From NCBI GenBank assembly GCA_030066855.1, contig JASJAU010000036.1, forward strand, positions 1 through 64,000: DNA of 64,000 bases. The letters are read 5' to 3'. Below the pieces are notes generated by a model. It did not search any database. It was given only the letters and a program-made list of their open reading frames with translations, and was not told where the DNA came from. Of the stretch, positions 1-64,000 are shown in pieces. Position numbers and translations under genes: made by a program. The DNA is from Paracoccaceae bacterium. GTDB lineage: Bacteria > Pseudomonadota > Alphaproteobacteria > Rhodobacterales > Rhodobacteraceae. Every line of letters begins with the position of its first letter. Positions within the stretch are counted from its first letter, which is position 1.

Positions 1-578
1 AGCACGAGGAAGACGTGCTGCGTCTCGGCGGCGTCGGAGACGAGAGCCTTTCGAACAACACGCTCCAGATCGTACGCCGCCGCTTTCCATGGCTCGGCAT
101 CAATCTCGCCACCGCCATCGTCGCTTCGATCGTCATCGCGCTGTTTGAGGACGTTCTGTCCGCCGCCGTGGCGCTGGCCGTCCTCATGCCCATCGTCGCC
201 TCGATGGGCGGCAACGCCGGCACCCAGTCGATGACCGTCGCGGTCCGCGCGCTCGCCACGCGCGACCTGACCGGCTCCAACGCGCTTCGCGTCATCCGGC
301 GCGAGGCGCTGGCGGGCCTCGCCAACGGAGCGATTTTCGCGATCGTCATGGGCGCAGTCGCACACGTCTGGTTCGGACAGCCGATGATCGGCGTCGTCAT
401 CGCAGCGGCCATGATCGTCAACCTTCTCGTCGCCGGCCTATCGGGCGTGTTGATCCCGCTGGCGTTCGACAAGGCCGGGGTCGACCCGGCGCTGGCCTCT
501 GGCACCTTCGTGACAACCGTGACGGATGTCGTAGGCTTCTTCGCCTTCCTCGGTCTTGCCACCCTGGTTCTCCTGTGA
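1..578 (+). CDS. mgtE: Magnesium transporter MgtE, C-terminal part (truncated by window edge)
   Basis: The reading frame is open from base 3 to the TGA at 576-578 and continues off the left edge, so only about 191 C-terminal residues are visible. They begin with EEDVLRLGG, the MgtE linker just after the cytoplasmic N and CBS domains, and continue with roughly five hydrophobic segments that form the Mg2+ channel pore. The stretch MPIVASMGGNAGTQSMTV is the conserved pore segment of this family. MgtE is an inner-membrane Mg2+ channel gated by its cytoplasmic domains. The stop overlaps the next gene's GTG by 4 nt, which suggests one transcript. Confidence 0.9.
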   Translation, partial: HEEDVLRLGGVGDESLSNNTLQIVRRRFPWLGINLATAIVASIVIALFEDVLSAAVALAVLMPIVASMGGNAGTQSMTVAVRALATRDLTGSNALRVIRREALAGLANGAIFAIVMGAVAHVWFGQPMIGVVIAAAMIVNLLVAGLSGVLIPLAFDKAGVDPALASGTFVTTVTDVVGFFAFLGLATLVLL

Positions 579-1120
579 CCAAAGCTGAGGCCCGCAAAGC
601 CGCTTTCGCCCGCCGTAGGACCGCCGACCCGGGCGTCGCGGCGGCGGCCAACAGGCATCTGACCGAGGCCGTTCGCGCCGCGCCCGGCACGGTTGTCGCG
701 GGCTACTGGCCGATCCGGACCGAAATCGATCCTCGTCAGTCGATGCATGACCTCGCGGCGATCCACACCGTCTGCCTGCCCGTCGTCGTTGGGACCGGTC
801 AGCCGCTCGCCTTCCGCCGCTGGGCGCCGGAATCGGCGATGGAGGAGGGGGCCTACGGCGCCGCCATCCCGGCCGATGGCGAGGAGACCAAGCCAGAGAT
901 CCTGATCGTCCCGCTCGCCGCTTTCGACGAAAACGGCTATCGCCTCGGTTATGGCGGCGGCTTCTATGACCGGACGCTGGAGCGTCTACGGGCCTCCGGC
1001 GCCGTCACGGCCATCGGTTTCGCCTATGATGTCCAGATGACCGAAGATCTGCAGGTCGAACCGACCGATCAACCGCTCGACGCCATCGTCACCGAAACTG
1101 GCATCCGCCGCTTCGGCTGA
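575..1120 (+). CDS. 5-formyltetrahydrofolate cyclo-ligase
   Basis: A 181-aa protein of normal length for the MTHFS family, which converts 5-formyl-THF and ATP to 5,10-methenyl-THF in the cytoplasm. The C-terminal motif LGYGGGFYDRTLE is the family signature for nucleotide and substrate binding. The N-terminus, rich in Lys and Arg (KAEARKAAFARRR), also fits. The GTG start lies inside the stop region of mgtE (GTGA overlap), so translation is probably coupled. In many bacteria this gene neighbours 6S RNA, but there is no room for that RNA here. Confidence 0.92.
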   Translation: MTKAEARKAAFARRRTADPGVAAAANRHLTEAVRAAPGTVVAGYWPIRTEIDPRQSMHDLAAIHTVCLPVVVGTGQPLAFRRWAPESAMEEGAYGAAIPADGEETKPEILIVPLAAFDENGYRLGYGGGFYDRTLERLRASGAVTAIGFAYDVQMTEDLQVEPTDQPLDAIVTETGIRRFG

Positions 1121-1170
1121 CGCCATCTTTCCCTTGCCTGCGGCTTCCATGGCCGCTACGCCCGACCGTC

Positions 1171-1977
1171 ATGCGACTTTTGTTTCTCGGCGATGTGGTG
1201 GGACGAAGCGGCCGGAACGCCGTTAGCGAGCGGCTCGGCGCGATCCGCACTGACCACAAGCTCGATTTCGTCGTGATCAACGCTGAGAACGCGACCTCGG
1301 GTGCCGGTCTCACGCCGGATCACGCCAAACGCTTGCTGGAGGCGGGCGCGGATGTCCTGACCCTCGGCGATCACGCTTTCGATCAGCGAGACATGCTCGG
1401 GTTCATCGAGCAGGAGCCCCGTATCCTCCGCCCGCTCAACTTCGCCAAGGCGGCGCCGGGTAAGGGTGCGCGGGCTTACGACGCGCCGGGTGGGCGCAAG
1501 GTGCTGGTCGCGCCCGTGCTGGGGCAGGTTTTCATGAAACGCCCCTTCGACGATCCGTTCTCGGCAATCGATCCTATCCTCAAGGCGCATCCTCCCGGCG
1601 GCCTCGTCCAGGCGAGCCTGGTGGAGATCCATGCCGAGGCGACATCCGAGAAGATGGCGATGGGGCACTACTGCGACGGGCGCGCCAGCGCCGTGGTCGG
1701 CAGCCATACCCACGTGCCCACTGCCGACGCGATGGTCCTGCCCGGAGGCACCGCCTATCTCTCCGATGCGGGCATGTGCGGCGACTACAACTCGGTCATC
1801 GGGATGGACAAGGAAGAGCCGCTCCGCCGGTTCCTGACCGGTATGGGCAAAGGCCGCTTTCAACCCGCGACGGGCGAGGCGACACTCTCGGGTCTCATCA
1901 TCGAAACCGATGACCGGACGGGCAAAGCCCGCTCGGCCACAATGTTCCGGGATGGCGGGCGGCTAGAAGGTACCTGA
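1171..1977 (+). CDS. YmdB-type metallophosphoesterase (TIGR00282 family)
   Basis: A 268-aa protein that opens with LFLGDVVGRSGR and carries NAENATSGAG, TLGDHAFDQ, VVGSHTHVPTADA and GMCGDYNSVIGM in order. These are the metal-ligand motifs of the YmdB/TIGR00282 calcineurin-like phosphoesterases, some of which hydrolyse 2',3'-cyclic nucleotides. The first Asp sits at residue 8, which supports the ATG at 1171. It follows the cyclo-ligase gene by 50 nt and may be cotranscribed. The last 15 nt overlap the 3' end of a small antisense lipoprotein gene. The physiological substrate cannot be told from sequence. Confidence 0.88.
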   Translation: MRLLFLGDVVGRSGRNAVSERLGAIRTDHKLDFVVINAENATSGAGLTPDHAKRLLEAGADVLTLGDHAFDQRDMLGFIEQEPRILRPLNFAKAAPGKGARAYDAPGGRKVLVAPVLGQVFMKRPFDDPFSAIDPILKAHPPGGLVQASLVEIHAEATSEKMAMGHYCDGRASAVVGSHTHVPTADAMVLPGGTAYLSDAGMCGDYNSVIGMDKEEPLRRFLTGMGKGRFQPATGEATLSGLIIETDDRTGKARSATMFRDGGRLEGT

Positions 1978-2124
1978 GCCCCCGGCGGGCGCGACGCAAT
2001 CCGAGGCGTCGAGCGACTGCACCGGATCGCCCGGATCGCAATCCTCGCCGCTCAGCGGATATGTCGTCTCGGTGCAGGCAGTCAGCAGCAGAACCAGTAC
2101 AAAAGACATGACGAGCTTGATCAT
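1963..2124 (-). CDS. Small lipoprotein, 53 aa
   Basis: This short gene was found by reading the minus strand. ATG at 2124-2122 opens a 53-codon frame that ends with TAG at 1963-1965. The N-terminus MIKLVMSFVLVLLLTAC is a compact lipoprotein signal with lipobox LTAC, so lipidation would be expected on Cys17. The mature part is short, acidic and glycine-rich, with two further cysteines in the contexts GEDCDPG and ASDCVAP. A strong Shine-Dalgarno GGAGGT lies about 7 nt upstream of the ATG. It converges on, and overlaps by 15 nt, the phosphoesterase gene. No function is recognised. The signal peptide and ribosome-binding site together make it credible. Confidence 0.72.
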   Translation of the reverse strand: MIKLVMSFVLVLLLTACTETTYPLSGEDCDPGDPVQSLDASDCVAPAGGSGTF

Positions 2125-2340
2125 CGTTTGGACCTCCGATTGTTCGGCGCAGCCTATCGCGCCCGCGGCTTATCGGCATTGCTGGAGGTCAAAGGCGTGA
2201 CCCGACGTCAAGTGTCCTGAGGCGTGATTCGCCCTTGATTGCAGTCGCTTGCAGGCGAACCCCCACGTGAATTCTCTTGCCAGCCCGCCGGACGCCATGT
2301 TTCATCGCGCGATCCGACGGCCTTGCCCGAGATCTCTACC

Positions 2341-3270
2341 ATGAACCGCGAAACCGCCTTTCTGTTTTTCGCCCTGCTCCTGATGGGCATAGGCTGGGGC
2401 AGCACGCAATCGCTTGCCAAGATCGCGGTGAGCGAGGGTTACAGGCATCTCGGGCTCGTCTTCTGGCAGCTCGCCATTGGCGCGGTGCTGATGAGCGCCG
2501 TGATGGCGCTCCGCCGCCAGCGGCTCAGGACAGACCCGGCTGCGTTGCGCGTCTACTTGATCATCGCGCTCATCGGCACGGTCCTGCCCAACTCGGCTTC
2601 CTACGAGGCGGCGCGGTATCTGCCCGCCGGTCTGATCTCGATCCTCCTCTCGCTCGTCCCGATGTTCGCCTTTCCCATGGCGCTCGCCCTCGGCAACGAG
2701 CGCTTCGCCTGGGGCCGTCTTGCCGGGCTCTGCCTCGGCCTGACCGGCGTGCTGCTTATCGTCATGCCCGAGGCGAGCCTGCCCGAACGAGCCATGGTCG
2801 TCTTCATCCCGCTCGCGCTGATCGCGCCCATGTTCTACGCCTTCGAGGGCAACGTCGTCGCCCGTTGGGGCACCGCGGGCCTCAGCCCCATCGAGGTTCT
2901 TTGCGGCGCCTCCATCCTCGGCGCGCTCATCGCTGGACCGGCGGCCGTCGCGGCGGACGCGTTCATCGACCCGCGCCCGCCCTGGGGTCTGCCCGACCTC
3001 GCGCTTGTCGCCGGATCGCTCGTCCATGTCGTCGTTTACACTGCCTATGTCTGGATGGTCGGGCGCGCCGGGGCGATCTTTGCGGTTCAGGTCAGTTATC
3101 TGGTCACCGGCGCGGGCGTGATCTGGGCGATGATCCTGCTTGGTGAAAGCTACTCAATCTGGGTCTGGGCGGCGATGGCGGTGATCTTGCTTGGCGTTTT
3201 CCTCGTCCAGCCCCGCCCGCGACCGCCGCTTGCCGAAACAGGCGAAAGTAGACAATCATCCCCCGTATGA
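2341..3270 (+). CDS. DMT-superfamily (EamA) transporter
   Basis: A 309-aa, ten-helix inner-membrane protein with the two EamA repeats of the drug/metabolite transporter superfamily. The start is placed at the ATG before NRETAFLFFALLLMG because the first helix begins directly after it, while the longer open frame upstream is charged and unlike the family. Motifs such as LPNSASYEAARYLPAG and the second-half helices GAIFAVQVSYLVTGAGV fit EamA. The substrate is unknown; members export amino acids or other metabolites. The stop overlaps the next gene start by 4 nt, so the two transporters are probably one operon. It is one of five DMT-type genes in the window. Confidence 0.85.
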   Translation: MNRETAFLFFALLLMGIGWGSTQSLAKIAVSEGYRHLGLVFWQLAIGAVLMSAVMALRRQRLRTDPAALRVYLIIALIGTVLPNSASYEAARYLPAGLISILLSLVPMFAFPMALALGNERFAWGRLAGLCLGLTGVLLIVMPEASLPERAMVVFIPLALIAPMFYAFEGNVVARWGTAGLSPIEVLCGASILGALIAGPAAVAADAFIDPRPPWGLPDLALVAGSLVHVVVYTAYVWMVGRAGAIFAVQVSYLVTGAGVIWAMILLGESYSIWVWAAMAVILLGVFLVQPRPRPPLAETGESRQSSPV

Positions 3271-5048
3271 TCGGACTTGTCGAACCGGCCTCCGACCTTG
3301 CGGCGTATCTCAGCCTTGGCGTCGTCGCCGCGATGTTCGCGCTGTTCCTGACCGAGCGGTGGCCGGCGGAAGTCGTGGCGATCGGCGGCGCGGCGCTTCT
3401 CCTGATCCTTGGGCTCTTGCCCTACGACGACGCATTGGAAGTGCTGTCGAACCCCGCCCCCTGGACCATCGCGGCCATGTTCATCGTTATGGGCGCTTTG
3501 GTGAGGACCGGCGCGCTTTCCTGGTTCACCGGCAAGGTCGAGGCCGAGGCGGTGGTCCGACCGGCCATGGCGCTCGGCGCAATGATGGGCTTCGTGGTCT
3601 TCTCCTCCGCTATCGTGTCGAACACGCCCGTCGTCGTCGTGATGATACCGGTCTTCGTCCAGCTTGCTGGCAAGCTCGGGCTTTCAGCCTCCAAACTCCT
3701 GATCCCGCTCAGCTATGGCGCGATCCTGGGCGGCACGCTGACGCTGTTGGGGACCTCGACCAACCTCCTGGTCGATGGCGTCGCGCGGGCCGAGGGGCTG
3801 AGACCGTTCACCATCTTCGAAGTCACGCCGCTTGCCATCGTGCTCGTCGCCTGGGGTATGATCTATCTCCGCTACGTCGGCCCCAGACTTTTGCCGGAGC
3901 GAGACAGCATGGCCTCGTTGCTCTCCGGCCGCTCGAAGATGAAGTTTTTCACCGAAGTCGCCGTTCCCGAAGATTCCGACCTGATCGGACGCGCGGTTCA
4001 GGAGGTCGAGCTCTTCAAACGCGAAGGCGTCCGGCTGATTGACGTCCTTCGCGGCGACGCCTCGCTGCGTCGCAACCTAACTGGTGTCGAGCTCGCCGCC
4101 GGTGACCGCGTAGTTCTCCGCACCCAGATGAGCGAGCTTCTGGGGCTTCAGGAAGAGAAATCGCTTCGCGCCGTCGACAAGCTCTCCTCGGTGGAGACCG
4201 CCACTGTCGAGGTGCTGATCACGCCCGGATGCCGCATGGTCGGGCGCTCGCTGGGCACGCTCCGTCTCCGCCGCCGCTATGGGGTCTACCCGCTCGCCGT
4301 TCATCGCCGGGCGCAGAACATCGGGCGGCAGCTGGACGACCTGGTGGTGCGCGTGGGGGATACGCTGCTTCTCGAGGGCGCGCCGGGCGACATCCGCCGC
4401 CTTGCTACCGACATGAACCTTCTCGACGTCGGCCAGCCGACCGAGCGGGCCTATCGGCGCGGCAAGGCGCCAATCGCCGTAGCCGCTCTCTTGGGCATCG
4501 TCGGATTGGCTGCGCTTGGCGTCGCGCCGATCTTCTTCCTCTCGGTCGTGGCCGTCGCCGTCGTCCTACTGACCCGCTGCATCGACGCGGAGGAGGCGTT
4601 CGAGATGATCGAGGGCCGGCTCCTCGCGCTCATCTTCGCGATGCTCGCCATCGGCGCGGCGCTTGAGGCGACGGGCGCGGTTCGGCTCATCGTCCAAGGG
4701 GTCGCGCCGGCACTTGAGGGGCTGCCGCCATGGGCCATTGTCTGGGCGATCTACCTGATCACGTCAGTGCTGACCGAACTGGTGACCAACAATGCCGTCG
4801 CGGTCGTCATTACGCCCATTGCCATCGGGTTGGCCGCCGCGATGGGGATCGACCCGAGGCCGCTGGTGGTCGCGGTCATGGTCGCGGCCTCGGCGGCCTT
4901 CTCCACACCCATCGGCTATCAAACGAACATGCTGGTCTACGGACCGGGCGGTTACAAGTTCACCGACTTCATGAAGGTCGGGATACCCCTCAACCTCTCG
5001 GTCGGGCTTTTGGCATCGATCATGATCCCGATGATCTGGCCGCTCTAA
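3267..5048 (+). CDS. SLC13/DASS-type permease with two TrkA-C (RCK_C) domains
   Basis: A 593-aa inner-membrane protein. The membrane segments at about residues 10-210 include SNTPVVVVMIPVF and LLGTSTNLLVDG, the hairpin signatures of the divalent-anion:Na+ symporter and ArsB/NhaD-like superfamily. Two soluble TrkA-C domains follow at about 222-290 and 310-377, then a second membrane half containing LTNNAVAVVITPIA. This layout is common in bacterial SLC13-family permeases, several of which move sulfate or other anions. The ATG overlaps the upstream transporter stop. The TAA at 5046-5048 overlaps the convergent downstream gene by 4 nt. The substrate is not determinable here. Confidence 0.86.
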   Translation: MIGLVEPASDLAAYLSLGVVAAMFALFLTERWPAEVVAIGGAALLLILGLLPYDDALEVLSNPAPWTIAAMFIVMGALVRTGALSWFTGKVEAEAVVRPAMALGAMMGFVVFSSAIVSNTPVVVVMIPVFVQLAGKLGLSASKLLIPLSYGAILGGTLTLLGTSTNLLVDGVARAEGLRPFTIFEVTPLAIVLVAWGMIYLRYVGPRLLPERDSMASLLSGRSKMKFFTEVAVPEDSDLIGRAVQEVELFKREGVRLIDVLRGDASLRRNLTGVELAAGDRVVLRTQMSELLGLQEEKSLRAVDKLSSVETATVEVLITPGCRMVGRSLGTLRLRRRYGVYPLAVHRRAQNIGRQLDDLVVRVGDTLLLEGAPGDIRRLATDMNLLDVGQPTERAYRRGKAPIAVAALLGIVGLAALGVAPIFFLSVVAVAVVLLTRCIDAEEAFEMIEGRLLALIFAMLAIGAALEATGAVRLIVQGVAPALEGLPPWAIVWAIYLITSVLTELVTNNAVAVVITPIAIGLAAAMGIDPRPLVVAVMVAASAAFSTPIGYQTNMLVYGPGGYKFTDFMKVGIPLNLSVGLLASIMIPMIWPL

Positions 5049-5585
5049 GCCTCTTCTCCGCCCTCGGGCGACTCGCTTTCCTCGCCGCCCTCATTCTCGT
5101 CCGCCTCCGCCTCTCCCGAGGCCTCGGCTTTCTTCTGTTCTTTTTCGGCTTTTGCGGCCTTACGTTCGGCCTTCTTGGCCGCTTTAGCTTCAGCTTTGGC
5201 CGCATTTTTGGCCGTTTTGGCTTCAGCCTTAGCCGCTTTCTCTTCCGCGCGCGCCTGCGCGCTTCGCCTCTTTTGCCGCTTTTTTCGCCTCACGCTTCGC
5301 CTGACGCTCAGCCTTGCGAAGTTCCTTGTCGGATCGGGCTTTTTCGTCATCAACACCCGCACCGCCAGTGTCGACCGGTTGGCGTTCCGAGGATTCGTTC
5401 CGTCTCTCTTCGTTGCGATCCCGCGACGCGATTTCTTTGGCTTGGCGCCTTTCGATCTCGGCCCGCGGATCATTGCAGAAGTCAATGCCGAGGAACCGGC
5501 TGCAGCCAGCACCGCCGCTTTGCGAATGGGTGGCGCCCGGCACGGCGAGAATGGCGAGAACAATCATTAGGGAAAGGCGGGTCAT
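5045..5585 (-). CDS. Exported Lys/Ala-rich protein with an apparent frameshift
   Basis: The gene starts at the ATG ending at 5585 and encodes a signal peptide ([18 protein letters not shown]) and a short Cys-containing stretch ([13 protein letters not shown]). A charged region follows that turns into a Lys/Ala/Glu-rich helix. In this frame it stops at 5229-5231. The same kind of sequence ([20 protein letters not shown]) continues without a break in another frame to the TAG at 5045-5047, ending in an acidic tail. The change of frame falls in an alternating CG tract at about 5245-5263. Restoring one CG unit there gives a continuous protein of about 180 aa. This could be a real mutation, an assembly error or recoding. 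No function is recognised. It converges on the SLC13-type gene. Confidence 0.6.
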
Positions 5586-5838
5586 TGTATCACTCACACG
5601 GCTGCAACTCTTGATTTGGCAAAACTACTGGCGGAACCCGCGCATTTTCCGCGAATTGGAGGAAATACGAGGGTTCTTCCGAGGCCGGGTATCCCGGAAC
5701 GGGGCGGCGCGTCGCCGATCTGGAAACAAGCTGTCCACTAGGCCAGAACAGCAAGCGGCAATCGAAGGCGCCCACGGCTTGCGGAAGCGCCGGTGCTTGC
5801 CTACAACGGCGCCGGTTCCGAAGAGCGGGAGGCGCGCC

Positions 5839-6585
5839 ATGGCAGGCCATTCAAAATGGGCGAATATTCAGCACAGGAAGGGCCGTCAGGACGCCGCGCG
5901 ATCCAAGCTGTTCTCCAAGCTCTCGAAAGAGATCACCGTCGCCGCCAAGATGGGCGACCCGGACCCGGAAAAGAACCCGCGACTCCGCCTTGCCGTGAAG
6001 GAGGCGAAATCGCAGTCGGTCCCCAAGGACGTGATCGAGCGGGCGATCTCGAAAAGCCAGGCGGGCGAGGGTGATGATTTTGAGGAGATCCGCTACGAAG
6101 GCTATGGTCCGGGCGGCGTCGCCGTGATCGTCGAGGCGATGACCGACAATCGCAACCGCACCGCTTCGACCGTACGCTCAACCTTCGGGAAGCACGGCGG
6201 CAACCTGGGCGAGACCGGCTCGGTCAGCTTTATGTTCGAGCGGAAGGGCGAAATCCTCTATCCGACTGCCGCCGGCGACGAGGACACGATCATGATGGCT
6301 GCGATCGAGGCGGGCGCCGAGGACGTGGAAAGCTCCGAAGACGGCCATGCGATCTACACCGGCGATACGGACCTGAACGACGTGTCCACCGCGCTGGAGG
6401 CCGATCTGGGCGAGGCGGAATCGACCAAGCTGATCTGGAAGCCCACCACGACGACGGAGCTCGACCTGGACGGCGCGCAGAAGCTGATGCGCCTGATCGA
6501 GGTTCTGGAGGATGACGATGACATCCAGCGCGTGACCGCGAACTTCGAGGTTTCTGACGAGGTGATGGAGGCCCTGTCGGCGTAA
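5839..6585 (+). CDS. yebC: YebC/PmpR family protein
   Basis: A 248-aa protein starting [18 protein letters not shown], the invariant N-terminus of the YebC/PmpR/TACO1 family, with the usual family length. That start and the GGGAGG ribosome-binding site just upstream fix the ATG at 5839, although the frame is open much further left. Motifs [13 protein letters not shown] and [14 protein letters not shown] are typical. Members are described either as DNA-binding regulators or as translation factors that help ribosomes through proline-rich stretches. In many genomes the gene lies beside ruvC, but not here. Confidence 0.95.
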
Positions 6586-6593
6586 TTGGTCTC

Positions 6594-6609
6594 GGCGCCT
6601 GCCGGCGCC
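6594..6609 (+). terminator. Possible hairpin terminator after yebC
   Basis: Directly after the yebC stop, GGCGCC-TGCC-GGCGCC forms a 6-bp G+C hairpin. It is followed by a second small inverted repeat (GGCC-CTGCC-GGCC type) but not by a T-run, so intrinsic termination is only suggested. Confidence 0.35.
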
Positions 6610-6729
6610 AACCCGCGCGGCCCTGCCGGCCGCTACAAGGGCCGCCGCCTCTCGCGCCTTCGGCGCTCACCCCGAGGAATTCCCGAAAGCAAAGAAGGGT
6701 CGGGGCCTTCTGTCGGAGCGGATGCGCCC

Positions 6730-7329
6730 ATGACGGCCTTTCTTGCGGGTTTCCTTCTAAGCGCATCGCTGATCCTGGCGATCGGCGCCCAGAACGCCTT
6801 TGTCCTGCGCCAGGGTCTCAAAGGGTGGTACGTGGGGCCGGTCGTGGCGGTTTGCATCACTTCCGAGGCCGTCCTGATCGGCGCGGGCGTCGCGGGGTTC
6901 GGAGCTCTGTCTGAGGCCTATCCGGCGGCAGAACGGCTGATACGTTGGGCAGGCGCCGCGTTCCTCGTGGTCTATGGCCTCAGGAGTCTCTTGTCGGCCT
7001 TCGGCCCCGACCAGGTGCTGGCGGCGGCGGAGGAGGGCGGCGAGACGTTGCGCGCCGCCGTCCTCACCTCCATCGCGCTCACCTGGCTGAACCCGCATGT
7101 CTATCTCGACACCGTTGTCTTCCTGGGATCAGTCGCGGCCCAATACGGTGCGATGAACTGGGTGTTCGGAGCCGGTGCGCTCTCGGCCTCCGCCGTGTTC
7201 TTCCTCGCCCTCGGCTACGGCGCCCGCGCTTTGCAGCCGCTGTTCCGATCCCCTCTCGCCTGGCGGATCCTTGATCTGGCTATGGCGGCCCTGATGCTCG
7301 CGCTTGCGTATTTCCTCCTCGCCGCTTGA
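6730..7329 (+). CDS. LysE/ArgO family amino-acid exporter
   Basis: A 199-aa protein with about six membrane helices. The N-terminal motif ILAIGAQNAFVLRQGLKG is the hallmark of the LysE/ArgO exporters of lysine and arginine, and LTWLNPHVYLDTVVFLGS is the second conserved block. It acts in the inner membrane to export basic amino acids or analogues. The ATG is chosen because the first helix follows immediately. The usual LysG/ArgP regulator is not adjacent. The next transporter begins 31 nt downstream. Confidence 0.9.
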   Translation: MTAFLAGFLLSASLILAIGAQNAFVLRQGLKGWYVGPVVAVCITSEAVLIGAGVAGFGALSEAYPAAERLIRWAGAAFLVVYGLRSLLSAFGPDQVLAAAEEGGETLRAAVLTSIALTWLNPHVYLDTVVFLGSVAAQYGAMNWVFGAGALSASAVFFLALGYGARALQPLFRSPLAWRILDLAMAALMLALAYFLLAA

Positions 7330-7360
7330 GGACCCGCACGCAGGGGCGCATAAGGCGGGC

Positions 7361-8269
7361 ATGAGCGACGCCGCGGCCCAGAGACAAGACCGACCCGCTG
7401 CCGGCGTCTTCTGGATGCTGGTCACCGGGCTTTGCTTCGTCGCCGTGACCGCGCTCGTCAAACACGGGGCGCGTGATTTGCCGGCGGCCGAGGCGGCGTT
7501 CCTGCGCTTCGCGCTCGGAATCCTGTTTTTCCTCCCCTTCCTGGCGCAGATACTGCGCCTCCGGCTCACCCCGCGGCAGTGGAAAATCTTCGGTTTCCGC
7601 AGCGTGGCGCATACCTTTGCCGTGCTGCTTTGGTTCTATGCGATGACCCGGATCACCATCGCCGAGGTCACGGCAATGAATTACCTCGCGCCGGTCTACG
7701 TCACCATCGGAGCGGCGCTTTTTCTCGGCGAGCGGCTGGCCATTCGCCGGATCGCGGCCATCGCCGCCGCCTTTATCGGCGCGCTCATCATCCTGCGCCC
7801 GGGCTTCCGCGAGCTGTCGGACGGGCACATGGCGATGCTGGGCACGGCGCTCTTCTTCGCGATCAGCTACCTGACCGCCAAACGCATGACCGACGAGCTG
7901 CCCGCGACCGTCATCGTCGGCATTCTGTCGGTCACGGTCACGATCGGGCTTCTGCCTTTCGCGCTGGCCGTGTGGCAGACGCCCGCGCTCGAAGACCTCT
8001 TCTGGATGTTCCTCGTCGCGCTATTCGCGACCGGCGGACACTACGCTATGACGTTGGCCTTCGCCGCCGCGCCGGTCACCGTGACCCAACCGGTGACGTT
8101 TTTGCAGCTCGTCTGGGCGACACTCCTGGGCTCGCTGGTCTTTGGCGAGGGCGTCGATATCTGGGTGGTGATCGGCGGCACTGTGATCATCGCTGCCGTG
8201 ACCTTCATCGCGATCCGCGAGGCGATGTTAAAGGTCAGGGAAAAGGGCGAGGCCGCGCCCGGCCCGTAA
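7361..8269 (+). CDS. DMT-superfamily (EamA) transporter
   Basis: A 302-aa, ten-helix protein with two EamA repeats. Visible landmarks are the first-half block AEAAFLRFALGILFFLPF, the block EVTAMNYLAPVYVTIGAALFL, and in the second half PVTVTQPVTFLQLVWATLLG. The ATG at 7361 precedes a short polar leader (SDAAAQRQDRPAAG) and then helix 1. Family members are inner-membrane metabolite exporters or importers of mostly unknown substrate. The gene converges with the lipoprotein gene to its right, 24 nt away. Confidence 0.85.
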   Translation: MSDAAAQRQDRPAAGVFWMLVTGLCFVAVTALVKHGARDLPAAEAAFLRFALGILFFLPFLAQILRLRLTPRQWKIFGFRSVAHTFAVLLWFYAMTRITIAEVTAMNYLAPVYVTIGAALFLGERLAIRRIAAIAAAFIGALIILRPGFRELSDGHMAMLGTALFFAISYLTAKRMTDELPATVIVGILSVTVTIGLLPFALAVWQTPALEDLFWMFLVALFATGGHYAMTLAFAAAPVTVTQPVTFLQLVWATLLGSLVFGEGVDIWVVIGGTVIIAAVTFIAIREAMLKVREKGEAAPGP

Positions 8270-8293
8270 AGCAACCGGGCAGGAGACGGGCCA

Positions 8294-8902
8294 TCAGGCG
8301 CCGTTTTCGGCCCTGAGAAGTGACATCTGCGCCTCTAGCGTTGCCAGACCGGCAGCGCGCGAGACCGGGTCCTCGGCAAGCGAGATCAGCGAGACGGTCA
8401 CGAACCGCCCGTTCACGTCGAAGAGCGCGCGCCAGTAGTCCTCCGCCGCCTCCGCCGGGACCCCGCTTCGGTCGACGGCATGGATCAAAAGCGCTTCGCC
8501 TTCCCTTCGGGTCTCAAGAATGCGCACGCTTTCGGCCTCTCCGTCGCGAGCGAGCGCCGCGCGGCCCTCTTCTGTCGCGAAGAAGTCTTCGAGAAGGTCC
8601 GCGGGCGGGGCGCTCGCCTCGGCTGACTCGACGGAGACCGTGATGACACCTGGAACGCCCGGCCGCGGCAGAAGCGCGTTCCGTGCGATCGCCGCGCAGC
8701 TTCCGAAAACCACTACAGCGGCGTCGCCCCGCGTGCGGGTCGTAGAGGTATCCACGCACCATCCCCGCGCGCCCGAGATGATCAGACCGTCCGGCAGCCG
8801 CACCTCGACCGGCGCGCTGCGGGTCGCGTTGAAGCCTTCGGCGCAGCCCGCGAGCAGCAAAGCCGCAGTGAGGGCGAGGCCCTTAAAGGTCCATGTAGAC
8901 AT
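8294..8902 (-). CDS. Lipoprotein of unknown function
   Basis: A 202-aa protein with signal [25 protein letters not shown] is a clear lipobox with the lipidated Cys at residue 20, so it should be anchored in the periplasm or outer membrane. The mature part carries about 180 residues without a motif I recognise. It includes [18 protein letters not shown] and a Cys pair (WCVDT, FGSCAAI) that could form a disulfide. It starts 20 nt inside the 3' end of ilvD on the same strand and so is probably the distal gene of an ilvD operon. No function is assigned. Confidence 0.75.
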
Positions 8903-10616
8903 GGCTTTCCTTCTCGGCGCCCGGGTGTGTCACCGCGCCGAGCCGGGTCGAGCCGACAAGCTGCGCGTATTTCCAGAGCGCGCCCGACGTGTAGATCGTC
9001 CCGCGCGGGCCTGCCCAATCGGCTTTCCGCGCAGCCATCTCCTCGTCCGACAGCGCAACCGAGATCTCTCCTTTGATCGCGTCGATGGTGATGATGTCGC
9101 CGTTCTGGATCAGCGCGATCGGCCCGCCATGCGCCGCCTCCGGCCCCACGTGCCCCACGCAGAACCCGCGCGTCGCGCCCGAGAACCGGCCGTCAGTGAT
9201 CAGCGCCACCTTCTTGCCCATGCCCTGACCCGAGATCGCAGCGGTCGTAGCCAGCATCTCGCGCATGCCCGGCCCGCCGGAGGGGCCTTCGTTCCGGATG
9301 ACGATGACCTCGCCCTCTTCATAGGCGCGCTCCTTGACGGCGGCGAAGGCGTCCTCCTCGCATTCGAAGACGCGCGCCGGGCCGGTGAAGACCTGTTGCT
9401 CCTCGCTCATGCCCGCGACCTTCACGATGGCGCCTTCGGGGGCGAGGTTGCCTTTGAGACCTACGACGCCGCCCGTCTTGGTGATCGGCGTCTCGATCGG
9501 ATATATCACCCGGCCGTCGGCCTCATGCGTTATGCGGTCGAGCTCCTCACCCATCGAATAGCCGGTGGCGGTGATGCAATCCTCATGCATAAGCCCGGCA
9601 TTCCGCAATTCCTTCATGACAACGGGCACACCACCCGCTTCGTAGAGGTCCTTGGCCACGTACTTACCGCCGGGTTTCAGATCGACGAAGTAAGGCGTGT
9701 CGCGGAAGATCTCGCAAACATCGTCGAGATCGAAGGCGATCCCTGCTTCATGCGCGATAGCAGGCAGGTGCAGGCCCGCGTTGGTCGAGCCGCCGGTGCA
9801 GGCGACGACCCGCGCCGCGTTCTCCAGCGATTTGCGCGTTACGATATCCCGCGCCCGGATGTTCTTTTCCAGAAGGTTCATGACCGCGGCGCCCGAGGCC
9901 TCGCCGTACTGGTCGCGGCTCTCATAGGGTGCGGGCGCGCCGGAGGAGTTCGGGAGCGCGAGCCCCACGGCTTCCGACACGCAGGCCATCGTGTTCGCTG
10001 TGAACTGGCCGCCGCAGGCGCCGGCCGACGGGCAGGCGACCCGCTCGAGAATGGCGAGCTCTTCGTCCGAGTAGTTCCCCGCCTGATGCTGGCCGACCGC
10101 CTCGAACACGTCCTGGACGGTCACGTCCTTGCCGTTCAACCGGCCCGGGAGGATCGAGCCACCGTAAATGAAGACGGACGGGACATTCAATCGCACCATC
10201 GCCATCATCATCCCTGGCAGCGACTTGTCGCAGCCCGCAAGACCCACGATCGCGTCGTAGCAATGTCCACGCATGGTCAGCTCGACCGTATCCGCAATAG
10301 CTTCGCGCGAAGCGAGCGAAGAGCGCATGCCTTCGTGCCCCATCGCTATACCATCTGTGACGGTAATCGTCGTGAACTCGCGCGGCGTGCCGTAGGCCGC
10401 TTTGACGCCCATCTTCACCGCCTGCGCCTGACGGTTCAGAGCGATGTTGCACGGCGCGGCCTCGTTCCAGCAGGTCGCGACGCCGACGAAGGGTTGGGCG
10501 ATCTCCTCCTCCGAAATCCCCATGGCGTAGTAGTAGGACCGGTGCGGCGCGCGGGACGGGCCTTCGGTCACATGGCGGCTGGGCAGGTGGGATTTGTCGA
10601 ACTTTTTCCTGAGCAT
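8883..10616 (-). CDS. ilvD: Dihydroxy-acid dehydratase
   Basis: A 577-aa protein of the IlvD/Edd family. It catalyses the third step of branched-chain amino-acid synthesis, dehydrating 2,3-dihydroxy-isovalerate (or the methylvalerate analogue) to the keto acid. Candidate Fe-S ligands are C56 (NEAAPCN), C129 ([11 protein letters not shown]) and C201 ([14 protein letters not shown]), with the spacing expected of the [2Fe-2S]-type enzymes. The C-terminal block [17 protein letters not shown] is also diagnostic. The ATG at 10616 gives the normal family length. It is transcribed towards the lipoprotein gene and divergently from the CPBP protease gene. Confidence 0.96.
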
Positions 10617-10812
10617 CTGGCTCCCTCCGTCGGGCGTGTCCGCTGAGGAATAGGTGACGGGGAGGCGGGCGGCAAGGCGGCGGGGACCGTTTTTCGGCGC
10701 GCCTTGGTCCTTCTCTCGGCCCGCCGAACCGAGACCAATGCGCGGGGGGCACGCTTTATGTGCGCATTCCGGCGCATTGACCCTGGCGGGTGCGGGGCAT
10801 AGCTCCTCCCGG

Positions 10813-11703
10813 ATGTCCTACGCCCTCTATCAGCCGATGATCCGCCATGCCCAGGCGCGGCCCGCGCTCTGGCGGCTCATCCTCGGAGTCATCACGGCCG
10901 TTGCCGTGGCCTTCCTCTGGATGGCTGGCATCGTTTTTCTTCTCGGCCTGGTCTGGGGCGTCGGGTTTGGCGCCGCGATCCCGCAGGTCTTCGGGCAGGG
11001 CGCCGATGCGGCCTGGCGGGCGATCCTCTACCTTCTCATCGTCGCGGGACTTGGACTTGGCACGCTCGTCGCAGCCGCGGCCTGGCAGGGACGCGGGCGG
11101 GCCAGTTTGATCGGGCCAGGCGCCCGCGCGCTGCGCCACTTCGCCGTCGCGGCGGCCGTCACGGCGGCCACGGCACTCGCACTCTCGCTCATTCCCAGCG
11201 GTACGGACGACGCGATTGAGAGGAACCTGCCGCTTTCCACCTGGCTCTTCTGGCTGCCCTTCGCACTCGTGGCGCTCGCGGCCCAGACGGGGGCCGAGGA
11301 GCTGTTCTTTCGCTGCTATCTGCAATCTCAGCTCGCTGCGCGGTTCCGCTGGCCGCTCGTCTGGCTCGCCGTTCCCGCCGTCGCTTTCGGCTTCGCTCAC
11401 TACGTACCCGGCCTGCCTGGCAACAACGCGCTCCTCTACGTTGCCTTCGCGATTACCTTCGGCATCCTCGCCGGCGATCTGACCGCGCGGACCGGCAGTC
11501 TCGGCGCCGCATGGGGCTGGCATTTCGCGAATAACTCGATCGCTGTTCTGGTGGTGGCGACCGAAGGCTCGGTGACAGGGCTCGGGTTCTGGAAGACCGA
11601 GACCGGACTGACCGAAGCAATCCCGATTTCGTTCTGGCTCTTGACCGATCTGGCCGTCGTTCTGGTCGTCTGGCTGGTGATCCGGCGGCTCTTGCGGGTC
11701 TGA
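10813..11703 (+). CDS. CPBP family intramembrane glutamic endopeptidase
   Basis: A 296-aa polytopic membrane protein. The catalytic signature AEELFFR (E162, E163, R167), followed by FGFAH (H196) and a WHFANN block, matches the CAAX/CPBP (ABI) intramembrane protease family. Bacterial members process membrane or peptide substrates, and some act in bacteriocin immunity. Here the target is unknown. The open frame extends further left, but that part is non-hydrophobic and shadows the ilvD promoter region, so MSYALYQP is taken as the start. accD follows after 71 nt in the same direction. Confidence 0.85.
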
Positions 11704-11774
11704 GCGCGGCGATTGCATTCCCACGCCCGCCCGACTATCTGAGGGCATCTAACGGGAACTCAAAGGCCCCCCGG

Positions 11775-12767
11775 ATGAACTGGATCTCCAACTACGTCAG
11801 GCCCAAGATCAACTCGCTCTTCTCGCGTCGGGAAGTGCCCGAGAACCTGTGGACTAAGTGCCCCGAATGCGGAACGATGCTGTTCCACCGGGAGCTGGCG
11901 GAGAATCTCAACGTCTGCACGAACTGCGGCCACCACATGCAGCTCGTGCCCCGCGATCGGTTTTTGTCTCTATTTGACAACGGGATATTTGTCGAAGTGG
12001 AAGTGCCCGCACCGGTCGTCGACCCGCTCCAGTTCCGCGATCAAAAGAAATACCCCGAACGTTTGAAAACAGCCCAGAAGTCGACCGGCGAGTCCGAGGC
12101 CATGCTGGTCGCCGAGGGCGAGATCGGGCGCACGCCCATCGTGGCCGCGGCGCAGGATTTCACCTTCATGGGCGGCTCCATGGGCATATACGTGGGCAAC
12201 GCGATCATCGCTGCCGCCGAGCGCGCGGTCGAGTTGAAACGCCCCCTCATCCTTTTTTCCGCCGCGGGCGGCGCGAGGATGCAGGAGGGGATTTTGTCGC
12301 TCATGCAGATGCCGCGCACGACCGTCGCGGTGGAGATGCTGCGCGACGCGGGCCTGCCCTACATCGTCGTGCTGACACACCCGACCACGGGCGGCGTCAC
12401 GGCCTCCTATGCGATGCTGGGCGACGTGCATATCGCCGAGCCGAACGCGCTCATCTGTTTCGCAGGCCCACGCGTGATCGAGCAGACGATCCGGGAAAGC
12501 CTGCCTGAGGGGTTCCAGCGCGCCGAGTACCTTCTGGATCACGGCATGCTCGACCGGGTCACCCACCGCGGCGACATGAAGGAGGAGCTGGTGACGATCA
12601 CCCGTATGCTCCTCGGCCTGCCGCCCGCCGTCAAAGGCGATCTGCCTCCGCCGGAAACGGTGGCAGAGCCCGCGCCGGCCAAGGCATCGAAAACGGCCTC
12701 CCAGCCCGAGCCGGAACCAGCCAAGGCGGCGCCCGCGAAAAAGACGCGCCGTCGGCGCAAGGCCTGA
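11775..12767 (+). CDS. accD: Acetyl-CoA carboxylase carboxyltransferase subunit beta
   Basis: A 330-aa protein with the N-terminal zinc ribbon C29-x2-C32-x15-C48-x2-C51 and the crotonase-like carboxyltransferase core ([35 protein letters not shown]). With AccA it transfers CO2 from carboxybiotin to acetyl-CoA, the first step of fatty-acid synthesis. Residues after about 290 form an Ala/Pro/Lys-rich tail ending KKTRRRRKA, a low-complexity extension beyond the usual core. folC follows after 16 nt, a pairing seen in many bacteria. Confidence 0.96.
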
Positions 12768-12783
12768 CCGCGTCCACGCCGAC

Positions 12784-14058
12784 ATGACCGCCCAGGGCTC
12801 CGATGCCATTCTTGAGCGCATGATGGCGCTCCATCCCAAGGTCATCGACCTGACGCTTGACCGGATGGGCCGCTGTCTCGAGGCGGTCGGCAATCCGCAT
12901 CTGAATGTTCCGCCCGTCATCCATGTGGCCGGCACCAATGGCAAAGGCTCGGTTCAGGCGATGATCCGTGCCGGGCTTGAGGCGGAGGGCGCGAGCGTTC
13001 ACGCATACACCTCCCCCCATCTCGCGCGATTCCACGAGCGCATCCGCGTCGCGGGCCGGCTGATCACGGAAGAGGACCTGACCGCCATCCTCGACGAGGT
13101 CTACGAGGCCAACGGCGGCGAGACGATCACCTATTTCGAGATTACGACTGTCGCCGCCTTCCTCGCTTTTCAACGCAAAACAGCCGACTGGACGCTGCTG
13201 GAAGTGGGGCTCGGCGGACGGCACGACGCCACCAACGTGATCGATGAGCCGAGGCTCACGATCATTACCAAGATCGACCTCGATCATCAGCAGTTCCTGG
13301 GCGAGACGGTGGGTGAGATCGCCTATCAGAAAGCCGGGATCATCAAGCGCGGCATCCCCGTTGTAATCGGCCAGCAGCACGAAGCGGCGCTGGAGGTGAT
13401 CGAGGCGGAGGCTGAGAGGCTCGGCGCCCCGACCATCGCCTGTGGTCAGCATTGGCATGTCCAGGAGGAGCGAGGGCGGCTCATCTATCAGGACGAGACC
13501 GGGCTTCTGGACCTGCCGCTGCCGAACCTGCGCGGCCCGCATCAGATCGGAAACGCCGGTATGGCTCTCGCAGCGCTTCGCCATCTCGGCTTCGGCGAAA
13601 AAGCCGCTGAAGGCGCGGTGACCGACGCCTACTGGCCCGCCCGGATGCAGCGTCTTCGTAAAGGTCCGCTGGTCGACTCCGCGCCCGGGGCCGAGATCTG
13701 GCTCGATGGCGGGCACAATCCGGCGGCGGCGGAGGCGCTGGCGGAAACGCTTGACGGGCTTCCGAGGCGTCCGACCTACATGATCTGCGGGATGCTCGCG
13801 ACCAAGGATGTGGACGGCTACCTCCGTCCGCTCTCCCGGCGTGTTGCGCATCTCCACGCCATCGCCATTCCGAATGAAATCGCGACGCTTCCAGCGGAGA
13901 CGACGGCGGCGGCGGCGGGCCGCGTCGGTCTATCTTCGACAGTCGCCGAAAGCGTCGAAGACGCGCTTCAGGCCATCCTAGCCGAGAACCCTGCCGCCCG
14001 CGTCCTGATCGCAGGTTCTCTCTATCTTGCGGGCGCGGTGCTGCGCGAGAACGGCTAG
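12784..14058 (+). CDS. folC: Bifunctional folylpolyglutamate/dihydrofolate synthase
   Basis: A 424-aa Mur-ligase-like protein. The P-loop VAGTNGKGSVQ (G50-S56), HLARFHERIRV, the block EVGLGGRHDATNVID and the C-terminal DGGHNPAAAEAL identify FolC. It adds glutamate to dihydropteroate and to reduced folates in the cytoplasm. Length and ATG agree with the family. It follows accD by 16 nt and precedes a DUF1992 gene by 8 nt, so the three are probably one transcript. Confidence 0.95.
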   Translation: MTAQGSDAILERMMALHPKVIDLTLDRMGRCLEAVGNPHLNVPPVIHVAGTNGKGSVQAMIRAGLEAEGASVHAYTSPHLARFHERIRVAGRLITEEDLTAILDEVYEANGGETITYFEITTVAAFLAFQRKTADWTLLEVGLGGRHDATNVIDEPRLTIITKIDLDHQQFLGETVGEIAYQKAGIIKRGIPVVIGQQHEAALEVIEAEAERLGAPTIACGQHWHVQEERGRLIYQDETGLLDLPLPNLRGPHQIGNAGMALAALRHLGFGEKAAEGAVTDAYWPARMQRLRKGPLVDSAPGAEIWLDGGHNPAAAEALAETLDGLPRRPTYMICGMLATKDVDGYLRPLSRRVAHLHAIAIPNEIATLPAETTAAAAGRVGLSSTVAESVEDALQAILAENPAARVLIAGSLYLAGAVLRENG

Positions 14059-14066
14059 GTTCGGGC

Positions 14067-14399
14067 ATGGCCTGGTACTCCCGCCTGATCGAACGTCAGA
14101 TCCAGAAGGCGAAAGCCAGGGGCGAATTGGAGAATCTCGAAGGCGAGGGCGCGCCTTTGCCCGACCGCACCGGCGACGCTTTCGTCGATCCGGGCATCGC
14201 CGCCGAGTTCCGCGCCATGCCGGAAGCGGGCGTTCTGCCGGAAGAGATCGTTCTCAAGAAGCAGGCCGATGAGCTCAAGGCGCGGCTGGCCAAGACCCGA
14301 AACCCCGACAAGCGCCGAGCGCTCATGTCCAAACTGACCGACGTGCAGATGCGTCAGGCGATCGCCGAGGAGGCGCGGAAACGCTTCTTCGGAATGTGA
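14067..14399 (+). CDS. DUF1992 (DnaJ-homologue C28-like) protein
   Basis: A 110-aa basic, helical, cytoplasmic protein. The N-terminal pattern (IERQIQKAKARGELENLEG, then GAPLPDR) and a later arginine/lysine-rich helix match the DUF1992 family, found as a stand-alone bacterial protein and in eukaryotic DNAJC28. No J domain or HPD motif is present. It is the last gene of the accD-folC unit and converges on the aminotransferase gene with a 3-nt gap. The biochemical role is unknown. Confidence 0.8.
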   Translation: MAWYSRLIERQIQKAKARGELENLEGEGAPLPDRTGDAFVDPGIAAEFRAMPEAGVLPEEIVLKKQADELKARLAKTRNPDKRRALMSKLTDVQMRQAIAEEARKRFFGM

Positions 14400-14402
14400 G
14401 AC

Positions 14403-15587
14403 TCAGACGCCAACGTCGACCAGCGCCTGCGCCAGAACCGGCACGGTTTTCTCATTGAGCCCTGCGATGTTCATCCGGCTGTCGTCGATCAGATAGATCG
14501 CGTGCTTCTCGCGCAGCTCCAGCACCTTCTCCGTCGGGATGCCGAGGCGCGAGAACATGCCTCGGTGCTGGGCGATGAAATCGAAGCGGTCGGAGTTGGT
14601 GCGCTGGCGCAACTCGCTTGCCAGCTGCTCGCGAAGTTTCAGCATTCCGAGCCGCACCTCTTCCAGCTCAGCCGCCCAGTCTGCCCTGAGAGCCGGATCG
14701 TCGAGGATCATCTGCACCACCCGCGCCCCGTGATCGGGCGGAAAGGAGTAATTCTGGCGGTTAAGGAAGTTCAGTGTCTTCTGCGTCTCGCCCTTCGCCT
14801 TTTCATCTGGCGCGATTGCCATCAAAAGGCCGGTCCGCTCGCGGTAGACGCCGAAGTTCTTCGAGCAGCTTGCAGCGATGATCACCTCCGGGAGCCGCGA
14901 CGCGAGCAGGCGCACGCCGTAAGCGTCCTCATCGAGCCCGTCGCCGAAACCCTGATAGGCGATGTCGATAAACGGCACCGCGCCGGTCGCCGCAAGGTGG
15001 TCGGCCACCGCGTCCCATTGCGTCTGGGTCAGGTTGGCGCCCGTCGGGTTGTGGCAGCAGCCGTGCAGCAGGACGAGGTCGCCGGCTTTAACATCCGCCA
15101 GATCGGCCATCATGCCGTCGAAATCGACCGCGCGGGTCGCGTTATCGAAATACCGGTACTCTCGCATGGGGATGCCCAGGTACTTCACGATCGACGGGTG
15201 GTTCGGCCAGGTTGGCAGCGATAGCCAGATGCTGGCGGCCTTGTCGGCGTATTGCATCAGCTCAAGCCCCTGGCGCACCGCACCGGTGCCCCCAGGCGTG
15301 CCAACGGCGGCGACCCGGCTGACGTCAACGCTGTCGCCCAGGATCAACCCACGCATCGCGGCGGCATAGGCGGGATCGCCGGCTAAAGACGTGTAGACCT
15401 TGGTCTCTTGCGTCTCAACCAGCTGCCGCTCAGCGGCCTTAACGGCGCGCATGACCGGCGTCACGCCCTCGGCGTTCTTGTAGACGCCGACGCCGAGGTC
15501 GATCTTGCCCTCGCGCGGGTCGGCGCGGAACATCTCGACAAGCGCGAGGATCTTGTCGGCGGGTTGTGGAGCGAGGTCGGTCAGCAT
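14403..15587 (-). CDS. Aromatic amino acid / aspartate aminotransferase (class I)
   Basis: A 394-aa PLP enzyme of aminotransferase subfamily Ia. Visible are KIDLGVGVYKN, the cofactor contact LHGCCHNPTGANLTQ, and ASCSKNFGVYRERTG with the Schiff-base lysine. Enzymes with this pattern (TyrB/AspC type) exchange amino groups between 2-oxoglutarate and aspartate, tyrosine or phenylalanine. The ATG at 15587 (MLTDLAPQPADKI) is preferred over a GTG nine bases upstream because it fits the family N-terminus. The gene follows the GNAT gene by 9 nt, so sseA, GNAT and this gene form one operon. Substrate preference is inferred only. Confidence 0.9.
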   Translation of the reverse strand: MLTDLAPQPADKILALVEMFRADPREGKIDLGVGVYKNAEGVTPVMRAVKAAERQLVETQETKVYTSLAGDPAYAAAMRGLILGDSVDVSRVAAVGTPGGTGAVRQGLELMQYADKAASIWLSLPTWPNHPSIVKYLGIPMREYRYFDNATRAVDFDGMMADLADVKAGDLVLLHGCCHNPTGANLTQTQWDAVADHLAATGAVPFIDIAYQGFGDGLDEDAYGVRLLASRLPEVIIAASCSKNFGVYRERTGLLMAIAPDEKAKGETQKTLNFLNRQNYSFPPDHGARVVQMILDDPALRADWAAELEEVRLGMLKLREQLASELRQRTNSDRFDFIAQHRGMFSRLGIPTEKVLELREKHAIYLIDDSRMNIAGLNEKTVPVLAQALVDVGV

Positions 15588-15596
15588 GGGCGTCAC

Positions 15597-16163
15597 CTAT
15601 GATGGAATGCGCGACAGGTCCCTGTCGCGGGTCAGGGTTCGGGTGCGGTCTTCGCGGCGAACCGCGTTGAAGCCGGCTTTCTGGTAGGTCTGGAGCGCGC
15701 GGGGATGGTCCAGCGTGCATGTGTTGACGGTCAGTTTCTCGGTGCCCGGCCGATCCCAGGCGGTGAGGACCGCAGTCTTAAGAAGCCAGGTGCCGACGCC
15801 TTTGCCAACAGCCTCGGGCACCATGCCAAAATAGGCGAGATCGACGATCCCGGCGCCCGCGTCTTCCAGCAGGAAGAAGCCCTGAGGCCAGCCGTGACCC
15901 ATGAGAACGAACAGCGACATTTGGTCTTTCTCGAGCCAGTCGGCGATCTTGCCGTGCTCCCAGTCGTGGACATCCTCCCACGCGTAGTCCTTGCCGACCG
16001 CGTCGTAGAGCGCCAGAAACCACCAGACCGGCGGCTCCTCGCACTTCAAGAGGACGACATCGGCCCCGACCGGTAGCGAGGGCCAGTCGTATTCAGGACG
16101 CGCATCCATCTCGAGCCAGGTGACAGTGTAGTCGACCTTGGTGCCTGCGGGCTGGCGCGTCAT
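15597..16163 (-). CDS. GNAT family N-acetyltransferase
   Basis: A 188-aa protein with the GNAT acetyl-CoA binding region VPEAVGKGVGTWLLKTAV at about residues 119-136, followed by the typical NTCTLDHPRALQTYQKAGF element. The acceptor is unknown. Trp-rich N-terminal segments (EEPPVWWFLALYD) are unusual for small GNATs and may shape the substrate pocket. Its ATG overlaps the sseA TGA (ATGA at 16160-16163), so translational coupling with the sulfurtransferase is likely. The short start is chosen over one 36 nt upstream for that reason. Confidence 0.85.
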   Translation of the reverse strand: MTRQPAGTKVDYTVTWLEMDARPEYDWPSLPVGADVVLLKCEEPPVWWFLALYDAVGKDYAWEDVHDWEHGKIADWLEKDQMSLFVLMGHGWPQGFFLLEDAGAGIVDLAYFGMVPEAVGKGVGTWLLKTAVLTAWDRPGTEKLTVNTCTLDHPRALQTYQKAGFNAVRREDRTRTLTRDRDLSRIPS

Positions 16164-17008
16164 CCGGTCTCCACCTTCAAATCGCCGTACATACCCCATT
16201 CGGACCAGGATCCGTCGTAGAGCGAATGTTGTCGATGGCCGATCCGCTCAAGCGCAAGGCTGAGGATCGCGGCGGTCACGCCCGAGCCGCAGGTGGTAAT
16301 CGCCGGTTTGCTCAGATCCACGCCCGCCGCTTCGAACACCGCGCGGAGAGCGTCGGGAGATTTCATCGTGCCCTCGTCACTCAGAAGCGTCCGGTAATGA
16401 ACGTTCTTCGAGCCCGGGATGTGGCCTGCGCGCAGGCCCTCGCGCGGCTCGGCCTCCTCGCCCTTGAACCGGCCGGGCGAGCGGGCGTCGACGATCTCGT
16501 GGTCGCCCAGTTTCGCGGCCTGCGCCACCTGGGTCACATCGCGGACCAGATGGTTCTGTTTCGAGACGGTGATGTGCCGGTCGCGCATCACCGGCGGCAT
16601 GTCCTCGACCGGATGGCCCTCGGCCTCCCATTTGCCGAAACCGCCGTCGAGAACCGCGACATCGGTCTTGCCCATCAGGCGGAATAGCCACCAGACCCGC
16701 GCGGCAGAAAAGATGCCGGCACCATCATAGACGACCACCTGATGGCCGTCGCCCACGCCCATCGCGCGCATCCGGCTAATGAACTTCTCGGGCGGCGGCG
16801 CCATGTGCGGCAGCTCGGAGCGCTGGTCGCTGATCTCGTCGATGTCGAAATACCGGGCGCCGGGGATATGGGCCGCGTCGTATTCGGCGCGCCCGTCCCG
16901 GCCCATGTCGGGCAGGTACCAGGAGGCGTCGAAGATGCGGAGGTCGGGGTCGGAGAGGTGGTCGGCCAGCCACGTGGTCGAGACGAGCGTTTTCGGGTCG
17001 TCGGACAT
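16160..17008 (-). CDS. sseA: 3-mercaptopyruvate sulfurtransferase
   Basis: A 282-aa protein with two rhodanese domains. The active-site loop TTCGSGVTA has the catalytic Cys240 in the CG-S-G-V-T form that separates mercaptopyruvate sulfurtransferases from thiosulfate sulfurtransferases. The linker motif VDARSPGRFKGEE and the N-terminal HIPGARYFDIDEI are also typical. It moves sulfane sulfur from 3-mercaptopyruvate to thiol acceptors or cyanide. It is the first gene of a three-gene minus-strand unit. Confidence 0.93.
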   Translation of the reverse strand: MSDDPKTLVSTTWLADHLSDPDLRIFDASWYLPDMGRDGRAEYDAAHIPGARYFDIDEISDQRSELPHMAPPPEKFISRMRAMGVGDGHQVVVYDGAGIFSAARVWWLFRLMGKTDVAVLDGGFGKWEAEGHPVEDMPPVMRDRHITVSKQNHLVRDVTQVAQAAKLGDHEIVDARSPGRFKGEEAEPREGLRAGHIPGSKNVHYRTLLSDEGTMKSPDALRAVFEAAGVDLSKPAITTCGSGVTAAILSLALERIGHRQHSLYDGSWSEWGMYGDLKVETG

Positions 17009-17081
17009 CTGCCTCTCCGTCTGTAACGGCTGTGTGCTACGCCTTGCCGCTCGCTAACGCAAGACGCTGGGGCCGAACGAC

Positions 17082-17110
17082 GAACGCCGCCCGGGTGTCG
17101 GGCGGCGTTC
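17082..17110 (-). terminator. Strong hairpin after the acidic-protein gene
   Basis: GAACGCCGCCCG (17082-17093) and its perfect complement CGGGCGGCGTTC (17099-17110) flank a 5-nt loop, giving a 12-bp stem. It begins 21 nt past the stop of the 720-aa gene on the minus strand and lies upstream of sseA. There is no clean T-run, so it may act as a terminator with factor help or as an mRNA 3'-end stabiliser. Confidence 0.6.
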
Positions 17111-17130
17111 AGGTCGGGTAGGGGACGGTT

Positions 17131-19293
17131 TTACTCGCCCGCGATGCGCTGAGCCGGGTTGAACCGTGTCTCTTCGCTGATCGTGAACTGCCCCCGTTGA
17201 AGCTTGCGAAACTTGCCCTGGCGCAGGAGCATTCCGAACGAGCGGAGCCCCGCTTCGCGCGAGAGGCTTAAGGCCGGATCGACCCGCGCGACGCGCTTCA
17301 TGATCTCGGGCCGCGAGAAGTGCGGTTGGCCTTCGACGAAGGCGGAATAAGCCGCGGCGGCTTCCAGGAGATCGGGGAGCTCGCGGGCGCCCATCTCCTG
17401 GATGAACTCGGCAAAGGAGCCCGGCTCCGGCGGCGCTTTGGGTTCCGCATCGGCGCCCGGCGAGCGTACGCCTTCGATCTCGTCAACGCGCTGGGACGAA
17501 ACGAGCACCAGGGGCGCGGCCTTCTTGGCCTCGTCCTTCGGCTCTTCGGCCTCCGGGGCCTCGGCCTCGAGCTCCGGGGTCTCCACTTGCGGTTCTTCCG
17601 CCTGATCAGGTTTGGCCGCCTTGACCTCTTCCGAGGGCTGACGCGAGATCACACGGTCGAGATCCTCGCGATAGGGCTCCTGATCCTCGGCGTCCTGCTC
17701 TTCTTTGGGCAGAATGCGGGTGAGGATGCGGTCCGCCTTGGTCGCCGCCACGGCGGCGCGCATCTGGCTGATCACGCGGCGGCGACGCACGCCTTCGCCA
17801 TCGGCGAATTTCTCGTCCGTTTCTTTCAGCAGCCGTCCGACGTTGCCATTGGTCTCGGAAAGCGGCTCAAGCGGCTTGGACACAGGGCGTTGGGAGGTCT
17901 CGGCCGCCTCTGGCACTTCGTCCGTTTTTTCGTCGCCCAGAAGGCTGTCGTCGATCGCCGACACCTCTTCCACCGGGTCTTTGCGCCCCTCGAACGGCTC
18001 GATCTCTGTGTCGTTGCTGACCTCGGCCCGGACGCGGGCGAGGATGTCTTCGGTCCGATTGCGGGTCGGCGCGGGCGTTTCCGCTTCGTCCGCGGCCGGC
18101 TCCGGCTCGACCTCGGGTTCCGATGCAGGAGCGCCCTCCGCCGCAGCTTGCGTCTCAGGCGCGGTCTCTTCGGGGGCCTCAGCCTCCGCCTCGAGTTCCG
18201 GCGCCGCCTCTTCGGCTTCGGCCGTCGCAATCAGCGGCTCTTCCGCCTCAGGCGCCGGCGCTTCATGTTCGACCTCGGCGACCGACGGTTCGTCGGCTTC
18301 GGCGACCGGCGGTTCATCCGCTTCCGGCTCCGGCGCGTCTTCCACCACCGGCTCGGTCTCTGTCGCGGCTTCAGCGGCGGGTTCCGGCTCCTCCTCGGCC
18401 TCGGGAACCGCTTCGGCGACTGGCTCCGGTTGCTCTTCCGCCTCGATTTCAATTTCTGCTTCCGGCTCAGAAACGGGCGCGGAGTCTTCTTCCGGCTGCG
18501 CGTCGGTGGCCGCATCGGCCTCAAGCGCACCCTCGACCTCCTCGACCGGCTCCGACGCTTCGGCAGGCTCCTCGCTCAGAACGTCCGCATCCTCGAATTC
18601 CTCGCCCTCTTCGGCCAGATCGGCGCTAATTGAGGCGATTGTCTCGGTGTTGGCGCGGTCGCGGCGCGGCGCACCGAATTCATAAGAGGAGTCCTCCTCG
18701 TCGCGCATGAATTCCGACGCGAAATCCTTCGCCGGCTCAGGCGTCACATTGCGCGAGACGACGGCCCGAATGCGGCGGAGTTTTTCGGCGATGCTCTCCG
18801 GCGGGCCGCCGGCCTCTGGGGGCGCGGGGTGCGGATCGACCGTCAGGATGTCCTCGGGCTCGTCCGCCATCAGATATTCGTCATCGAAGGCCAGCGGACC
18901 GGTTTCCGAAATCTCCTCTGCGACAGGTTCTGGCGCCGCCTCGGGCTCCGGTTTCGCCTCTGGTTCCGGCTTGGTGGCTTCAGGTGGCTCGGGCGCCTTC
19001 TCCGCAACAGGTTCGGCTACCTCGGCATCCGCCACGGCTTCCGCCGCGCGGAGCGCCACGCCATTGTCGCGGATGCGCGCCTCGACGCGGGCCTGAACGG
19101 CGCGCTGTGCGATCGACTGCAGCATCTCGACATCCGGGGTCGGCGGCTCCGCCCCGAAATAGCGATCCTCCGCGGCCAGGTCGCGGAAATACTCGGCAAT
19201 CCCCCGCATCGTGCCGAAGGGGTCGTCAAATCCCTCCAGCGTGCAGCTGAACGTGCCGTAGGACACTGTGAGGATCTTGTTCGACTCGGTCAT
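17131..19293 (-). CDS. Large acidic low-complexity protein of unknown function
   Basis: A 720-aa protein with three visible parts. Residues 1 to about 95 form a compact N-terminal region (LTVSYGTFSCTLEGFDDPFG, then MRGIAEYFRDLAAEDRYFG). Residues about 100-640 are low-complexity, dominated by Glu, Ala and Pro, with scattered basic patches such as RTEDILARVRAEV. The last 80 residues are ordered again (SFAEFIQEMGARELPDLLEA and GLRSFGMLLRQGKFRKLQRG). No signal peptide or membrane segment is evident. I recognise no domain by name. The layout, two folded ends joined by a long disordered acidic linker, suggests a scaffold or tether. The mirrored composition produces long false frames on the plus strand. 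Confidence 0.75.
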   Translation of the reverse strand: MTESNKILTVSYGTFSCTLEGFDDPFGTMRGIAEYFRDLAAEDRYFGAEPPTPDVEMLQSIAQRAVQARVEARIRDNGVALRAAEAVADAEVAEPVAEKAPEPPEATKPEPEAKPEPEAAPEPVAEEISETGPLAFDDEYLMADEPEDILTVDPHPAPPEAGGPPESIAEKLRRIRAVVSRNVTPEPAKDFASEFMRDEEDSSYEFGAPRRDRANTETIASISADLAEEGEEFEDADVLSEEPAEASEPVEEVEGALEADAATDAQPEEDSAPVSEPEAEIEIEAEEQPEPVAEAVPEAEEEPEPAAEAATETEPVVEDAPEPEADEPPVAEADEPSVAEVEHEAPAPEAEEPLIATAEAEEAAPELEAEAEAPEETAPETQAAAEGAPASEPEVEPEPAADEAETPAPTRNRTEDILARVRAEVSNDTEIEPFEGRKDPVEEVSAIDDSLLGDEKTDEVPEAAETSQRPVSKPLEPLSETNGNVGRLLKETDEKFADGEGVRRRRVISQMRAAVAATKADRILTRILPKEEQDAEDQEPYREDLDRVISRQPSEEVKAAKPDQAEEPQVETPELEAEAPEAEEPKDEAKKAAPLVLVSSQRVDEIEGVRSPGADAEPKAPPEPGSFAEFIQEMGARELPDLLEAAAAYSAFVEGQPHFSRPEIMKRVARVDPALSLSREAGLRSFGMLLRQGKFRKLQRGQFTISEETRFNPAQRIAGE

Positions 19294-19450
19294 GTGTCGG
19301 TCGCTTTCTCAACCATTACGTCAACATTCTGTTTACCAAATCGCGCGACGGAAATAGGAACCGAGGTAAGGAAATCACGGGTTTTTTTGGCGGCAGAATT
19401 GTGGCGCGGGGCAGCGGACATTGGGGTATTCGGACACGGATCAGGCAAGA

Positions 19451-20089
19451 GTGCAATCCCGGGCGGGGGTGACGCTGGTCGGTGCTGGAGAGCCTAGGCG
19501 CGAAGACATTGAGGAAGCGTTGAAATCCGCGCCCTGCCTGGTCGCGGCTGACGGGGGCGCTGACCGGGCGCTGGCGCTCGGATTCGCGCCCGAAGCGGTG
19601 ATCGGAGACCTTGATTCGCTGACCGGCCGCGCGGCTCTGGGCGATACGCCCATATTCGAGATCGACGAGCAGGAAACCACTGATTTCGAGAAGTGCCTGA
19701 GCCTGATCGACGCGTCGCTCATACTCGCCTGCGGGTTTGCCGAGGCGCGGATCGACCATTCCTTGGCGGTCTACTCGGCGCTCGCCCGCCGGATCGGTCC
19801 GCCGACGATTGTTATTGGGTCCGAGGACATCGTCTTCGCGGCGCCGGACGAGATCGCGTTGGATTTGCCTGTCGGAACAAGGGTTTCCCTCTTTCCGATG
19901 GCGCCCCTCACGGGCCGGTCCGCGGGTCTGGAATGGCCGATCGAGGGGCTCGGCCTGACACCGATGGGCCGGATCGGAACGTCGAACCGGGTCACCGGGC
20001 CGGTCCGGCTCGCCTTAGACGCGCCGGGAATGCTAGTTATTCTGCCGCGCGAGACGCTTCCTCGCGCGCTGACGGCGCTGACCGGCTAA
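19451..20089 (+). CDS. Thiamine diphosphokinase (thiamine pyrophosphokinase)
   Basis: A protein of about 212 aa with VTLVGAGEP near the N-terminus, VAADGGADRALALG, AVIGDLDSL and the C-terminal strands GRIGTSNRVTGPVRL. This order is that of thiamine pyrophosphokinases, which convert thiamine to thiamine diphosphate with ATP. The E-T-T-D-F-E-K-C element, the family's conserved T-D block, is visible. The GTG at 19451 places the usual short lead before VTLVG, and a TTG at 19421 is the alternative. The last 53 nt overlap the end of a DMT gene on the other strand. TPP made here would serve Xsc among other enzymes. Confidence 0.85.
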   Translation: MQSRAGVTLVGAGEPRREDIEEALKSAPCLVAADGGADRALALGFAPEAVIGDLDSLTGRAALGDTPIFEIDEQETTDFEKCLSLIDASLILACGFAEARIDHSLAVYSALARRIGPPTIVIGSEDIVFAAPDEIALDLPVGTRVSLFPMAPLTGRSAGLEWPIEGLGLTPMGRIGTSNRVTGPVRLALDAPGMLVILPRETLPRALTALTG

Positions 20090-20981
20090 CGGCGCGCTCG
20101 CGGGCCAGAATGTAGAGCCCGGCGGCGATCGTCACGCAGATCCCGGCGAGCGCGAGGCCGTTGGGGAAATCGCGAAAGATCAGCCAACCGACAAGCGCGG
20201 CGATCGGAATCTCCAGATACTGCATCGGCGCGAGCGTGGTCGAGGGGGCGAAGCGCAGCGACCAGGTCATCAAGAGGTGCGCGAGGGTGCCGAGGAGGCC
20301 CAGTGCCAGGAAAAGCCACCACAGGCTCGAAGGGGGAATTGCCAGCATGAGGTCCGGGATGGAAAGCATTGAAAAGAATAGAAATGCGGGAATCAGGACG
20401 ATCATCGCCATGCCGCCGGATACCGCCTGAAGCGTGATCGGATCGACCTCTTTCGCGATCAGTCGGGTTGTCAGCATGAAGAGTGCGAAAAGGAGCGCGA
20501 CGCCAAGGGGCAGCAGCGCGGGCCAGCCCACCTCGGCGAAACTTGGCTGCACCACCATCAGCGTGCCGGTAAACCCCACGACGCAAGCTCCGATCCGGCG
20601 CCGCCCGACCTCCTCCCCCAGCACGTAATGGCCAAGCAGCAGCATGATGAACGGCATAACGAAGGCTATGGCGATGGCGTCGGCAAGCGGCAGATAGCGG
20701 AGCGCGAGGAACATCATGCCGAGCGCGATGATGTGAAGCGCGGTTCGTATCGCGGTCAACCGGTAGACTCGGCCGCTGAGCGCCAGCGTTCGCGCAGTCA
20801 GGATCACGACCGGCGCCAGGATCAGAAACTGAATGCCGAAGCGGATGAAAACGAGCTGTCCGACGCCGGTCGTCTGGCCGAGAATCTTGGCGATCGAGTC
20901 GCCCAAGGGCGCGATCACGCAAAACCCAAGCATCAGTGCAATACCCAGAACGGGCCGGTCGGCTGTCTCCATGCGGCTCAT
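20037..20981 (-). CDS. DMT-superfamily (EamA/RhaT-like) transporter
   Basis: A 314-aa protein with about ten helices and two EamA repeats (LPLADAIAIAFVMPFIMLLL in the first half, LAPMQYLEIPIAALVGWLIF in the second). The closing segment is basic and Ser/Glu-rich. The family contains inner-membrane metabolite transporters, and the substrate is not evident. The gene runs antisense to the thiamine kinase end (53-nt overlap) and is divergent from tpa. The 150-nt gap between their starts holds the TauR-like repeats. Confidence 0.85.
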   Translation of the reverse strand: MSRMETADRPVLGIALMLGFCVIAPLGDSIAKILGQTTGVGQLVFIRFGIQFLILAPVVILTARTLALSGRVYRLTAIRTALHIIALGMMFLALRYLPLADAIAIAFVMPFIMLLLGHYVLGEEVGRRRIGACVVGFTGTLMVVQPSFAEVGWPALLPLGVALLFALFMLTTRLIAKEVDPITLQAVSGGMAMIVLIPAFLFFSMLSIPDLMLAIPPSSLWWLFLALGLLGTLAHLLMTWSLRFAPSTTLAPMQYLEIPIAALVGWLIFRDFPNGLALAGICVTIAAGLYILARERAVSRSAPSAREEASRAAE

Positions 20982-21034
20982 GGCGCGACCCTAGGGGAGG
21001 ACGCCTGGCGCCGCGACCCGAAACCGGCGCCTTT

Positions 21035-21090
21035 CTGGCCTTAAACTGCGGCTGATTTGGCCCTAACCCGGAAGTCGCGATTGGCCCAAC
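21035..21090 (+). promoter_or_regulatory. TauR-like direct repeats upstream of tpa
   Basis: Three related decamers lie in the same orientation: CTGGCCTTAA (21035-21044), TTGGCCCTAA (21057-21066) and a weaker TTGGCCCAAC (21081-21090), spaced 22 and 24 nt start to start. The TauR site described for Rhodobacter capsulatus tpa is, as I recall it, direct repeats of CTGGACYTAA, one base different from the first copy. They sit 42-97 nt before the tpa ATG, where an activator of the promoter would bind. Confidence 0.7.
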
Positions 21091-21131
21091 TTGGCCGGCA
21101 ATTCATCGAAACCCCGTTTCTGGAGGCCGCC

Positions 21132-22511
21132 ATGTCCGTCGCCACCCGCGAAAACGATCTCTCGCACATCGTGGAAGCCGACCGCGCCCACATCTGGCAC
21201 CACCTGATTCAGCACCGGCCCTTTGAGACGGTCGATCCCCGGATCATGGTCGAAGGCAAGGGCATGCGAGTTTGGGACGCCAACGGCAAAGAGCACCTGG
21301 ACGCCGTTTCGGGCGGGGTCTGGACGGTGAACGTGGGCTATGGCCGCGAGCGGATCGCGAACGCGGTACGCGACCAGCTTCTTCAGATGCCCTATTTTGC
21401 AGGCTCCGCCGGTTCGATTCCGGGCGCGCGCTTCGCTGAACGTCTGATCGAAAAGATGCCGGGGCTGTCGCGTGTCTACTACTGCAACTCCGGCTCCGAA
21501 GCGAACGAGAAGGCCTTCAAGATGGTCCGCCAGATCGCGCACAAACGCTACGGCGGCAAGAAGCACAAGATCCTCTACCGCGAGCGCGATTACCACGGCA
21601 CGACCATCGCATGCCTGTCGGCGGGGGGGCAGCCGGAGCGGAACGCGCAATACGGACCTTACGTACCGGGCTTTGTCGAGGTGCCGCATTGCCTCGGCTA
21701 CCGGGCGCAGGTGGAAACCGTGAGCTACGGCGAATGGGCCGCGGACCAGATCGAGGAGGTGATCCTGCGCGAAGGGCCGGATACGGTTGGCGCCCTGTGT
21801 CTTGAGCCGGTGACGGCGGGAGGCGGGGTTATCCCGCCACCAGAAGGATACTGGTCGCGCGTGCAGGAGATCTGCCGAAAGTACGATGTTCTGCTCCACA
21901 TCGACGAGGTTGTCTGCGGCGTGGGCCGGACCGGCGAATGGTTCGGCTATCAGAACTATGGCATCGAGCCCGACTTCGTGACGATGGCCAAGGGCGTGGC
22001 CTCCGGTTACGCCGCCATTGCCTGTCTGGTGACGACCGAAGAGGTTTTCGCGATGTTCAAGGACGATGCCGACGATCCGATGAACTACTTCCGCGACATC
22101 TCCACATTCGGCGGTTGCACCGCCGGACCGGCGGCGGCGATGGAGAATATGGCGATCATCGAGGAGGAGGGGCTCCTCGAGAACACGACTGCCCGCGGCG
22201 CGCAACTGATCGATAACCTGCTGGCGCTTCAGGAAAAACACCGTGTGATCGGGGACGTGCGCGGCAAGGGCCTGTTCTGCGGCGCCGAACTGGTCGCCGA
22301 CCGTCAGACCAAGGAGCCGGCCGACGAGAAAAGGGTGCAGGCCGTGGTCGGGGATTGCATGGCGCAGGGCGTGGTGATCGGGGCGACCAACCGCTCGCTT
22401 CCCGGCTTCAACAACACGCTTTGCTTCAGTCCGGCTTTGATCTCATCGGCGGACGACATCGACGAGATCACGAGCGCCGTGGACAAGGCCCTCACGAAGG
22501 TCTTTTCCTAA
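21132..22511 (+). CDS. tpa: Taurine--pyruvate aminotransferase
   Basis: A 459-aa class-III PLP aminotransferase. VYYCNSGSEANEKAFKMV, the Asp in LLHIDEVVCGVGRTG and the Schiff-base lysine K287 in VTMAKGVASGY are in place. The N-terminus (LSHIVEADRAHIWHHLIQH) and overall pattern match Tpa, which transfers the amino group of taurine to pyruvate, giving sulfoacetaldehyde and alanine. Specificity is supported by the nearby tauR and xsc genes and the TauR-like repeats upstream. The ATG at 21132 follows CTGGAGG, a good ribosome-binding site; the longer open frame is rejected because it would cover those repeats. It converges with the LysR gene (4-nt overlap). Confidence 0.9.
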   Translation: MSVATRENDLSHIVEADRAHIWHHLIQHRPFETVDPRIMVEGKGMRVWDANGKEHLDAVSGGVWTVNVGYGRERIANAVRDQLLQMPYFAGSAGSIPGARFAERLIEKMPGLSRVYYCNSGSEANEKAFKMVRQIAHKRYGGKKHKILYRERDYHGTTIACLSAGGQPERNAQYGPYVPGFVEVPHCLGYRAQVETVSYGEWAADQIEEVILREGPDTVGALCLEPVTAGGGVIPPPEGYWSRVQEICRKYDVLLHIDEVVCGVGRTGEWFGYQNYGIEPDFVTMAKGVASGYAAIACLVTTEEVFAMFKDDADDPMNYFRDISTFGGCTAGPAAAMENMAIIEEEGLLENTTARGAQLIDNLLALQEKHRVIGDVRGKGLFCGAELVADRQTKEPADEKRVQAVVGDCMAQGVVIGATNRSLPGFNNTLCFSPALISSADDIDEITSAVDKALTKVFS

Positions 22512-23428
22512 GTCCGCGCGCGGAACGCTTCGATCGCGTTGCGCGTCTCGCGCGCTTCCTCGGTCAGCCAGTCCACAAACCGCTGCACCTGCGGACGGTT
22601 CCGGGCATCGTCCCGGACCGTCAGGCGATAGGGGCTGGGCGCTGGAATGCTCTGGCTGGCCGCGAAAAGAGGCACGACATTGCCCTCAGCGACGTCGTCC
22701 AGGATGAGCGAAAGCCCGCAAACCAGAAATCCGACGTTCTCGCGCACGGCTTCAAGCGCGACCCGAGCGTGCTGGTAACGGATGCCGCGATCCGTGCCGC
22801 TTTTGCGAAGACCGAAGGCGTCGAACCAATCGACCCAACCAGGGAAGCCGCTCTCCTCAAGCTGCCGTTTCAAATGCAAAAGAGGCAAACCCTCCATCAG
22901 ATGAACCGGATCCCAATCGCCAGTTCGGCGGACGTTGTCAGGGCCGGTGACGGGCACGAAAAGGTCTGAGAACAGCGCTTCGCCCGTGTCCTCGCCATAG
23001 GTCACCCGCATATCGGGCGTCCCAAGCCTGAGCGGCACGTCGCCCGCGCCGTTTATGCAGAAGAGGATGTTCGGATGCGCCTCGCGAAACGCGTCGATAC
23101 GGGGCAGGAGCCAGAGCTCGGACCAGTCAGGGTCGGCGACGATATGGAGTTCGCTCACTCTCTGGAAATCGAGCGTCTCGGTCACGCGGCCCAGCGCCTC
23201 GAAGGCCGAGCGCAGGTCGGCCAGCGCGAGATCGAGTTCTTTGGTAGGTTTCAGACCTGACCGCCCGCGCAAGAGGAGGTCGGTTCCTAGGTAATCTTCC
23301 AGCGCCCTGATCCGCTGCCCGACGGCGGCGGGGGTGATTCCCAACTCGCCGGCGGCGTCTTTTAGCGATCCGCGCCGCACGGCGAGTTCGAGCGCCTGGA
23401 GCGATTTCAGATGCGTGGTCACCGGCAT
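22508..23428 (-). CDS. LysR-family transcriptional regulator (GcvA-like)
   Basis: A 306-aa protein with an N-terminal winged helix-turn-helix (SLKDAAGELGITPAAVGQRI at about residues 20-39) followed by a LysR effector domain. The helix pattern resembles the GcvA/AmpR branch. It probably controls a neighbouring unit. The closest divergent gene is the DUF4242 gene, whose start lies 139 nt away across a shared promoter region, and tpa converges with its 3' end. The inducer is unknown. A role in taurine use is possible from location only, since TauR is the expected regulator. Confidence 0.88.
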   Translation of the reverse strand: MPVTTHLKSLQALELAVRRGSLKDAAGELGITPAAVGQRIRALEDYLGTDLLLRGRSGLKPTKELDLALADLRSAFEALGRVTETLDFQRVSELHIVADPDWSELWLLPRIDAFREAHPNILFCINGAGDVPLRLGTPDMRVTYGEDTGEALFSDLFVPVTGPDNVRRTGDWDPVHLMEGLPLLHLKRQLEESGFPGWVDWFDAFGLRKSGTDRGIRYQHARVALEAVRENVGFLVCGLSLILDDVAEGNVVPLFAASQSIPAPSPYRLTVRDDARNRPQVQRFVDWLTEEARETRNAIEAFRART

Positions 23429-23566
23429 TTGCTAAAGCCTATCTTTCTCGTGCTCAAAATGCCTTGCCAACACTAAAGGTGGTCTTTCGATGAGCCAAGA
23501 AAATTGAGTTTTGCGGGCGCGGATCGCCGGCACATGATGGCCTCACCGACTTTTCAGGAGGCGAAC

Positions 23567-23845
23567 ATGATGAAGAGATTTATGATCGAACGCGACATCC
23601 CTGGCATCGGCAAATTTTCCCTGACCGAGCTTTGCGGCGCGGCCCGGGCGTCGAACCAGGCGCTGGACAATATCGGCCCGTCGATCCAGTGGCAGCACAC
23701 CTATGTCGCCGGCGACAAGACTTTTTGCGTCTACCTTGCCGAGAGCGAGGAAGACATCCAGAAACACTCCGAACTGAGCGGAATCCCGGTGCACCGGATT
23801 ACCGAAGTGTCGCAGATCATCGATCCGCTGACGGCCAACAACTGA
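23567..23845 (+). CDS. DUF4242 domain protein
   Basis: A 92-aa protein starting MMKRFMIERDIPGIGKFS, with the mid-section WQHTYVAGDKTFCVYLAES and the end GIPVHRITEVSQIIDPLTA. This is the DUF4242 pattern, a small ferredoxin-like fold sometimes annotated as nickel-binding; the metal role is not established from this sequence. AGGAGG lies a few bases before the tandem ATGs, which decides the start. It is divergent from the LysR gene, which could regulate it. Confidence 0.8.
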   Translation: MMKRFMIERDIPGIGKFSLTELCGAARASNQALDNIGPSIQWQHTYVAGDKTFCVYLAESEEDIQKHSELSGIPVHRITEVSQIIDPLTANN

Positions 23846-23927
23846 ACGGAGTCAAGAAGACGGGCGCGCCGGTGAGAGCGGCGTCGCCCGTTTCCTGCAA
23901 GGTCCCTAAGCGGACCCTTTCCTGGAA

Positions 23928-24563
23928 TTAGCTGAAGCTGACGCGAATGAACTGGCCCGTTGTTCGGGTCCGCGCCCGGCGGCCTGCGGCGTTCGGCTGG
24001 TGCAGATGCTCGGTCATGCGTTCGAGAACCGGCACCAGCGAGCGTTCGGAGCCGTGCAGAACCTGGATGGTTTGCTGATTGCCCTTGAGGCGAAGATGCA
24101 TCTTGGCGTCTCCCCGCTTGGTCTCGGACCGCTTGAGGAAGATGCTTTCGACCGATTTCCCAATGATGACCCGACGCAACCGGAAGACGCCCTGATTGTT
24201 CACGGTGCCGATGCGAATGATGCCTCGATGGGAATCGACCTGGATTTCTGTGCGAAAACCCCGGCTCGCGAGCGTGTAGATCGCGAGCCCGATCAGCGTG
24301 AAGCCGATGGGCAGACCGATGTAGGCAAGCGCGCCGCCCGGCGCCGTCGCGATCACGGGATGCAGGAGAAGGAGCAGGCCGGCCGGCAGCATCGTGAGAC
24401 CGACTGTCTTCAGACCGGTTTCCGCCAGTGATTCGGCGTCCTGGCCCTTAGAGCCTTTCTTGACTGTGAAACCCCAATGCGTCTCGCGCACCTTGTGGGT
24501 TGAAACGCCAGGCGCTCCGCGTTCCTGCACGGCGCCCCAGAATTCTTCGCTTACAACGCTCAT
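23928..24563 (-). CDS. Two-helix membrane protein of unknown function
   Basis: A protein of 211 aa from the ATG at 24563 (MSVVSEEFWG); an alternative start lies 18 nt upstream. Residues about 50-105 contain two adjacent hydrophobic helices (LTMLPAGLLLLLHPVIATAP and IGLPIGFTLIGLAIYTLASR). The C-terminal part alternates strands and basic residues (EIQVDSHRGIIRIGTVN, VIIGKSVESIFLKR), compatible with a cytoplasmic PH-like or beta-rich domain. No family name is recognised. It lies between the DUF4242 gene (convergent) and a short divergent open frame. Confidence 0.6.
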   Translation of the reverse strand: MSVVSEEFWGAVQERGAPGVSTHKVRETHWGFTVKKGSKGQDAESLAETGLKTVGLTMLPAGLLLLLHPVIATAPGGALAYIGLPIGFTLIGLAIYTLASRGFRTEIQVDSHRGIIRIGTVNNQGVFRLRRVIIGKSVESIFLKRSETKRGDAKMHLRLKGNQQTIQVLHGSERSLVPVLERMTEHLHQPNAAGRRARTRTTGQFIRVSFS

Positions 24564-24819
24564 CGCCCGTCGTCCCATCACGTTCTGTGTGTTTGCCCAA
24601 ATGATTCGACGATTTGGGCGGAAGTCGGACAGCGAGAGGGCGATTTAAGTACAACCGTGAATTGTCTGAATTCGGAGACAGCCAGACATAAAGGTTTCGC
24701 GTGGGTGCCCGAATTCGACCCAAGTCGTCGGGTATTTTCATGAAAGGCCGCAGTTCCATGTGTACGGGCACCCCTCTCGCGCGCGGCCGGCGAGGGGCCG
24801 TTTGTGAGTGAGTTCGACG

Positions 24820-24969
24820 ATGGTTTTGTCAACGATTTCGCACCTTTTCCCGTGGATCGCGCTGTTCGGCCCGATCGTTCTGGTGGTGCTCATCTTGGGC
24901 GCGATGCGCCTTCTTGATGTCATGCGCTCTAAGCACGATGTGGTCATCCACGAGCGCAATATCGGGTAA
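24820..24969 (+). CDS. Small single-span membrane protein, 49 aa
   Basis: This short gene was found by direct reading. ATG at 24820 leads to TAA at 24967-24969. The product has a polar start (MVLSTISHLFPW), one long hydrophobic helix (ALFGPIVLVVLILGAM) and a charged tail (RSKHDVVIHERNIG), a layout typical of real small membrane proteins. The ribosome-binding site is weak (GAGTGAG region). It lies directly upstream of tauR with the TauR-like repeat just beyond its stop, so it could be transcribed into tauR. Function unknown. Confidence 0.5.
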   Translation: MVLSTISHLFPWIALFGPIVLVVLILGAMRLLDVMRSKHDVVIHERNIG

Positions 24970-24980
24970 GTCCTGCCAGA

Positions 24981-24990
24981 CTGGCCTTAA
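24981..24990 (+). promoter_or_regulatory. TauR-like repeat upstream of tauR
   Basis: CTGGCCTTAA, identical to the best copy before tpa, lies 37 nt upstream of the tauR start. A second clear copy at the 22-24-nt spacing is not seen. A single site close to the start fits autoregulation by repression. Confidence 0.6.
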
Positions 24991-25027
24991 CGCCGCCCTC
25001 CCGCTATAGCCAGATGCGGAGGGCGGC

Positions 25028-26482
25028 ATGGCCATTGCTGCGGAGCAATTCTATCTGGATTCAGGGTTCGAAGGGACCCTGCAGAAGCAGATCCAGTCCA
25101 TCGTCGCCGAGGCGATCCTGTCAGGCCGGTTCCGGCCCGGCGACAAGCTGCCGTCCAGCCGAGGGCTGGCCAAACACCTCGGCATCAGTCGGATCACTGT
25201 GACGCTCGCCTATACTGAGCTGCTGGCCGACGATTACATCGTTTCCAAGGGACGGTCCGGATACTTCGTGTCCCAAACCGCGCCCAGTCCGCGTATGGCG
25301 ACGGGGCCGGAGGCGCGGACCGACGCGGTGGACTGGGGCCGGACCATTGGCACGAAATGGTCTTCCTCGGCCCGTGTCGACCGGCCGCACGACTGGCGGC
25401 GCTACCCCTATTCCTTCATCTACGGGCAGGCCGACTCAGCGCTTTTCGATCACCGGAACTGGCGCGCCTGCGCTCTGCAAGCCCTGGGTCAGCGCGATTT
25501 TGACGCGCTGACGGCGGATTACTACGAGCGGGACGATCCGAAGCTCATCGAGTTCATCGCCCGCCATTCGCTCCCCCGCCGGGGAATCGCGGCGCGGCCG
25601 GAGGAGATCCTTGTCACCCTCGGCGCGCAGAACGCGCTTTGGATCGCGGCGGAGCTTCTGCTGACGCAACGCCGGACGGCGGCGATCGAGCGGCCCTGCT
25701 ACCCCGGCCTGTCGGAGATCCTCTCGCGCTCGCGCTGCAACATTGTCACGGTTTCGGTGGACCAGGACGGCTTGCCACCCAACGCGCTGCCGCGCGGCGT
25801 GGAAGTCGTCTTCGCGACGCCTTCGCATCATTGTCCGACCTCGGTAACGATGCCGGTCGCGCGGCGGCAGGCATTGTTGAAGCGCGCCTCGGAGGAGAAT
25901 TTCGTAGTCGTCGAGGACGATTACGAATTCGAGATGTCCTTTCTCGACCCGCCGTCGCCCGCCCTTAAATCCCTCGACCGGGAGGGGCGTGTGATCCACA
26001 TCGGGTCCTTCTCCAAGTCGCTCTTTCCTGGGCTCAGGCTCGGTTACCTCGTCGGGCCGGAGCCGTTCATCCGCGAGGCGCGCGCGCTCAGAGCTACGAT
26101 TCTCCGCCACCCGCCGGGGCATGTGCAGCGCACGGCGGCCTATTTCCTGTCGCTCGGCCATTACGACGCGCTGATCCGGCGGACGGCGCGCGCGTTTGCT
26201 GAGCGGCGGCGGGTCATGGAGGACGCGATCGCCCGGCACGGGCTTGCGATGGCCGAAGGTGGTTCTGGGGGATCAAGCATCTGGATGGCGGCGCCCGAGG
26301 GCGCCGATACCGGAGCTCTGGCGGAAAAGGTGAGAGAAGACGGGGTTCTGATCGAACCGGGAGCGCCGTTCTTTCCCGAGTCCAACCCACCTCGGCACTT
26401 TTACCGGCTGGCGTATTCCTCGATTCCCGAAGAACGCATTCCGGAGGGAATCGCACGGATCGCGCGGGCACTGGCGGCGTGA
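25028..26482 (+). CDS. tauR: MocR/GntR-type regulator, probable taurine regulator TauR
   Basis: A 484-aa protein. A GntR winged helix (QIQSIVAEAILSGRFRPGDK and LAKHLGISRITVTLAYTEL) fills about residues 18-85. A fold-type-I aminotransferase domain follows at about 130-480, with VEDDYEFEMSFLD and the PLP lysine in IGSFSKSLFPGLRLGY. MocR-type regulators sense an amine through PLP. TauR, the member that activates tpa and xsc in Rhodobacter relatives, is the natural call here because xsc and tpa flank it and share the repeat. GGAGGG precedes the ATG. Its stop overlaps the next gene's GTG. Confidence 0.88.
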   Translation: MAIAAEQFYLDSGFEGTLQKQIQSIVAEAILSGRFRPGDKLPSSRGLAKHLGISRITVTLAYTELLADDYIVSKGRSGYFVSQTAPSPRMATGPEARTDAVDWGRTIGTKWSSSARVDRPHDWRRYPYSFIYGQADSALFDHRNWRACALQALGQRDFDALTADYYERDDPKLIEFIARHSLPRRGIAARPEEILVTLGAQNALWIAAELLLTQRRTAAIERPCYPGLSEILSRSRCNIVTVSVDQDGLPPNALPRGVEVVFATPSHHCPTSVTMPVARRQALLKRASEENFVVVEDDYEFEMSFLDPPSPALKSLDREGRVIHIGSFSKSLFPGLRLGYLVGPEPFIREARALRATILRHPPGHVQRTAAYFLSLGHYDALIRRTARAFAERRRVMEDAIARHGLAMAEGGSGGSSIWMAAPEGADTGALAEKVREDGVLIEPGAPFFPESNPPRHFYRLAYSSIPEERIPEGIARIARALAA

Positions 26483-27207
26483 CGCCGGAGCTTCTTTCCG
26501 CTTGGGGCGCTGGGCAGGTTCTGCATCCCCTTAAGGGTGGGGCGCGTTCGCGCGTCTGGCGCGTCCGGGTCGGGCGTGAGGATTTCGCGGCGCGGAATGC
26601 GGGTTTGAACGAGCCGGGCGCCCGCTGGCAGGTGCAGACGCAAGAGATGGCGCGCCGGGCGGGTCTTCATCCGCCTCGGTTGCATCCCTGCGCCGACGGC
26701 AGATTATCCGTCGGGGGGTGGTTTCTTGAGACTTGGTTGGACGGTGTCTCGGGAAATGCCGGCGACGTGGCGGCGCTTGCGCCGTCCATCCGGCGTTTTC
26801 ACCGCCTGACGCGGGGCTGGAGGCGCCGCCCTGACAGGTCCGGAGCCGCGGGGGCGTACATTCCGTCAAATCTCCTGGTTGCGACACGCAAGATGTTTTC
26901 CGCTTGCCTGCGGACGGCGGTGCATGGCGACATCCATGCGGGTAATGTCCTCCGCTGCGCGGATGGACGTCTCGCGCTGATCGACTGGGATGAGGCGCGG
27001 ACGGACAGCCCGGCTGTGGACGAGATTGCGTTTTCAACGCCCGGGGCGCCGCGCGATCTCGCACACGCTGCGGCCGAAACCGCCGCCTGCTGGTCCGAGG
27101 AACCGGCGCGGGCGCGGGCCATGGCGCGGAAGGTACGGCATCTGGTCCGGACTGGCCTTATTCCGCCCGCTCATCTGGCCCTACGGACCCCCCGAACGCT
27201 CCCGTAA
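26479..27207 (+). CDS. APH/choline-kinase-like phosphotransferase
   Basis: A 242-aa protein. The catalytic loop VHGDIHAGNVLRCADG and the metal-binding ALIDWDEAR at about residues 152-180 are the Brenner and DxD motifs of aminoglycoside/choline phosphotransferases and related small kinases. An N-terminal glycine-containing strand region (LKGGARSRVWRVRVG) could bind ATP. It is shorter than typical APH enzymes. Translation probably starts at the GTG overlapping the tauR stop (GTGA), so it is coupled to tauR. Its final 56 nt contain the TauR-like repeats of the xsc promoter. The substrate is unknown; the location suggests a role in taurine or choline-like amine metabolism. Confidence 0.75.
   Translation: MTPELLSAWGAGQVLHPLKGGARSRVWRVRVGREDFAARNAGLNEPGARWQVQTQEMARRAGLHPPRLHPCADGRLSVGGWFLETWLDGVSGNAGDVAALAPSIRRFHRLTRGWRRRPDRSGAAGAYIPSNLLVATRKMFSACLRTAVHGDIHAGNVLRCADGRLALIDWDEARTDSPAVDEIAFSTPGAPRDLAHAAAETAACWSEEPARARAMARKVRHLVRTGLIPPAHLALRTPRTLP
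27152..27184 (+). promoter_or_regulatory. TauR-like direct repeats upstream of xsc
   Basis: CTGGCCTTAT (27152-27161) and CTGGCCCTAC (27175-27184) are in the same orientation, 23 nt apart start to start, nearly the same spacing as before tpa. They lie 53-85 nt before the xsc ATG, inside the end of the preceding coding sequence. This argues that xsc has its own TauR-controlled promoter. Confidence 0.6.
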
Positions 27208-27236
27208 AAACGCGCTGACTTCGGGAGACACACGCG

Positions 27237-29003
27237 ATGGAAATGACCACGGAAGAAGCCTTCGTGAAGGTGCTGCAGCGCCACGGGATCAACCATGCTT
27301 TCGGGATCATCGGGTCGGCCTTCATGCCGATTTCGGACCTCTTCCCGGATGCCGGGATCACCTTCTGGGACTGCGCCCATGAGTGCTCAGGAGGGATGAT
27401 GGCCGACGGCTACACGCGGGCGTCGGGTCGGATGTCGATGATGATCGCGCAGAACGGGCCAGGGATCACAAACTTGGTGACCGCCGTGAAGACTGCGTAC
27501 TGGAATCACACACCCTTGTTGCTGGTCACTCCACAAGCGGCCAACAAAACGATCGGACAGGGAGGCTTTCAGGAAGTAGAGCAGATGAAGCTGTTCGAAG
27601 ACATGGTGGCGTATCAGGAAGAGGTGCGCGATCCGGCGCGGATCGCCGAGGTGCTGAACCGCGTGATCCTGAAAGCGCATCGCGCCTCGGCACCCGCGCA
27701 GATCAACGTGCCGCGCGACATGTGGACTAAGGTAATCGACATCGACCTGCCCGCCGTCGTCGAGTTTGAAAGACCCTCGGGCGGTGAGGCGGCGATTTCC
27801 GCGGCAGCGGAGATGCTGTCAGAGGCTCGGTTCCCGGTGATCCTGAACGGCGCGGGCGTGGTTCTGAGCGGCGCGATCCCGGCGTCGATGGCGCTGGCCG
27901 AGCGCTTGGACGCAGCCGTGTGCGTAGGCTACCAGCACAACGACGCCTTTCCGGGATCCCACCCGCTCTTCGCGGGCCCATTGGGATACAACGGTTCGAA
28001 GGCCGGGATGGAGCTGATTGCGAAGGCGGATGTCGTGCTCGCACTGGGCACCCGGCTCAATCCTTTCTCGACCCTACCGGGCTATGGGATCGACTACTGG
28101 CCCAAGGGCGCAAAGATCGTTCAGGTCGACATCAACCCCGACCGGATTGGTCTGACCAAGCCGGTGACGGTGGGCATCGTAGGAGACGCTCGGCAGGTGG
28201 CGGAGAGCCTGTTGGAGAAGCTATCGGCCACGGCGGGCGACGCGGACCGCGCCAAGCGGAAGGCAACGATCGCCACCACCAAGTCGACCTGGGCCCAACA
28301 GCTTTCTTCGATGGATCACGAGGATGACGACCCCGGCACGACCTGGAACGAGCGCGCGCGAAACGCCAAACCGGACTGGATGAGCCCCCGGATGGCGTGG
28401 CGGGCGATTCAGGCGGCGCTGCCGAAGGAGGCGATCATCTCGTCCGACATCGGTAACAACTGCGCCATCGGCAACGCCTATCCGACGTTCGAGGCCGGAC
28501 GGAAGTATCTGGCGCCGGGGCTCTTCGGCCCTTGCGGCTACGGGTTCCCTGCGATTGTGGGCGCCAAGATCGGCTGCCCGGACGTGCCGGTCGTCGGGTT
28601 TGCGGGCGACGGCGCCTTTGGCATCTCGATGGCCGAGATGACCGCAGTGGGCCGGGGCGAATGGCCGCCGATCACCATGATTATCTTCCGCAACTATCAG
28701 TGGGGCGCCGAAAAGCGGAACACGACGCTCTGGTATGACGACAACTTCGTCGGCACCGAGCTGAATGAGGGCGTGTCATACGCCGGCATCGCCAAGGCTT
28801 GCGGGCTCGAGGGCGTGGCGGCGCGGACGATGGACGAGCTGACAGACGCGCTCAACACCGCGGTGAAGCGCCAGATGCATGACGGCAAGACCACCTTCAT
28901 CGAGGCGATGATCAATCAGGAGCTGGGCGAGCCGTTCCGCCGCGACGCGATGACCGCGCCGGTGGCGGTGGCCGGGATCGATCCGGCAGACATGCGCGCA
29001 TGA
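27237..29003 (+). CDS. xsc: Sulfoacetaldehyde acetyltransferase
   Basis: A 588-aa thiamine-diphosphate enzyme. The N-terminal block MTTEEAFVKVLQRHGINHAF, the TPP glutamate region CAHECSGGMMADGYTRASG and the C-terminal pyrophosphate-binding GFAGDGAFGISMAEMTAVG are visible. EKRNTTLWYDDNFVGTEL is characteristic of Xsc rather than acetolactate synthase. The reaction is sulfoacetaldehyde plus phosphate to acetyl phosphate plus sulfite, the C-S bond-cleaving step of taurine dissimilation in the cytoplasm. The length is normal. The ATG at 27237 or the next one two codons on are both possible. The last four bases overlap the ackA start. Confidence 0.95.
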   Translation: MEMTTEEAFVKVLQRHGINHAFGIIGSAFMPISDLFPDAGITFWDCAHECSGGMMADGYTRASGRMSMMIAQNGPGITNLVTAVKTAYWNHTPLLLVTPQAANKTIGQGGFQEVEQMKLFEDMVAYQEEVRDPARIAEVLNRVILKAHRASAPAQINVPRDMWTKVIDIDLPAVVEFERPSGGEAAISAAAEMLSEARFPVILNGAGVVLSGAIPASMALAERLDAAVCVGYQHNDAFPGSHPLFAGPLGYNGSKAGMELIAKADVVLALGTRLNPFSTLPGYGIDYWPKGAKIVQVDINPDRIGLTKPVTVGIVGDARQVAESLLEKLSATAGDADRAKRKATIATTKSTWAQQLSSMDHEDDDPGTTWNERARNAKPDWMSPRMAWRAIQAALPKEAIISSDIGNNCAIGNAYPTFEAGRKYLAPGLFGPCGYGFPAIVGAKIGCPDVPVVGFAGDGAFGISMAEMTAVGRGEWPPITMIIFRNYQWGAEKRNTTLWYDDNFVGTELNEGVSYAGIAKACGLEGVAARTMDELTDALNTAVKRQMHDGKTTFIEAMINQELGEPFRRDAMTAPVAVAGIDPADMRA

Positions 29004-30061
29004 ACCTCGGCTTGATCGTCAACGCGGGCTCGTCATCGGTGAAGATGGCGGTCCTTGGGGACGATCTGGCGCGGGTGGCGAGCGTCTCTGTCAGCGAGAT
29101 CGGCGGGCGGTCGGTCTTGTCGGGGCCGGACGACGCACAAGAGGTGGCGGCGACCGATCATGGGCGGGCGGTCGGGCTTTGCCTCGAGGCGCTCGGGGGC
29201 GATCTGGGGCGCGTCGCCTATGCCGGCCACCGGGTGGTGCATGGCGGCGACCTGACTGCGCCGATGGCGATCGGGCCGGAGTCTCTGGGCGCGATCGAGG
29301 CGGCGGTGCCGCTGGCGCCTTTGCACAACCCCGCGAACCTGGCAGGCATACGAGCGCTCGCGGCAGCGCTGCCGGAGCTTCCTCAGGCGGCGAGTTTCGA
29401 CACCGCCTTTCACGCCACGATCCCGGAGATGCGGCGGCGCTATGCGGTGCCCGATCACATCGCCGCGCGGGGGATACGCCGCTACGGGTTTCACGGGCTG
29501 AGTTACGCTGGGCTGGTCCGGCGGCTGCCGGAGATCAGCGGTGCTCCTTTGCCGGCGCGGCTGCTCGCCTGCCATCTGGGGAACGGCGCGAGCCTTTGCG
29601 CGATCCGCGAGGGGCAGTCCGTGGCGACGACGATGGGGTACTCGCCGGTCGAAGGCCTCGCGATGGGAACGCGGGTGGGAGACATAGACGCGAACGCGGT
29701 GTTGCGGCTGGCCGAGGAGGACGGGATCGACGCGGCGCGGCGGCTCCTCAACCACGAGAGCGGGCTTTTAGGCCTCTCGGGCCTGTCGGACATGCGGGCC
29801 TTGGAGGCGGCGGGGCGGAGGGACGTGATTGAACTTTTCTGCGATCGGGTGGTGATGGCGGCCGGCGCGATGATCGCCGCCATGGGCGGGATCGATGCGG
29901 TCGCGTTCACTGGGGGGATCGGGGAGAACTCGGAGACCGTTCGGGAACGGGTTGTTCACGGGCTGGCCTGGACGGGGGTGCGGAACGTTTGGATCGTGCC
30001 GGCGGATGAGGAAGGCGAGATCGCGCGGGAGGCGCGGGCCGTGTTGGGAATAGGAAACTAG
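29000..30061 (+). CDS. ackA: Acetate kinase
   Basis: A 353-aa acetokinase. The P-loop-like NAGSSSVK at residue 8, [30 protein letters not shown] (catalytic Asp), [28 protein letters not shown] and [13 protein letters not shown] are all present. The enzyme interconverts acetyl phosphate plus ADP with acetate plus ATP. At 353 residues it is about 40 shorter than common acetate kinases (about 395-400), the loss being spread over loops. The ATG overlaps the xsc stop (ATGA), so the two are coupled and the kinase would use the acetyl phosphate made by Xsc. Propionate kinase activity is also possible. Confidence 0.92.
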
Positions 30062-30215
30062 GAGTCGCCCGGGCGCAAACGCCGGGCAGCGCCCGACCCA
30101 TCCGGACATGCCTTGCGCTGCGCCCACCGAGCGGGGTCAACCCAGAACCCAAGCCTCCGCTCCTTCCCCTCCTCAAGCAACAGAGCTAGACCGGGCTGAA
30201 AGAGGAGGGACGCCG

Positions 30216-31670
30216 ATGCGCGCGCAGCCGAAAGCCAGCCATTTCGTAAACGGCCGCTACGTGGAGGACAGGGCAGGCGGGCAGATCGACTGCGTCTACG
30301 CCGCGACAGGCGAGGTCGTCGCGCGGGTCCATGAGGCGACCGACGCCGTGGTCGAAGAAGCGCTTGCCGCCGCCAGAGCCGCAGGCCCGGAATGGGCCGC
30401 CATGACCGGGACGGAGCGTGGGCGAATACTCCGCCGCGCCGCCGACATGATGCGCGCGGAGAACCGGGCGCTGTCCGAGATCGAAACGCTCGACACCGGC
30501 AAACCCCTGCAGGAAACGCTGGTCGCGGACGCGACGAGCGGCGCGGACGCGCTCGAGTATTTCGGCGGGCTGGCCGGCAGCCTGACGGGCGAGACCATGC
30601 AGCTTCCGGGCGGCGACTGGGCCTATACGATCCGCGAGCCCCTTGGCGTCTGCGTGGGGATCGGCGCCTGGAACTACCCAACCCAGATCGCTTGCTGGAA
30701 GGGGGCGCCCGCGCTCGCTTGCGGCAACACGATGGTCTTCAAGCCGTCGGAAACGACTCCTTTGTCGGCGCTGCGCGTGGCGGAAATCCTGAAGGAAGCG
30801 GGATTGCCTGACGGAGTCTACAACGTCGTTCAGGGTCGGGGCGGCGTGGGCGCGAAGCTGATCACGGATGACCGCGTGGCGAAAGTGTCGCTGACCGGGT
30901 CGGTGCCGACCGGGAAGAAGGTGTACGCGACTGCCGCAGAAGGCATGCGGCACGTGACGATGGAGCTGGGCGGCAAGTCGCCGCTGATTGTCTTTGGCGA
31001 CGCCGATCTCGACAAGGCGGTATCGGGGGCGATTTTGGGGAATTTCTATTCCTCCGGGCAGGTCTGCTCGAATGGGACGCGTGTCTTCGTCGAGAAAGGG
31101 ACGCGGGCGGCCTTTGTCGACAGGTTGGTGGAGCGCCTGCGGGGCGTGGTCATGGGCGACCCGTTGGATGAGGCGGTGAACTTCGGCCCGATGGTGAGCC
31201 AAGAGCAGATGGAGATCGTACTCGGCTACATCGAAAAGGGCGTGGCCGAGGGCGGGACGCTCGCGGCAGGCGGGCGGCGGTCGAACCGGCCGGGGTTTTT
31301 CATCGAGCCGACCGTGTTCACCGACGTGACCGACGACATGACGATCGCGCAGGAGGAGATCTTCGGACCTGTCCTGTCCGTCCTTGATTTCGAGAACGAG
31401 GACGAGGTGATGGCGCGGGCGAACGCCACGCCGTTCGGGCTTGCGGCGGGTGTCTTCACCTCGGACCTGCAAAGGGCGCACAGGGTGGTTCGCGGGTTTG
31501 AGGCGGGGACCTGCTACATCAATCATTACAACGGCGCGCCGGTCGAAATGCCGTTTGGCGGATCGAAGCTCTCGGGTGTAGGGCGCGAGAATTCGAAGCT
31601 GGCGATCAATCACTATTCCGAACTCAAGGCGGTCTATGTCGGCATGGGGGATGTCGAGGCGCCGTTTTGA
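30216..31670 (+). CDS. betB: Betaine-aldehyde dehydrogenase-like aldehyde dehydrogenase
   Basis: A 484-aa NAD(P)-dependent aldehyde dehydrogenase. [18 protein letters not shown], the catalytic Glu in [10 protein letters not shown], the catalytic Cys in [11 protein letters not shown] and [10 protein letters not shown] are in order. The overall pattern is that of BetB, which oxidises betaine aldehyde to glycine betaine, though related aldehydes cannot be excluded. AGAGGAGGGA precedes the ATG at 30216 and decides the start. It lies 154 nt after ackA and overlaps the downstream transporter, so the two form a unit. The other choline-pathway genes (betA, betI) are not in the window. Confidence 0.85.
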
Positions 31671-32515
31671 GCCTGACGGTCTTCTTCGCGGTCCTGCTGG
31701 CGGCTTTGTTGCACGCCTCTTGGAACGCGGCGGTTAAGGGCGGACCGGACAAGCTTCTGGCGATGTCGTCTGTGATCCTGGGGCATGTGCCCTTCGCGCT
31801 GGCCTCGCTTTTGATCGCGCCCGCGCCTGAGCCGGCGTCCTATCCTTATCTGGCGGCGGGCGTCGCCTTGCACTTGGGCTATCAGCTTTTCCTCGTGAAA
31901 TCATACGCTTTGGGGGATCTGACACAGGTCTATCCAATCGCGCGCGGGTCCGCGCCCTTGATTGTCGCAGTCGTGTCTGTCGGGTTTCTGGGCGTGGCCC
32001 TGAGCATTGGGGAGGTGGTCGCGGTCCTTCTGATCGCTTGCGGCATTCTCAGCCTCGCGCTGGTGCGAAAGGCGGACGGGCAGCGAAACGGACGGGCGGC
32101 AGCGCTGGCGCTCACGACCGGCTGTTTCATCGCCGGATACTCGCTTGTCGACGGATTGGGGGCGCGGGCGGCGGGCACGTCGCTGGGGTTCTTCGCTTGG
32201 CTGGCGGTGTTCAACGGAGGTTTGATGGCGATCTTTCTCGCGCTGCGATCGCCCGAGACGCTCAGGGCGGTGCCCAAAGCCGGGCGGGGCCTGTTCATCG
32301 TTGGCGGCGGCGCAAGCTTCATCGCCTTCGCGATTGTCACCTGGGGCTTCACCCAGGCGCCGATCGCGCTTGTCGCGGCGCTCCGCGAAACGAGCATCAT
32401 CTTCGCGCTGCTGATCGGGGTCGTGTTCCTGAAAGAGCCGCTGAATTTGCTAAAAGTAGCTTCCACGATGCTGACGATCTGCGGGGCGGTCCTTCTCCGG
32501 GCGGCGCGGCAATAA
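31667..32515 (+). CDS. DMT-superfamily (EamA) transporter
   Basis: A 282-aa membrane protein with two EamA repeats. [17 protein letters not shown] at the N-terminus and [20 protein letters not shown] in the first half are typical of this branch, and [19 protein letters not shown] marks the second. Translation appears to begin at a TTG overlapping the betB stop (TTGA), so it is coupled to the aldehyde dehydrogenase and may move a related compatible solute or amine. The TAA stop lies within the A-run that is the CcsR terminator T-run on the other strand. Confidence 0.82.
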
Positions 32516-32520
32516 AAAAA

Positions 32521-32552
32521 CGGCGGCATCCGGGAGGAGGTGGATGCCGCCG
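32521..32552 (-). ncRNA. CcsR4-like hairpin RNA, also the intrinsic terminator of the locus
   Basis: On the minus strand an 11-bp stem (CGGCGGCATCC with GGATGCCGCCG) carries the loop ACCTCCTCCC, followed by seven T residues (complement of 32514-32520). The loop contains the CCUCCUCCC motif of the CcsR RNAs. The T-run makes this last copy a Rho-independent terminator for the ccaF1-CcsR transcript. It reaches the stop codon of the convergent DMT gene. Confidence 0.85.
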
Positions 32553-32560
32553 CATGTTGC

Positions 32561-32596
32561 AGACCGCCCAGGGAGGAGGAGAGGGCGACCTGGTCT
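32561..32596 (-). ncRNA. CcsR3-like hairpin RNA
   Basis: On the minus strand CGCCC and GGGCG pair around a TCTCCTCCTCCCT loop, with a further AGAC/GTCT pairing outside it (32561-32564 with 32593-32596). The exposed CCTCCTCCC is identical to the other three copies, while the stem sequence is different. That pattern shows selection on the loop. Confidence 0.75.
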
Positions 32597-32607
32597 CGGT
32601 ATTCCGT

Positions 32608-32641
32608 GCGGCGGCACCAGGGAGGAGGTGGGTGCCGCCGC
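32608..32641 (-). ncRNA. CcsR2-like hairpin RNA
   Basis: On the minus strand a perfect 11-bp stem (GCGGCGGCACC with GGTGCCGCCGC) presents the 12-nt loop CACCTCCTCCCT. It is the most stable-looking of the four hairpins by eye. The loop carries the anti-Shine-Dalgarno-like motif of the CcsR family. Confidence 0.8.
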
Positions 32642-32650
32642 GGTCGTCAG

Positions 32651-32674
32651 GGGCCCAGGGAGGAGGAAGGACCC
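32651..32674 (-). ncRNA. CcsR1-like hairpin RNA
   Basis: The first hairpin after the DUF1127 stop on the minus strand. GGGTCC pairs with GGGCCC (6 bp including one G-U) around TTCCTCCTCCCT. It has the weakest stem of the four but an intact CCTCCTCCC loop. It begins 17 nt past the ccaF1 stop, so it is cotranscribed and presumably released by RNA processing. Confidence 0.7.
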
Positions 32675-32690
32675 GCTGAACCTGTGGTCA

Positions 32691-32906
32691 TCAACCGCCG
32701 TAGGCGGCGCTGTAGGCGATCGCGCGGAATTGGGCGCGCGAAAGGCCGAGATCGAAAAGCTCGCGGTCGCTGAGCGTTTCAAGCTCCTCAAGCGTTTTGC
32801 GGTAGGTTCTGTAGCGCTGGACGCGCTGGTTCAGGCTTCCGATCAGTCCGGCGACGCGGTTCTCGCGCGAGGCCGAAGGCCGGGTGAATGTTTCGATAGC
32901 AGACAT
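32691..32906 (-). CDS. ccaF1: DUF1127 small protein, CcaF1-like
   Basis: A 71-aa protein starting MSAIETFTRPSASRE, ending in the DUF1127 core (TLEELETLSDRELFDLGL, then SRAQFRAIAYSAAYGG), with a basic middle (LNQRVQRYRTYRKT). DUF1127 proteins are small, arginine-rich and act in RNA-related regulation in alphaproteobacteria. The position directly upstream of four CCTCCTCCC hairpins is that of R. sphaeroides CcaF1, whose mRNA gives rise to CcsR1-4 under RpoHI/RpoHII control. The short start is used because the upstream extension is unlike the family. An rpoH gene lies about 20 kb away in this window. I could not place the promoter with certainty. Confidence 0.88.
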   Translation of the reverse strand: MSAIETFTRPSASRENRVAGLIGSLNQRVQRYRTYRKTLEELETLSDRELFDLGLSRAQFRAIAYSAAYGG

Positions 32907-32970
32907 CGCTCGTTTTCCTTCAAAGCGCGTTATCGGTAACACGCTGCGTTTCTTACCAGCCGAAAATAGG

Positions 32971-33024
32971 CAAATGCTGCGATTGCACAATGGGCAGGAA
33001 TTCAATGCTGCCATGCAGCATTTG
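32971..33024. promoter_or_regulatory. Inverted-repeat cluster between ccaF1 and mrp
   Basis: CAAATGCTGC (32971-32980) and its exact complement GCAGCATTTG (33015-33024) form a 10-bp inverted repeat. A third copy of the core ATGCTGC lies at 33005-33011 and pairs with GCAGCAT (33015-33021) across a 3-nt gap. The group sits in the 240-nt space between the divergent ccaF1 and mrp genes and looks like an operator with three half-sites. The binding protein is unknown. Confidence 0.45.
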
Positions 33025-33146
33025 CATGGGTGATTGAGGCGAAAACGGGCAAAGCGCCTCTCAAACCGGCGAAGCGCCGCAGGCCTCTTGCCAAAGGCTC
33101 AGCAACCGCACAGGTAGAGCAACAATATTGTTAGAAGGCGGCTGCA

Positions 33147-34223
33147 ATGGCGATCACGCGGGAAAGAATCCTTGACGCGCTGAAACAAATCGAGACGCCG
33201 GATGGCGGCGATCTGATCAGCCGGGACCTCGTTCGCGCGGTCCAGGTGGACGGCGGCGCTGTTTCTTTCGTGATCGAAGCGGAAAACCCGGACAAGGCGC
33301 GGATGCTCGAGGGCGCGCGCCAGGCGGCTGAGAGCGCCGTCCGGGCTATCGACGGCGTTGCGCGGGTCTCGGCGCTCCTGACCGCGCATGGACCGGCCGC
33401 GCCCAAGAAGGAGCCGCCGTCTCTGAAGATCGGCGGTCATCCGAAACCGCAACCCGCCGGACCGCAGAAGGTCTCTGGCGTCGACCGGATCCTCGCAATC
33501 GGCTCGGGCAAGGGCGGGGTCGGGAAGTCGACGGTCTCCTCCAACCTCGCGGTCGCGCTCGCCAAAGAGGGGCGTCACGTCGGGCTTCTGGACGCCGATA
33601 TCTACGGGCCGTCACAGCCTAAGATGATGGGCGTGAGCAAGCGTCCTGCCTCGCCGGATGGCAAGACGATCATTCCGCTGCACGCGTATGGCGTCACGCT
33701 GATGTCGATCGGTTTCATGATGGACCCGGCGAAAGCGGTGGTCTGGCGCGGGCCGATGCTGATGGGTGCGCTTCAACAGATGCTGGGGCAGGTCCAGTGG
33801 GGCGAGCTGGACGTGTTGATCGTCGATCTGCCGCCGGGGACCGGCGACGTGCAGCTGACGCTCTGCCAGAAGGCGGCGGTAACCGGCGCGATCATCGTCT
33901 CGACCCCGCAGGACGTTGCGCTTCTGGACGCGCGAAAGGCCATCGACATGTTCCGCACGCTCAAGACGCCGGTTCTGGGGCTCATCGAAAACATGTCGAC
34001 CTATGTCTGCCCGAAGTGCGGGCATGAAGAGCACCTCTTCGGACATGGCGGCGTCCGGGCCGAGGCCGAAACCATGGGCGTGCCGTTTCTGGGCGAGATC
34101 CCGCTGGCGCTGGACGTTCGCGTCGCTGGAGACAGCGGCACGCCGATTGCTGCCGGGGAGGGTGCGGCTGCCGAGGCCTATGGCCATCTCGCGCGCCGGC
34201 TGGTTGGCGGCGGCATGGCCTGA
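33147..34223 (+). CDS. Mrp/NBP35-type Fe-S cluster carrier ATPase
   Basis: A 358-aa protein. An N-terminal MIP18/DUF59-like region (residues about 5-80) precedes a P-loop domain. The deviant Walker A motif GSGKGGVGKST is at residues 119-129, followed by LLDADIYGPSQPKMMG, LPPGTGDVQLTL and the bridging CxxC in YVCPKCGHEEHLFG. Mrp/ApbC proteins bind and transfer [4Fe-4S] clusters in the cytoplasm. The start at 33147 gives the full MIP18 domain. It stands alone, divergent from ccaF1, with a possible hairpin (34274-34287) after it. Confidence 0.92.
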   Translation: MAITRERILDALKQIETPDGGDLISRDLVRAVQVDGGAVSFVIEAENPDKARMLEGARQAAESAVRAIDGVARVSALLTAHGPAAPKKEPPSLKIGGHPKPQPAGPQKVSGVDRILAIGSGKGGVGKSTVSSNLAVALAKEGRHVGLLDADIYGPSQPKMMGVSKRPASPDGKTIIPLHAYGVTLMSIGFMMDPAKAVVWRGPMLMGALQQMLGQVQWGELDVLIVDLPPGTGDVQLTLCQKAAVTGAIIVSTPQDVALLDARKAIDMFRTLKTPVLGLIENMSTYVCPKCGHEEHLFGHGGVRAEAETMGVPFLGEIPLALDVRVAGDSGTPIAAGEGAAAEAYGHLARRLVGGGMA

Positions 34224-34416
34224 GGGCCAGCGGCGGGAGGCGCCGGCGCGCAGGTAGAGGGCTTCGCCCCTTCGGCCCTGATGGGCCCCGCGCCCTGAAG
34301 CACTTGGTAGAGCAAAAATGGGAATGGGATTGGATGGCCCGGGGCCGGGATTCGGTCTCGATTCGGGGTGGCCTACGATCCAAACGGCGCGAATTCGCTG
34401 TTGTCTGACATTGATC

Positions 34417-34440
34417 TGGGAAAATATGGGATGGCTTTGG
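34417..34440 (+). promoter_or_regulatory. Possible MraZ repeats, distal set
   Basis: TGGG occurs at 34417 and 34427, with a degenerate TTGG at 34437, an exact 10-nt period. MraZ binds direct TGGGN repeats with this spacing. The set lies about 430 nt before mraZ, far for a classical operator, so this one may be chance. Confidence 0.3.
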
Positions 34441-34557
34441 CGGAGTCTCCGTTATCCATATTTGCCATGAAACTTTGAAAAATGAGACTATTCGGCACAA
34501 CATATTGTGACGAACTAGGGCCGTCTGACATTAAGAGCAGGAAGATCATCAACTTTT

Positions 34558-34591
34558 CCCAAAAATTTCTATTGCATCCCATGAATTCCCA
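34558..34591 (-). promoter_or_regulatory. Possible MraZ repeats, proximal set
   Basis: Read on the minus strand, TGGG occurs at 34591, 34581 and 34561, and the missing position 34571 reads TAGA. The period is exactly 10 nt over four registers. It lies just upstream of the expected start of the dcw leader RNA, where MraZ autorepression would act. Orientation is opposite to transcription. Confidence 0.45.
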
Positions 34592-34599
34592 TGGCACCT

Positions 34600-34815
34600 T
34601 CCTTTCATCGGAAGAACGGGACAGTCACGGGGCGCCAAAGACCCCACGGCAACCAAATAAGAGCAGGTTTCATACAGGCACCGCTTTTCCGATTTGAGAG
34701 ATCCGGCGCGCGGGCGAGCAGACATCCCCCCAGGTGGCGCGCGCAGCTGGAGACACCCGGAAACGGGACGAGGGCGGCGGATCGGACACTGGCAGCAGTC
34801 CGATCCGCCGTTTTC
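34600..34815 (+). ncRNA. UpsM-like leader sRNA of the dcw operon
   Basis: The stretch between the repeats and the hairpin terminator at 34776-34814 is non-coding and directly precedes mraZ. In R. sphaeroides the dcw operon has a leader of about 270 nt in which an intrinsic terminator releases the abundant sRNA UpsM (about 206 nt). The same geometry is visible here: a terminator 36 nt before the mraZ start and enough room for an RNA of that size. The 5' end is an estimate from that comparison; only the 3' end is supported directly. Confidence 0.5.
34776..34814 (+). terminator. Attenuator-like terminator in the mraZ leader
   Basis: GGCGGATCGGAC (34776-34787) pairs perfectly with GTCCGATCCGCC (34798-34809) around a 10-nt loop, followed by GTTTTC. 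A 12-bp G+C stem plus a short T-run on the plus strand, 36 nt before the mraZ start, would stop most leader transcripts and allow read-through control of the operon. Confidence 0.75.
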
Positions 34816-34850
34816 GCATCAGGGGGCCGAAACAAAGGGGCCGCGGGACA

Positions 34851-35351
34851 GTGGTTCGGAGGTTCAGAGGCGAAGGCGTCCAAAAGGTGGACGCGAAGGG
34901 CAGGGTGTCTATCCCGGCCCATTTCCGCCGTGTCCTCGAAGACGGCGACCCTGCGTGGAGCGACGGCAAGGCGCCCGAGTTCGTTGTGGTCTATGGTGAC
35001 CATCGCCGGGATTATCTTGAGTGTTTCACCATCGACAGCGCGAACGACGTAGACGCGAGGATCGACCGGCTGCCGCGCGGCTCGAAAAAGCGCCGCGCTC
35101 TGGAAAAACTCTTCAACGGTCAGTCGATGCCGATGAGCGTGGATGAGACCGGCCGGATCGTCCTGCCTGCCAGGCTGCGCCAGAAGATCGGGATCGGCGG
35201 CGAAGCCTATTTCATCGCCATGGGCGACACCTTCCAGATCTGGAAGCCGGAGACCTTCGAGACGGGCGAGGGCGATGTGGACGCCTTCCTTGACGATCAG
35301 CCCGACGGGTTCGACATCTGGGAGCTTCTGGACGAGGACGAGGAGGATTGA
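34851..35351 (+). CDS. mraZ: Transcriptional regulator / division protein MraZ
   Basis: A 166-aa protein with two AbrB/SpoVT-like repeats: [17 protein letters not shown] near residue 12 and [18 protein letters not shown] near residue 96. The D-x-K/T-G-R signature is intact in both. MraZ forms rings that bind TGGG repeats and represses the dcw operon. The start is the GTG at 34851 (VVRRFRGEG), which gives the family N-terminus and lies after the terminator; the open frame further left overlaps the hairpin and is rejected. rsmH follows after 2 nt. Confidence 0.92.
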
Positions 35352-35353
35352 CG

Positions 35354-36352
35354 ATGGCTGCCGCTGCCCCGGCCGATAATCGTCCCTCGCATATTCCTGT
35401 TTTGATTGATGAAATCCTGTCGGCCTGTGCGCCGATCGAAGGCGTTTGGGTGGACGGCACATTCGGTGCGGGCGGCTACGCGCGGGCGCTTTTGGGCGCT
35501 GGTGCGGATCGGGTGATCGGGATCGACCGCGATCCGATGGTCTTTGAGATAGCAGAGGACTGGGCCGGTGACTGGGGCGACCGGCTGCGGCTTGTTGAGG
35601 GGACTTTCTCAGAACTGGACACGTACGCGGAGGGGCCCGTTGACGGTGTTGTCTTGGATCTTGGCGTGTCCTCGATGCAGCTCGATCAGGCGGAGCGCGG
35701 GTTCTCGTTCATGGCGGACGGGCCCTTGGACATGCGGATGAGCCAGGCGGGCGCCTCGGCGGCGGACCTGGTGGCGGACGCCGATGAGACGGTGCTGGCC
35801 GACATTCTGTTTCACTACGGCGAGGAGCGGGCCTCGCGGCGGATCGCGCGGGCGATTGTTCGCGCGCGGGGCGAGGCTCCGATCGCGACGACGCGGGCGC
35901 TTGTCGAGATAGTCGAGCGTGTCCTGCCGCGTCCCAAGCCGGGGCAGAGCCACCCGGCGACACGGACCTTTCAGGCGCTGAGGATCGCGGTGAACGATGA
36001 ATTTGGCGAGCTTGTTCAGGGGCTTGAAGCAGCTGAGCGGGTGTTGAAGCCCGGCGGCTGGCTGGCGGTGGTGAGCTTTCACTCGCTCGAGGATCGGGTG
36101 GTAAAGCGGTTCTTTCAAGCGCGCTCCGGTAAGGCCGGCGGGGGCAGCCGCTACGCCCCGGAACGGATTGCGGAGGCGCCGCGGTTCGCGGCCCGGAACA
36201 AAGGCGTCACGGCGGGGCCGGAAGAGCTGGCGCGGAACCCGAGAGCGCGGTCGGCGACTCTCCGTGTCGGGCGGCGTACCGACGCGCCAGCAGGGCCGGT
36301 GGACCGCAAGGCACTCGGACTGCCCAAACTTTCAATTGGAGCGGTGTCATGA
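35354..36352 (+). CDS. rsmH: 16S rRNA (cytosine(1402)-N(4))-methyltransferase
   Basis: A 332-aa SAM-dependent methyltransferase. [10 protein letters not shown] at the N-terminus, the SAM loop [32 protein letters not shown] and [18 protein letters not shown] are diagnostic of RsmH (MraW). It methylates C1402 in the 30S decoding centre. AGGAGGA immediately before the ATG at 35354 sets the start. It is the second gene of the dcw operon, and its stop overlaps the ftsL start (ATGA). Confidence 0.95.
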
Positions 36353-36696
36353 GGTCGGCGTTTCTCGTGCTTACTGCGGTCTTCGTCATGGTGCTGGCCA
36401 TCTGGGCCTACCGGCAGAATTACGAGACGCAGGCGGAGCTGCGTGAGGTGCGGGAGCTGCGCGATGAAATCGCGGATCTGCGCGAGCGGGCGAGCGTGCT
36501 CCGCGCCGAATGGGCCTATCTGAATCGGCCGGAGCGGCTGGCGGACCTGGCCGACATGAACTTCGACCGGCTCGGGCTCTTACCTCTTCGGCCCAGCCAT
36601 TTCGGATACATCGACCAGATTACGTATCCGGTGGAGCCGGTCGCGCCGATCTCAGTTCCGATCGAGGTCATGCTACGGCTGGAGGCAGGCGAATGA
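36349..36696 (+). CDS. ftsL: Cell division protein FtsL
   Basis: A 115-aa bitopic protein. One N-terminal membrane helix ([16 protein letters not shown]) is followed by a leucine/arginine-rich coiled coil ([20 protein letters not shown]) and a periplasmic tail, the FtsL plan. FtsL bridges FtsB and FtsI in the divisome. Both ends overlap neighbours (rsmH stop/ATG and TGA/ftsI ATG), so expression is tightly coupled. Sequence conservation is low in this family, so the call leans on position. Confidence 0.88.
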
Positions 36697-38480
36697 CCCG
36701 GACGCCGCTTCGACCGCTCGCGCGCATTCTCGAGGCGCGACGTCAGGGTGAGAACCCGGACGCCATCGAGCGCGAGAACCTCCGCCAGCGGCATGAGGAG
36801 GCGCGGGACGGCGCAAGGGAGCGGGCCGAGGGACGGCTTCTGGTGCTGGGCGTGATCTTCCTCTGCGCCTTTTTCATGGTCGGGTTGAAGATGACGCTTC
36901 TGGCGGCGTCCGACCCGGCGGAGCCGCGGGCGGCGGCCTCAGGCGCGCAGATTGTGGCGGCGCGGGCGGACATCACTGACCGGAACGGGCGTATCCTGGC
37001 GACCAATCTCTCGACGCATTCGCTCTACGCCCAACCGCCCCTGATGATCGACCGCGAGCGGGCGGCGCGGGAGCTGGCGAAGATATTCCCCGATCTGGAT
37101 GAGGAGCGACTGGTCCGGCAGTTCACAGGCGAGCGAAAGTTCATCTGGATCAAGCGGCGGATCAGCCCGGAACAGCAGCAGGCGGTCTTCGACATCGGCG
37201 ATCCTGGGCTGTTGTTCGGACCGCGCGAGATGCGGCTTTATCCGAACGGTCGACTGGCGGCGCATGTGCTGGGTGGCGCCGGGTTCGGGCGCGAGGGTGT
37301 GAGCTCGGCAGAGGTCATTGGCGTGGCGGGCGTTGAGAAGGCGCTGGATGCCGAGTTGCGCGATCCTGGCCGGGGCGACGTGCCGCTTGCACTCTCGTTG
37401 GATCTGACGGTGCAGGCGGCAGTCGAGCGCGTGCTCGACGGTGGCATGACGCTGATGAACGCGAAGGGCGCGGCGGCGGTCCTGATGGACATCCACACGG
37501 GCGAGGTCCGGGCGCTGGCGAGCCTGCCGGACTTCGATCCAAACGACAGGCCGAGGCCGCTGACCGAAGGCGATCCGGGGGATTCGCCTTTGTTCAATCG
37601 CGCGGTTCAGGGCGTTTACGAGCTGGGCTCGACTTTCAAGATCTTCGCGGCGGCGCAGGGCATAGATGAGGGTCTGGTCAGCCGGTCGACGATGATGGAC
37701 ATCACCGGGCCCTTGCGTTGGGGGCCGCACAAGATCCGGGATTTTCGTAATTTTGGCAAGGCGTTGTCGGTTGAGGACGTGATCGTAAAATCCTCGAACA
37801 TCGGGACGGCGCGGATCGCGCAGAAGATCGGGGTGGAGCGGCAGCAGGACTTCCTTGGCGAACTCGGGCTCTTGTCGGCGACGCCGATCGAGCTGATCGA
37901 AGCGGGAGGCGCGCGGCCCTTGCTGCCGCCCCGCTGGTCGGAGATCTCGACGATGACGATTAGTTTCGGCCACGGCATTTCCGCAAGCCCGCTGCACCTG
38001 GCGGCGGCCTATTCGTCGGTCTTGAACGGCGGATATCAGGTCAAGCCCACGATCCTCAGGCAGGACGATCCGGTCAAAGGCCCGCGCGTGGTGAGCGAGG
38101 ACACGAGCCGGCAGGCGCGGGAGATGCTGCGGGCGGTCGTGTCGCGAGGGACGGCGAGCCTGGGCGATGTGCCCGGGTATCGCGTGGGCGGCAAGACCGG
38201 GACGGCGGACAAGGCGAAGACCCGGGGCGGCGGGTATTACGAGGATAAGGTGATCGCGAGCTTCGCGACGGTCTTTCCCGCAGACGCTCCAGAATACGTT
38301 CTCGTTGTCACTTTGGACGAGCCGGTCGAGACGAGCGGCAAGGAACCTCGAAGAACCGCGGGATGGACGGCGGTGCCAGTGGCGGCAGAGGTGATCCGCC
38401 GGGTCGCGCCGCTTCTGGGGCTGGCGCCCGGCGTTGAACCTTCTCCCCGCGCAGGTGTAACACTGGCGCGCAACGAATAA
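36693..38480 (+). CDS. ftsI: Peptidoglycan D,D-transpeptidase FtsI (PBP3)
   Basis: A 595-aa class-B penicillin-binding protein. A basic cytoplasmic leader precedes one membrane helix (LLVLGVIFLCAFFMVGLK at about residues 50-67). The dimerisation domain and the transpeptidase domain follow, with the three active-site motifs SxxK (ELGSTFKIF), SxN (KSSNIGTARIA) and KTG (GGKTGTADK). It cross-links septal peptidoglycan with FtsW. The ATG at 36693 overlaps the ftsL stop; the longer open frame covers ftsL and is rejected. Confidence 0.95.
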   Translation: MTRTPLRPLARILEARRQGENPDAIERENLRQRHEEARDGARERAEGRLLVLGVIFLCAFFMVGLKMTLLAASDPAEPRAAASGAQIVAARADITDRNGRILATNLSTHSLYAQPPLMIDRERAARELAKIFPDLDEERLVRQFTGERKFIWIKRRISPEQQQAVFDIGDPGLLFGPREMRLYPNGRLAAHVLGGAGFGREGVSSAEVIGVAGVEKALDAELRDPGRGDVPLALSLDLTVQAAVERVLDGGMTLMNAKGAAAVLMDIHTGEVRALASLPDFDPNDRPRPLTEGDPGDSPLFNRAVQGVYELGSTFKIFAAAQGIDEGLVSRSTMMDITGPLRWGPHKIRDFRNFGKALSVEDVIVKSSNIGTARIAQKIGVERQQDFLGELGLLSATPIELIEAGGARPLLPPRWSEISTMTISFGHGISASPLHLAAAYSSVLNGGYQVKPTILRQDDPVKGPRVVSEDTSRQAREMLRAVVSRGTASLGDVPGYRVGGKTGTADKAKTRGGGYYEDKVIASFATVFPADAPEYVLVVTLDEPVETSGKEPRRTAGWTAVPVAAEVIRRVAPLLGLAPGVEPSPRAGVTLARNE

Positions 38481-38496
38481 GAGCGGAGGCGGCGCA

Positions 38497-39999
38497 ATGC
38501 AGACCCGGGCGAAGACGAAGACGCTGGCCGAGCTCGGGCTGACGGCGCGGGGCGCGTCCGAGGTCCGGATCACCGGGCTTTCCGTCGACAGCCGGGATGT
38601 AAAGGAGGGGCATTTGTTCGCCGCCCTCCCCGGCACGCAGGTTCATGGCGCCGAGTTCATTCAATACGCGGTCCGGATGAAGGCGGGCGCGGTTCTGACC
38701 GACCGGGCAGGGGCCGAGATCGCATCGGACGTGCTGGACGAAAGCGGCGTGCCCGTGGTGATGGCCGAGGACCCGCGAGAGGCGTTGGCCTTCTCTGCGG
38801 CGCTTTGGTTCGAGGCGCAGCCAGAGGTCATGGTCGGCGTCACTGGGACGAACGGCAAGACGTCCGTCGCGACGTTCACCCGTCAGCTCTGGTCCGAGAT
38901 GGGGTCCGTGGCGGTCAATATCGGGACGACCGGTGTTGAGGGCGCCTATACCGCGCCCTTGCAGCACACCACGCCCGAGCCGATCACGCTGCACCGCACT
39001 TTGGCGCGGCTCGCGGACGTCGGAATCACACATGCGGCGATGGAGGCGTCGTCCCACGGACTTGCACAAAAGCGACTTGACGGGGTTCATTTGGCGGCTG
39101 CGGCGTTTACCAACCTGAGCCAGGACCATTTAGACTATCACGATACTTTTGAAGAATATTTTGACGCCAAGGCCGGGCTTTTCGATCGCGTTCTGCCGGA
39201 AGACGGCATTGCAATTATCAACATGGAGGATGATTGGGGTCCGAAGATGGCCGAGATCGCCGAGGCGCGGGGTCAGGACCTTCTGACGATCGGTCGCGAC
39301 GAGGGCGCGGCGATCCAGATCCTCGGTCAGAGGTTTGAGCCGACAGGTCAGGAGCTGCGGTTTGAGTGGGCGGGCAAGCCGCATCAGGTGCGGTTGGGCT
39401 TAATCGGTGGATTTCAGGCCGAGAACGCTCTTGCCGCCGCCGCGCTTTGCATCGCCACCGGCTCGGACCCGGACGAGACCTTCGATTCGCTTCATATGCT
39501 CGAAACGGTGCGCGGCCGCATGCAATACGCGGCCCGGCGCGACAATGGATCGGCGGTTTTCGTGGACTACGCCCACACGCCCGACGCGCTTGAGACCGCG
39601 TTGAAGGCGATGCGCCCGCATGTAATGGGGCGACTGATTGTCGTGTTCGGCGCGGGCGGCGACCGGGATGCGGGGAAGCGGCCCTTGATGGGGCGCGCGG
39701 CGGCGGATTTCGCCGACATCGCCATCGTGACCGACGACAATCCGAGGAACGAGGACCCGGCGGCGATCCGCGCGGCGGTTCTGGAAGGCGCGCTGGCGGG
39801 CTCCGGCGAGGTGAGCGAGGTGGGAGATCGGGCGGAGGCCATCCTGCGCGGTGTCGACGCGCTTGGCCCGGGCGACACGCTGTTGATCGCCGGCAAAGGT
39901 CACGAAACCGGGCAGATCGTTGGCGACGCGGTTCTGCCGTTCGACGATGTCGAGCAGGCGAGCGTCGCCGTCGCCGCTTTGGACGGGCGGGGCGCATGA
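38497..39999 (+). CDS. murE: UDP-MurNAc-L-Ala-D-Glu:meso-diaminopimelate ligase
   Basis: A 500-aa Mur ligase. VGVTGTNGKTSVATF is the ATP loop, MEASSHGLAQKRLDGV the central block, and DDNPRNEDP carries the DNPR motif that selects meso-diaminopimelate over lysine. It adds the third residue of the stem peptide in the cytoplasm. The ATG at 38497 follows GCGGAGGCGG. The stop overlaps the murF start by 4 nt. Confidence 0.96.
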   Translation: MQTRAKTKTLAELGLTARGASEVRITGLSVDSRDVKEGHLFAALPGTQVHGAEFIQYAVRMKAGAVLTDRAGAEIASDVLDESGVPVVMAEDPREALAFSAALWFEAQPEVMVGVTGTNGKTSVATFTRQLWSEMGSVAVNIGTTGVEGAYTAPLQHTTPEPITLHRTLARLADVGITHAAMEASSHGLAQKRLDGVHLAAAAFTNLSQDHLDYHDTFEEYFDAKAGLFDRVLPEDGIAIINMEDDWGPKMAEIAEARGQDLLTIGRDEGAAIQILGQRFEPTGQELRFEWAGKPHQVRLGLIGGFQAENALAAAALCIATGSDPDETFDSLHMLETVRGRMQYAARRDNGSAVFVDYAHTPDALETALKAMRPHVMGRLIVVFGAGGDRDAGKRPLMGRAAADFADIAIVTDDNPRNEDPAAIRAAVLEGALAGSGEVSEVGDRAEAILRGVDALGPGDTLLIAGKGHETGQIVGDAVLPFDDVEQASVAVAALDGRGA

Positions 40000-41447
40000 C
40001 CGCGCTTTGGACATCCGACGCGGCGGCGGAGGCCACGGGCGGGACGCTTCAGGGCCCAGCATGGGCAGCGCAGGGCGTATCAATCGATACCCGGACGCTC
40101 ACGCCTGGCGATCTTTTTGTCGCGTTGACGGATCAGCGGGACGGCCACGACTTCGTTGCCGACGCGCTGGTCAAGGGCGCGGCGGCGGCGCTGGTCTCGC
40201 GCGTTCCCGAGGGCGTGCCGGACGACGCGCCGCTCCTCGTCATGCCTGATGTGTTGGAGGGACTTGAGGCTTTGGGCCGCGCGGGACGGGCGCGAACGAA
40301 GGCCAAGGTGATCGGAATCACCGGGTCCGCAGGCAAAACCTCGACCAAGGAAATGCTGCGCCATGTGCTTGAGCGTCAAGGGAAAACCCATGCCGCCGAG
40401 GCGAGCTACAACAACCACTGGGGCGTGCCGCTGACGCTGGCGCGGATGCCGGAGGATACCGATTATGCGGTCGTCGAGATCGGCATGAACAGGCCGGGCG
40501 AGATCGCGCCGCTCTCGTCCCTCGCACGCCCGCATATCGCAATCGTCACAACCGTAGCCGCCGCCCATTTGGAGGCCTTCGAGAACATCGAGGGCATCGC
40601 GGCGGAGAAGGCATCAATTTTCGAAGGGCTGGAGCCGGAGGGCGCGGCGCTCTTCAATGCCGATATCGAGACGGCGGGCGTCCTCGCTGATACCGCTCAG
40701 CGATATGCGAGCGACAGGATCGGCTTCGGCGCATTGCCGGGGGCGCAGCTCCATGCCGCGAGCATCTCGCTTCAGGAAACGGCGAGCGTCGTCAAAGGTT
40801 CGTTCCGGGGACAACCCTTCCTGTTCAAGATCGGCGCGCCGGGTCGGCATTTCGCGATGAACGCGCTCGCCGTCTGGGGTGCCGCTATCCTAGCCGGGGC
40901 GGACATGGGACTGGCGGCGGTGGATCTTGGCCAATGGCATCCGCCCGCCGGCCGGGGCAGCCGCGAGATGCTGGCGCTCGACCCGGTCGAAGAGTGGACG
41001 ATCGAATTGATGGACGACGCCTTCAACGCCAACCCGGCATCGATGGGTGCTGCGTTCTGGGTTCTGAAGGCGATCCCGACCAAGGACGGGGTGGGTCGCA
41101 TCGCCAAGGGGCGGCGCATCGCCATTCTGGGCGATATGCTCGAGCTGGGGCCGACCGAAAACGAGTTGCACGCGAACCTGGCCGACCATCCCGCAATGCG
41201 GTCCATCGACCGCGTGGATTGCGTCGGGCCGCGGATGCGGGCGCTCTACGACGCCTTGCCAGAAAGACGGCGGGGGCGCTGGACCGAAACGGCCGAAGAC
41301 ATGGCGGCGGTGGCGCATCAGCTGGTAGACGCGGGCGATGTGGTGCTGGTCAAGGGCTCTAAAGGCAGCCGCGTCAGTCTGGTGGTCGAGGCGCTGAGGC
41401 GCATCGCGACGGCCCGCGCGCGAGGCCGCGAGAAGGAGAGGTCGTGA
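39996..41447 (+). CDS. murF: UDP-MurNAc-tripeptide:D-Ala-D-Ala ligase
   Basis: A 483-aa Mur ligase with an N-terminal UDP-binding region ([18 protein letters not shown]), the P-loop [31 protein letters not shown] and the C-terminal [15 protein letters not shown]. It adds D-Ala-D-Ala to complete the pentapeptide precursor. The ATG overlaps the murE stop. mraY begins 2 nt after its stop. Confidence 0.96.
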
Positions 41448-41448
41448 C

Positions 41449-42534
41449 ATGCTTTACTGGTTGACGATTTTTTCTGACGGCGGTGATGTATTCAATCTTT
41501 TCAGATATATAACTTTCCGTGCTGGTGGGGCATTCTTTACCGCGCTGGTTTTCGGTTTCCTGTTCGGCCGTCCGTTGATCAATCTCCTGAGAAGGCGCCA
41601 GCGCCACGGCCAGCCCATCCGGGACGACGGCCCGGAAGGGCATCTGCTGACCAAGGCGGGGACGCCGACAATGGGCGGCGTGCTGATCCTAGGCGCGCTG
41701 GTGACGTCGTCTCTGCTCTGGGCCAGGCTCGACATTGGCTATGTCTGGATGATCCTCTTCGTCACCGTGGCCTTCGGGATTATCGGGTTCATCGACGACT
41801 ACCAGAAGGTCACGCGGAACAGTCACGCGGGCATCTCCGGGCGCGTGCGGCTCCTGATCGGGTTCGGCATCGCGGCCATCGCCGGGCTTTGGGCGACGCA
41901 GCTGCATCCCGTTGATCTGCAGAACCAGCTGGCCCTGCCGGTGTTCAAAGATCTGCTCCTGAACCTCGGGCTCTTGTTTATCCCCTTCGCAATGATCGTG
42001 ATCGTGGGCGCGGCGAATGCGGTGAACCTTACCGACGGGCTCGACGGCCTCGCGATAATGCCGGTGATGATCGCCGCCGGTTCGCTGGGCGTGATCGCCT
42101 ATGCGGTAGGGCGGACGGACTTCACCGAGTATCTCGGGATCAATTACGTGCCGGGGACAGGAGAGATCCTGGTCTTCTCCGCCGGGTTGATTGGCGGAGG
42201 CCTCGGGTTCCTCTGGTACAATGCACCGCCGGCGGCGGTGTTCATGGGCGACACCGGATCGCTCGCTCTCGGCGGCGCGCTCGGCGCCGTTGCGGTGGCG
42301 ACCAAGCACGAGATCGTGCTGGCGATCATCGGCGGGCTTTTTGTCGTCGAGGCGCTGTCGGTCATCATCCAGGTCGCTTACTTCAAGTCGACGGGCAAGC
42401 GGGTGTTCCTGATGGCGCCAATTCACCATCATTTCGAGAAGCGCGGCTGGGCGGAGAGCCAGATCGTCATCCGGTTCTGGATCATTTCGCTGATCCTCGC
42501 CCTGATCGGGCTGGCGACGCTGAAGATCAGGTGA
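41449..42534 (+). CDS. mraY: Phospho-N-acetylmuramoyl-pentapeptide transferase
   Basis: A 361-aa, ten-helix inner-membrane enzyme. [17 protein letters not shown], the catalytic-Asp region [34 protein letters not shown] and the late [12 protein letters not shown] motif are all present. It transfers phospho-MurNAc-pentapeptide to undecaprenyl phosphate, forming lipid I. GAGGTC precedes the ATG. Two genes outside the usual set follow before murD. Confidence 0.96.
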
Positions 42535-42591
42535 GGCCGGGGGCTATCCGCCTCTGGATCGTCGAAGAGTTTTTGCACCAAGAGGAAAGCC

Positions 42592-43248
42592 ATGGCGCGG
42601 GCATTGGTGACAGGCGGGAATCGCGGAATCGGAAGGGCGATCGCAGAGGGCCTGGTCGCGAAGGGGCTGGAGGTCGTCATCGGCGCGCGCGACAAGGCCG
42701 CGGGCGAGGCTGTCGCGGCGGAGATCGGTGCGCGCGCGGTCGGATTGGACCTGATGGCGACGGAGGGGTTCGCCGCCGCTTTGGAGGCGGCGGGGCCGGT
42801 GGATGTGCTGGTGAACAACGCGGGGATACTGAACTCGGTCTCGCTGCTCGGACCCGACAGCGATTTCGACGCGGCGATGCAGGTCATGGTTCACGCGCCC
42901 TACGCGCTGATCCGGGCGGTCCATACGCATATGGCGGCCGAGGGCTACGGGCGGATCGTCAACATGTCCTCTGGATGGGGCGCCTTTTCCGAGGGTTTGG
43001 GCGGCCCGGGCGCCTATGGCGTCGCCAAGGCCTCGCTCAACGCGCTGACCAAAGCCATGGCGCGGGACGTGGCGCGGGGCGTCAAGATCAACGCCATGTG
43101 CCCCGGCTGGGTGCGGACCCGGATGGGCAGTGCCGGCGCCAATCTTTCGCCCGAGGAGGGCGCCGACACCGCGATCTGGCTCGCGACCTTGCCGGAGGAC
43201 GGGCCGTCGGGCAAATTCTTCCGGCGGCGAGCCGAAATCGCCTGGTAG
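42592..43248 (+). CDS. SDR-family oxidoreductase within the dcw cluster
   Basis: A 218-aa short-chain dehydrogenase/reductase. The cofactor motif TGGNRGIGRAIAEGL (TGxxxGxG) is at residues 7-21, VNNAG near residue 77, and a catalytic Tyr-Lys in GAYGVAKASLNALTKAMARD with a preceding Ser in NMSSGWGAF. The substrate is not known. Position between mraY and murD is unusual for the dcw cluster. It is preceded by AGAGGAA and followed 15 nt later by the DUF6524 gene. Confidence 0.87.
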   Translation: MARALVTGGNRGIGRAIAEGLVAKGLEVVIGARDKAAGEAVAAEIGARAVGLDLMATEGFAAALEAAGPVDVLVNNAGILNSVSLLGPDSDFDAAMQVMVHAPYALIRAVHTHMAAEGYGRIVNMSSGWGAFSEGLGGPGAYGVAKASLNALTKAMARDVARGVKINAMCPGWVRTRMGSAGANLSPEEGADTAIWLATLPEDGPSGKFFRRRAEIAW

Positions 43249-43263
43249 AGGGAGCGCGACCAA

Positions 43264-43662
43264 ATGGGATTTCTGATGCGCTGGCTGGCGGCCTTCGTGT
43301 TGCTGGCGGTGACCTACAACCCGACAGAGTGGTCTTATGTTCGCTGGGCGGTGCGGAATTGGCAGGAGGAGACGCCTCTGGCGGTTCTCTTCGGGCTGGT
43401 CCTGCTAATCGCCTTCGTGCTGTTTCTGACCGCCGTTTTGCGCGGGATCGGGACGTTCGGAGTTTTCCTGATCACAGCGGTGCTCGCCGCGCTGGTCTGG
43501 GTGCTTTACGATTTCGGCTGGCTCAGCCTTGAGAACCCCTCGGCCAACACCTGGATCGCGCTGGTGATGCTCTCGGTCGTGCTCGCGGTCGGCATGTACT
43601 GGGGCATTCTCTGGCGGCGCATGTCCGGGCAGCTTGAAGTCGACGACGAAAGCGACGCATGA
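43264..43662 (+). CDS. DUF6524-like four-helix membrane protein
   Basis: A 132-aa inner-membrane protein with an N-terminal [20 protein letters not shown] and [20 protein letters not shown], then three further helices and a short acidic cytoplasmic tail. The pattern agrees with what I recall of DUF6524, a family of unknown function in Rhodobacteraceae. GAGGGAGC precedes the ATG. Its stop overlaps the murD start, so it is translated within the wall operon, possibly for a role at the membrane. Confidence 0.75.
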
Positions 43663-45059
43663 TTCCCGTTCTGGGCATGGAGGGCGCCCGGGTCGTCGTG
43701 CTCGGGCTCGGCCGGACCGGTCTGGCGGCGGCAAGGGCGCTTGAGGCGGGCGGCGCCACGGCGCTTTGTTGGGATGACAGCCCGGAGGCGCGCGCAGGCG
43801 CGAAGGCGGAGGGGCTGACGCTCCACGATCTCTCGCGTCGCGAAGCCTGGGAGGGCGTGACGGCCCTGATCGTCTCGCCCGGCATTCCGCATCTTTACCC
43901 TGAGCCCAACCGCTGGGTGGCTGAGGCGCTGTCTCGCGGCGTGCCAGTGGACAATGACATAGGGCTCTTCTTCCGCTCCCTCGGTCAATCGGCCTGGGAT
44001 CGTTTCGACGTGGCGCCCCGCGTGATTGCGGTGACAGGATCGAACGGCAAATCGACGACCTCGGCTCTGATCCAACACTGCCTTGAAGAGGCAGGAAGGG
44101 AAAGCCAGCTGGCAGGGAACATCGGGCGCGGGGTTCTGGATATCGACCCGCCGGGGGACGGCGGGTTCGTGGTGCTGGAGCTCTCGTCCTACCACACCGA
44201 ACTTGCCCGGTCGCTGACGCCCGACGTGGCCGTCTTCACCAACTTGACGCCGGATCACTTGGACCGGCACGCTGGCATGGGCGGGTATTTCGCGGCCAAG
44301 CGGCGGCTCTTCTCCGAGGGTGGCCCGGATCGGGCGGTGATCGGCGTTGACGAGGCCGAGGGCCGGTTTCTCGCTGGGCAGCTCACCGAGGGCGCGGCGG
44401 ACGACCGGGTGATCCGCGTCTCGTCGGGCAGCAAGCTGGAAGGGCCGGGGTGGAACGTCTTCGCGCGGAAGGGTTTCCTTTCCGAGACGCGCAAGGGCCG
44501 GCAGGCCGGGTCGATCGATCTCCGCGAAATTGCTGGTCTGCCGGGGGCGCACAACCACCAGAACGCGGCGGCGGCTTACGCGGCGCTCCGGGCCGTTGGG
44601 CTGGCGCCCCGGGTGATTGAGGCGGGATTCCAGACCTTCGAGGGGCTGCCGCACCGGAGCCAGCTGGTCGGCGCGCGAGACGGCGTGCGCTTCGTCAACG
44701 ACTCCAAGGCGACGAATGTGGACAGCGCTGCGAAGGCGCTCGCAGCCTTCCCTAAGGTCCGCTGGATCGTCGGCGGTCAGGTAAAGGACGGCGGGCTGGG
44801 AGCGCTGCATGGCGCGCTCGGCTCGGTGGTTAAGGCCTATGTGATCGGACGGCGCGCGCGGGAGATCGCGCTGGAGCTTGGCGATCTCGACCACGCAGTC
44901 TGCGAGACGATGGAGAAGGCGGTGCGCGCCGCGGCGGCGGAGGCGCAACCGGGAGAGACAGTTCTTCTGGCCCCGGCGGCCGCGAGTTTCGATCAGTACG
45001 ATGATTTCGAAGCGCGCGGTGACGATTTCGTCCGGGTCGCGCGCGAGATTCTGGCCTGA
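43659..45059 (+). CDS. murD: UDP-N-acetylmuramoyl-L-alanine:D-glutamate ligase
   Basis: A 466-aa Mur ligase. The N-terminal Rossmann segment [18 protein letters not shown], the ATP loop [45 protein letters not shown] and [16 protein letters not shown] are the MurD order. It adds D-Glu to UDP-MurNAc-L-Ala. The ATG overlaps the DUF6524 stop. In related genomes ftsW follows murD; here an oxidoreductase and accessory genes follow. Confidence 0.95.
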
Positions 45060-45100
45060 GGGCTTGGCCTGAGCGGGTCTTGGGCGCTACACCTCGGCGC

Positions 45101-46087
45101 ATGACCTCATCCGCACATCCCCCAATCCGCTGGGGCGTTCTCGGCGCCTCGAAATTCGCGCGCGAGCAAATGGCGCCGGCCATTCACGATGCCGAGGGCG
45201 CCGTGCTCGCGGCGATCGCCACCTCCGACCCCGCCAAAGCGGCCCCGTTTGAGACTCTGGCGCCGGGTCTGAGGGTGCTGACCGATTACGACAAGCTTTT
45301 GGCCGATCCCGAGATCGATGCGGTCTATCTTCCCTTGCCCAACCATCTGCATGTGGAATGGACGCTCAAGGCGCTGGCCGCCGGCAAGCCCGTCCTGACC
45401 GAGAAGCCGATCGCGCTGACCGAGGCGGAGTTCGACGAGCTGATCGCGGCGCGCGACCGCGCCGGGCTGCTCGCCGCCGAGGCCTATATGATCGTGCATC
45501 ATCCGCAATGGGCGAAAGTGCGGGAGCTGGTGTCGGACGGCGCCGTGGGAACGCTCCGGCACGTCGCGGGGGTTTTCACCTACAACAACGCGGCGAGCCC
45601 CGGCAACATCCGCAACCGGCCGGAAACGGCGGGCGGCGGCATTCGCGACATCGGGGTTTATCCGTTCGGCGCGACGCGCTTCGTTTTGGGGGCCGAGCCG
45701 GAGAGCGTCCGGGCCGACATCACCTGGGAGAACGGGGTGGACACGATCGCGCATGTCCACGCCGCGTTTGGCGAGGTGACGATGGCCGCGCTCATCTCCA
45801 TGCGGATGCATCTCAGGCAGGAAATGGTGTTTCACGGCGATAGCGGATGGCTGGCGGTCGAGGCCCCGTTCAACGCGGGCGGCTACGGGGAGGCGGCGCT
45901 GAGGCTCGTCACGGCGGACGGCGAGCGGCGCTTCCGCTTTCAAGAGGCGCGGCAATACGTGAACCAGGTTGAGGCGTTCGGCCGCTCGATCCGCGAGGGA
46001 GCGGAGTATCCCTGCCCGCTGGAGCTCAGCCGGGGGACGCAGCGGATGATCGATATGGCTTTTGCTTCGGCCGGCGGGCCGGGGTGA
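45101..46087 (+). CDS. Gfo/Idh/MocA family oxidoreductase
   Basis: A 328-aa protein. The N-terminal NAD(P) fold begins IRWGVLGASKFAREQMAPAI, then VYLPLPNHLHVEWTLKALAA and KPVLTEKPIALTEAEFD give the family's EKP motif with its catalytic Lys. A C-terminal alpha/beta substrate domain follows (GGGIRDIGVYPFGATRFVLG). Such enzymes act on sugars, inositols or related compounds; the substrate cannot be named. The ATG at 45101 follows murD by 41 nt and the gene may be cotranscribed with the wall operon. It is the last high-G+C gene before the rearranged junction. Confidence 0.88.
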   Translation: MTSSAHPPIRWGVLGASKFAREQMAPAIHDAEGAVLAAIATSDPAKAAPFETLAPGLRVLTDYDKLLADPEIDAVYLPLPNHLHVEWTLKALAAGKPVLTEKPIALTEAEFDELIAARDRAGLLAAEAYMIVHHPQWAKVRELVSDGAVGTLRHVAGVFTYNNAASPGNIRNRPETAGGGIRDIGVYPFGATRFVLGAEPESVRADITWENGVDTIAHVHAAFGEVTMAALISMRMHLRQEMVFHGDSGWLAVEAPFNAGGYGEAALRLVTADGERRFRFQEARQYVNQVEAFGRSIREGAEYPCPLELSRGTQRMIDMAFASAGGPG

Positions 46088-46119
46088 GGGCCCGATGCGT
46101 TTGACTTGCGATTGATGGC

Positions 46120-46150
46120 GAAATGACTGCTCTGAGCCCAAAGCGGCCGC
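46120..46150. repeat. Degenerate intergenic repeat, left copy
   Basis: The stretch from 46120 contains TGAGCCCAAAGCGGCC and, read on the other strand, GGCCGCTTTGGG. It is shared in part, in inverted and imperfect form, with the copy at 46773. The two flank the first accessory gene. It looks like a decayed copy of a short palindromic intergenic element. Confidence 0.35.
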
Positions 46151-46404
46151 ATGTACCTGTCTCGTCGACGCGTTTTTCGTAGTCCTTATCGTTCAGATCC
46201 TGGATGAGACGTCGGACGGATAGCCATACTTCGCTCTGTTCCTGATCCCCTCGGGCATAAGCGAGATTCTCTCTTGCGAACAAAGCTGACTACCAGGGTT
46301 CCACCTCAATAAGCCAAAATCCGTAGTGATGTGCTATGGTGGCTTGACGTTACGCCGACGTCAGGCGTCGACGAGAAGGCGCTTCAGCCAGGGGGGACTT
46401 GAGA

Positions 46405-46719
46405 ATGATGATCGCAAGATGGACGTGCGAGGCGAAGTTCGGCCACAAGAGTGAGGCGCTGGACTTGCTCGATGAATGGAACAGGCAGATTGGAGCTCAG
46501 ACGGATATCGACATGGCCCGGTCCCGGACGTTGACGGGTTCGGTTGGCGCCAAAGAAGCCGTCATCCAGAATGAAATCGAAATCGGGAACTTGGCAGAGT
46601 TGGACGCCTTCTTTGAGAAGATCGCGTCGATTGAGATGCACGCTGAGTGGGGTAAGAACTTCGGGGAGGTAATTGTCTCAGGTTCTACGTTCTGGGAGGT
46701 ATTCCGGGTCGTGGATTAG
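46405..46719 (+). CDS. Small protein of unknown function, possible dimeric alpha-beta barrel
   Basis: A 104-aa protein. MMIARWTCEAKFGHKSEALD, with a following helix and the final strand ending FWEVFRVVD, suggests a ferredoxin-like ABM/NIPSNAP-style fold, but I recognise no named family. A GGGGGG tract lies about 10 nt before the ATG. G+C is lower than in the wall genes. The 317-nt gap to its left holds one copy of a degenerate repeat, a near-palindrome around GACGTC just before the gene, and no coding frame I trust. A hairpin follows the stop. Confidence 0.55.
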   Translation: MMIARWTCEAKFGHKSEALDLLDEWNRQIGAQTDIDMARSRTLTGSVGAKEAVIQNEIEIGNLAELDAFFEKIASIEMHAEWGKNFGEVIVSGSTFWEVFRVVD

Positions 46720-46720
46720 C

Positions 46721-46738
46721 GCGGGTTCGAAAGCCCGC
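46721..46738 (+). terminator. Hairpin after the 104-aa gene
   Basis: GCGGGTT and AGCCCGC pair (seven pairs including one G-U) around a CGAA loop, one base after the TAG stop. The following sequence (TCTCATTCT) is T-rich but not a run, so it is a modest terminator candidate. Confidence 0.5.
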
Positions 46739-46772
46739 TCTCATTCTGCGCAAGCGTAGATTGGTGTCTCCA

Positions 46773-46796
46773 GATGGCCGCTTTGAGCCCAAACTC
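46773..46796. repeat. Degenerate intergenic repeat, right copy
   Basis: The stretch contains TGGCCGCTTTGAGCCCAAA, matching part of the element at 46120 in the opposite orientation (10 identical bases, GGCCGCTTTG). It lies between the two accessory genes. Confidence 0.35.
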
Positions 46797-46856
46797 ACTA
46801 GAGTAGTTAGCGAGTTTTGCTATTAGTTTTTTGTGAAAGGAACGCGGGAGATTTAA

Positions 46857-47336
46857 GTGCCTGTCAAAGTGCCGGACGTCATGAAGCCCGAACTGCAAAG
46901 ATGGAATAGCGGAGGAGGCATATCGGTTGAAGAATGGATACGTTGTGTTGGCAATGTGGACTTGGCTGTTGGCTATAGCACCGTCTTCTGGCCAGTCTTC
47001 CAGACTTACAAAGATTACATTCTCACCGAGGGATGGACGCCCGAGACGGTAGAAGGCTTTGAAAAACAACCAAACTCAACTCCTCAAGGTGTGGAATGGG
47101 TTCTAAACCACGTCCATATGATCGACATCCACGTCGACGACGATGTTGAGCCAACCGTTGAGCACCTCTTGAGATTGGGCACCGTTTTGAAAGAAATTTA
47201 CGAAGCAAAGTTGGCTTGGCAGTTTCCAAACCGGCCCTGCGAGGTCGAATTTTTCATTCCCGGTGACCCTGATGACTTGGTCGAGTATCAGATTTCTTTT
47301 TGGCAGAAGAAGTGGTTGGAAACTGAGACTGAGTGA
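46857..47336 (+). CDS. Low-G+C accessory protein of unknown function
   Basis: A 159-aa, Trp- and acid-rich soluble protein (SVEEWIRCVGNVDLAVGYST, WVLNHVHMIDIHVDDDVEP, ending SFWQKKWLETETE). G+C is near 50 percent by eye against about two thirds in the neighbours, which points to acquisition by transfer. A GTG start with GGGAG six bases upstream is preferred, and an internal ATG at 46881 is the alternative. No signal peptide or membrane segment is seen. I do not recognise the family. Confidence 0.55.
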   Translation: MPVKVPDVMKPELQRWNSGGGISVEEWIRCVGNVDLAVGYSTVFWPVFQTYKDYILTEGWTPETVEGFEKQPNSTPQGVEWVLNHVHMIDIHVDDDVEPTVEHLLRLGTVLKEIYEAKLAWQFPNRPCEVEFFIPGDPDDLVEYQISFWQKKWLETETE

Positions 47337-47378
47337 AAGTCGGCTTTGTCCGCAAAGCAGTCATTCCCGAAAAGAAAA

Positions 47379-47396
47379 CGCCGTCCGGAGACGGCG
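47379..47396 (-). terminator. Terminator of the J-domain gene
   Basis: CGCCGTC (47379-47385) and GACGGCG (47390-47396) pair around CGGA. On the minus strand the stem is followed by TTTTCTTTTC, giving a standard intrinsic terminator 35 nt after the J-domain stop. It may also block read-through from the plus strand. Confidence 0.75.
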
Positions 47397-47430
47397 CCTT
47401 CAGGGTCTTATGACAGCGTAGCGACTATCT

Positions 47431-48060
47431 TCAGACAGTGTGGGCGAAATGGATCTCAACCTCCGAAGCGCCGGGGAAGACCTTTTTGCGCAGGTCGGCC
47501 GGGATGCGGATCGGGCCTTTGCCCTGCTCGCGCGTGCGGAAGGTGACGATCTTGGGCGTCGTGGTTCTGACGCCGGTCAGCATATCAGCGGGAAGCGAAA
47601 CGCGGTTGCGACCCGAACAGAGCGGCGTCGCGACGAAGAAACACAGCTTGCGGCCGATCATCTGCACCTTGACGGCGACATGGTCGGTCGGCATGGCGCC
47701 GTCGCTGTCGGGCTTGGGATCGTTGTTCTCCAGAAACCGAGCGCAGACGTCGTATGTCACGTCGTCGATGATGACCTCGCGGGTGCGCAGGCCGGGCCGC
47801 GGCCGCACGGTGGCGGGGCGGATCGGTGTGACATTGTTCGAATTGGCGGGCTCGCCCACCTGATCGGCGGTCTGCGAAAGGAGATTATAGGCGGCGTTGA
47901 TGTCGGCCAGGACCTTGTCCGAGCCGCCCGTGCGGTCCGGATGGTTCTCGAAAGCAAGCTTCTTCCAGGCGTTCCGGATCTCCATCTTGCTGGCGGAAGC
48001 GCTCACGCCAAGGATGGATTGAGCTTCGGAGAGTTCCTGGACGCGTTCGATCGGCGACAT
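47431..48060 (-). CDS. J-domain-containing protein
   Basis: A 209-aa protein with an N-terminal J domain: AQSILGVSASASKMEIRNAW, then LAFENHPDRTGG with the HPD at residues 40-42. The remaining 140 residues contain a conserved beta-rich region (TREVIIDDVTYDVCARFLEN, KLCFFVATPLCSGRNRVSLP) unlike the zinc and substrate domains of DnaJ. It is therefore a class-C J protein that would direct a DnaK to a specific client. It sits downstream of murC on the same strand with a 275-nt gap that probably holds its own promoter. Confidence 0.85.
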   Translation of the reverse strand: MSPIERVQELSEAQSILGVSASASKMEIRNAWKKLAFENHPDRTGGSDKVLADINAAYNLLSQTADQVGEPANSNNVTPIRPATVRPRPGLRTREVIIDDVTYDVCARFLENNDPKPDSDGAMPTDHVAVKVQMIGRKLCFFVATPLCSGRNRVSLPADMLTGVRTTTPKIVTFRTREQGKGPIRIPADLRKKVFPGASEVEIHFAHTV

Positions 48061-48335
48061 TTTGAACCTACACTCGTTACTCGAAAGGGGCGCTCAAGGC
48101 GAGGTCGGAGACCCGGTGAGAGATATCATCCTGGAGGGGTGGAATACTGACGGGACGACAATCGTCTTGGTCAGGATCGGGTTCCGGCGCCTTGCGCTCC
48201 TTTACACTGGGTTACTCGTACACTCAGACACCAACACACGGCGCCTGGTCACATTTCTAACAAATTCCGCCGCAAATTGCGACCAATTTGGCCACATTTC
48301 GCGGAGACAAACTGTTTCCTGGTAAGGAAAAAGTC

Positions 48336-49748
48336 CTATCCGGCCTGTTTCATAAGGCGTCCGGGCAGGTTGTTGGCCCAGGCGCTGATTGTGCCGGCGC
48401 CCAGGCAAACGACCATATCGCCGGGTCGCGCCTGCTCCAGAACCAGCCTTTCGAGGTCGGCCTCATCGTGAATCGCCCGCGCGTGGCGGTGGCCGTGGCG
48501 GATCAGGCCTGCGACCAGATCGTCGCGATTTGCGCCCGGGATGGGCGCCTCTCCGGCGGCAAACACCTCGGCGATGCCGACGACATCGGCGTCGTTGAAG
48601 CAGGTGCAAAAGTCCTCGAACAGGTCCGAGAGTCGCGAGTAGCGGTGCGGCTGGTGAACGGCGATGACGCGTCCCTCAGTGGCCTGACGCGCCGCTTTCA
48701 GAACAGCGGCGATTTCGACCGGGTGGTGACCGTAATCGTCGATGATCGTGACGCCATCGACCTCGCCCACCTTGGTGAAGCGGCGGTTGACGCCTTTGAA
48801 GCCCGCGAGCGCGTCCCTGATCTCGCCGCCTTTCATGCCAAGGTGCCGGGCCACGGCAACGGCGGCGAGCGCGTTCGAGACGTTGTGGTCGCCTGGCATT
48901 GGCAGGGTGCAGCCTTCGATCAGGATCTCATCGAGGGCAAGCGCGATATCGAAATGGGCGATGCCTTTCTCATACCGCAGGTTCACGGCGCGAACGTCGG
49001 CCTGCGTGTTAAACCCATAGGTGACGACACGGCGGTCGGTGATCCGCCCGACCAGGGCCTGCACTTCGGGATGGTCGGTGCAGAGAACGGCAAGGCCGTA
49101 GAACGGGATGTTCGAAACGAAATCGTCGAAGCCCTTGTGGAGCGCGTCGACCGTGCCCCAATGCTCCATATGCTCGGGGTCGATATTGGTGACGATGGCG
49201 ATTGTGGCGGGGAGGCGGTTGAATGTGCCGTCGGATTCATCCGCCTCAACCACCATCCATTCACCGCTGCCGACACGTGCGTTCGAGTCGTAGGCGTGGA
49301 TGATGCCGCCGTTGATGACAGTGGGGTCGATGCCGCCGGCGTCGAGAAGAGCCGCGACCATCGTGGTGGTCGTCGTTTTTCCGTGGGTCCCGGCAACCGC
49401 GACGTTCGAGCGGAGACGCATGAGCTCCGCCAGCATCTCGGCGCGGCGGACGACAGGGAGGCCGAGGCGGCGGGCCTCGTCCAGCTCCGGGTTCCCCCTC
49501 TTGATCGCCGAGGAGATCACGACGACTTCGGCGCCCTCGAGGTTCTCGGCGGACTGGCCTTCAAATACCTTCGCGCCCAGACGCTCAAGCCGGTTGGTGA
49601 GTTGCGTGCGCTTCAGGTCGGACCCCTGCACGGTATATCCCGCCGTCAGAAGGACCTCGGCGATGCCGGACATCCCGATGCCGCCGATCCCGACAAAGTG
49701 AATCGGGCCCATATCGGTGGGGAGTTTCGTGGCCGCTGCTGCGTTCAT
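48336..49748 (-). CDS. murC: UDP-N-acetylmuramate:L-alanine ligase
   Basis: A 470-aa Mur ligase: [20 protein letters not shown] at the N-terminus, the ATP loop [48 protein letters not shown] and [18 protein letters not shown]. It adds L-Ala to UDP-MurNAc, the first stem-peptide step. Its ATG overlaps the murG stop. It is transcribed leftwards, opposite to mraZ-murD, and the murB that normally follows is absent. Confidence 0.96.
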
Positions 49749-50842
49749 TTTTCTGCTCTTTCCTTCAGGTCCTCGACAAGCGCGGTCAAACGTTCCGTGG
49801 CGTCCGGGATCGCGGTCTGGAGAGCGTTCTGGTGCATCTTGAACGCCGCGCCGGGGGTCGTGAGGACAGTCATGATCTGCTCGGAGAGCGAGGCGGGGTC
49901 AAGGGCGGATTCCGGGATCAGGATGGCAGCGTCCGCGTCGACAAGGGCCTTGGCATTGGCCGTCTGCTCGTCCCGGACGGCGATGGCGAGAGGGATCAGG
50001 ATTGAAGGGCGGCCGATCACGCTGATGTCGGCGACCGAGGACGCGCCGGCTCGGCTGATAACAAGCTGGGAGGCGGCGATGCGGTCGGGGACATCTTCGA
50101 AAAAGGACTGCACGTCGGCTTCGATACCGGCCGTGGCATAAGCGGCCACCACCCGGTCGTGATCTTCCGGGCGGGCCTGATGACTGACACGGAGCCCCTC
50201 GCGAATCGGCCCGGCGAGGCGTCCGATGGCCTCCGGCACCACATCCGACAGAACGCGAGCGCCCTGGCTGCCCCCCATGACGAGGATGTGCGGCGCGTTG
50301 CCCTCGCCGGGAAACGGGGCGCCTGCCTTCTCCAGAACTGCGGCGCGGACCGGGTTGCCGGTGGGCTCGCCAGTGACGCCGCTCGGAAGCTCGGTCGGCC
50401 ATGTGCCGCAGGCCACCGCATGGACGTGGCGGGCGAAAAGCTGGTTCACCCGCCCAAGAACGCCGTTTTGCTCATGGATGAGCCTTGGCACTCTCAAGGC
50501 CCAGGCGGCGGCGAGCGCGGGGATCGAGGGATATCCGCCAAAGCCCGCCACCACCGTGGGCCTGTCTCTGAAAAAGTTTATCTTTGCCGCGCCGATGCCC
50601 GCGATGATGCGGAATGGCGCGATGAGTTTGGCAAGCAATCCGCCCCGCGCGAAGGTGGCGCTGGCGACCTGCCGGATGGCCACTTGCGCGGGGAAATTGC
50701 CGGAGTAGCGTGCGCCTCGCGCGTCCGTTGACAGCGTCACGCGCCAGCCCCTCGCCAGCATCGCTTCGGCCAGCGCCTGCGCGGGGAACATGTGCCCGCC
50801 GGTGCCGCCTGCGGCGATCACCAGATGGGGCGCGGCGCTCAT
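49745..50842 (-). CDS. murG: UDP-GlcNAc:lipid I GlcNAc transferase
   Basis: A 365-aa GT28 glycosyltransferase. [20 protein letters not shown] is the first glycine-rich loop, and [50 protein letters not shown] and [19 protein letters not shown] follow. It acts at the inner face of the membrane to form lipid II. The ATG at 50842 overlaps the ftsW stop, while the longer open frame to 51217 lies in ftsW and is rejected. Confidence 0.96.
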
Positions 50843-52008
50843 GCTCGACCGCTCCGGATCAGGTAGTCGCGGATCTCGCCCTGCGGGCGGGTGCGGGTGA
50901 GGGCCAAAAGCATGCCGATCAGAATGCCACCCGCGATGAGGCTCGAGCCTCCGTAGCTCACGAAAGGCAGGGTCATTCCTTTCGCCGGGAGGAGGCGGAC
51001 GGCAACGCTCATGTTTATCATCGCCTGGACCGCGAAGGTGCAGGCCAGTCCGGTGCCCGCAAGCCGGATGAAGGGATCGCGCTCGCGCATCAGCCGAAAG
51101 AGCGAGCGCAGCGCGATGGTCATGTAAAGCCCGATAATGACCAGGACGAGGATCAATCCGTACTCTTCGGCCGCAACCGCGATGATGAAGTCCGTATGCG
51201 CATCGGGGAGCGACCACTTCACGGTGCCCTCGCCAACGCCGACGCCCAGGAATCCGCCCTCGCGGATCGCGTTCGCGGCATAGCCGAGCTGCGTTGTCGG
51301 GTCGACATCCGCCGAGAGGAAGCCGTCGATCCGCCGCGCGAAGTGTTCGGAATGCTGATAGGCGAGCGCGCCGCCCGCCAAAGCAAGCCCCGCGATCGCG
51401 GCCAGAACGAGAAAGGGCGCGCCGCCCACAAAATACATCACGCCCCAGGAGAACAGGACCAGGCAGGCCTGCCCGAAGTCGGGCTGGAGCGCGAGGAGAA
51501 GCGCAATGAAAAGCGCGATGGCGAAAGAGTAGGTCTTGCCGGGAGGGCCCGCGACCTCATTCGAGGCGGCGATCATCCAGCCCGCGACGATGATGAAGCC
51601 GGGTTTAAGGAATTCCGAGGGCTGGATCGAGCCGAAGCCGAGCGAGAACCAGCGCGTCGCGCCTTTGCCGTAGTCGGTCCCGAAGATTGGGAGGAGGAGG
51701 ATCGCGACAAACGCGCAGACGAACCCAATCACGCCAAGGCGGCGGATGGTCTTTGGCGACATCAGGCTGAAGGCGAACATGGTCAGGATCGCCAGCGTGC
51801 CGAACGCCGCTTGCCGCTCGACATAATGGAAGGCGGAGAACCCGTTCCGGTCGGCCAGCGGCGGCGAGGCGGCGAGACCCAGAAGAAGGCCGATTCCGAA
51901 GAGCACGAGAACGCAGCTCATCGACCACTTGTCGATGGTGCGCCACCATCTGGGAAGGATCGGCTCGCCATCCCGCATGGGGACCGAGCCGTACACCATC
52001 TCTGTCAT
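50839..52008 (-). CDS. ftsW: Peptidoglycan glycosyltransferase FtsW
   Basis: A 389-aa SEDS protein with about ten helices. [56 protein letters not shown] and [20 protein letters not shown] are characteristic. It polymerises septal lipid II together with FtsI. It is the first gene of the inverted ftsW-murG-murC unit and must have its own promoter in the 177-nt gap shared with the divergent DMT gene. Confidence 0.95.
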
Positions 52009-52185
52009 AGACCTGCTCGTCTGCCTCGTCGCGCCCGGGTTTCCCGGGTCGTTGTGGATAAGTGTAGCGAAAGAAGGGGTGTGACGCTAGGGGAAGTTGT
52101 GGCGGCTGACGCTTGGCATGAGGCACGCCGGACTTGCGCCCGCACCGCGAATTGGGTTGGCTCTGCGGGCCGGGGGAGGGCGCTC

Positions 52186-53109
<924 letters not shown>

Positions 53110-53123
53110 CGTCCGTTAAACGA

Positions 53124-53154
53124 AAAGACCCCGCGAACTCGTCGCGGGGTCTTT
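53124..53154. terminator. Bidirectional terminator between the DMT gene and rpoH
   Basis: AAAGACCCCGCGA (53124-53136) pairs perfectly with TCGCGGGGTCTTT (53142-53154) around ACTCG. The 13-bp stem ends in T residues on both strands (TTT on plus, TTTTCGTTT on minus), fitting termination of two convergent genes. Confidence 0.85.
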
Positions 53155-53183
53155 CGGGAAACGACCGGCGGTCTGGGGAGGGT

Positions 53184-54080
53184 CTACGCCGGTTCCAGGA
53201 GTCCTTTGTCCTGCGCGAGTTCCTGCATCCGCTTTTGCAGCTTCTCAAACGCGCGCACTTCGATCTGGCGGATACGCTCGCGGCTAACGTCGTACTGTCC
53301 CGAGAGCTCCTCCAGCGTCACCGGATTATCCATCAGGCGCCGCTGCGTCAGGATGTCCTGCTCACGCTCATTTAGCACGTCCATCGCGGCGGCAAGCAGC
53401 TCGCGGCGGACTTCCAGCTCATCGCGGGCCTCGTAATCGGTCGCCTGGTCGGCGTCCTCATCCTCGAGCCAGTCCATCCACTCGGCCGCGCCTTCGCCGT
53501 CGGCAGAAACCGTGGCGTTGAGCGAGGCGTCGCCGCCGGACAGGCGCCGGTTCATCGAGATCACCTCGTCCTCGGTCACGTTCAGATCGTTGGCGATCTT
53601 GGCCACGTGCTCGGGGCGGAGGTCGCCGTCTTCAAGCGCGCCGATCCGGGCCTTGGCTTTACGGAGGTTGAAGAAAAGTTTCTTCTGCGCCGAGGTCGTG
53701 CCGAGTTTCACAAGGCTCCAGGAACGCAGGATGTACTCCTGAATCGAGGCGCGGATCCACCACATGGCATAGGTCGCAAGGCGGAAGCCCTTTTCGGGGT
53801 CAAAACGCTTCACCGCTTGCATGAGGCCGACGTTCGCTTCGGAGATCACTTCCGCCTGGGGCAGGCCATAACCGCGATAGCCCATCGCGATCTTGGCGGC
53901 GAGACGGAGGTGCGAGGTCACGAGCGTATGCGCCGCCTCGGTGTCCTGGTCTTCGACCCACCGTTTGGCGAGCATGTACTCCTGCTCTTGCTCGAGCATG
54001 GGGAACTTCCGGATCTCCTGGAGATACCGGTTAAGGCCGCCTTCGGGTGACGGCGCGGGGAGGTTCGCGTAGTTGGCCAT
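53184..54080 (-). CDS. rpoH: RNA polymerase sigma-32 factor RpoH
   Basis: A 298-aa sigma-70-family protein. Region 2 (NVGLMQAVKRFDPEKGFRLA, then YAMWWIRASIQEYILRSWSL), the RpoH box QKKLFFNLRKAK and region 4 (LEELSGQYDVSRERIRQIEV) are in place. The RpoH box and length identify the heat-shock sigma factor. The start MANYANLPAPSPEGG is typical of alphaproteobacterial RpoH. Rhodobacter relatives have two paralogues (RpoHI and RpoHII); which one this is cannot be settled here. It directs chaperone, protease and, in relatives, ccaF1-CcsR transcription. Confidence 0.94.
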   Translation of the reverse strand: MANYANLPAPSPEGGLNRYLQEIRKFPMLEQEQEYMLAKRWVEDQDTEAAHTLVTSHLRLAAKIAMGYRGYGLPQAEVISEANVGLMQAVKRFDPEKGFRLATYAMWWIRASIQEYILRSWSLVKLGTTSAQKKLFFNLRKAKARIGALEDGDLRPEHVAKIANDLNVTEDEVISMNRRLSGGDASLNATVSADGEGAAEWMDWLEDEDADQATDYEARDELEVRRELLAAAMDVLNEREQDILTQRRLMDNPVTLEELSGQYDVSRERIRQIEVRAFEKLQKRMQELAQDKGLLEPA

Positions 54081-54095
54081 CTTTTCGTTTCCCTG

Positions 54096-54154
54096 TTAGC
54101 GCTAATGTTTCGCTTGTTAACATATCTGGTGAACCAGTCGGTTCAGTTCAAGGG
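54096..54154 (-). promoter_or_regulatory. rpoH upstream region with palindrome and possible promoter
   Basis: The 207-nt gap upstream of rpoH holds the 10-bp palindrome TTAGCGCTAA (54096-54105), about 15 nt before the start codon. Further upstream on the minus strand is TTGAAC followed about 18 nt later by AGATAT, a plausible housekeeping promoter, with a GAACC/GGTTC inverted repeat between. Read by eye only. Confidence 0.35.
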
Positions 54155-54287
54155 CCGGAGTGCATTTTTTGTGTCCCGGCGTCAGTCGTAATTTGGAATG
54201 GCTGCGGAACACCTTCCAGTCACACGCCGGTGACCTCACATCTATGTGCAGAGTTCGCGAGTTTCTGCGGGCAAGATGTGCAGGAAT

Positions 54288-55301
54288 TCACATGTCCTTG
54301 AGCGCTGCGAGAAGGCCGGCCAAGTCCTCCGGGAGAGGGGCCTCAAACCGCATAACCGCTCCGGAAACCGGATGTTTGAAACCTAAAGTCGCGGCGTGAA
54401 GCGCCTGTCTTGAAAAGGTTTTCGCCGCTTCGGCCCCCGGGGCGCCGGCGGGCAGGCGGCGGCGGCCGCCGTAGTTCGGGTCTCCGATCAGAGCATGCCC
54501 GATATGGGCCATATGGACCCGGATCTGGTGCGTGCGGCCTGTCTCAAGTCTGCAATGAACGCGGGCCGCGTGGCCGCCGAATGTTTCAACCACCTGCAGG
54601 CGGGTGACGGCATGGCGGCCGCCTTGAAACAAAACCGCCTGTCTCTGACGGTCGGTTTTGTGGCGTGCGAGCTGGGTCGTGACGCAAATCACGCCACCGG
54701 GCTCGAAACTTACGCCGCGGACGCCCCTCAGGCGCGGGTCTGCTGTCGAGGGCGCGCCGTGGCAGATCGCGTCATAGCGGCGCTCGACGCTGTGGGCGGC
54801 GAACTGATCGGCAAGACCATGATGCGCCGCGTCGGATTTGGCGGCGACGAGAAGGCCGGTGGTGTCCTTGTCGATCCGGTGGACGATTCCCGGACGCTTC
54901 TCGCCCCCAACCCCGGAAAGGTTGCCGCCGAAGTGGTGGAGAAGGGCGTTCACCAACGTCCCGCCCGGCGTGCCGGGGGCCGGGTGGACGACCATGCCAG
55001 CCGGTTTGTTGATGACGATCAGGTCGTCGTCCTCGTGAACGATATCAAGCGGGATCGCCTCGGGGCGGAGCTCAGACTCGATCGCCTCCTCGACAGTGAC
55101 CTCATAGGTCTCGCCTTCAGCCACGCGGGCTTTGGCATCGGTGATGACTGCGCCGCCCTTGGCAACCGCACCCTCGGCCAGGAGCCGCGCGAGGCGGGAC
55201 CGCGAAAGATGCGCCTCCTCTGGCGCATCGCGGGCCAGCGCCTTATCAAGGCGCGGCGGCGGGTCGGCGCCGATGACGATGGTGACGGTTTTGGCGGACA
55301 T
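54288..55301 (-). CDS. rluD: RluA-family 23S rRNA pseudouridine synthase (RluD-like)
   Basis: A 337-aa protein. An N-terminal S4-like domain (LSRSRLARLLAEGAVAKGG) precedes the catalytic domain, with the RluA signature GIVHRIDKDTTGLLVAAK holding the catalytic Asp, VNKPAG-type INKPAGMVVHPAPG, and TGRTHQIRVHMAHIGHALIG. RluD-type enzymes make pseudouridines in helix 69 of 23S rRNA; RluC-like specificity cannot be excluded. The ATG at 55301 overlaps the ATG of the divergent gene by 2 nt. A longer open frame upstream is rejected. Confidence 0.9.
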   Translation of the reverse strand: MSAKTVTIVIGADPPPRLDKALARDAPEEAHLSRSRLARLLAEGAVAKGGAVITDAKARVAEGETYEVTVEEAIESELRPEAIPLDIVHEDDDLIVINKPAGMVVHPAPGTPGGTLVNALLHHFGGNLSGVGGEKRPGIVHRIDKDTTGLLVAAKSDAAHHGLADQFAAHSVERRYDAICHGAPSTADPRLRGVRGVSFEPGGVICVTTQLARHKTDRQRQAVLFQGGRHAVTRLQVVETFGGHAARVHCRLETGRTHQIRVHMAHIGHALIGDPNYGGRRRLPAGAPGAEAAKTFSRQALHAATLGFKHPVSGAVMRFEAPLPEDLAGLLAALKDM

Positions 55302-55620
55302 GGACGAGGACGAGGCGCTGGTCGGCGAGGATCGTAATTTGCGGTTCCTGCGGCGGCTGGTGACTGTTCTGACCGCCACGATGATCCTCGGCGTTCTAAC
55401 GATCGTGGTGCTGCTTGTCATCCGGTTGAACGGATTGGGCGCGGTGTTGCCTTTGCCGGACCTGCCGTCGGCGGTCGTTCTGCCTGGTGGCGTCGAGGCG
55501 CGTTCGCTGACCTTCGGCCCAGGCTGGGTCGGCATTGTGACCTCGGACAGCCGTTTTCTGATCTATGATTCAGAGAGCGGTGCGCTCGCCGACTCGGTCG
55601 AGATCACTCTGCCGGAGTGA
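55300..55620 (+). CDS. DUF6476-like single-span membrane protein
   Basis: A 106-aa protein with an acidic N-terminus (MDEDEALVGEDRN), a basic patch (LRFLRRLVTVL), one membrane helix (ATMILGVLTIVVLLVIRL) and a periplasmic beta-rich end (FGPGWVGIVTSDSRFLIYD). It resembles what I recall of DUF6476, a Rhodobacteraceae family of unknown function. Its ATG shares two bases with the rluD ATG on the opposite strand. An alternative ATG 21-27 nt upstream would lie inside rluD. The 3' end overlaps the phosphoesterase gene by 17 nt. Confidence 0.72.
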   Translation: MDEDEALVGEDRNLRFLRRLVTVLTATMILGVLTIVVLLVIRLNGLGAVLPLPDLPSAVVLPGGVEARSLTFGPGWVGIVTSDSRFLIYDSESGALADSVEITLPE

Positions 55621-56353
55621 TCCAGCCGGTCTCGATCGCCTGCGCCCAGCTTTCGGAATCCTTCGATCGGGCGAGCGCCGCCATGCGCGAAGCGTCATAT
55701 GGGACCGCATACAAGCTCGCCTGCCAGTCCGCCCCGCGTCGCTCGACGATGGCATAGCGCGCGTCGGGGGCCCCGGTCTCGTGAATGAAGGGCGGCTCCA
55801 TTCGAGTGTCGAGATAGGCAGGGCAGCCGACCGCGCCGGGGTTGACGACAAGGCGGTTGCCCGAGAGGCGAACGATCCGGGGGCTGTGGGTATGGCCGCA
55901 GAGGAGGACGGGCGCCTTGGCCAGGCCGTCCCGCGCTTCCACCTCGGCCCGGTCGCGGGCGATCAGCCGATCCTGCGGGCCGCGATAGTCGAGCCAGTTT
56001 TCCTGATCGCTGTCGGGTGTGGCGTGGCAGAGGAAGACCTCGCCAAGACTCAGCGTGTCCGGCAGGGATTTGAGCCAGTCGAGATGCACTGGTGAGAGAT
56101 CGTCGATCACCCAGCTTTCCCATAGGCCCATATCTTCTTTCGGTCCGTCCCACAGCGCGCGATCATGGTTGCCGCTGACCGTGGGCATGTCGAGAGCCAT
56201 CAGCCGCCCGGCGGTCGCGGCGGCGTCGAAGGGCCCGGAGAGGCAATCGCCGAGATTGACGACCTGATCGACGTCCTGCCGCGCGATGTCGGAAAGAACA
56301 GCGTCCAGCGCGTCGATATTGCTGTGGATGTCAGAGATGACGGCGATCTTCAT
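55604..56353 (-). CDS. Calcineurin-like metallophosphoesterase (YfcE/MJ0936-like)
   Basis: A 249-aa protein. KIAVISDIHSNIDALDAVL, NLGDCLSGPFDAAAT, TVSGNHDRALWDG, FLCHATPDSDQ and LLCGHTHSPRIVRLSG supply the metal ligands of this phosphoesterase family. Small proteins of this type hydrolyse phosphodiesters or nucleotides, and the natural substrate is unknown. The ATG at 56353 starts exactly at the first conserved strand. tRNA-His lies just upstream on the same strand. Confidence 0.87.
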   Translation of the reverse strand: MKIAVISDIHSNIDALDAVLSDIARQDVDQVVNLGDCLSGPFDAAATAGRLMALDMPTVSGNHDRALWDGPKEDMGLWESWVIDDLSPVHLDWLKSLPDTLSLGEVFLCHATPDSDQENWLDYRGPQDRLIARDRAEVEARDGLAKAPVLLCGHTHSPRIVRLSGNRLVVNPGAVGCPAYLDTRMEPPFIHETGAPDARYAIVERRGADWQASLYAVPYDASRMAALARSKDSESWAQAIETGWITPAE

Positions 56354-56408
56354 GCGCTCGAGACTGCCTTGCGCCCGGGGCGGGGTAAAGCGCCGATTGC
56401 TGCGAGGA

Positions 56409-56485
56409 TGGTACCGCCTCCCCGGCTCGAACGGGGGACCTCTGGATCCACAATCCAGCGCTCTAACCAACTGAGCTAAGGCGGC
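56409..56485 (-). tRNA. tRNA-His (GTG)
   Basis: The minus strand folds as a full cloverleaf. The acceptor GCCGCCT (56485-56479) pairs with AGGCGGT, with a G1:U72 wobble. The D arm starts TAGCTCAGTTGG, the anticodon loop TTGTGGA gives GTG for histidine, the T arm is CCCCG-TTCGAGC-CGGGG, and the discriminator is A73 with an encoded CCA (56411-56409). No G-1 is encoded opposite C73. That is the unusual histidine tRNA form known in a large alphaproteobacterial clade. Confidence 0.95.
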
Positions 56486-56531
56486 ACGGAGGCCGGATTA
56501 GCGCTGGGCGCTCACGATTGCAAGAGGGAGG

Positions 56532-57437
56532 TCAGAAGGCGACCTCCCAGGTTTCCTCGACCGCTTGCTGGCCGTAGTGGCGGACTTCAACCGCGTCGCT
56601 GCAGGAAAACCCGTAGCTGGAGTAGAGGTGGCGGGCGGCGTCGAGCGACTGGTGAGTCATCAGCGTCATGCGCTGAAAACCCGCCTCTCGCGCAAAGCCC
56701 AGGCAGTCGTCCATCAACTGACGCCCGAGGCCGAGGCCGCGCGCCGAGGGCTCGACAAAGAAGAGCCGAAGCTTGGCGAGGGTCGGATCGTCGGAGGTCA
56801 TGCAGAAGATGCTGCCGAGGCGTTCGCCCTGCCTGTGAGCGATGAAGGCGCGTTCCCGGTCGGGGTCCCGGTGGCGTTGGAAACCGGTCAAAATTTCTGA
56901 GACCAAGAGCTCGAACTCGGCGTTGAAGCCGTGCGATTGCCCATAGGTTTCGGCGTGGCGCTGGATTACCCAGCCCGCGTCGCCATGGGACAGGTCCCGC
57001 ACGGAGACCTCATCGGGGGATGCGGGGGAGAACATGCGCTCCAGCCGCTCCATCGCCTCGGCCACCATTTCGGGGTTGGCGCCGTTCAGCCGCTCCTCAG
57101 TCTTCTTGCGCGTCCGGCGCACAAGCTCCTCGAACAACGCCTCGCCACTTTCGGTCAGCGCCAGGCGCTTCTTCCGGCCGTCGTCGTGAAGACGTTTTCT
57201 CGTCATCCAGCCGCCATCCACGAAACGCTTGAGGATCCGGCTGAGGTAGCCTTCGTCGAGCTCAAGCCGCCGGGCGATCTCGCGGGCGGCGCCCTCTGGG
57301 TCGGTCGCCACTTCGTAGAAGACCCGAAGCTCGGTCACGCCCAGCCCCTCGCCCACGTAATCGCGCGAGAGAAGGCCCATGCGCCGCGTGTAGAAGCGGT
57401 TGAAGTGGCGGATGCGGTCGATGTCTTCAAAGCTCAT
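56532..57437 (-). CDS. MarR-type regulator fused to a GNAT acetyltransferase
   Basis: A 301-aa protein in two halves. Residues 1 to about 145 are a MarR winged helix (LGVTELRVFYEVATD, AREIARRLELDEGYLSRILK, then the wing GWMTRKRLHDDGRKKRLALT). Residues about 150-300 form a GNAT domain with the acetyl-CoA loop SARGLGLGRQLMDDCLGFA. Such fusions are a recognised group of regulators that may acetylate small molecules and sense them. The ATG at 57437 begins MSFEDIDRIRHFN. Upstream lies a large dyad operator that it probably binds. Confidence 0.88.
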   Translation of the reverse strand: MSFEDIDRIRHFNRFYTRRMGLLSRDYVGEGLGVTELRVFYEVATDPEGAAREIARRLELDEGYLSRILKRFVDGGWMTRKRLHDDGRKKRLALTESGEALFEELVRRTRKKTEERLNGANPEMVAEAMERLERMFSPASPDEVSVRDLSHGDAGWVIQRHAETYGQSHGFNAEFELLVSEILTGFQRHRDPDRERAFIAHRQGERLGSIFCMTSDDPTLAKLRLFFVEPSARGLGLGRQLMDDCLGFAREAGFQRMTLMTHQSLDAARHLYSSYGFSCSDAVEVRHYGQQAVEETWEVAF

Positions 57438-57453
57438 TACACGGGCGCCTTTA

Positions 57454-57497
57454 CTTGACAGAATCAAGCATTCTTGGAATTGCTTGCTTTTGTCAAG
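57454..57497. promoter_or_regulatory. Dyad operator upstream of the MarR-GNAT gene
   Basis: CTTGACA (57454-57460) mirrors TGTCAAG (57491-57497). Inside them CAAGCA (57465-57470) mirrors TGCTTG (57481-57486). Both outer arms contain TTGACA, one on each strand, so the element could be operator and -35 box for both divergent genes. It starts 17 nt upstream of the MarR-GNAT start codon. Confidence 0.65.
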
Positions 57498-57559
57498 TAT
57501 TGACCCGCTTGCGTCCGATCGATGCGAAAGCTATCGACCCGCGATCAGGAGGACCCGCA

Positions 57560-57775
57560 ATGGGCATCGACAAACAAAGCGACATCGAGGCGAATCTTCA
57601 GATCGGGCCGACGACGCTTGGCATGGTGCGGATCTATATTGAGGGCGAGGGGATCGAGATCCCCATGGATTTCGATCCCGAAGAAGCCGAAGAGATCGCC
57701 GAGGAGATCCGCGCCGCCGCCCAGCGGGCTCGGAACATGGGAAACAAGCGCCTTAAAGGCCCCAGGAAGGGGTGA
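57560..57775 (+). CDS. DUF6324-like small acidic protein
   Basis: A 71-aa cytoplasmic protein: MGIDKQSDIEANLQIGPTTL, a strand pair (GMVRIYIEGEGIEIPMDF), an acidic helix (EEAEEIAEEIRAAAQRA) and a basic end. This agrees with what I recall of DUF6324, function unknown. AGGAGG about 8 nt before the ATG sets the start. It is divergent from the MarR-GNAT gene across the dyad operator and may be controlled by it. Its end overlaps mmcB by 23 nt. Confidence 0.75.
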   Translation: MGIDKQSDIEANLQIGPTTLGMVRIYIEGEGIEIPMDFDPEEAEEIAEEIRAAAQRARNMGNKRLKGPRKG

Positions 57776-58217
57776 AGCCCGGATCGCGGGAGGCATGCCA
57801 GCGCAAGGCGGCGTGGCGGGCGAACTTCTGGACCATCACCTTGCGGCGGGCCGGCGCGAGCTTGGCTTCAGGTCCCATGCGCAGGATCTCGGCGTCATAG
57901 GCGTCGGCAATGATCAGGCCGGTCTCTTCGGGGAGAAGCTCGGTCGGAAAGTCCTCGTCCACCGCCCAGAAATACCGATCGCACCACTCCAGATAGCCCT
58001 GCCACTTGTGGTCGGACTGGAAGTCGGCGCGGCTTGATTTGCACTCCACAATCCAGACCTCGCCCTTCGGGCCAAGCGCCATAACGTCGACCCGCAAACC
58101 AGGCGTCGGGATCAGCTCTTCGACCGTCACGAAGTCATGGCCGACGAGATGGCGGCACACGCCCCGCGCAAGAAGCTGGCCGGGTTTGGGGATGGGCTGG
58201 GCGATGTCGTCCGGCAT
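57753..58217 (-). CDS. mmcB: MmcB-family DNA repair protein
   Basis: A 154-aa protein with a restriction-endonuclease-like core: RVDVMALGPKGEVWIVECKS has the D-x(n)-E-x-K metal-binding pattern, followed by DFQSDHKWQGYLEWCDRYFW and LLPEETGLIIADAYDAEIL. This is the MmcB family, in Caulobacter part of the mitomycin-C/SOS response. A LexA-type box lies 11 nt before the start codon. The catalytic-looking residues are intact. Confidence 0.87.
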   Translation of the reverse strand: MPDDIAQPIPKPGQLLARGVCRHLVGHDFVTVEELIPTPGLRVDVMALGPKGEVWIVECKSSRADFQSDHKWQGYLEWCDRYFWAVDEDFPTELLPEETGLIIADAYDAEILRMGPEAKLAPARRKVMVQKFARHAALRWHASRDPGFTPSWGL

Positions 58218-58228
58218 CCCCGGACTGT

Positions 58229-58243
58229 GAACAAATTGCGAAC
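58229..58243 (-). promoter_or_regulatory. LexA (SOS) box upstream of mmcB
   Basis: Read on the minus strand the site is GTTCGCAATTTGTTC, an exact match to the alphaproteobacterial LexA consensus GTTC-N7-GTTC. It ends 11 nt before the mmcB ATG, so bound LexA would cover the transcription start. Confidence 0.85.
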
Positions 58244-58491
58244 ATTTAGCAAGTCCGCTGCGGCAACAGTCGCTTGTCGCATTTTCTTGAAGGGCCTTGC
58301 CGGTGGCGGGCCCGCGTCTTATCTCATGCCGGTGACGGGCTCTGCCCTTCCCGTGCCGGGGTCAAATTCCGGTGGCCTTAAATACTTCCGAGGGAGCTGG
58401 CTCTGGCCGGACCGTGGTTCGGTTACCTGGCGCCCACCTGTGCAAGCAGGTCCTCGGGAATTTTAACGCCCCCACGGTCGCGGCGGTCCCG
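58244..58491. other. Non-coding gap with an inverted-repeat-rich segment
   Basis: No convincing coding frame is seen. Within it, 58388-58457 is bounded by CCGAGG and CCTCGG and contains further pairings (ACCTG/CAGGT and ACCG/CGGT), with TTTT at 58461-58464. This would suit a small structured RNA on the plus strand, or on the minus strand a long 3' end. SRP RNA, RNase P and tmRNA signatures are absent. Confidence 0.35.
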
Positions 58492-58722
58492 TCACTTCTC
58501 TTCGTCGCCCATGCGCATGATAGTGATGCCGAAATGGACGCCGGCAAAGACCAGTCCGTTAAAAAGCGACAGAAGCCCGAATGCGAGCCATCCGCCTTCC
58601 ACGTTGTCGATCAGGTAGCCGATGTTGGCGACGTTCAGGATCACCAAAGCCATCGACAAGATGATGCCTAGCGCGAAGCCCAGGAGGCACTGGCGAATAT
58701 AGAGACGGATCAGGTCGGGCAT
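58492..58722 (-). CDS. Two-helix membrane protein of unknown function
   Basis: A 76-aa protein with two hydrophobic helices (LGFALGIILSMALVILNVAN and GWLAFGLLSLFNGLVFAG) and a short acidic tail (RMGDEEK). Its ATG overlaps the stop of the gene upstream by one base (TGATG), so the two are coupled and may form one complex. The family is not recognised. Confidence 0.7.
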   Translation of the reverse strand: MPDLIRLYIRQCLLGFALGIILSMALVILNVANIGYLIDNVEGGWLAFGLLSLFNGLVFAGVHFGITIMRMGDEEK

Positions 58723-59393
58723 CAGGTTTCCCCTTGGTCGCGGCGGCGGAGCGGCCTTTTCTCTTTTACCTTCTGAAACCCGGATCGGTTTAGTTCGACG
58801 AACTCGTCAATCATGCCTGTCAGCCCCAGTTGCCTCCCTTTTAGCCAGAAGAACCCCGAGATGGCGCCGACGAAGGCGCCGAGGGAGTCCACGATCAGAT
58901 CGGTCATGGTGTCGACGAGACCGCTTTTCTGCATGTTGAGACCGAAGAGCTGATCCATCGCGAACTCGAATATCTCCCAAAGCGTGCCGATTGAGATGGC
59001 GAGCGCGAAGGAAACCAGGCCGAGCGCCCAAGGTGGCGCAGCGTATTTGTCGCCCTCGAAAAGGTAGAAGACGAAGAGAAACCCGATGATGCCGAAGCCC
59101 ATGGCGGACATGCCGTGCAGGATCAGATCCCACCACCAGAAGCGGTTGTAGAAATCGTAGACCTCGCCCAGAAAGAGCGTGCCGAAAACAAAGAGCGAGA
59201 TGGCGGTCAGAAAGCTGAGCGGGAGCCGGATTTGGAAGCGGGCGGAGAACATCGCCGGGAGCAGTGTGAGAAAGATCGCGGTGACGATCATGAAGACGTT
59301 CGACCAATGGCCCGTCGCCAGCGCAAAAACGCCCGCCGCCCCGAGGATCAGCCAGACCGCCCAAGTGAGATATGGGATGTCCTGTCGCTTCAT
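58722..59393 (-). CDS. DUF2238-like (YjdF-type) membrane protein
   Basis: A 223-aa protein with about six helices. WWWDLILHGMSAMGFGIIGF and LWEIFEFAMDQLFGLNMQKS, followed by DTMTDLIVDSLGAFVGAISG, are the conserved Trp/His/Glu/Asp-bearing segments of the DUF2238/YjdF group. The C-terminal 45 residues are basic and cytoplasmic. The function of the family is unknown. It leads a two-gene unit with the 76-aa protein and is divergent from the EEP-family gene. Confidence 0.78.
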   Translation of the reverse strand: MKRQDIPYLTWAVWLILGAAGVFALATGHWSNVFMIVTAIFLTLLPAMFSARFQIRLPLSFLTAISLFVFGTLFLGEVYDFYNRFWWWDLILHGMSAMGFGIIGFLFVFYLFEGDKYAAPPWALGLVSFALAISIGTLWEIFEFAMDQLFGLNMQKSGLVDTMTDLIVDSLGAFVGAISGFFWLKGRQLGLTGMIDEFVELNRSGFQKVKEKRPLRRRDQGET

Positions 59394-59455
59394 GCGTCTA
59401 ATATGGGGTTAAAGGATCACTTGCACAAACATTCCATACTACGCATGTGTTAAGC

Positions 59456-60151
59456 ATGGACGAGCTCAAACTGGCAAGCTGGAATATCCGCAAATGCGTG
59501 GGGCTGGACCGGCGCCGCGATCCCCGCCGCGTCGCGGGCGTTCTGGCCGATCTCGACGCCGATGTCGTGGTGCTCCAGGAGGCCGATAAGCGCCTCGGGC
59601 GGCGCCCGGCGGCCCTTCCGCATCATCTGCTGGTCGATGAAACGCCGTATCTGCCGGTGGATGCCGGCGGTCACGAGATGAGCATTGGCTGGCATGGCAA
59701 CGCCATCCTGGTCGCGCCGTCGGTCGAGGCGTTCGACGTGCATCCCCTGACGCTTCCCGGCGTGGAGCCGCGCGGCGCCCTGGTTCTGGACTTCACGCGC
59801 GGCGGGCAGGACTGGCGGGTGGTGGCGGTGCATCTGGGCCTGCTCCGGCAGTCGCGGCGCGCCCAGATGGCCGCGATCCGCCAGGCGCTCCATGGCCGCG
59901 ACCATAGACCGACCGTCATCCTTGGAGATTTCAACGAATGGTCGCCGGAGCGGGGGTTCGAGCCTTTGGAAGGGTTCGAGGTCCACGCGCCCGGTCGCAC
60001 CTATCACGCAGCGCGTCCGATCGCGGCGCTAGACAGGATCGCGATCGGGGCCGATGTTGATTTGCGGGATGCCGGCGTCGTCGAGACCCCGACAACGCGG
60101 GTCGCGTCAGACCATCTGCCGATCCATGGCACGGTATCGGTCGTCCGCTAG
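59456..60151 (+). CDS. Endonuclease/exonuclease/phosphatase (EEP) family protein
   Basis: A 231-aa protein. [28 protein letters not shown] (metal-binding Glu), [34 protein letters not shown] and the terminal [11 protein letters not shown] are the EEP motifs. Members cut nucleic acids or phosphoesters with Mg2+. It is short for an ExoIII-type DNase and closest in plan to small EEP phosphodiesterases. The ATG at 59456 is preferred over a GTG nine bases upstream. It converges on pncB with a 4-nt overlap. Confidence 0.85.
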
Positions 60152-61440
60152 ACGAAGACCTCCACCGCTTCCTGCTGACCGACCCCGAAGACCCGCTTGT
60201 AGCGAGCGATCTCGTCCTCCGGTCCCATCGCCTTGTTCGGGTTGTCCGAGAGCTTGACCGTCGGCCGTCCTTCCGCCGAGACCGCCTTGCAAACAAGACT
60301 GAACGGCGCAAGCCGGTCGCCGGGAACGAGGCCCCGGAAGTCATTCGTCAGCATAGTGCCCCAACCAAAGCTCACCCGTACGCGGCCAGCGAACTGGTGG
60401 TGGAGCTCCTCGATTTTCTCAACATCGAGACCGTCGGAGAAGATCACCAGTTTCTCGCTCGGGTCTTCGCCCTTTGACTCCCACCACCGGATGGCGATCT
60501 CGGCGCCCTTGGCCGGGTCGCCGGAATCGACGCGAACGCCGGTCCAGCCCGCCAACCAATCCGGCGCGTTTTCAAGGAATTGCTCGGTGCCGTAGGTGTC
60601 CGGCAGGATAATGCGCAGATTGCCCTCATGCTCTTCGTGCCAGTCAGCCAGCACCCGGTAGGGCGCCTCGGCCAGCTCTTCGTCGGTGTCGGTCAAAGCG
60701 GCATAGACCATGGGCAGCTCATGGGCGTTGGTGCCGATTGCCTCCACATCCCGGTTCTTGGCGATCAGGCAGTTGGAGGTGCCGATAAAGGCCTCGCCCA
60801 GCCCTTCCTGAAGCGCCTGAACGCACCAATCCTGCCAGAGAAACGAATGCCGGCGGCGGGTGCCGAAATCGGCGAGCACCAGGCCCTCGATCTCGCGGAG
60901 CCGCTCGACCTTCTCCCAGACCCGCGTCATGGCGCGGGCGTAGAGCACCTGAAGCTCGAACCGGCGCATCTCGCCCAGAACAGCGCGTCCGCGCAGCTCC
61001 ATCAGGACGGCAAGCGCCGGGATCTCCCACATCATCACCTCGGGCCAGGCGCCTTCGAAGGTCAGCTCGTACTGCCCGTGGCGCTTCTCAAGGTGGTACG
61101 GCGGTAGCCTGAGAGACTCGAACCACTCCATGAAGTCCGGGCGGAACATCTGGCGCTTGCCGTAGAAGGTGTTGCCGCGGAGCCAGGTGCTCTCCCCGCG
61201 CGTGAGCGACAGCGAGCGAATGTGGTCAAGCTGCTCGCGTAATTCACCCTCGTCGATCAACTCGGCGAGGCGGACGGACTTGGTACGGTTAATGAGAGAG
61301 AAGGTGACCTGCGTCTCCGGGTTGTTCCGGAAAATCGACTGGCACATCAATAGCTTGTAGAAATCCGTGTCGATGAGCGACCGGACAATCGGGTCTATCT
61401 TCCATTTCTGGTTCCAGACCCGTGTGGCGATGTCGACCAT
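60148..61440 (-). CDS. pncB: Nicotinate phosphoribosyltransferase
   Basis: A 430-aa protein: [20 protein letters not shown], the histidine-bearing [54 protein letters not shown] and [13 protein letters not shown]. It makes nicotinate mononucleotide from nicotinate and PRPP in the NAD salvage pathway. The start [11 protein letters not shown] is chosen over one 18 nt upstream. metY lies 51 nt upstream on the same strand. Confidence 0.95.
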
Positions 61441-61491
61441 CGGGCGTCTCCCCCTCATGGGCGGAGGCGGCGGACCGCCCCCGAGGCCGGA

Positions 61492-62781
61492 TCAGGCCGT
61501 GGCCTTGGTCAGCGCCTGATCGAGATCGGCGATGATGTCGTCGGCGTCCTCGATGCCAATAGACAGACGCACCACGTTCGGCAGGGCCCCCGCCGCTTCG
61601 CGCTGTTCGTCGGTGAGCTGGCGGTGCGTGGTCGAGGCCGAGTGGATGATCAGCGAGCGCGCGTCGCCGAGGTTGGCCACATGGCTGAACATCTCCAGGC
61701 TGTCGACCAGCTTGACGCAGGCGTCGTAGCCGCCCTTGACCGCGACCGTGAAGAGCGCGCCGGCACCGTTCGGGCAGATGCGGTCCTTGCGATCATAGTA
61801 GGGAGAAGACGGCAGGCCAGCATAGGTCACGCTTTCAATCCGGTTGTCGCCCTCCAGCCATTTGGCAACCTTTTCCGCATTCTCCACGTGCTTCTTCATG
61901 CGCAATGACAGGGTTTCGATGCCCATAAGCGTGTAATGCGCGCCCTGCGGGTTCATCGTCATGCCAAGATCGCGGAGTCCCACAGCGATTGAGTGGAAGG
62001 TGAAAGCCATGCCGCCAAGCGCTTCGTGGAAGTTGAGGCCGTGATAGGCGGGCTCGGGCTCGGAGAGCGACGGAAACTTGCCGCTGGCCGACCAGTCAAA
62101 CTGGCCGCTGTCCACGATGGCGCCGCCCGTCACCGTGCCGTTGCCTGTCAGGTACTTGGTTGTCGAGTGGACGATCAGCGTCGCGCCGTGCTCGATCGGG
62201 CGGCAGAGGTAGGGCGTGGCCGAGGTGTTGTCGACGATGAGCGGCAGACCCACGTCATTGGCGATCGCGCCGATGGCGTCGAGATCGGTGATGTAGCCGC
62301 CCGGGTTGGCGATGGATTCGCAGAATATCGCGCGGGTGTCGTCATCGACGGCGGCGCGAACAGCATCGAGATCGTCGAAGTCCACGAACTTGCAAGACCA
62401 GCCGAAGCGTTTGATCGTGTGTGTGAACTGCGTGTAGGTGCCGCCATAAAGGCGGGTCGAGGCGATGATATTGTTACCAGGCATCATCAGCGGGAAGAGC
62501 GCCATGATCTGCGCCGCATGGCCCGACGAGCAGCAGATGCCGCCAACGCCGCCTTCCAGATGCGTGATCCGCTCGGCCAGCGCCATCACCGTCGGATTGG
62601 TCAGGCGGGAGTAGATGAAGCCCACTTCCTGAAGGTTGAAAAGCCGCGCCGCGTGGTCGGCGTCCTTGAAGACGAAAGCGGTGGATTGGTAGATCGGCAC
62701 CTGCCGCGCGCCGGTCGAGGCGTCCGGCGCCGCGCCCGCGTGGATCTGAAGGGTGTCGAACCCCTGCTTCCTGTCAGACAT
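61492..62781 (-). CDS. metY: O-acetylhomoserine aminocarboxypropyltransferase / cysteine synthase
   Basis: A 429-aa PLP enzyme of the Cys/Met-metabolism class. GFDTLQIHAGAAPDASTGAR, the block YSRLTNPTVMALAERI, the PLP lysine in LIVHSTTKYLTGNGTVTGG and PQGAHYTLMGIETLSLRM identify O-acetylhomoserine sulfhydrylase. It makes homocysteine directly from O-acetylhomoserine and sulfide in methionine synthesis. The length is normal. A hairpin lies in the short leader, but no SAM-II riboswitch pattern is seen. Confidence 0.95.
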   Translation of the reverse strand: MSDRKQGFDTLQIHAGAAPDASTGARQVPIYQSTAFVFKDADHAARLFNLQEVGFIYSRLTNPTVMALAERITHLEGGVGGICCSSGHAAQIMALFPLMMPGNNIIASTRLYGGTYTQFTHTIKRFGWSCKFVDFDDLDAVRAAVDDDTRAIFCESIANPGGYITDLDAIGAIANDVGLPLIVDNTSATPYLCRPIEHGATLIVHSTTKYLTGNGTVTGGAIVDSGQFDWSASGKFPSLSEPEPAYHGLNFHEALGGMAFTFHSIAVGLRDLGMTMNPQGAHYTLMGIETLSLRMKKHVENAEKVAKWLEGDNRIESVTYAGLPSSPYYDRKDRICPNGAGALFTVAVKGGYDACVKLVDSLEMFSHVANLGDARSLIIHSASTTHRQLTDEQREAAGALPNVVRLSIGIEDADDIIADLDQALTKATA

Positions 62782-62798
62782 CGAATTTCTCCCTGAAT

Positions 62799-62833
62799 GC
62801 GTCCGGCGCGAACTTATGCGCAGGGACGGACGC
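62799..62833 (-). promoter_or_regulatory. Hairpin in the metY leader
   Basis: GCGTCCG (62799-62805) pairs with CGGACGC (62827-62833), and an inner GCGC pair extends it. It occupies most of the 66 nt between the PAS gene and metY. It might be a leader regulatory hairpin or the end of the upstream transcript, and no T-run follows. Confidence 0.35.
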
Positions 62834-62847
62834 CTGCAACGACGTCT

Positions 62848-63732
62848 TCAGGTGCCGATCAGACGCATGACAACGACATAGAACGCGTCGCCGCGGTGCT
62901 GCGCGGCGCTGACCGTCATCACCAGCCGCTCGACAATCGCCTCGCGGATCGTGAGCTGCACACTGTCCTCGACCTTGTGCTGGCTCAACATCTGGTCGGG
63001 TGTCAGCGGCGTGTCGATGGTCATACCGGTCACGGTCTCAAAACTTGAATCGTAGTGGTTGTTTGCAGAGAGCTTGAAGAGATGCTGCGCGGCGCGGTTG
63101 GCGTAAGCGACGGTTTTATCGGCCCTTAGCACGAAAACCGGATCGACGATCAGCTCAAGACCGGCTCGCAATTCATTGTCGGGCACGTTCAGCACGATCA
63201 ACCGGACGACTGCGCCCGCGTCGTCATGGAGCGGGATGATCAGCCGGTGCCAGGCCCGGACGAAGACGCGGGCCGGCGGCTCGTGCTCGGAATAAACGGC
63301 TTCGTCGCGCTTCAAGACGGCGCGGTACAGCCCGAGAAAGAACATCGAGATATGCCCGCCGAACTCGCTCGTCCGGCGACCCGTCATGTCGGTCCCGTAG
63401 CTTTCGGCGATGGACGAGCCATAAGAGAGATACTGGAAGTCGGCGCCTTCCTCGACCGGTTCGAGCAGCATGAGCCATTCCGTAAGACCGCCGAAATCCT
63501 CCAGCCGGATCGCATCCGCCGCGATCTTTCCGTTCTTCTCGTACCTGTGGCAAACTTCCGCGAACTGGCGCAGCAGGGGATTGCGCAGCTCGGGATCGCG
63601 GGGCGACCAATGGATCTCCGGCTCTCTCGCGCCCTCGGCGTTGAAGAGGCTTCGCACCGTGTCTGGCTTCTCGGCGGACAGGCTCTCTGCGATCAGATCG
63701 GCGACAGCTTTAGGTTGGGCGGGGGCGGCCAT
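62848..63732 (-). CDS. PAS-domain protein without an obvious output domain
   Basis: A 294-aa cytoplasmic protein. A central PAS-like segment (ADFQYLSYGSSIAESYGTDM, TGRRTSEFGGHISMFFLGLY) is followed by a second (LELIVDPVFVLRADKTVAYA, NRAAQHLFKLSANNHYDSSF). No kinase, cyclase or DNA-binding output is visible, so it may act by protein contact. The ligand is unknown. It ends 66 nt upstream of metY on the same strand and starts 84 nt from the stop of the acyl-CoA synthetase gene. Confidence 0.72.
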   Translation of the reverse strand: MAAPAQPKAVADLIAESLSAEKPDTVRSLFNAEGAREPEIHWSPRDPELRNPLLRQFAEVCHRYEKNGKIAADAIRLEDFGGLTEWLMLLEPVEEGADFQYLSYGSSIAESYGTDMTGRRTSEFGGHISMFFLGLYRAVLKRDEAVYSEHEPPARVFVRAWHRLIIPLHDDAGAVVRLIVLNVPDNELRAGLELIVDPVFVLRADKTVAYANRAAQHLFKLSANNHYDSSFETVTGMTIDTPLTPDQMLSQHKVEDSVQLTIREAIVERLVMTVSAAQHRGDAFYVVVMRLIGT

Positions 63733-63816
63733 TCAAAGACCTTTTCAGGAGGAGAGCCGGATAGTGTGAATCAACTCTGACGGGTCTCTGTCAACATTTC
63801 AAGACGCGACGCCGGG

Positions 63817-64000
63817 TCAGGCGCTTCCCGCATATCCGAGCGATTGCAGCGCTTCCGAGATCTCATCGAGAATCGCTGGGTCGTCGATGGTCGCCGGCAT
63901 CTTGTAGGCCTCGCCGTCCGCAATCTTCACCATCGTGCCCCTCAGGATCTTGCCGGACCGCGTCTTCGGCAGGCGGTCGACGACGACGGCGAGTTTGAAC
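63817..64000 (-). CDS. prpE: Acyl-CoA synthetase C-terminus, probably propionyl-CoA synthetase (partial)
   Basis: Only the last 60 or so codons are inside the window; the gene runs off the right edge. The visible part contains VVVDRLPKTRSGKILRGTMV, the C-terminal catalytic-lysine motif of acetyl/propionyl-CoA synthetases, then YKMPATIDDPAILDEISEAL and the stop at 63817-63819. The spacing and the ATIDDPA element resemble PrpE more than Acs. It would activate propionate (or acetate) to the CoA thioester, and could use acetate from the AckA route. Confidence 0.78.
   Translation of the reverse strand, partial: FKLAVVVDRLPKTRSGKILRGTMVKIADGEAYKMPATIDDPAILDEISEALQSLGYAGSA

Follow-up and report, generated by a model that had tools for sequence, protein, structure and literature searches.

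A two-unit cuckoo RNA locus of a Paracoccaceae bacterium with a conserved pair of candidate PhaR sites in its promoter

A DUF1127 gene followed by four loop hairpins

The window analysed here, a stretch of 64,000 nucleotides at the start of contig JASJAU010000036.1 of a Paracoccaceae bacterium, carries on its minus strand a short DUF1127 gene (PF06568, 39.4 bits against a Pfam cut-off of 23.3), one of four DUF1127 matches in the whole source genome, followed on the same strand by four hairpins with the loop CCTCCTCCC and a run of seven T residues (Table 1). The open reading frame, the Pfam match, the loop positions and the fold confirm this order as given in a first-pass annotation of the same DNA. 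The seven-T terminator that it described is present as well, although it lies just outside the range given there, and the locus does abut the stop codon of a transporter gene on the other strand, as the T run overlaps the TAA stop (32513-32515) of a plus-strand EamA-family gene.

Table 1. Coordinates of the promoter elements, gene, hairpins and terminator run of the RNA locus in the window.
Feature	Position	Strand	Remarks
Site 1, ATGCTGCATGGCAGCAT	33005..33021	minus	agrees with the R. sphaeroides PhaR site CTGCNNNGCAG (PMC12542648)
Site 2, ATTGTGCAATCGCAGCAT	32974..32991	minus	TGC-N4-GCA dyad; putative -35 TTG near its 5' end
Putative -10 region, GCCTATTTTC	32962..32971	minus	RpoHI/RpoHII-like TTG ... 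TAT (PMC10673084)
DUF1127 gene, ccaF1-like	32906..32691	minus	ORF of 71 aa plus stop; Pfam match
Hairpin 1	32649..32676	minus	loop CCTCCTCCC at 32658-66; first of unit 1; weakest stem
Hairpin 2	32608..32641	minus	loop at 32620-28; second of unit 1; unit 1 is the CcsR1 match 32681-32603
Hairpin 3	32560..32592	minus	loop at 32571-79; first of unit 2
Hairpin 4	32518..32555	minus	loop at 32532-40; second of unit 2, terminator stem; unit 2 is the CcsR1 match 32597-32515
T7 terminator run	32520-32514	minus	overlaps the TAA stop of the opposite EamA-family gene

The loop sequence CCTCCTCCC occurs seven times in the window, where 0.93 occurrences are expected, and the three copies outside the array sit on stems of 3-6 pairs. 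The 196-nt stretch that holds the array folds with -94.9 kcal/mol (z = -6.0 against 200 shuffles). In an ungapped stem test hairpins 2, 3 and 4 were better than shuffled flanks (p 0.001, 0.0105 and 0.003 respectively), while hairpin 1, with 7 pairs, was not significant when taken alone (p 0.154); in the fold of the 196-nt stretch it forms part of a longer bulged helix. The loop counts, the z-score of the fold and the stem tests together rule out a chance origin of the array as a whole. The loops are spaced at 38, 49 and 39 nt, which resolves the four hairpins into two pairs.

The locus is a cuckoo RNA (CIN1) locus of two units and adds a new member to a known family. Its hairpins carry CCUCCUCCC loops on stems that vary, and they are preceded in the same orientation by a short DUF1127 gene, which the published CIN1 locus also has (PMC10253847). 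The Rfam model ar14 (RF02344) covers 32648-32516 with 61.3 bits and passes its gathering score of 58.8, whereas the model CcsR1 (RF02791) gives two matches of 55.7 and 47.0 bits, both under its gathering score of 65.3, with E-values of 7e-13 and 3e-10 in the window. The covariance check suggested alongside the first-pass annotation thus came out in favour of ar14 and, at the Rfam cut-off, against CcsR1. That annotation had placed the locus in the stress sRNA family of R. sphaeroides as a "complete CcsR1-4" set; the family holds, with ar14 passing, CcsR1 below its cut-off and the DUF1127 gene upstream, and the number of units does not. Because the CcsR1 model, 83 nt in length, spans two hairpins, the four hairpins represent two CcsR units and not CcsR1-4, as the spacing of the loops also indicates, and two RNAs of ~80 nt, rather than four, would be expected from the locus. 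The proposed reading of the loop as an anti-Shine-Dalgarno element agrees with one already in print, in which the hairpin modules vary in number between two, three and four (PMC3927594). Five further Rfam families (6C, ar7, Scr3202, anti-hemB and ncS035) scored far under their cut-offs at the array.

Of the known systems the closest is ccaF1-CcsR1-4 of R. sphaeroides (RSP_6037; RF02791), with which the window shares a DUF1127 protein of 71 aa (length as given in PMC10253847), CCUCCUCCC-loop hairpins downstream, a terminator hairpin and RpoH-like promoter elements; mrp adjoins the locus both here and in the R. sphaeroides-like locus L009. The window differs in holding two two-hairpin units instead of four or more, in a CcsR1 score under the Rfam cut-off, and in a diverged DUF1127 sequence. 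With ar14/CIN1 of Sinorhizobium (SmelA075, SmelA099) it has in common the same loop on variable stems. At L009:821-1434, in G051, which scores best of all genomes with CcsR1, there are seven CcsR1 matches and 5.4 tandem copies of 114 nt with 95% matches; the excess over the four described RNAs may mean that older assemblies collapsed the repeats, or that strains differ.

A CcsR1 match at E 0.001 was found in 121 of 149 family genomes, in 8 of the 149 above the gathering score, and in one of 14 control genomes. Weaker RF02791 matches elsewhere in the source genome (E 0.03-0.17) are likely due to chance, as 8 of the 14 controls match at that threshold, and a pair-pattern search found no further cuckoo array in this genome. 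For comparison we used the best 80 of at least 504 confirmed DUF1127 loci, ranked by similarity to the window protein. Within this set the nearest named relative, that of Kangsaoukella pontilimi (L045), is 68% identical, and the protein is a diverged one, with 31-38% identity to aligned array-linked relatives. Among the same 80 loci CCTCCTCC stands on a stem of at least 8 pairs in 430 of 506 occurrences, against 9.9% of shuffled flanks, and is enclosed by 164 different inner stem ends, which upholds the earlier description of a constant loop on variable stems. Arrays of this best-80 set hold from 0 to 14 hairpins; 75 of the 80 loci have at least one loop hairpin downstream and 68 at least two, and the other strand of the downstream 800 nt carries loop hairpins in 0/80. 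Four loci (L018, L023, L030 and L031) leave no space for a DUF1127 gene, so that these RNAs can also occur in operons that lack the protein.

The two-site promoter block

Two TGC/GCA dyads precede the DUF1127 start codon by about 100 nt. This two-site block, which lies beyond the stretch that the first-pass annotation covered, is the most unusual part of the locus. Its conservation first appeared in an alignment of the window with Kangsaoukella pontilimi L045, where the block consists of site 1 (TGCTGCATRGCAGCA), site 2 (ATTGTGCANNYGCAGCA) and then a YATNTT element. We extended the comparison to 79 upstream regions, namely those of the window and of 78 of the best 80 of at least 504 loci (L086 and L096, which have no start, were dropped). 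The exact palindrome CTGCN3-4GCAG is present in 45 of these 79 regions, where 1.2 are expected from shuffles that preserve base counts only, and in 43 of the 45 it is followed 15-45 nt on by TTGTGC or TTGTTGC, the other two not being followed by site 2. The core of site 2, TTGTGC-N3/4-GCNG or its TTGTTGC variant, was found in 76/79 regions of this best-80 set with a loose regular expression, which left three without it, and in 73/79 with a stricter one. Furthermore, the spacing is narrow: of the 69 regions that have both sites, 64 place TTG at an offset of 30 or 31 from site 1, and the offset from TTG to YATNT is 22-23 in 62 of 64 measured, for a regular expression that allowed 16-24.

In R. 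sphaeroides, promoters read by RpoHI/RpoHII carry TTG at -35 and TAT at -12 (PMC10673084), and site 2 would therefore cover the stretch from -35 towards -10. As site 2 is better conserved than site 1, and begins with TGTGC and not with CTGC, RNA polymerase may account for part of its conservation.

A strict form of the two-site pattern matched 70 times across 69 of the 148 family genomes, with no match in the control columns. It was found in 0 of 380 genomes outside the family, which sets the window apart from ar14/CIN1 loci outside the family as far as the strict form is concerned, and both matches among 385 genomes of the class fell within the family. Of the 120 genomes that match CcsR1, 68 have the strict pattern, versus 1 of the 28 that do not match it, eight of these 28 being counted as such by their absence from the list of CcsR1 matches. 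In the 30 of the 70 sites that were read, at least one loop hairpin lies within 900 nt of the block in 28 and at least two in 24, a DUF1127 motif was picked up by a narrow regular expression at 18, and two (L154 and L168) have no hairpin within 900 nt. Only 75-90 nt separate the start of the nearest dyad from the first loop in L018, L023, L030 and L031, a distance into which a DUF1127 gene would not fit, and the block therefore belongs to the RNA unit. Three arrays (L026, L029 and L032) have neither site nearby, and the R. sphaeroides-like locus L009 has a degenerate site 1.

PhaR as the candidate repressor and the competing explanations

We propose that PhaR, the sensor of polyhydroxybutyrate (PHB), represses the RNA operon through the two dyads. 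The published PhaR site of R. sphaeroides, 5'-CTGCNNNGCAG-3' (PMC12542648), is present in the promoter region as site 1, and a PhaR gene is present in the source genome (PF07879, 98.7 bits, G000:C107); the PhaR domain occurs in 143 of 148 family genomes. In 14 of the 28 family genomes without a CcsR1 match (L283-L296) the PhaR domain is of a different type (106-112 bits), with KKYANRRLY where the other 60 fetched have KRYASRRLY, and 3 of these 28 have no PhaR match. The source genome holds three exact TGCTGCN3GCAGCA sites, one at the RNA operon, one at phaP-phaC and one before an HpcH/HpaI-family gene, while its phaR has a one-mismatch copy of the palindrome immediately before the start. With up to one mismatch the palindrome occurs at 19 places in the source genome versus 7 for a reversed control; the phaR copy is therefore notable for its place and not for its rarity, and one-mismatch sites alone mean little. 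The third exact palindrome (L125:1500-1514) precedes a lyase gene (PF03328), perhaps of an acyl-CoA carbon pathway. Across 26 genomes there are 66 exact palindromes, with 4 for the reversed control; 13 of the 66 lie within 1.5 kb of phaR, 4 belong to the strict block and 49 lie elsewhere.

The phasin-like gene of the source genome is a weak match (21.2 bits against a Pfam cut-off of 24.9) next to a clear phaC, and its promoter has two dyads 28 nt apart followed by CTAT, a layout that resembles the promoter of the RNA operon. The window block shares its palindrome, in the form known from R. sphaeroides, with the PhaR-controlled phasin promoters of R. sphaeroides, Paracoccus and S. meliloti. Its layout of two dyads around -35 is shared with phaP of the source genome and with the phaP1 and phaP2 promoters of S. 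meliloti, in which two copies flank the -35 element (PMC12542648). It departs from phasin promoters in that it precedes an sRNA operon and in that its second dyad has an N4 spacer and TGTGC in place of CTGC.

The model that we infer, and consider the probable one from these sequence comparisons, is that of a cuckoo-RNA operon whose RpoH-type stress promoter is held down by PhaR on two phased dyads. The operon would encode a small DUF1127 protein, with two two-hairpin RNAs in the 3' part. The CCUCCUCCC loops of these RNAs would mimic the anti-Shine-Dalgarno sequence of 16S and block ribosome-binding sites rich in GGGAGGAGG. A stress sigma factor would start transcription from the RpoH-type promoter TTG ... 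YATNTT, and PhaR, as a PHB-binding repressor, would occupy both the dyad upstream of -35 and the dyad between -35 and -10. PHB synthesis would draw PhaR to the granule, as in Cupriavidus necator, leaving the operon to answer the stress sigma factor. If RNase E and CcaF1 of R. sphaeroides are a guide (PMC10253847), the transcript would then be cut into the DUF1127 message and the two two-hairpin RNAs.

An ordinary ccaF1-CcsR operon, transcribed by RpoHI/RpoHII alone and with the block as an extended promoter TTGTGC ... CYATNTT that has no repressor on its dyads, seems to us unlikely. It would fit the RpoHI/RpoHII promoter of the R. sphaeroides ccaF1-CcsR locus (PMC10253847), and also the start of site 2 near TTG with YATNT at its regular distance in the best-80 set. 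It leaves aside, however, that site 1 lies upstream of -35, is palindromic and is phased at 30/31 nt, and that similar dyads stand at phaP and phaR. Sigma factors have little influence on the letters between -35 and -10, and yet site 2 has conserved letters there. Furthermore, one genome without PhaR, G003, retains TTG and the -10-like element and not the dyads. It is one of five family genomes without a PhaR match (G003, G033, G090, G136 and G098); it is complete and carries a DUF1127 gene (44.8 bits) with four loop hairpins. Its promoter keeps TTG and CATATGTT, but site 1 has lost its left half and site 2 its boxes. The best dyad in the 350 nt upstream scores 9/12, a best score also reached by 48% of regions shuffled with dinucleotides preserved, and no exact palindrome site occurs anywhere in the genome. 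G033, G090 and G136 have no CcsR1 match, and G098, a genome that is 84% complete, has the two-site block with no PhaR match. The apparent association of PhaR loss with dyad damage rests on one informative genome, G003.

PhaR is assigned by motif, and another factor could read TGC/GCA dyads. That the dyads are true operators of such a different regulator is nonetheless improbable in our view. The GTGC-N4-GCAG of site 2 does differ from CTGC-N3-GCAG, and 53 of the 66 exact palindromes in the 26 genomes do not lie within 1.5 kb of phaR (4 of the 53 being the block itself), but the source genome has similar dyads at phaP-phaC and at phaR, and the dyads are damaged in the PhaR-less G003. It is highly improbable that the block controls the divergent mrp gene instead of the RNA operon. 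A divergent gene upstream with the mrp-like motif GKGGVGKS is indeed found in 55 of 67 full-length named loci of the best 80 of at least 504, yet 11 of the 30 block sites read have no mrp-like gene within ~1.5 kb upstream (a more distant or variant mrp being possible), L141, L150 and L163 among them with arrays. The promoter elements face the RNA operon, and the block directly precedes arrays where a DUF1127 gene would not fit.

A possible feedback on phaR and the setting of the locus

Should the cuckoo RNAs in turn act on phaR, PhaR and the RNAs would form a double-negative switch, with PhaR repressing the RNAs and the CCUCCUCCC loops blocking the phaR ribosome-binding site; we regard this as a doubtful extension of the PhaR model. 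The phaR ribosome-binding site of the source genome is GGGGGAGGAG, which is complementary to the loops. GGGAGG was found in 38/55 phaR regions, 7/154 background genes, 1/54 mrp genes and 0/79 ccaF1 genes, and GGAGG likewise in 0/79 ccaF1 ribosome-binding sites (best 80 of at least 504 loci, with the window). As phaR regions are orthologues and not independent, the 38/55 counts as one or few events. GGGAGG also occurs in 4/12 phaR regions of genomes without CcsR matches, and it is absent from the phaR region of G051, the genome that scores best with CcsR1. For these counts phaR starts were chosen by a Shine-Dalgarno match of at least 4, which retained 55/60 and 12/14 phaR regions; this replaced an earlier scoring by longest-ORF starts over 74 phaR regions, in which G008 had no start. 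The GGGAGG(A) that is frequent at phaR (L282, L223-L281) is unusual for the 16S tail and complementary to the cuckoo loop. If the switch were true, the state of carbon storage would gate a stress programme of broad translational control.

The RNA family, the anti-Shine-Dalgarno reading of the loop and control by stress sigma factors are known from published work, and the conserved pair of sites of apparent PhaR type in the promoter is new. In the available text of the papers that our search returned we saw no earlier link of PhaR to DUF1127, CcaF1 or CcsR, with one candidate exception, a Rhodovulum genome paper that names PhaR, phasin and DUF1127 (PMC9230146); CcsR and polyhydroxybutyrate are both mentioned in PMC10986841 and PMC11354728. 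A conserved PhaR-type operator would tie the stress RNAs to carbon storage, and R. sphaeroides, an organism kept in the laboratory with both a known PhaR and known CcsR, offers a place where this link is testable. The MmgR sRNA of S. meliloti belongs to an unrelated RNA family that is not known to have an anti-Shine-Dalgarno hairpin array. Its repression by PhaR/AniA (PMC12542648) is a case of an sRNA under PhaR control, as is proposed here.

Beyond the promoter, at 33147-38480, lies mrp followed by what appear by eye to be mraZ, rsmH, ftsL and ftsI of the dcw cluster, from whose leader the R. sphaeroides sRNA UpsM derives (PMC8625941); no Rfam match above gathering score was seen in this stretch. 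On the other side of the locus (27237-31670), xsc for sulfoacetaldehyde acetyltransferase (924 bits) shares 4 nt with an acetate kinase-like gene that scores slightly below its model cut-off (283 against 293.4 bits), and the gene after it is an aldehyde dehydrogenase by eye, which makes up a cluster of the taurine-type sulfonate kind.
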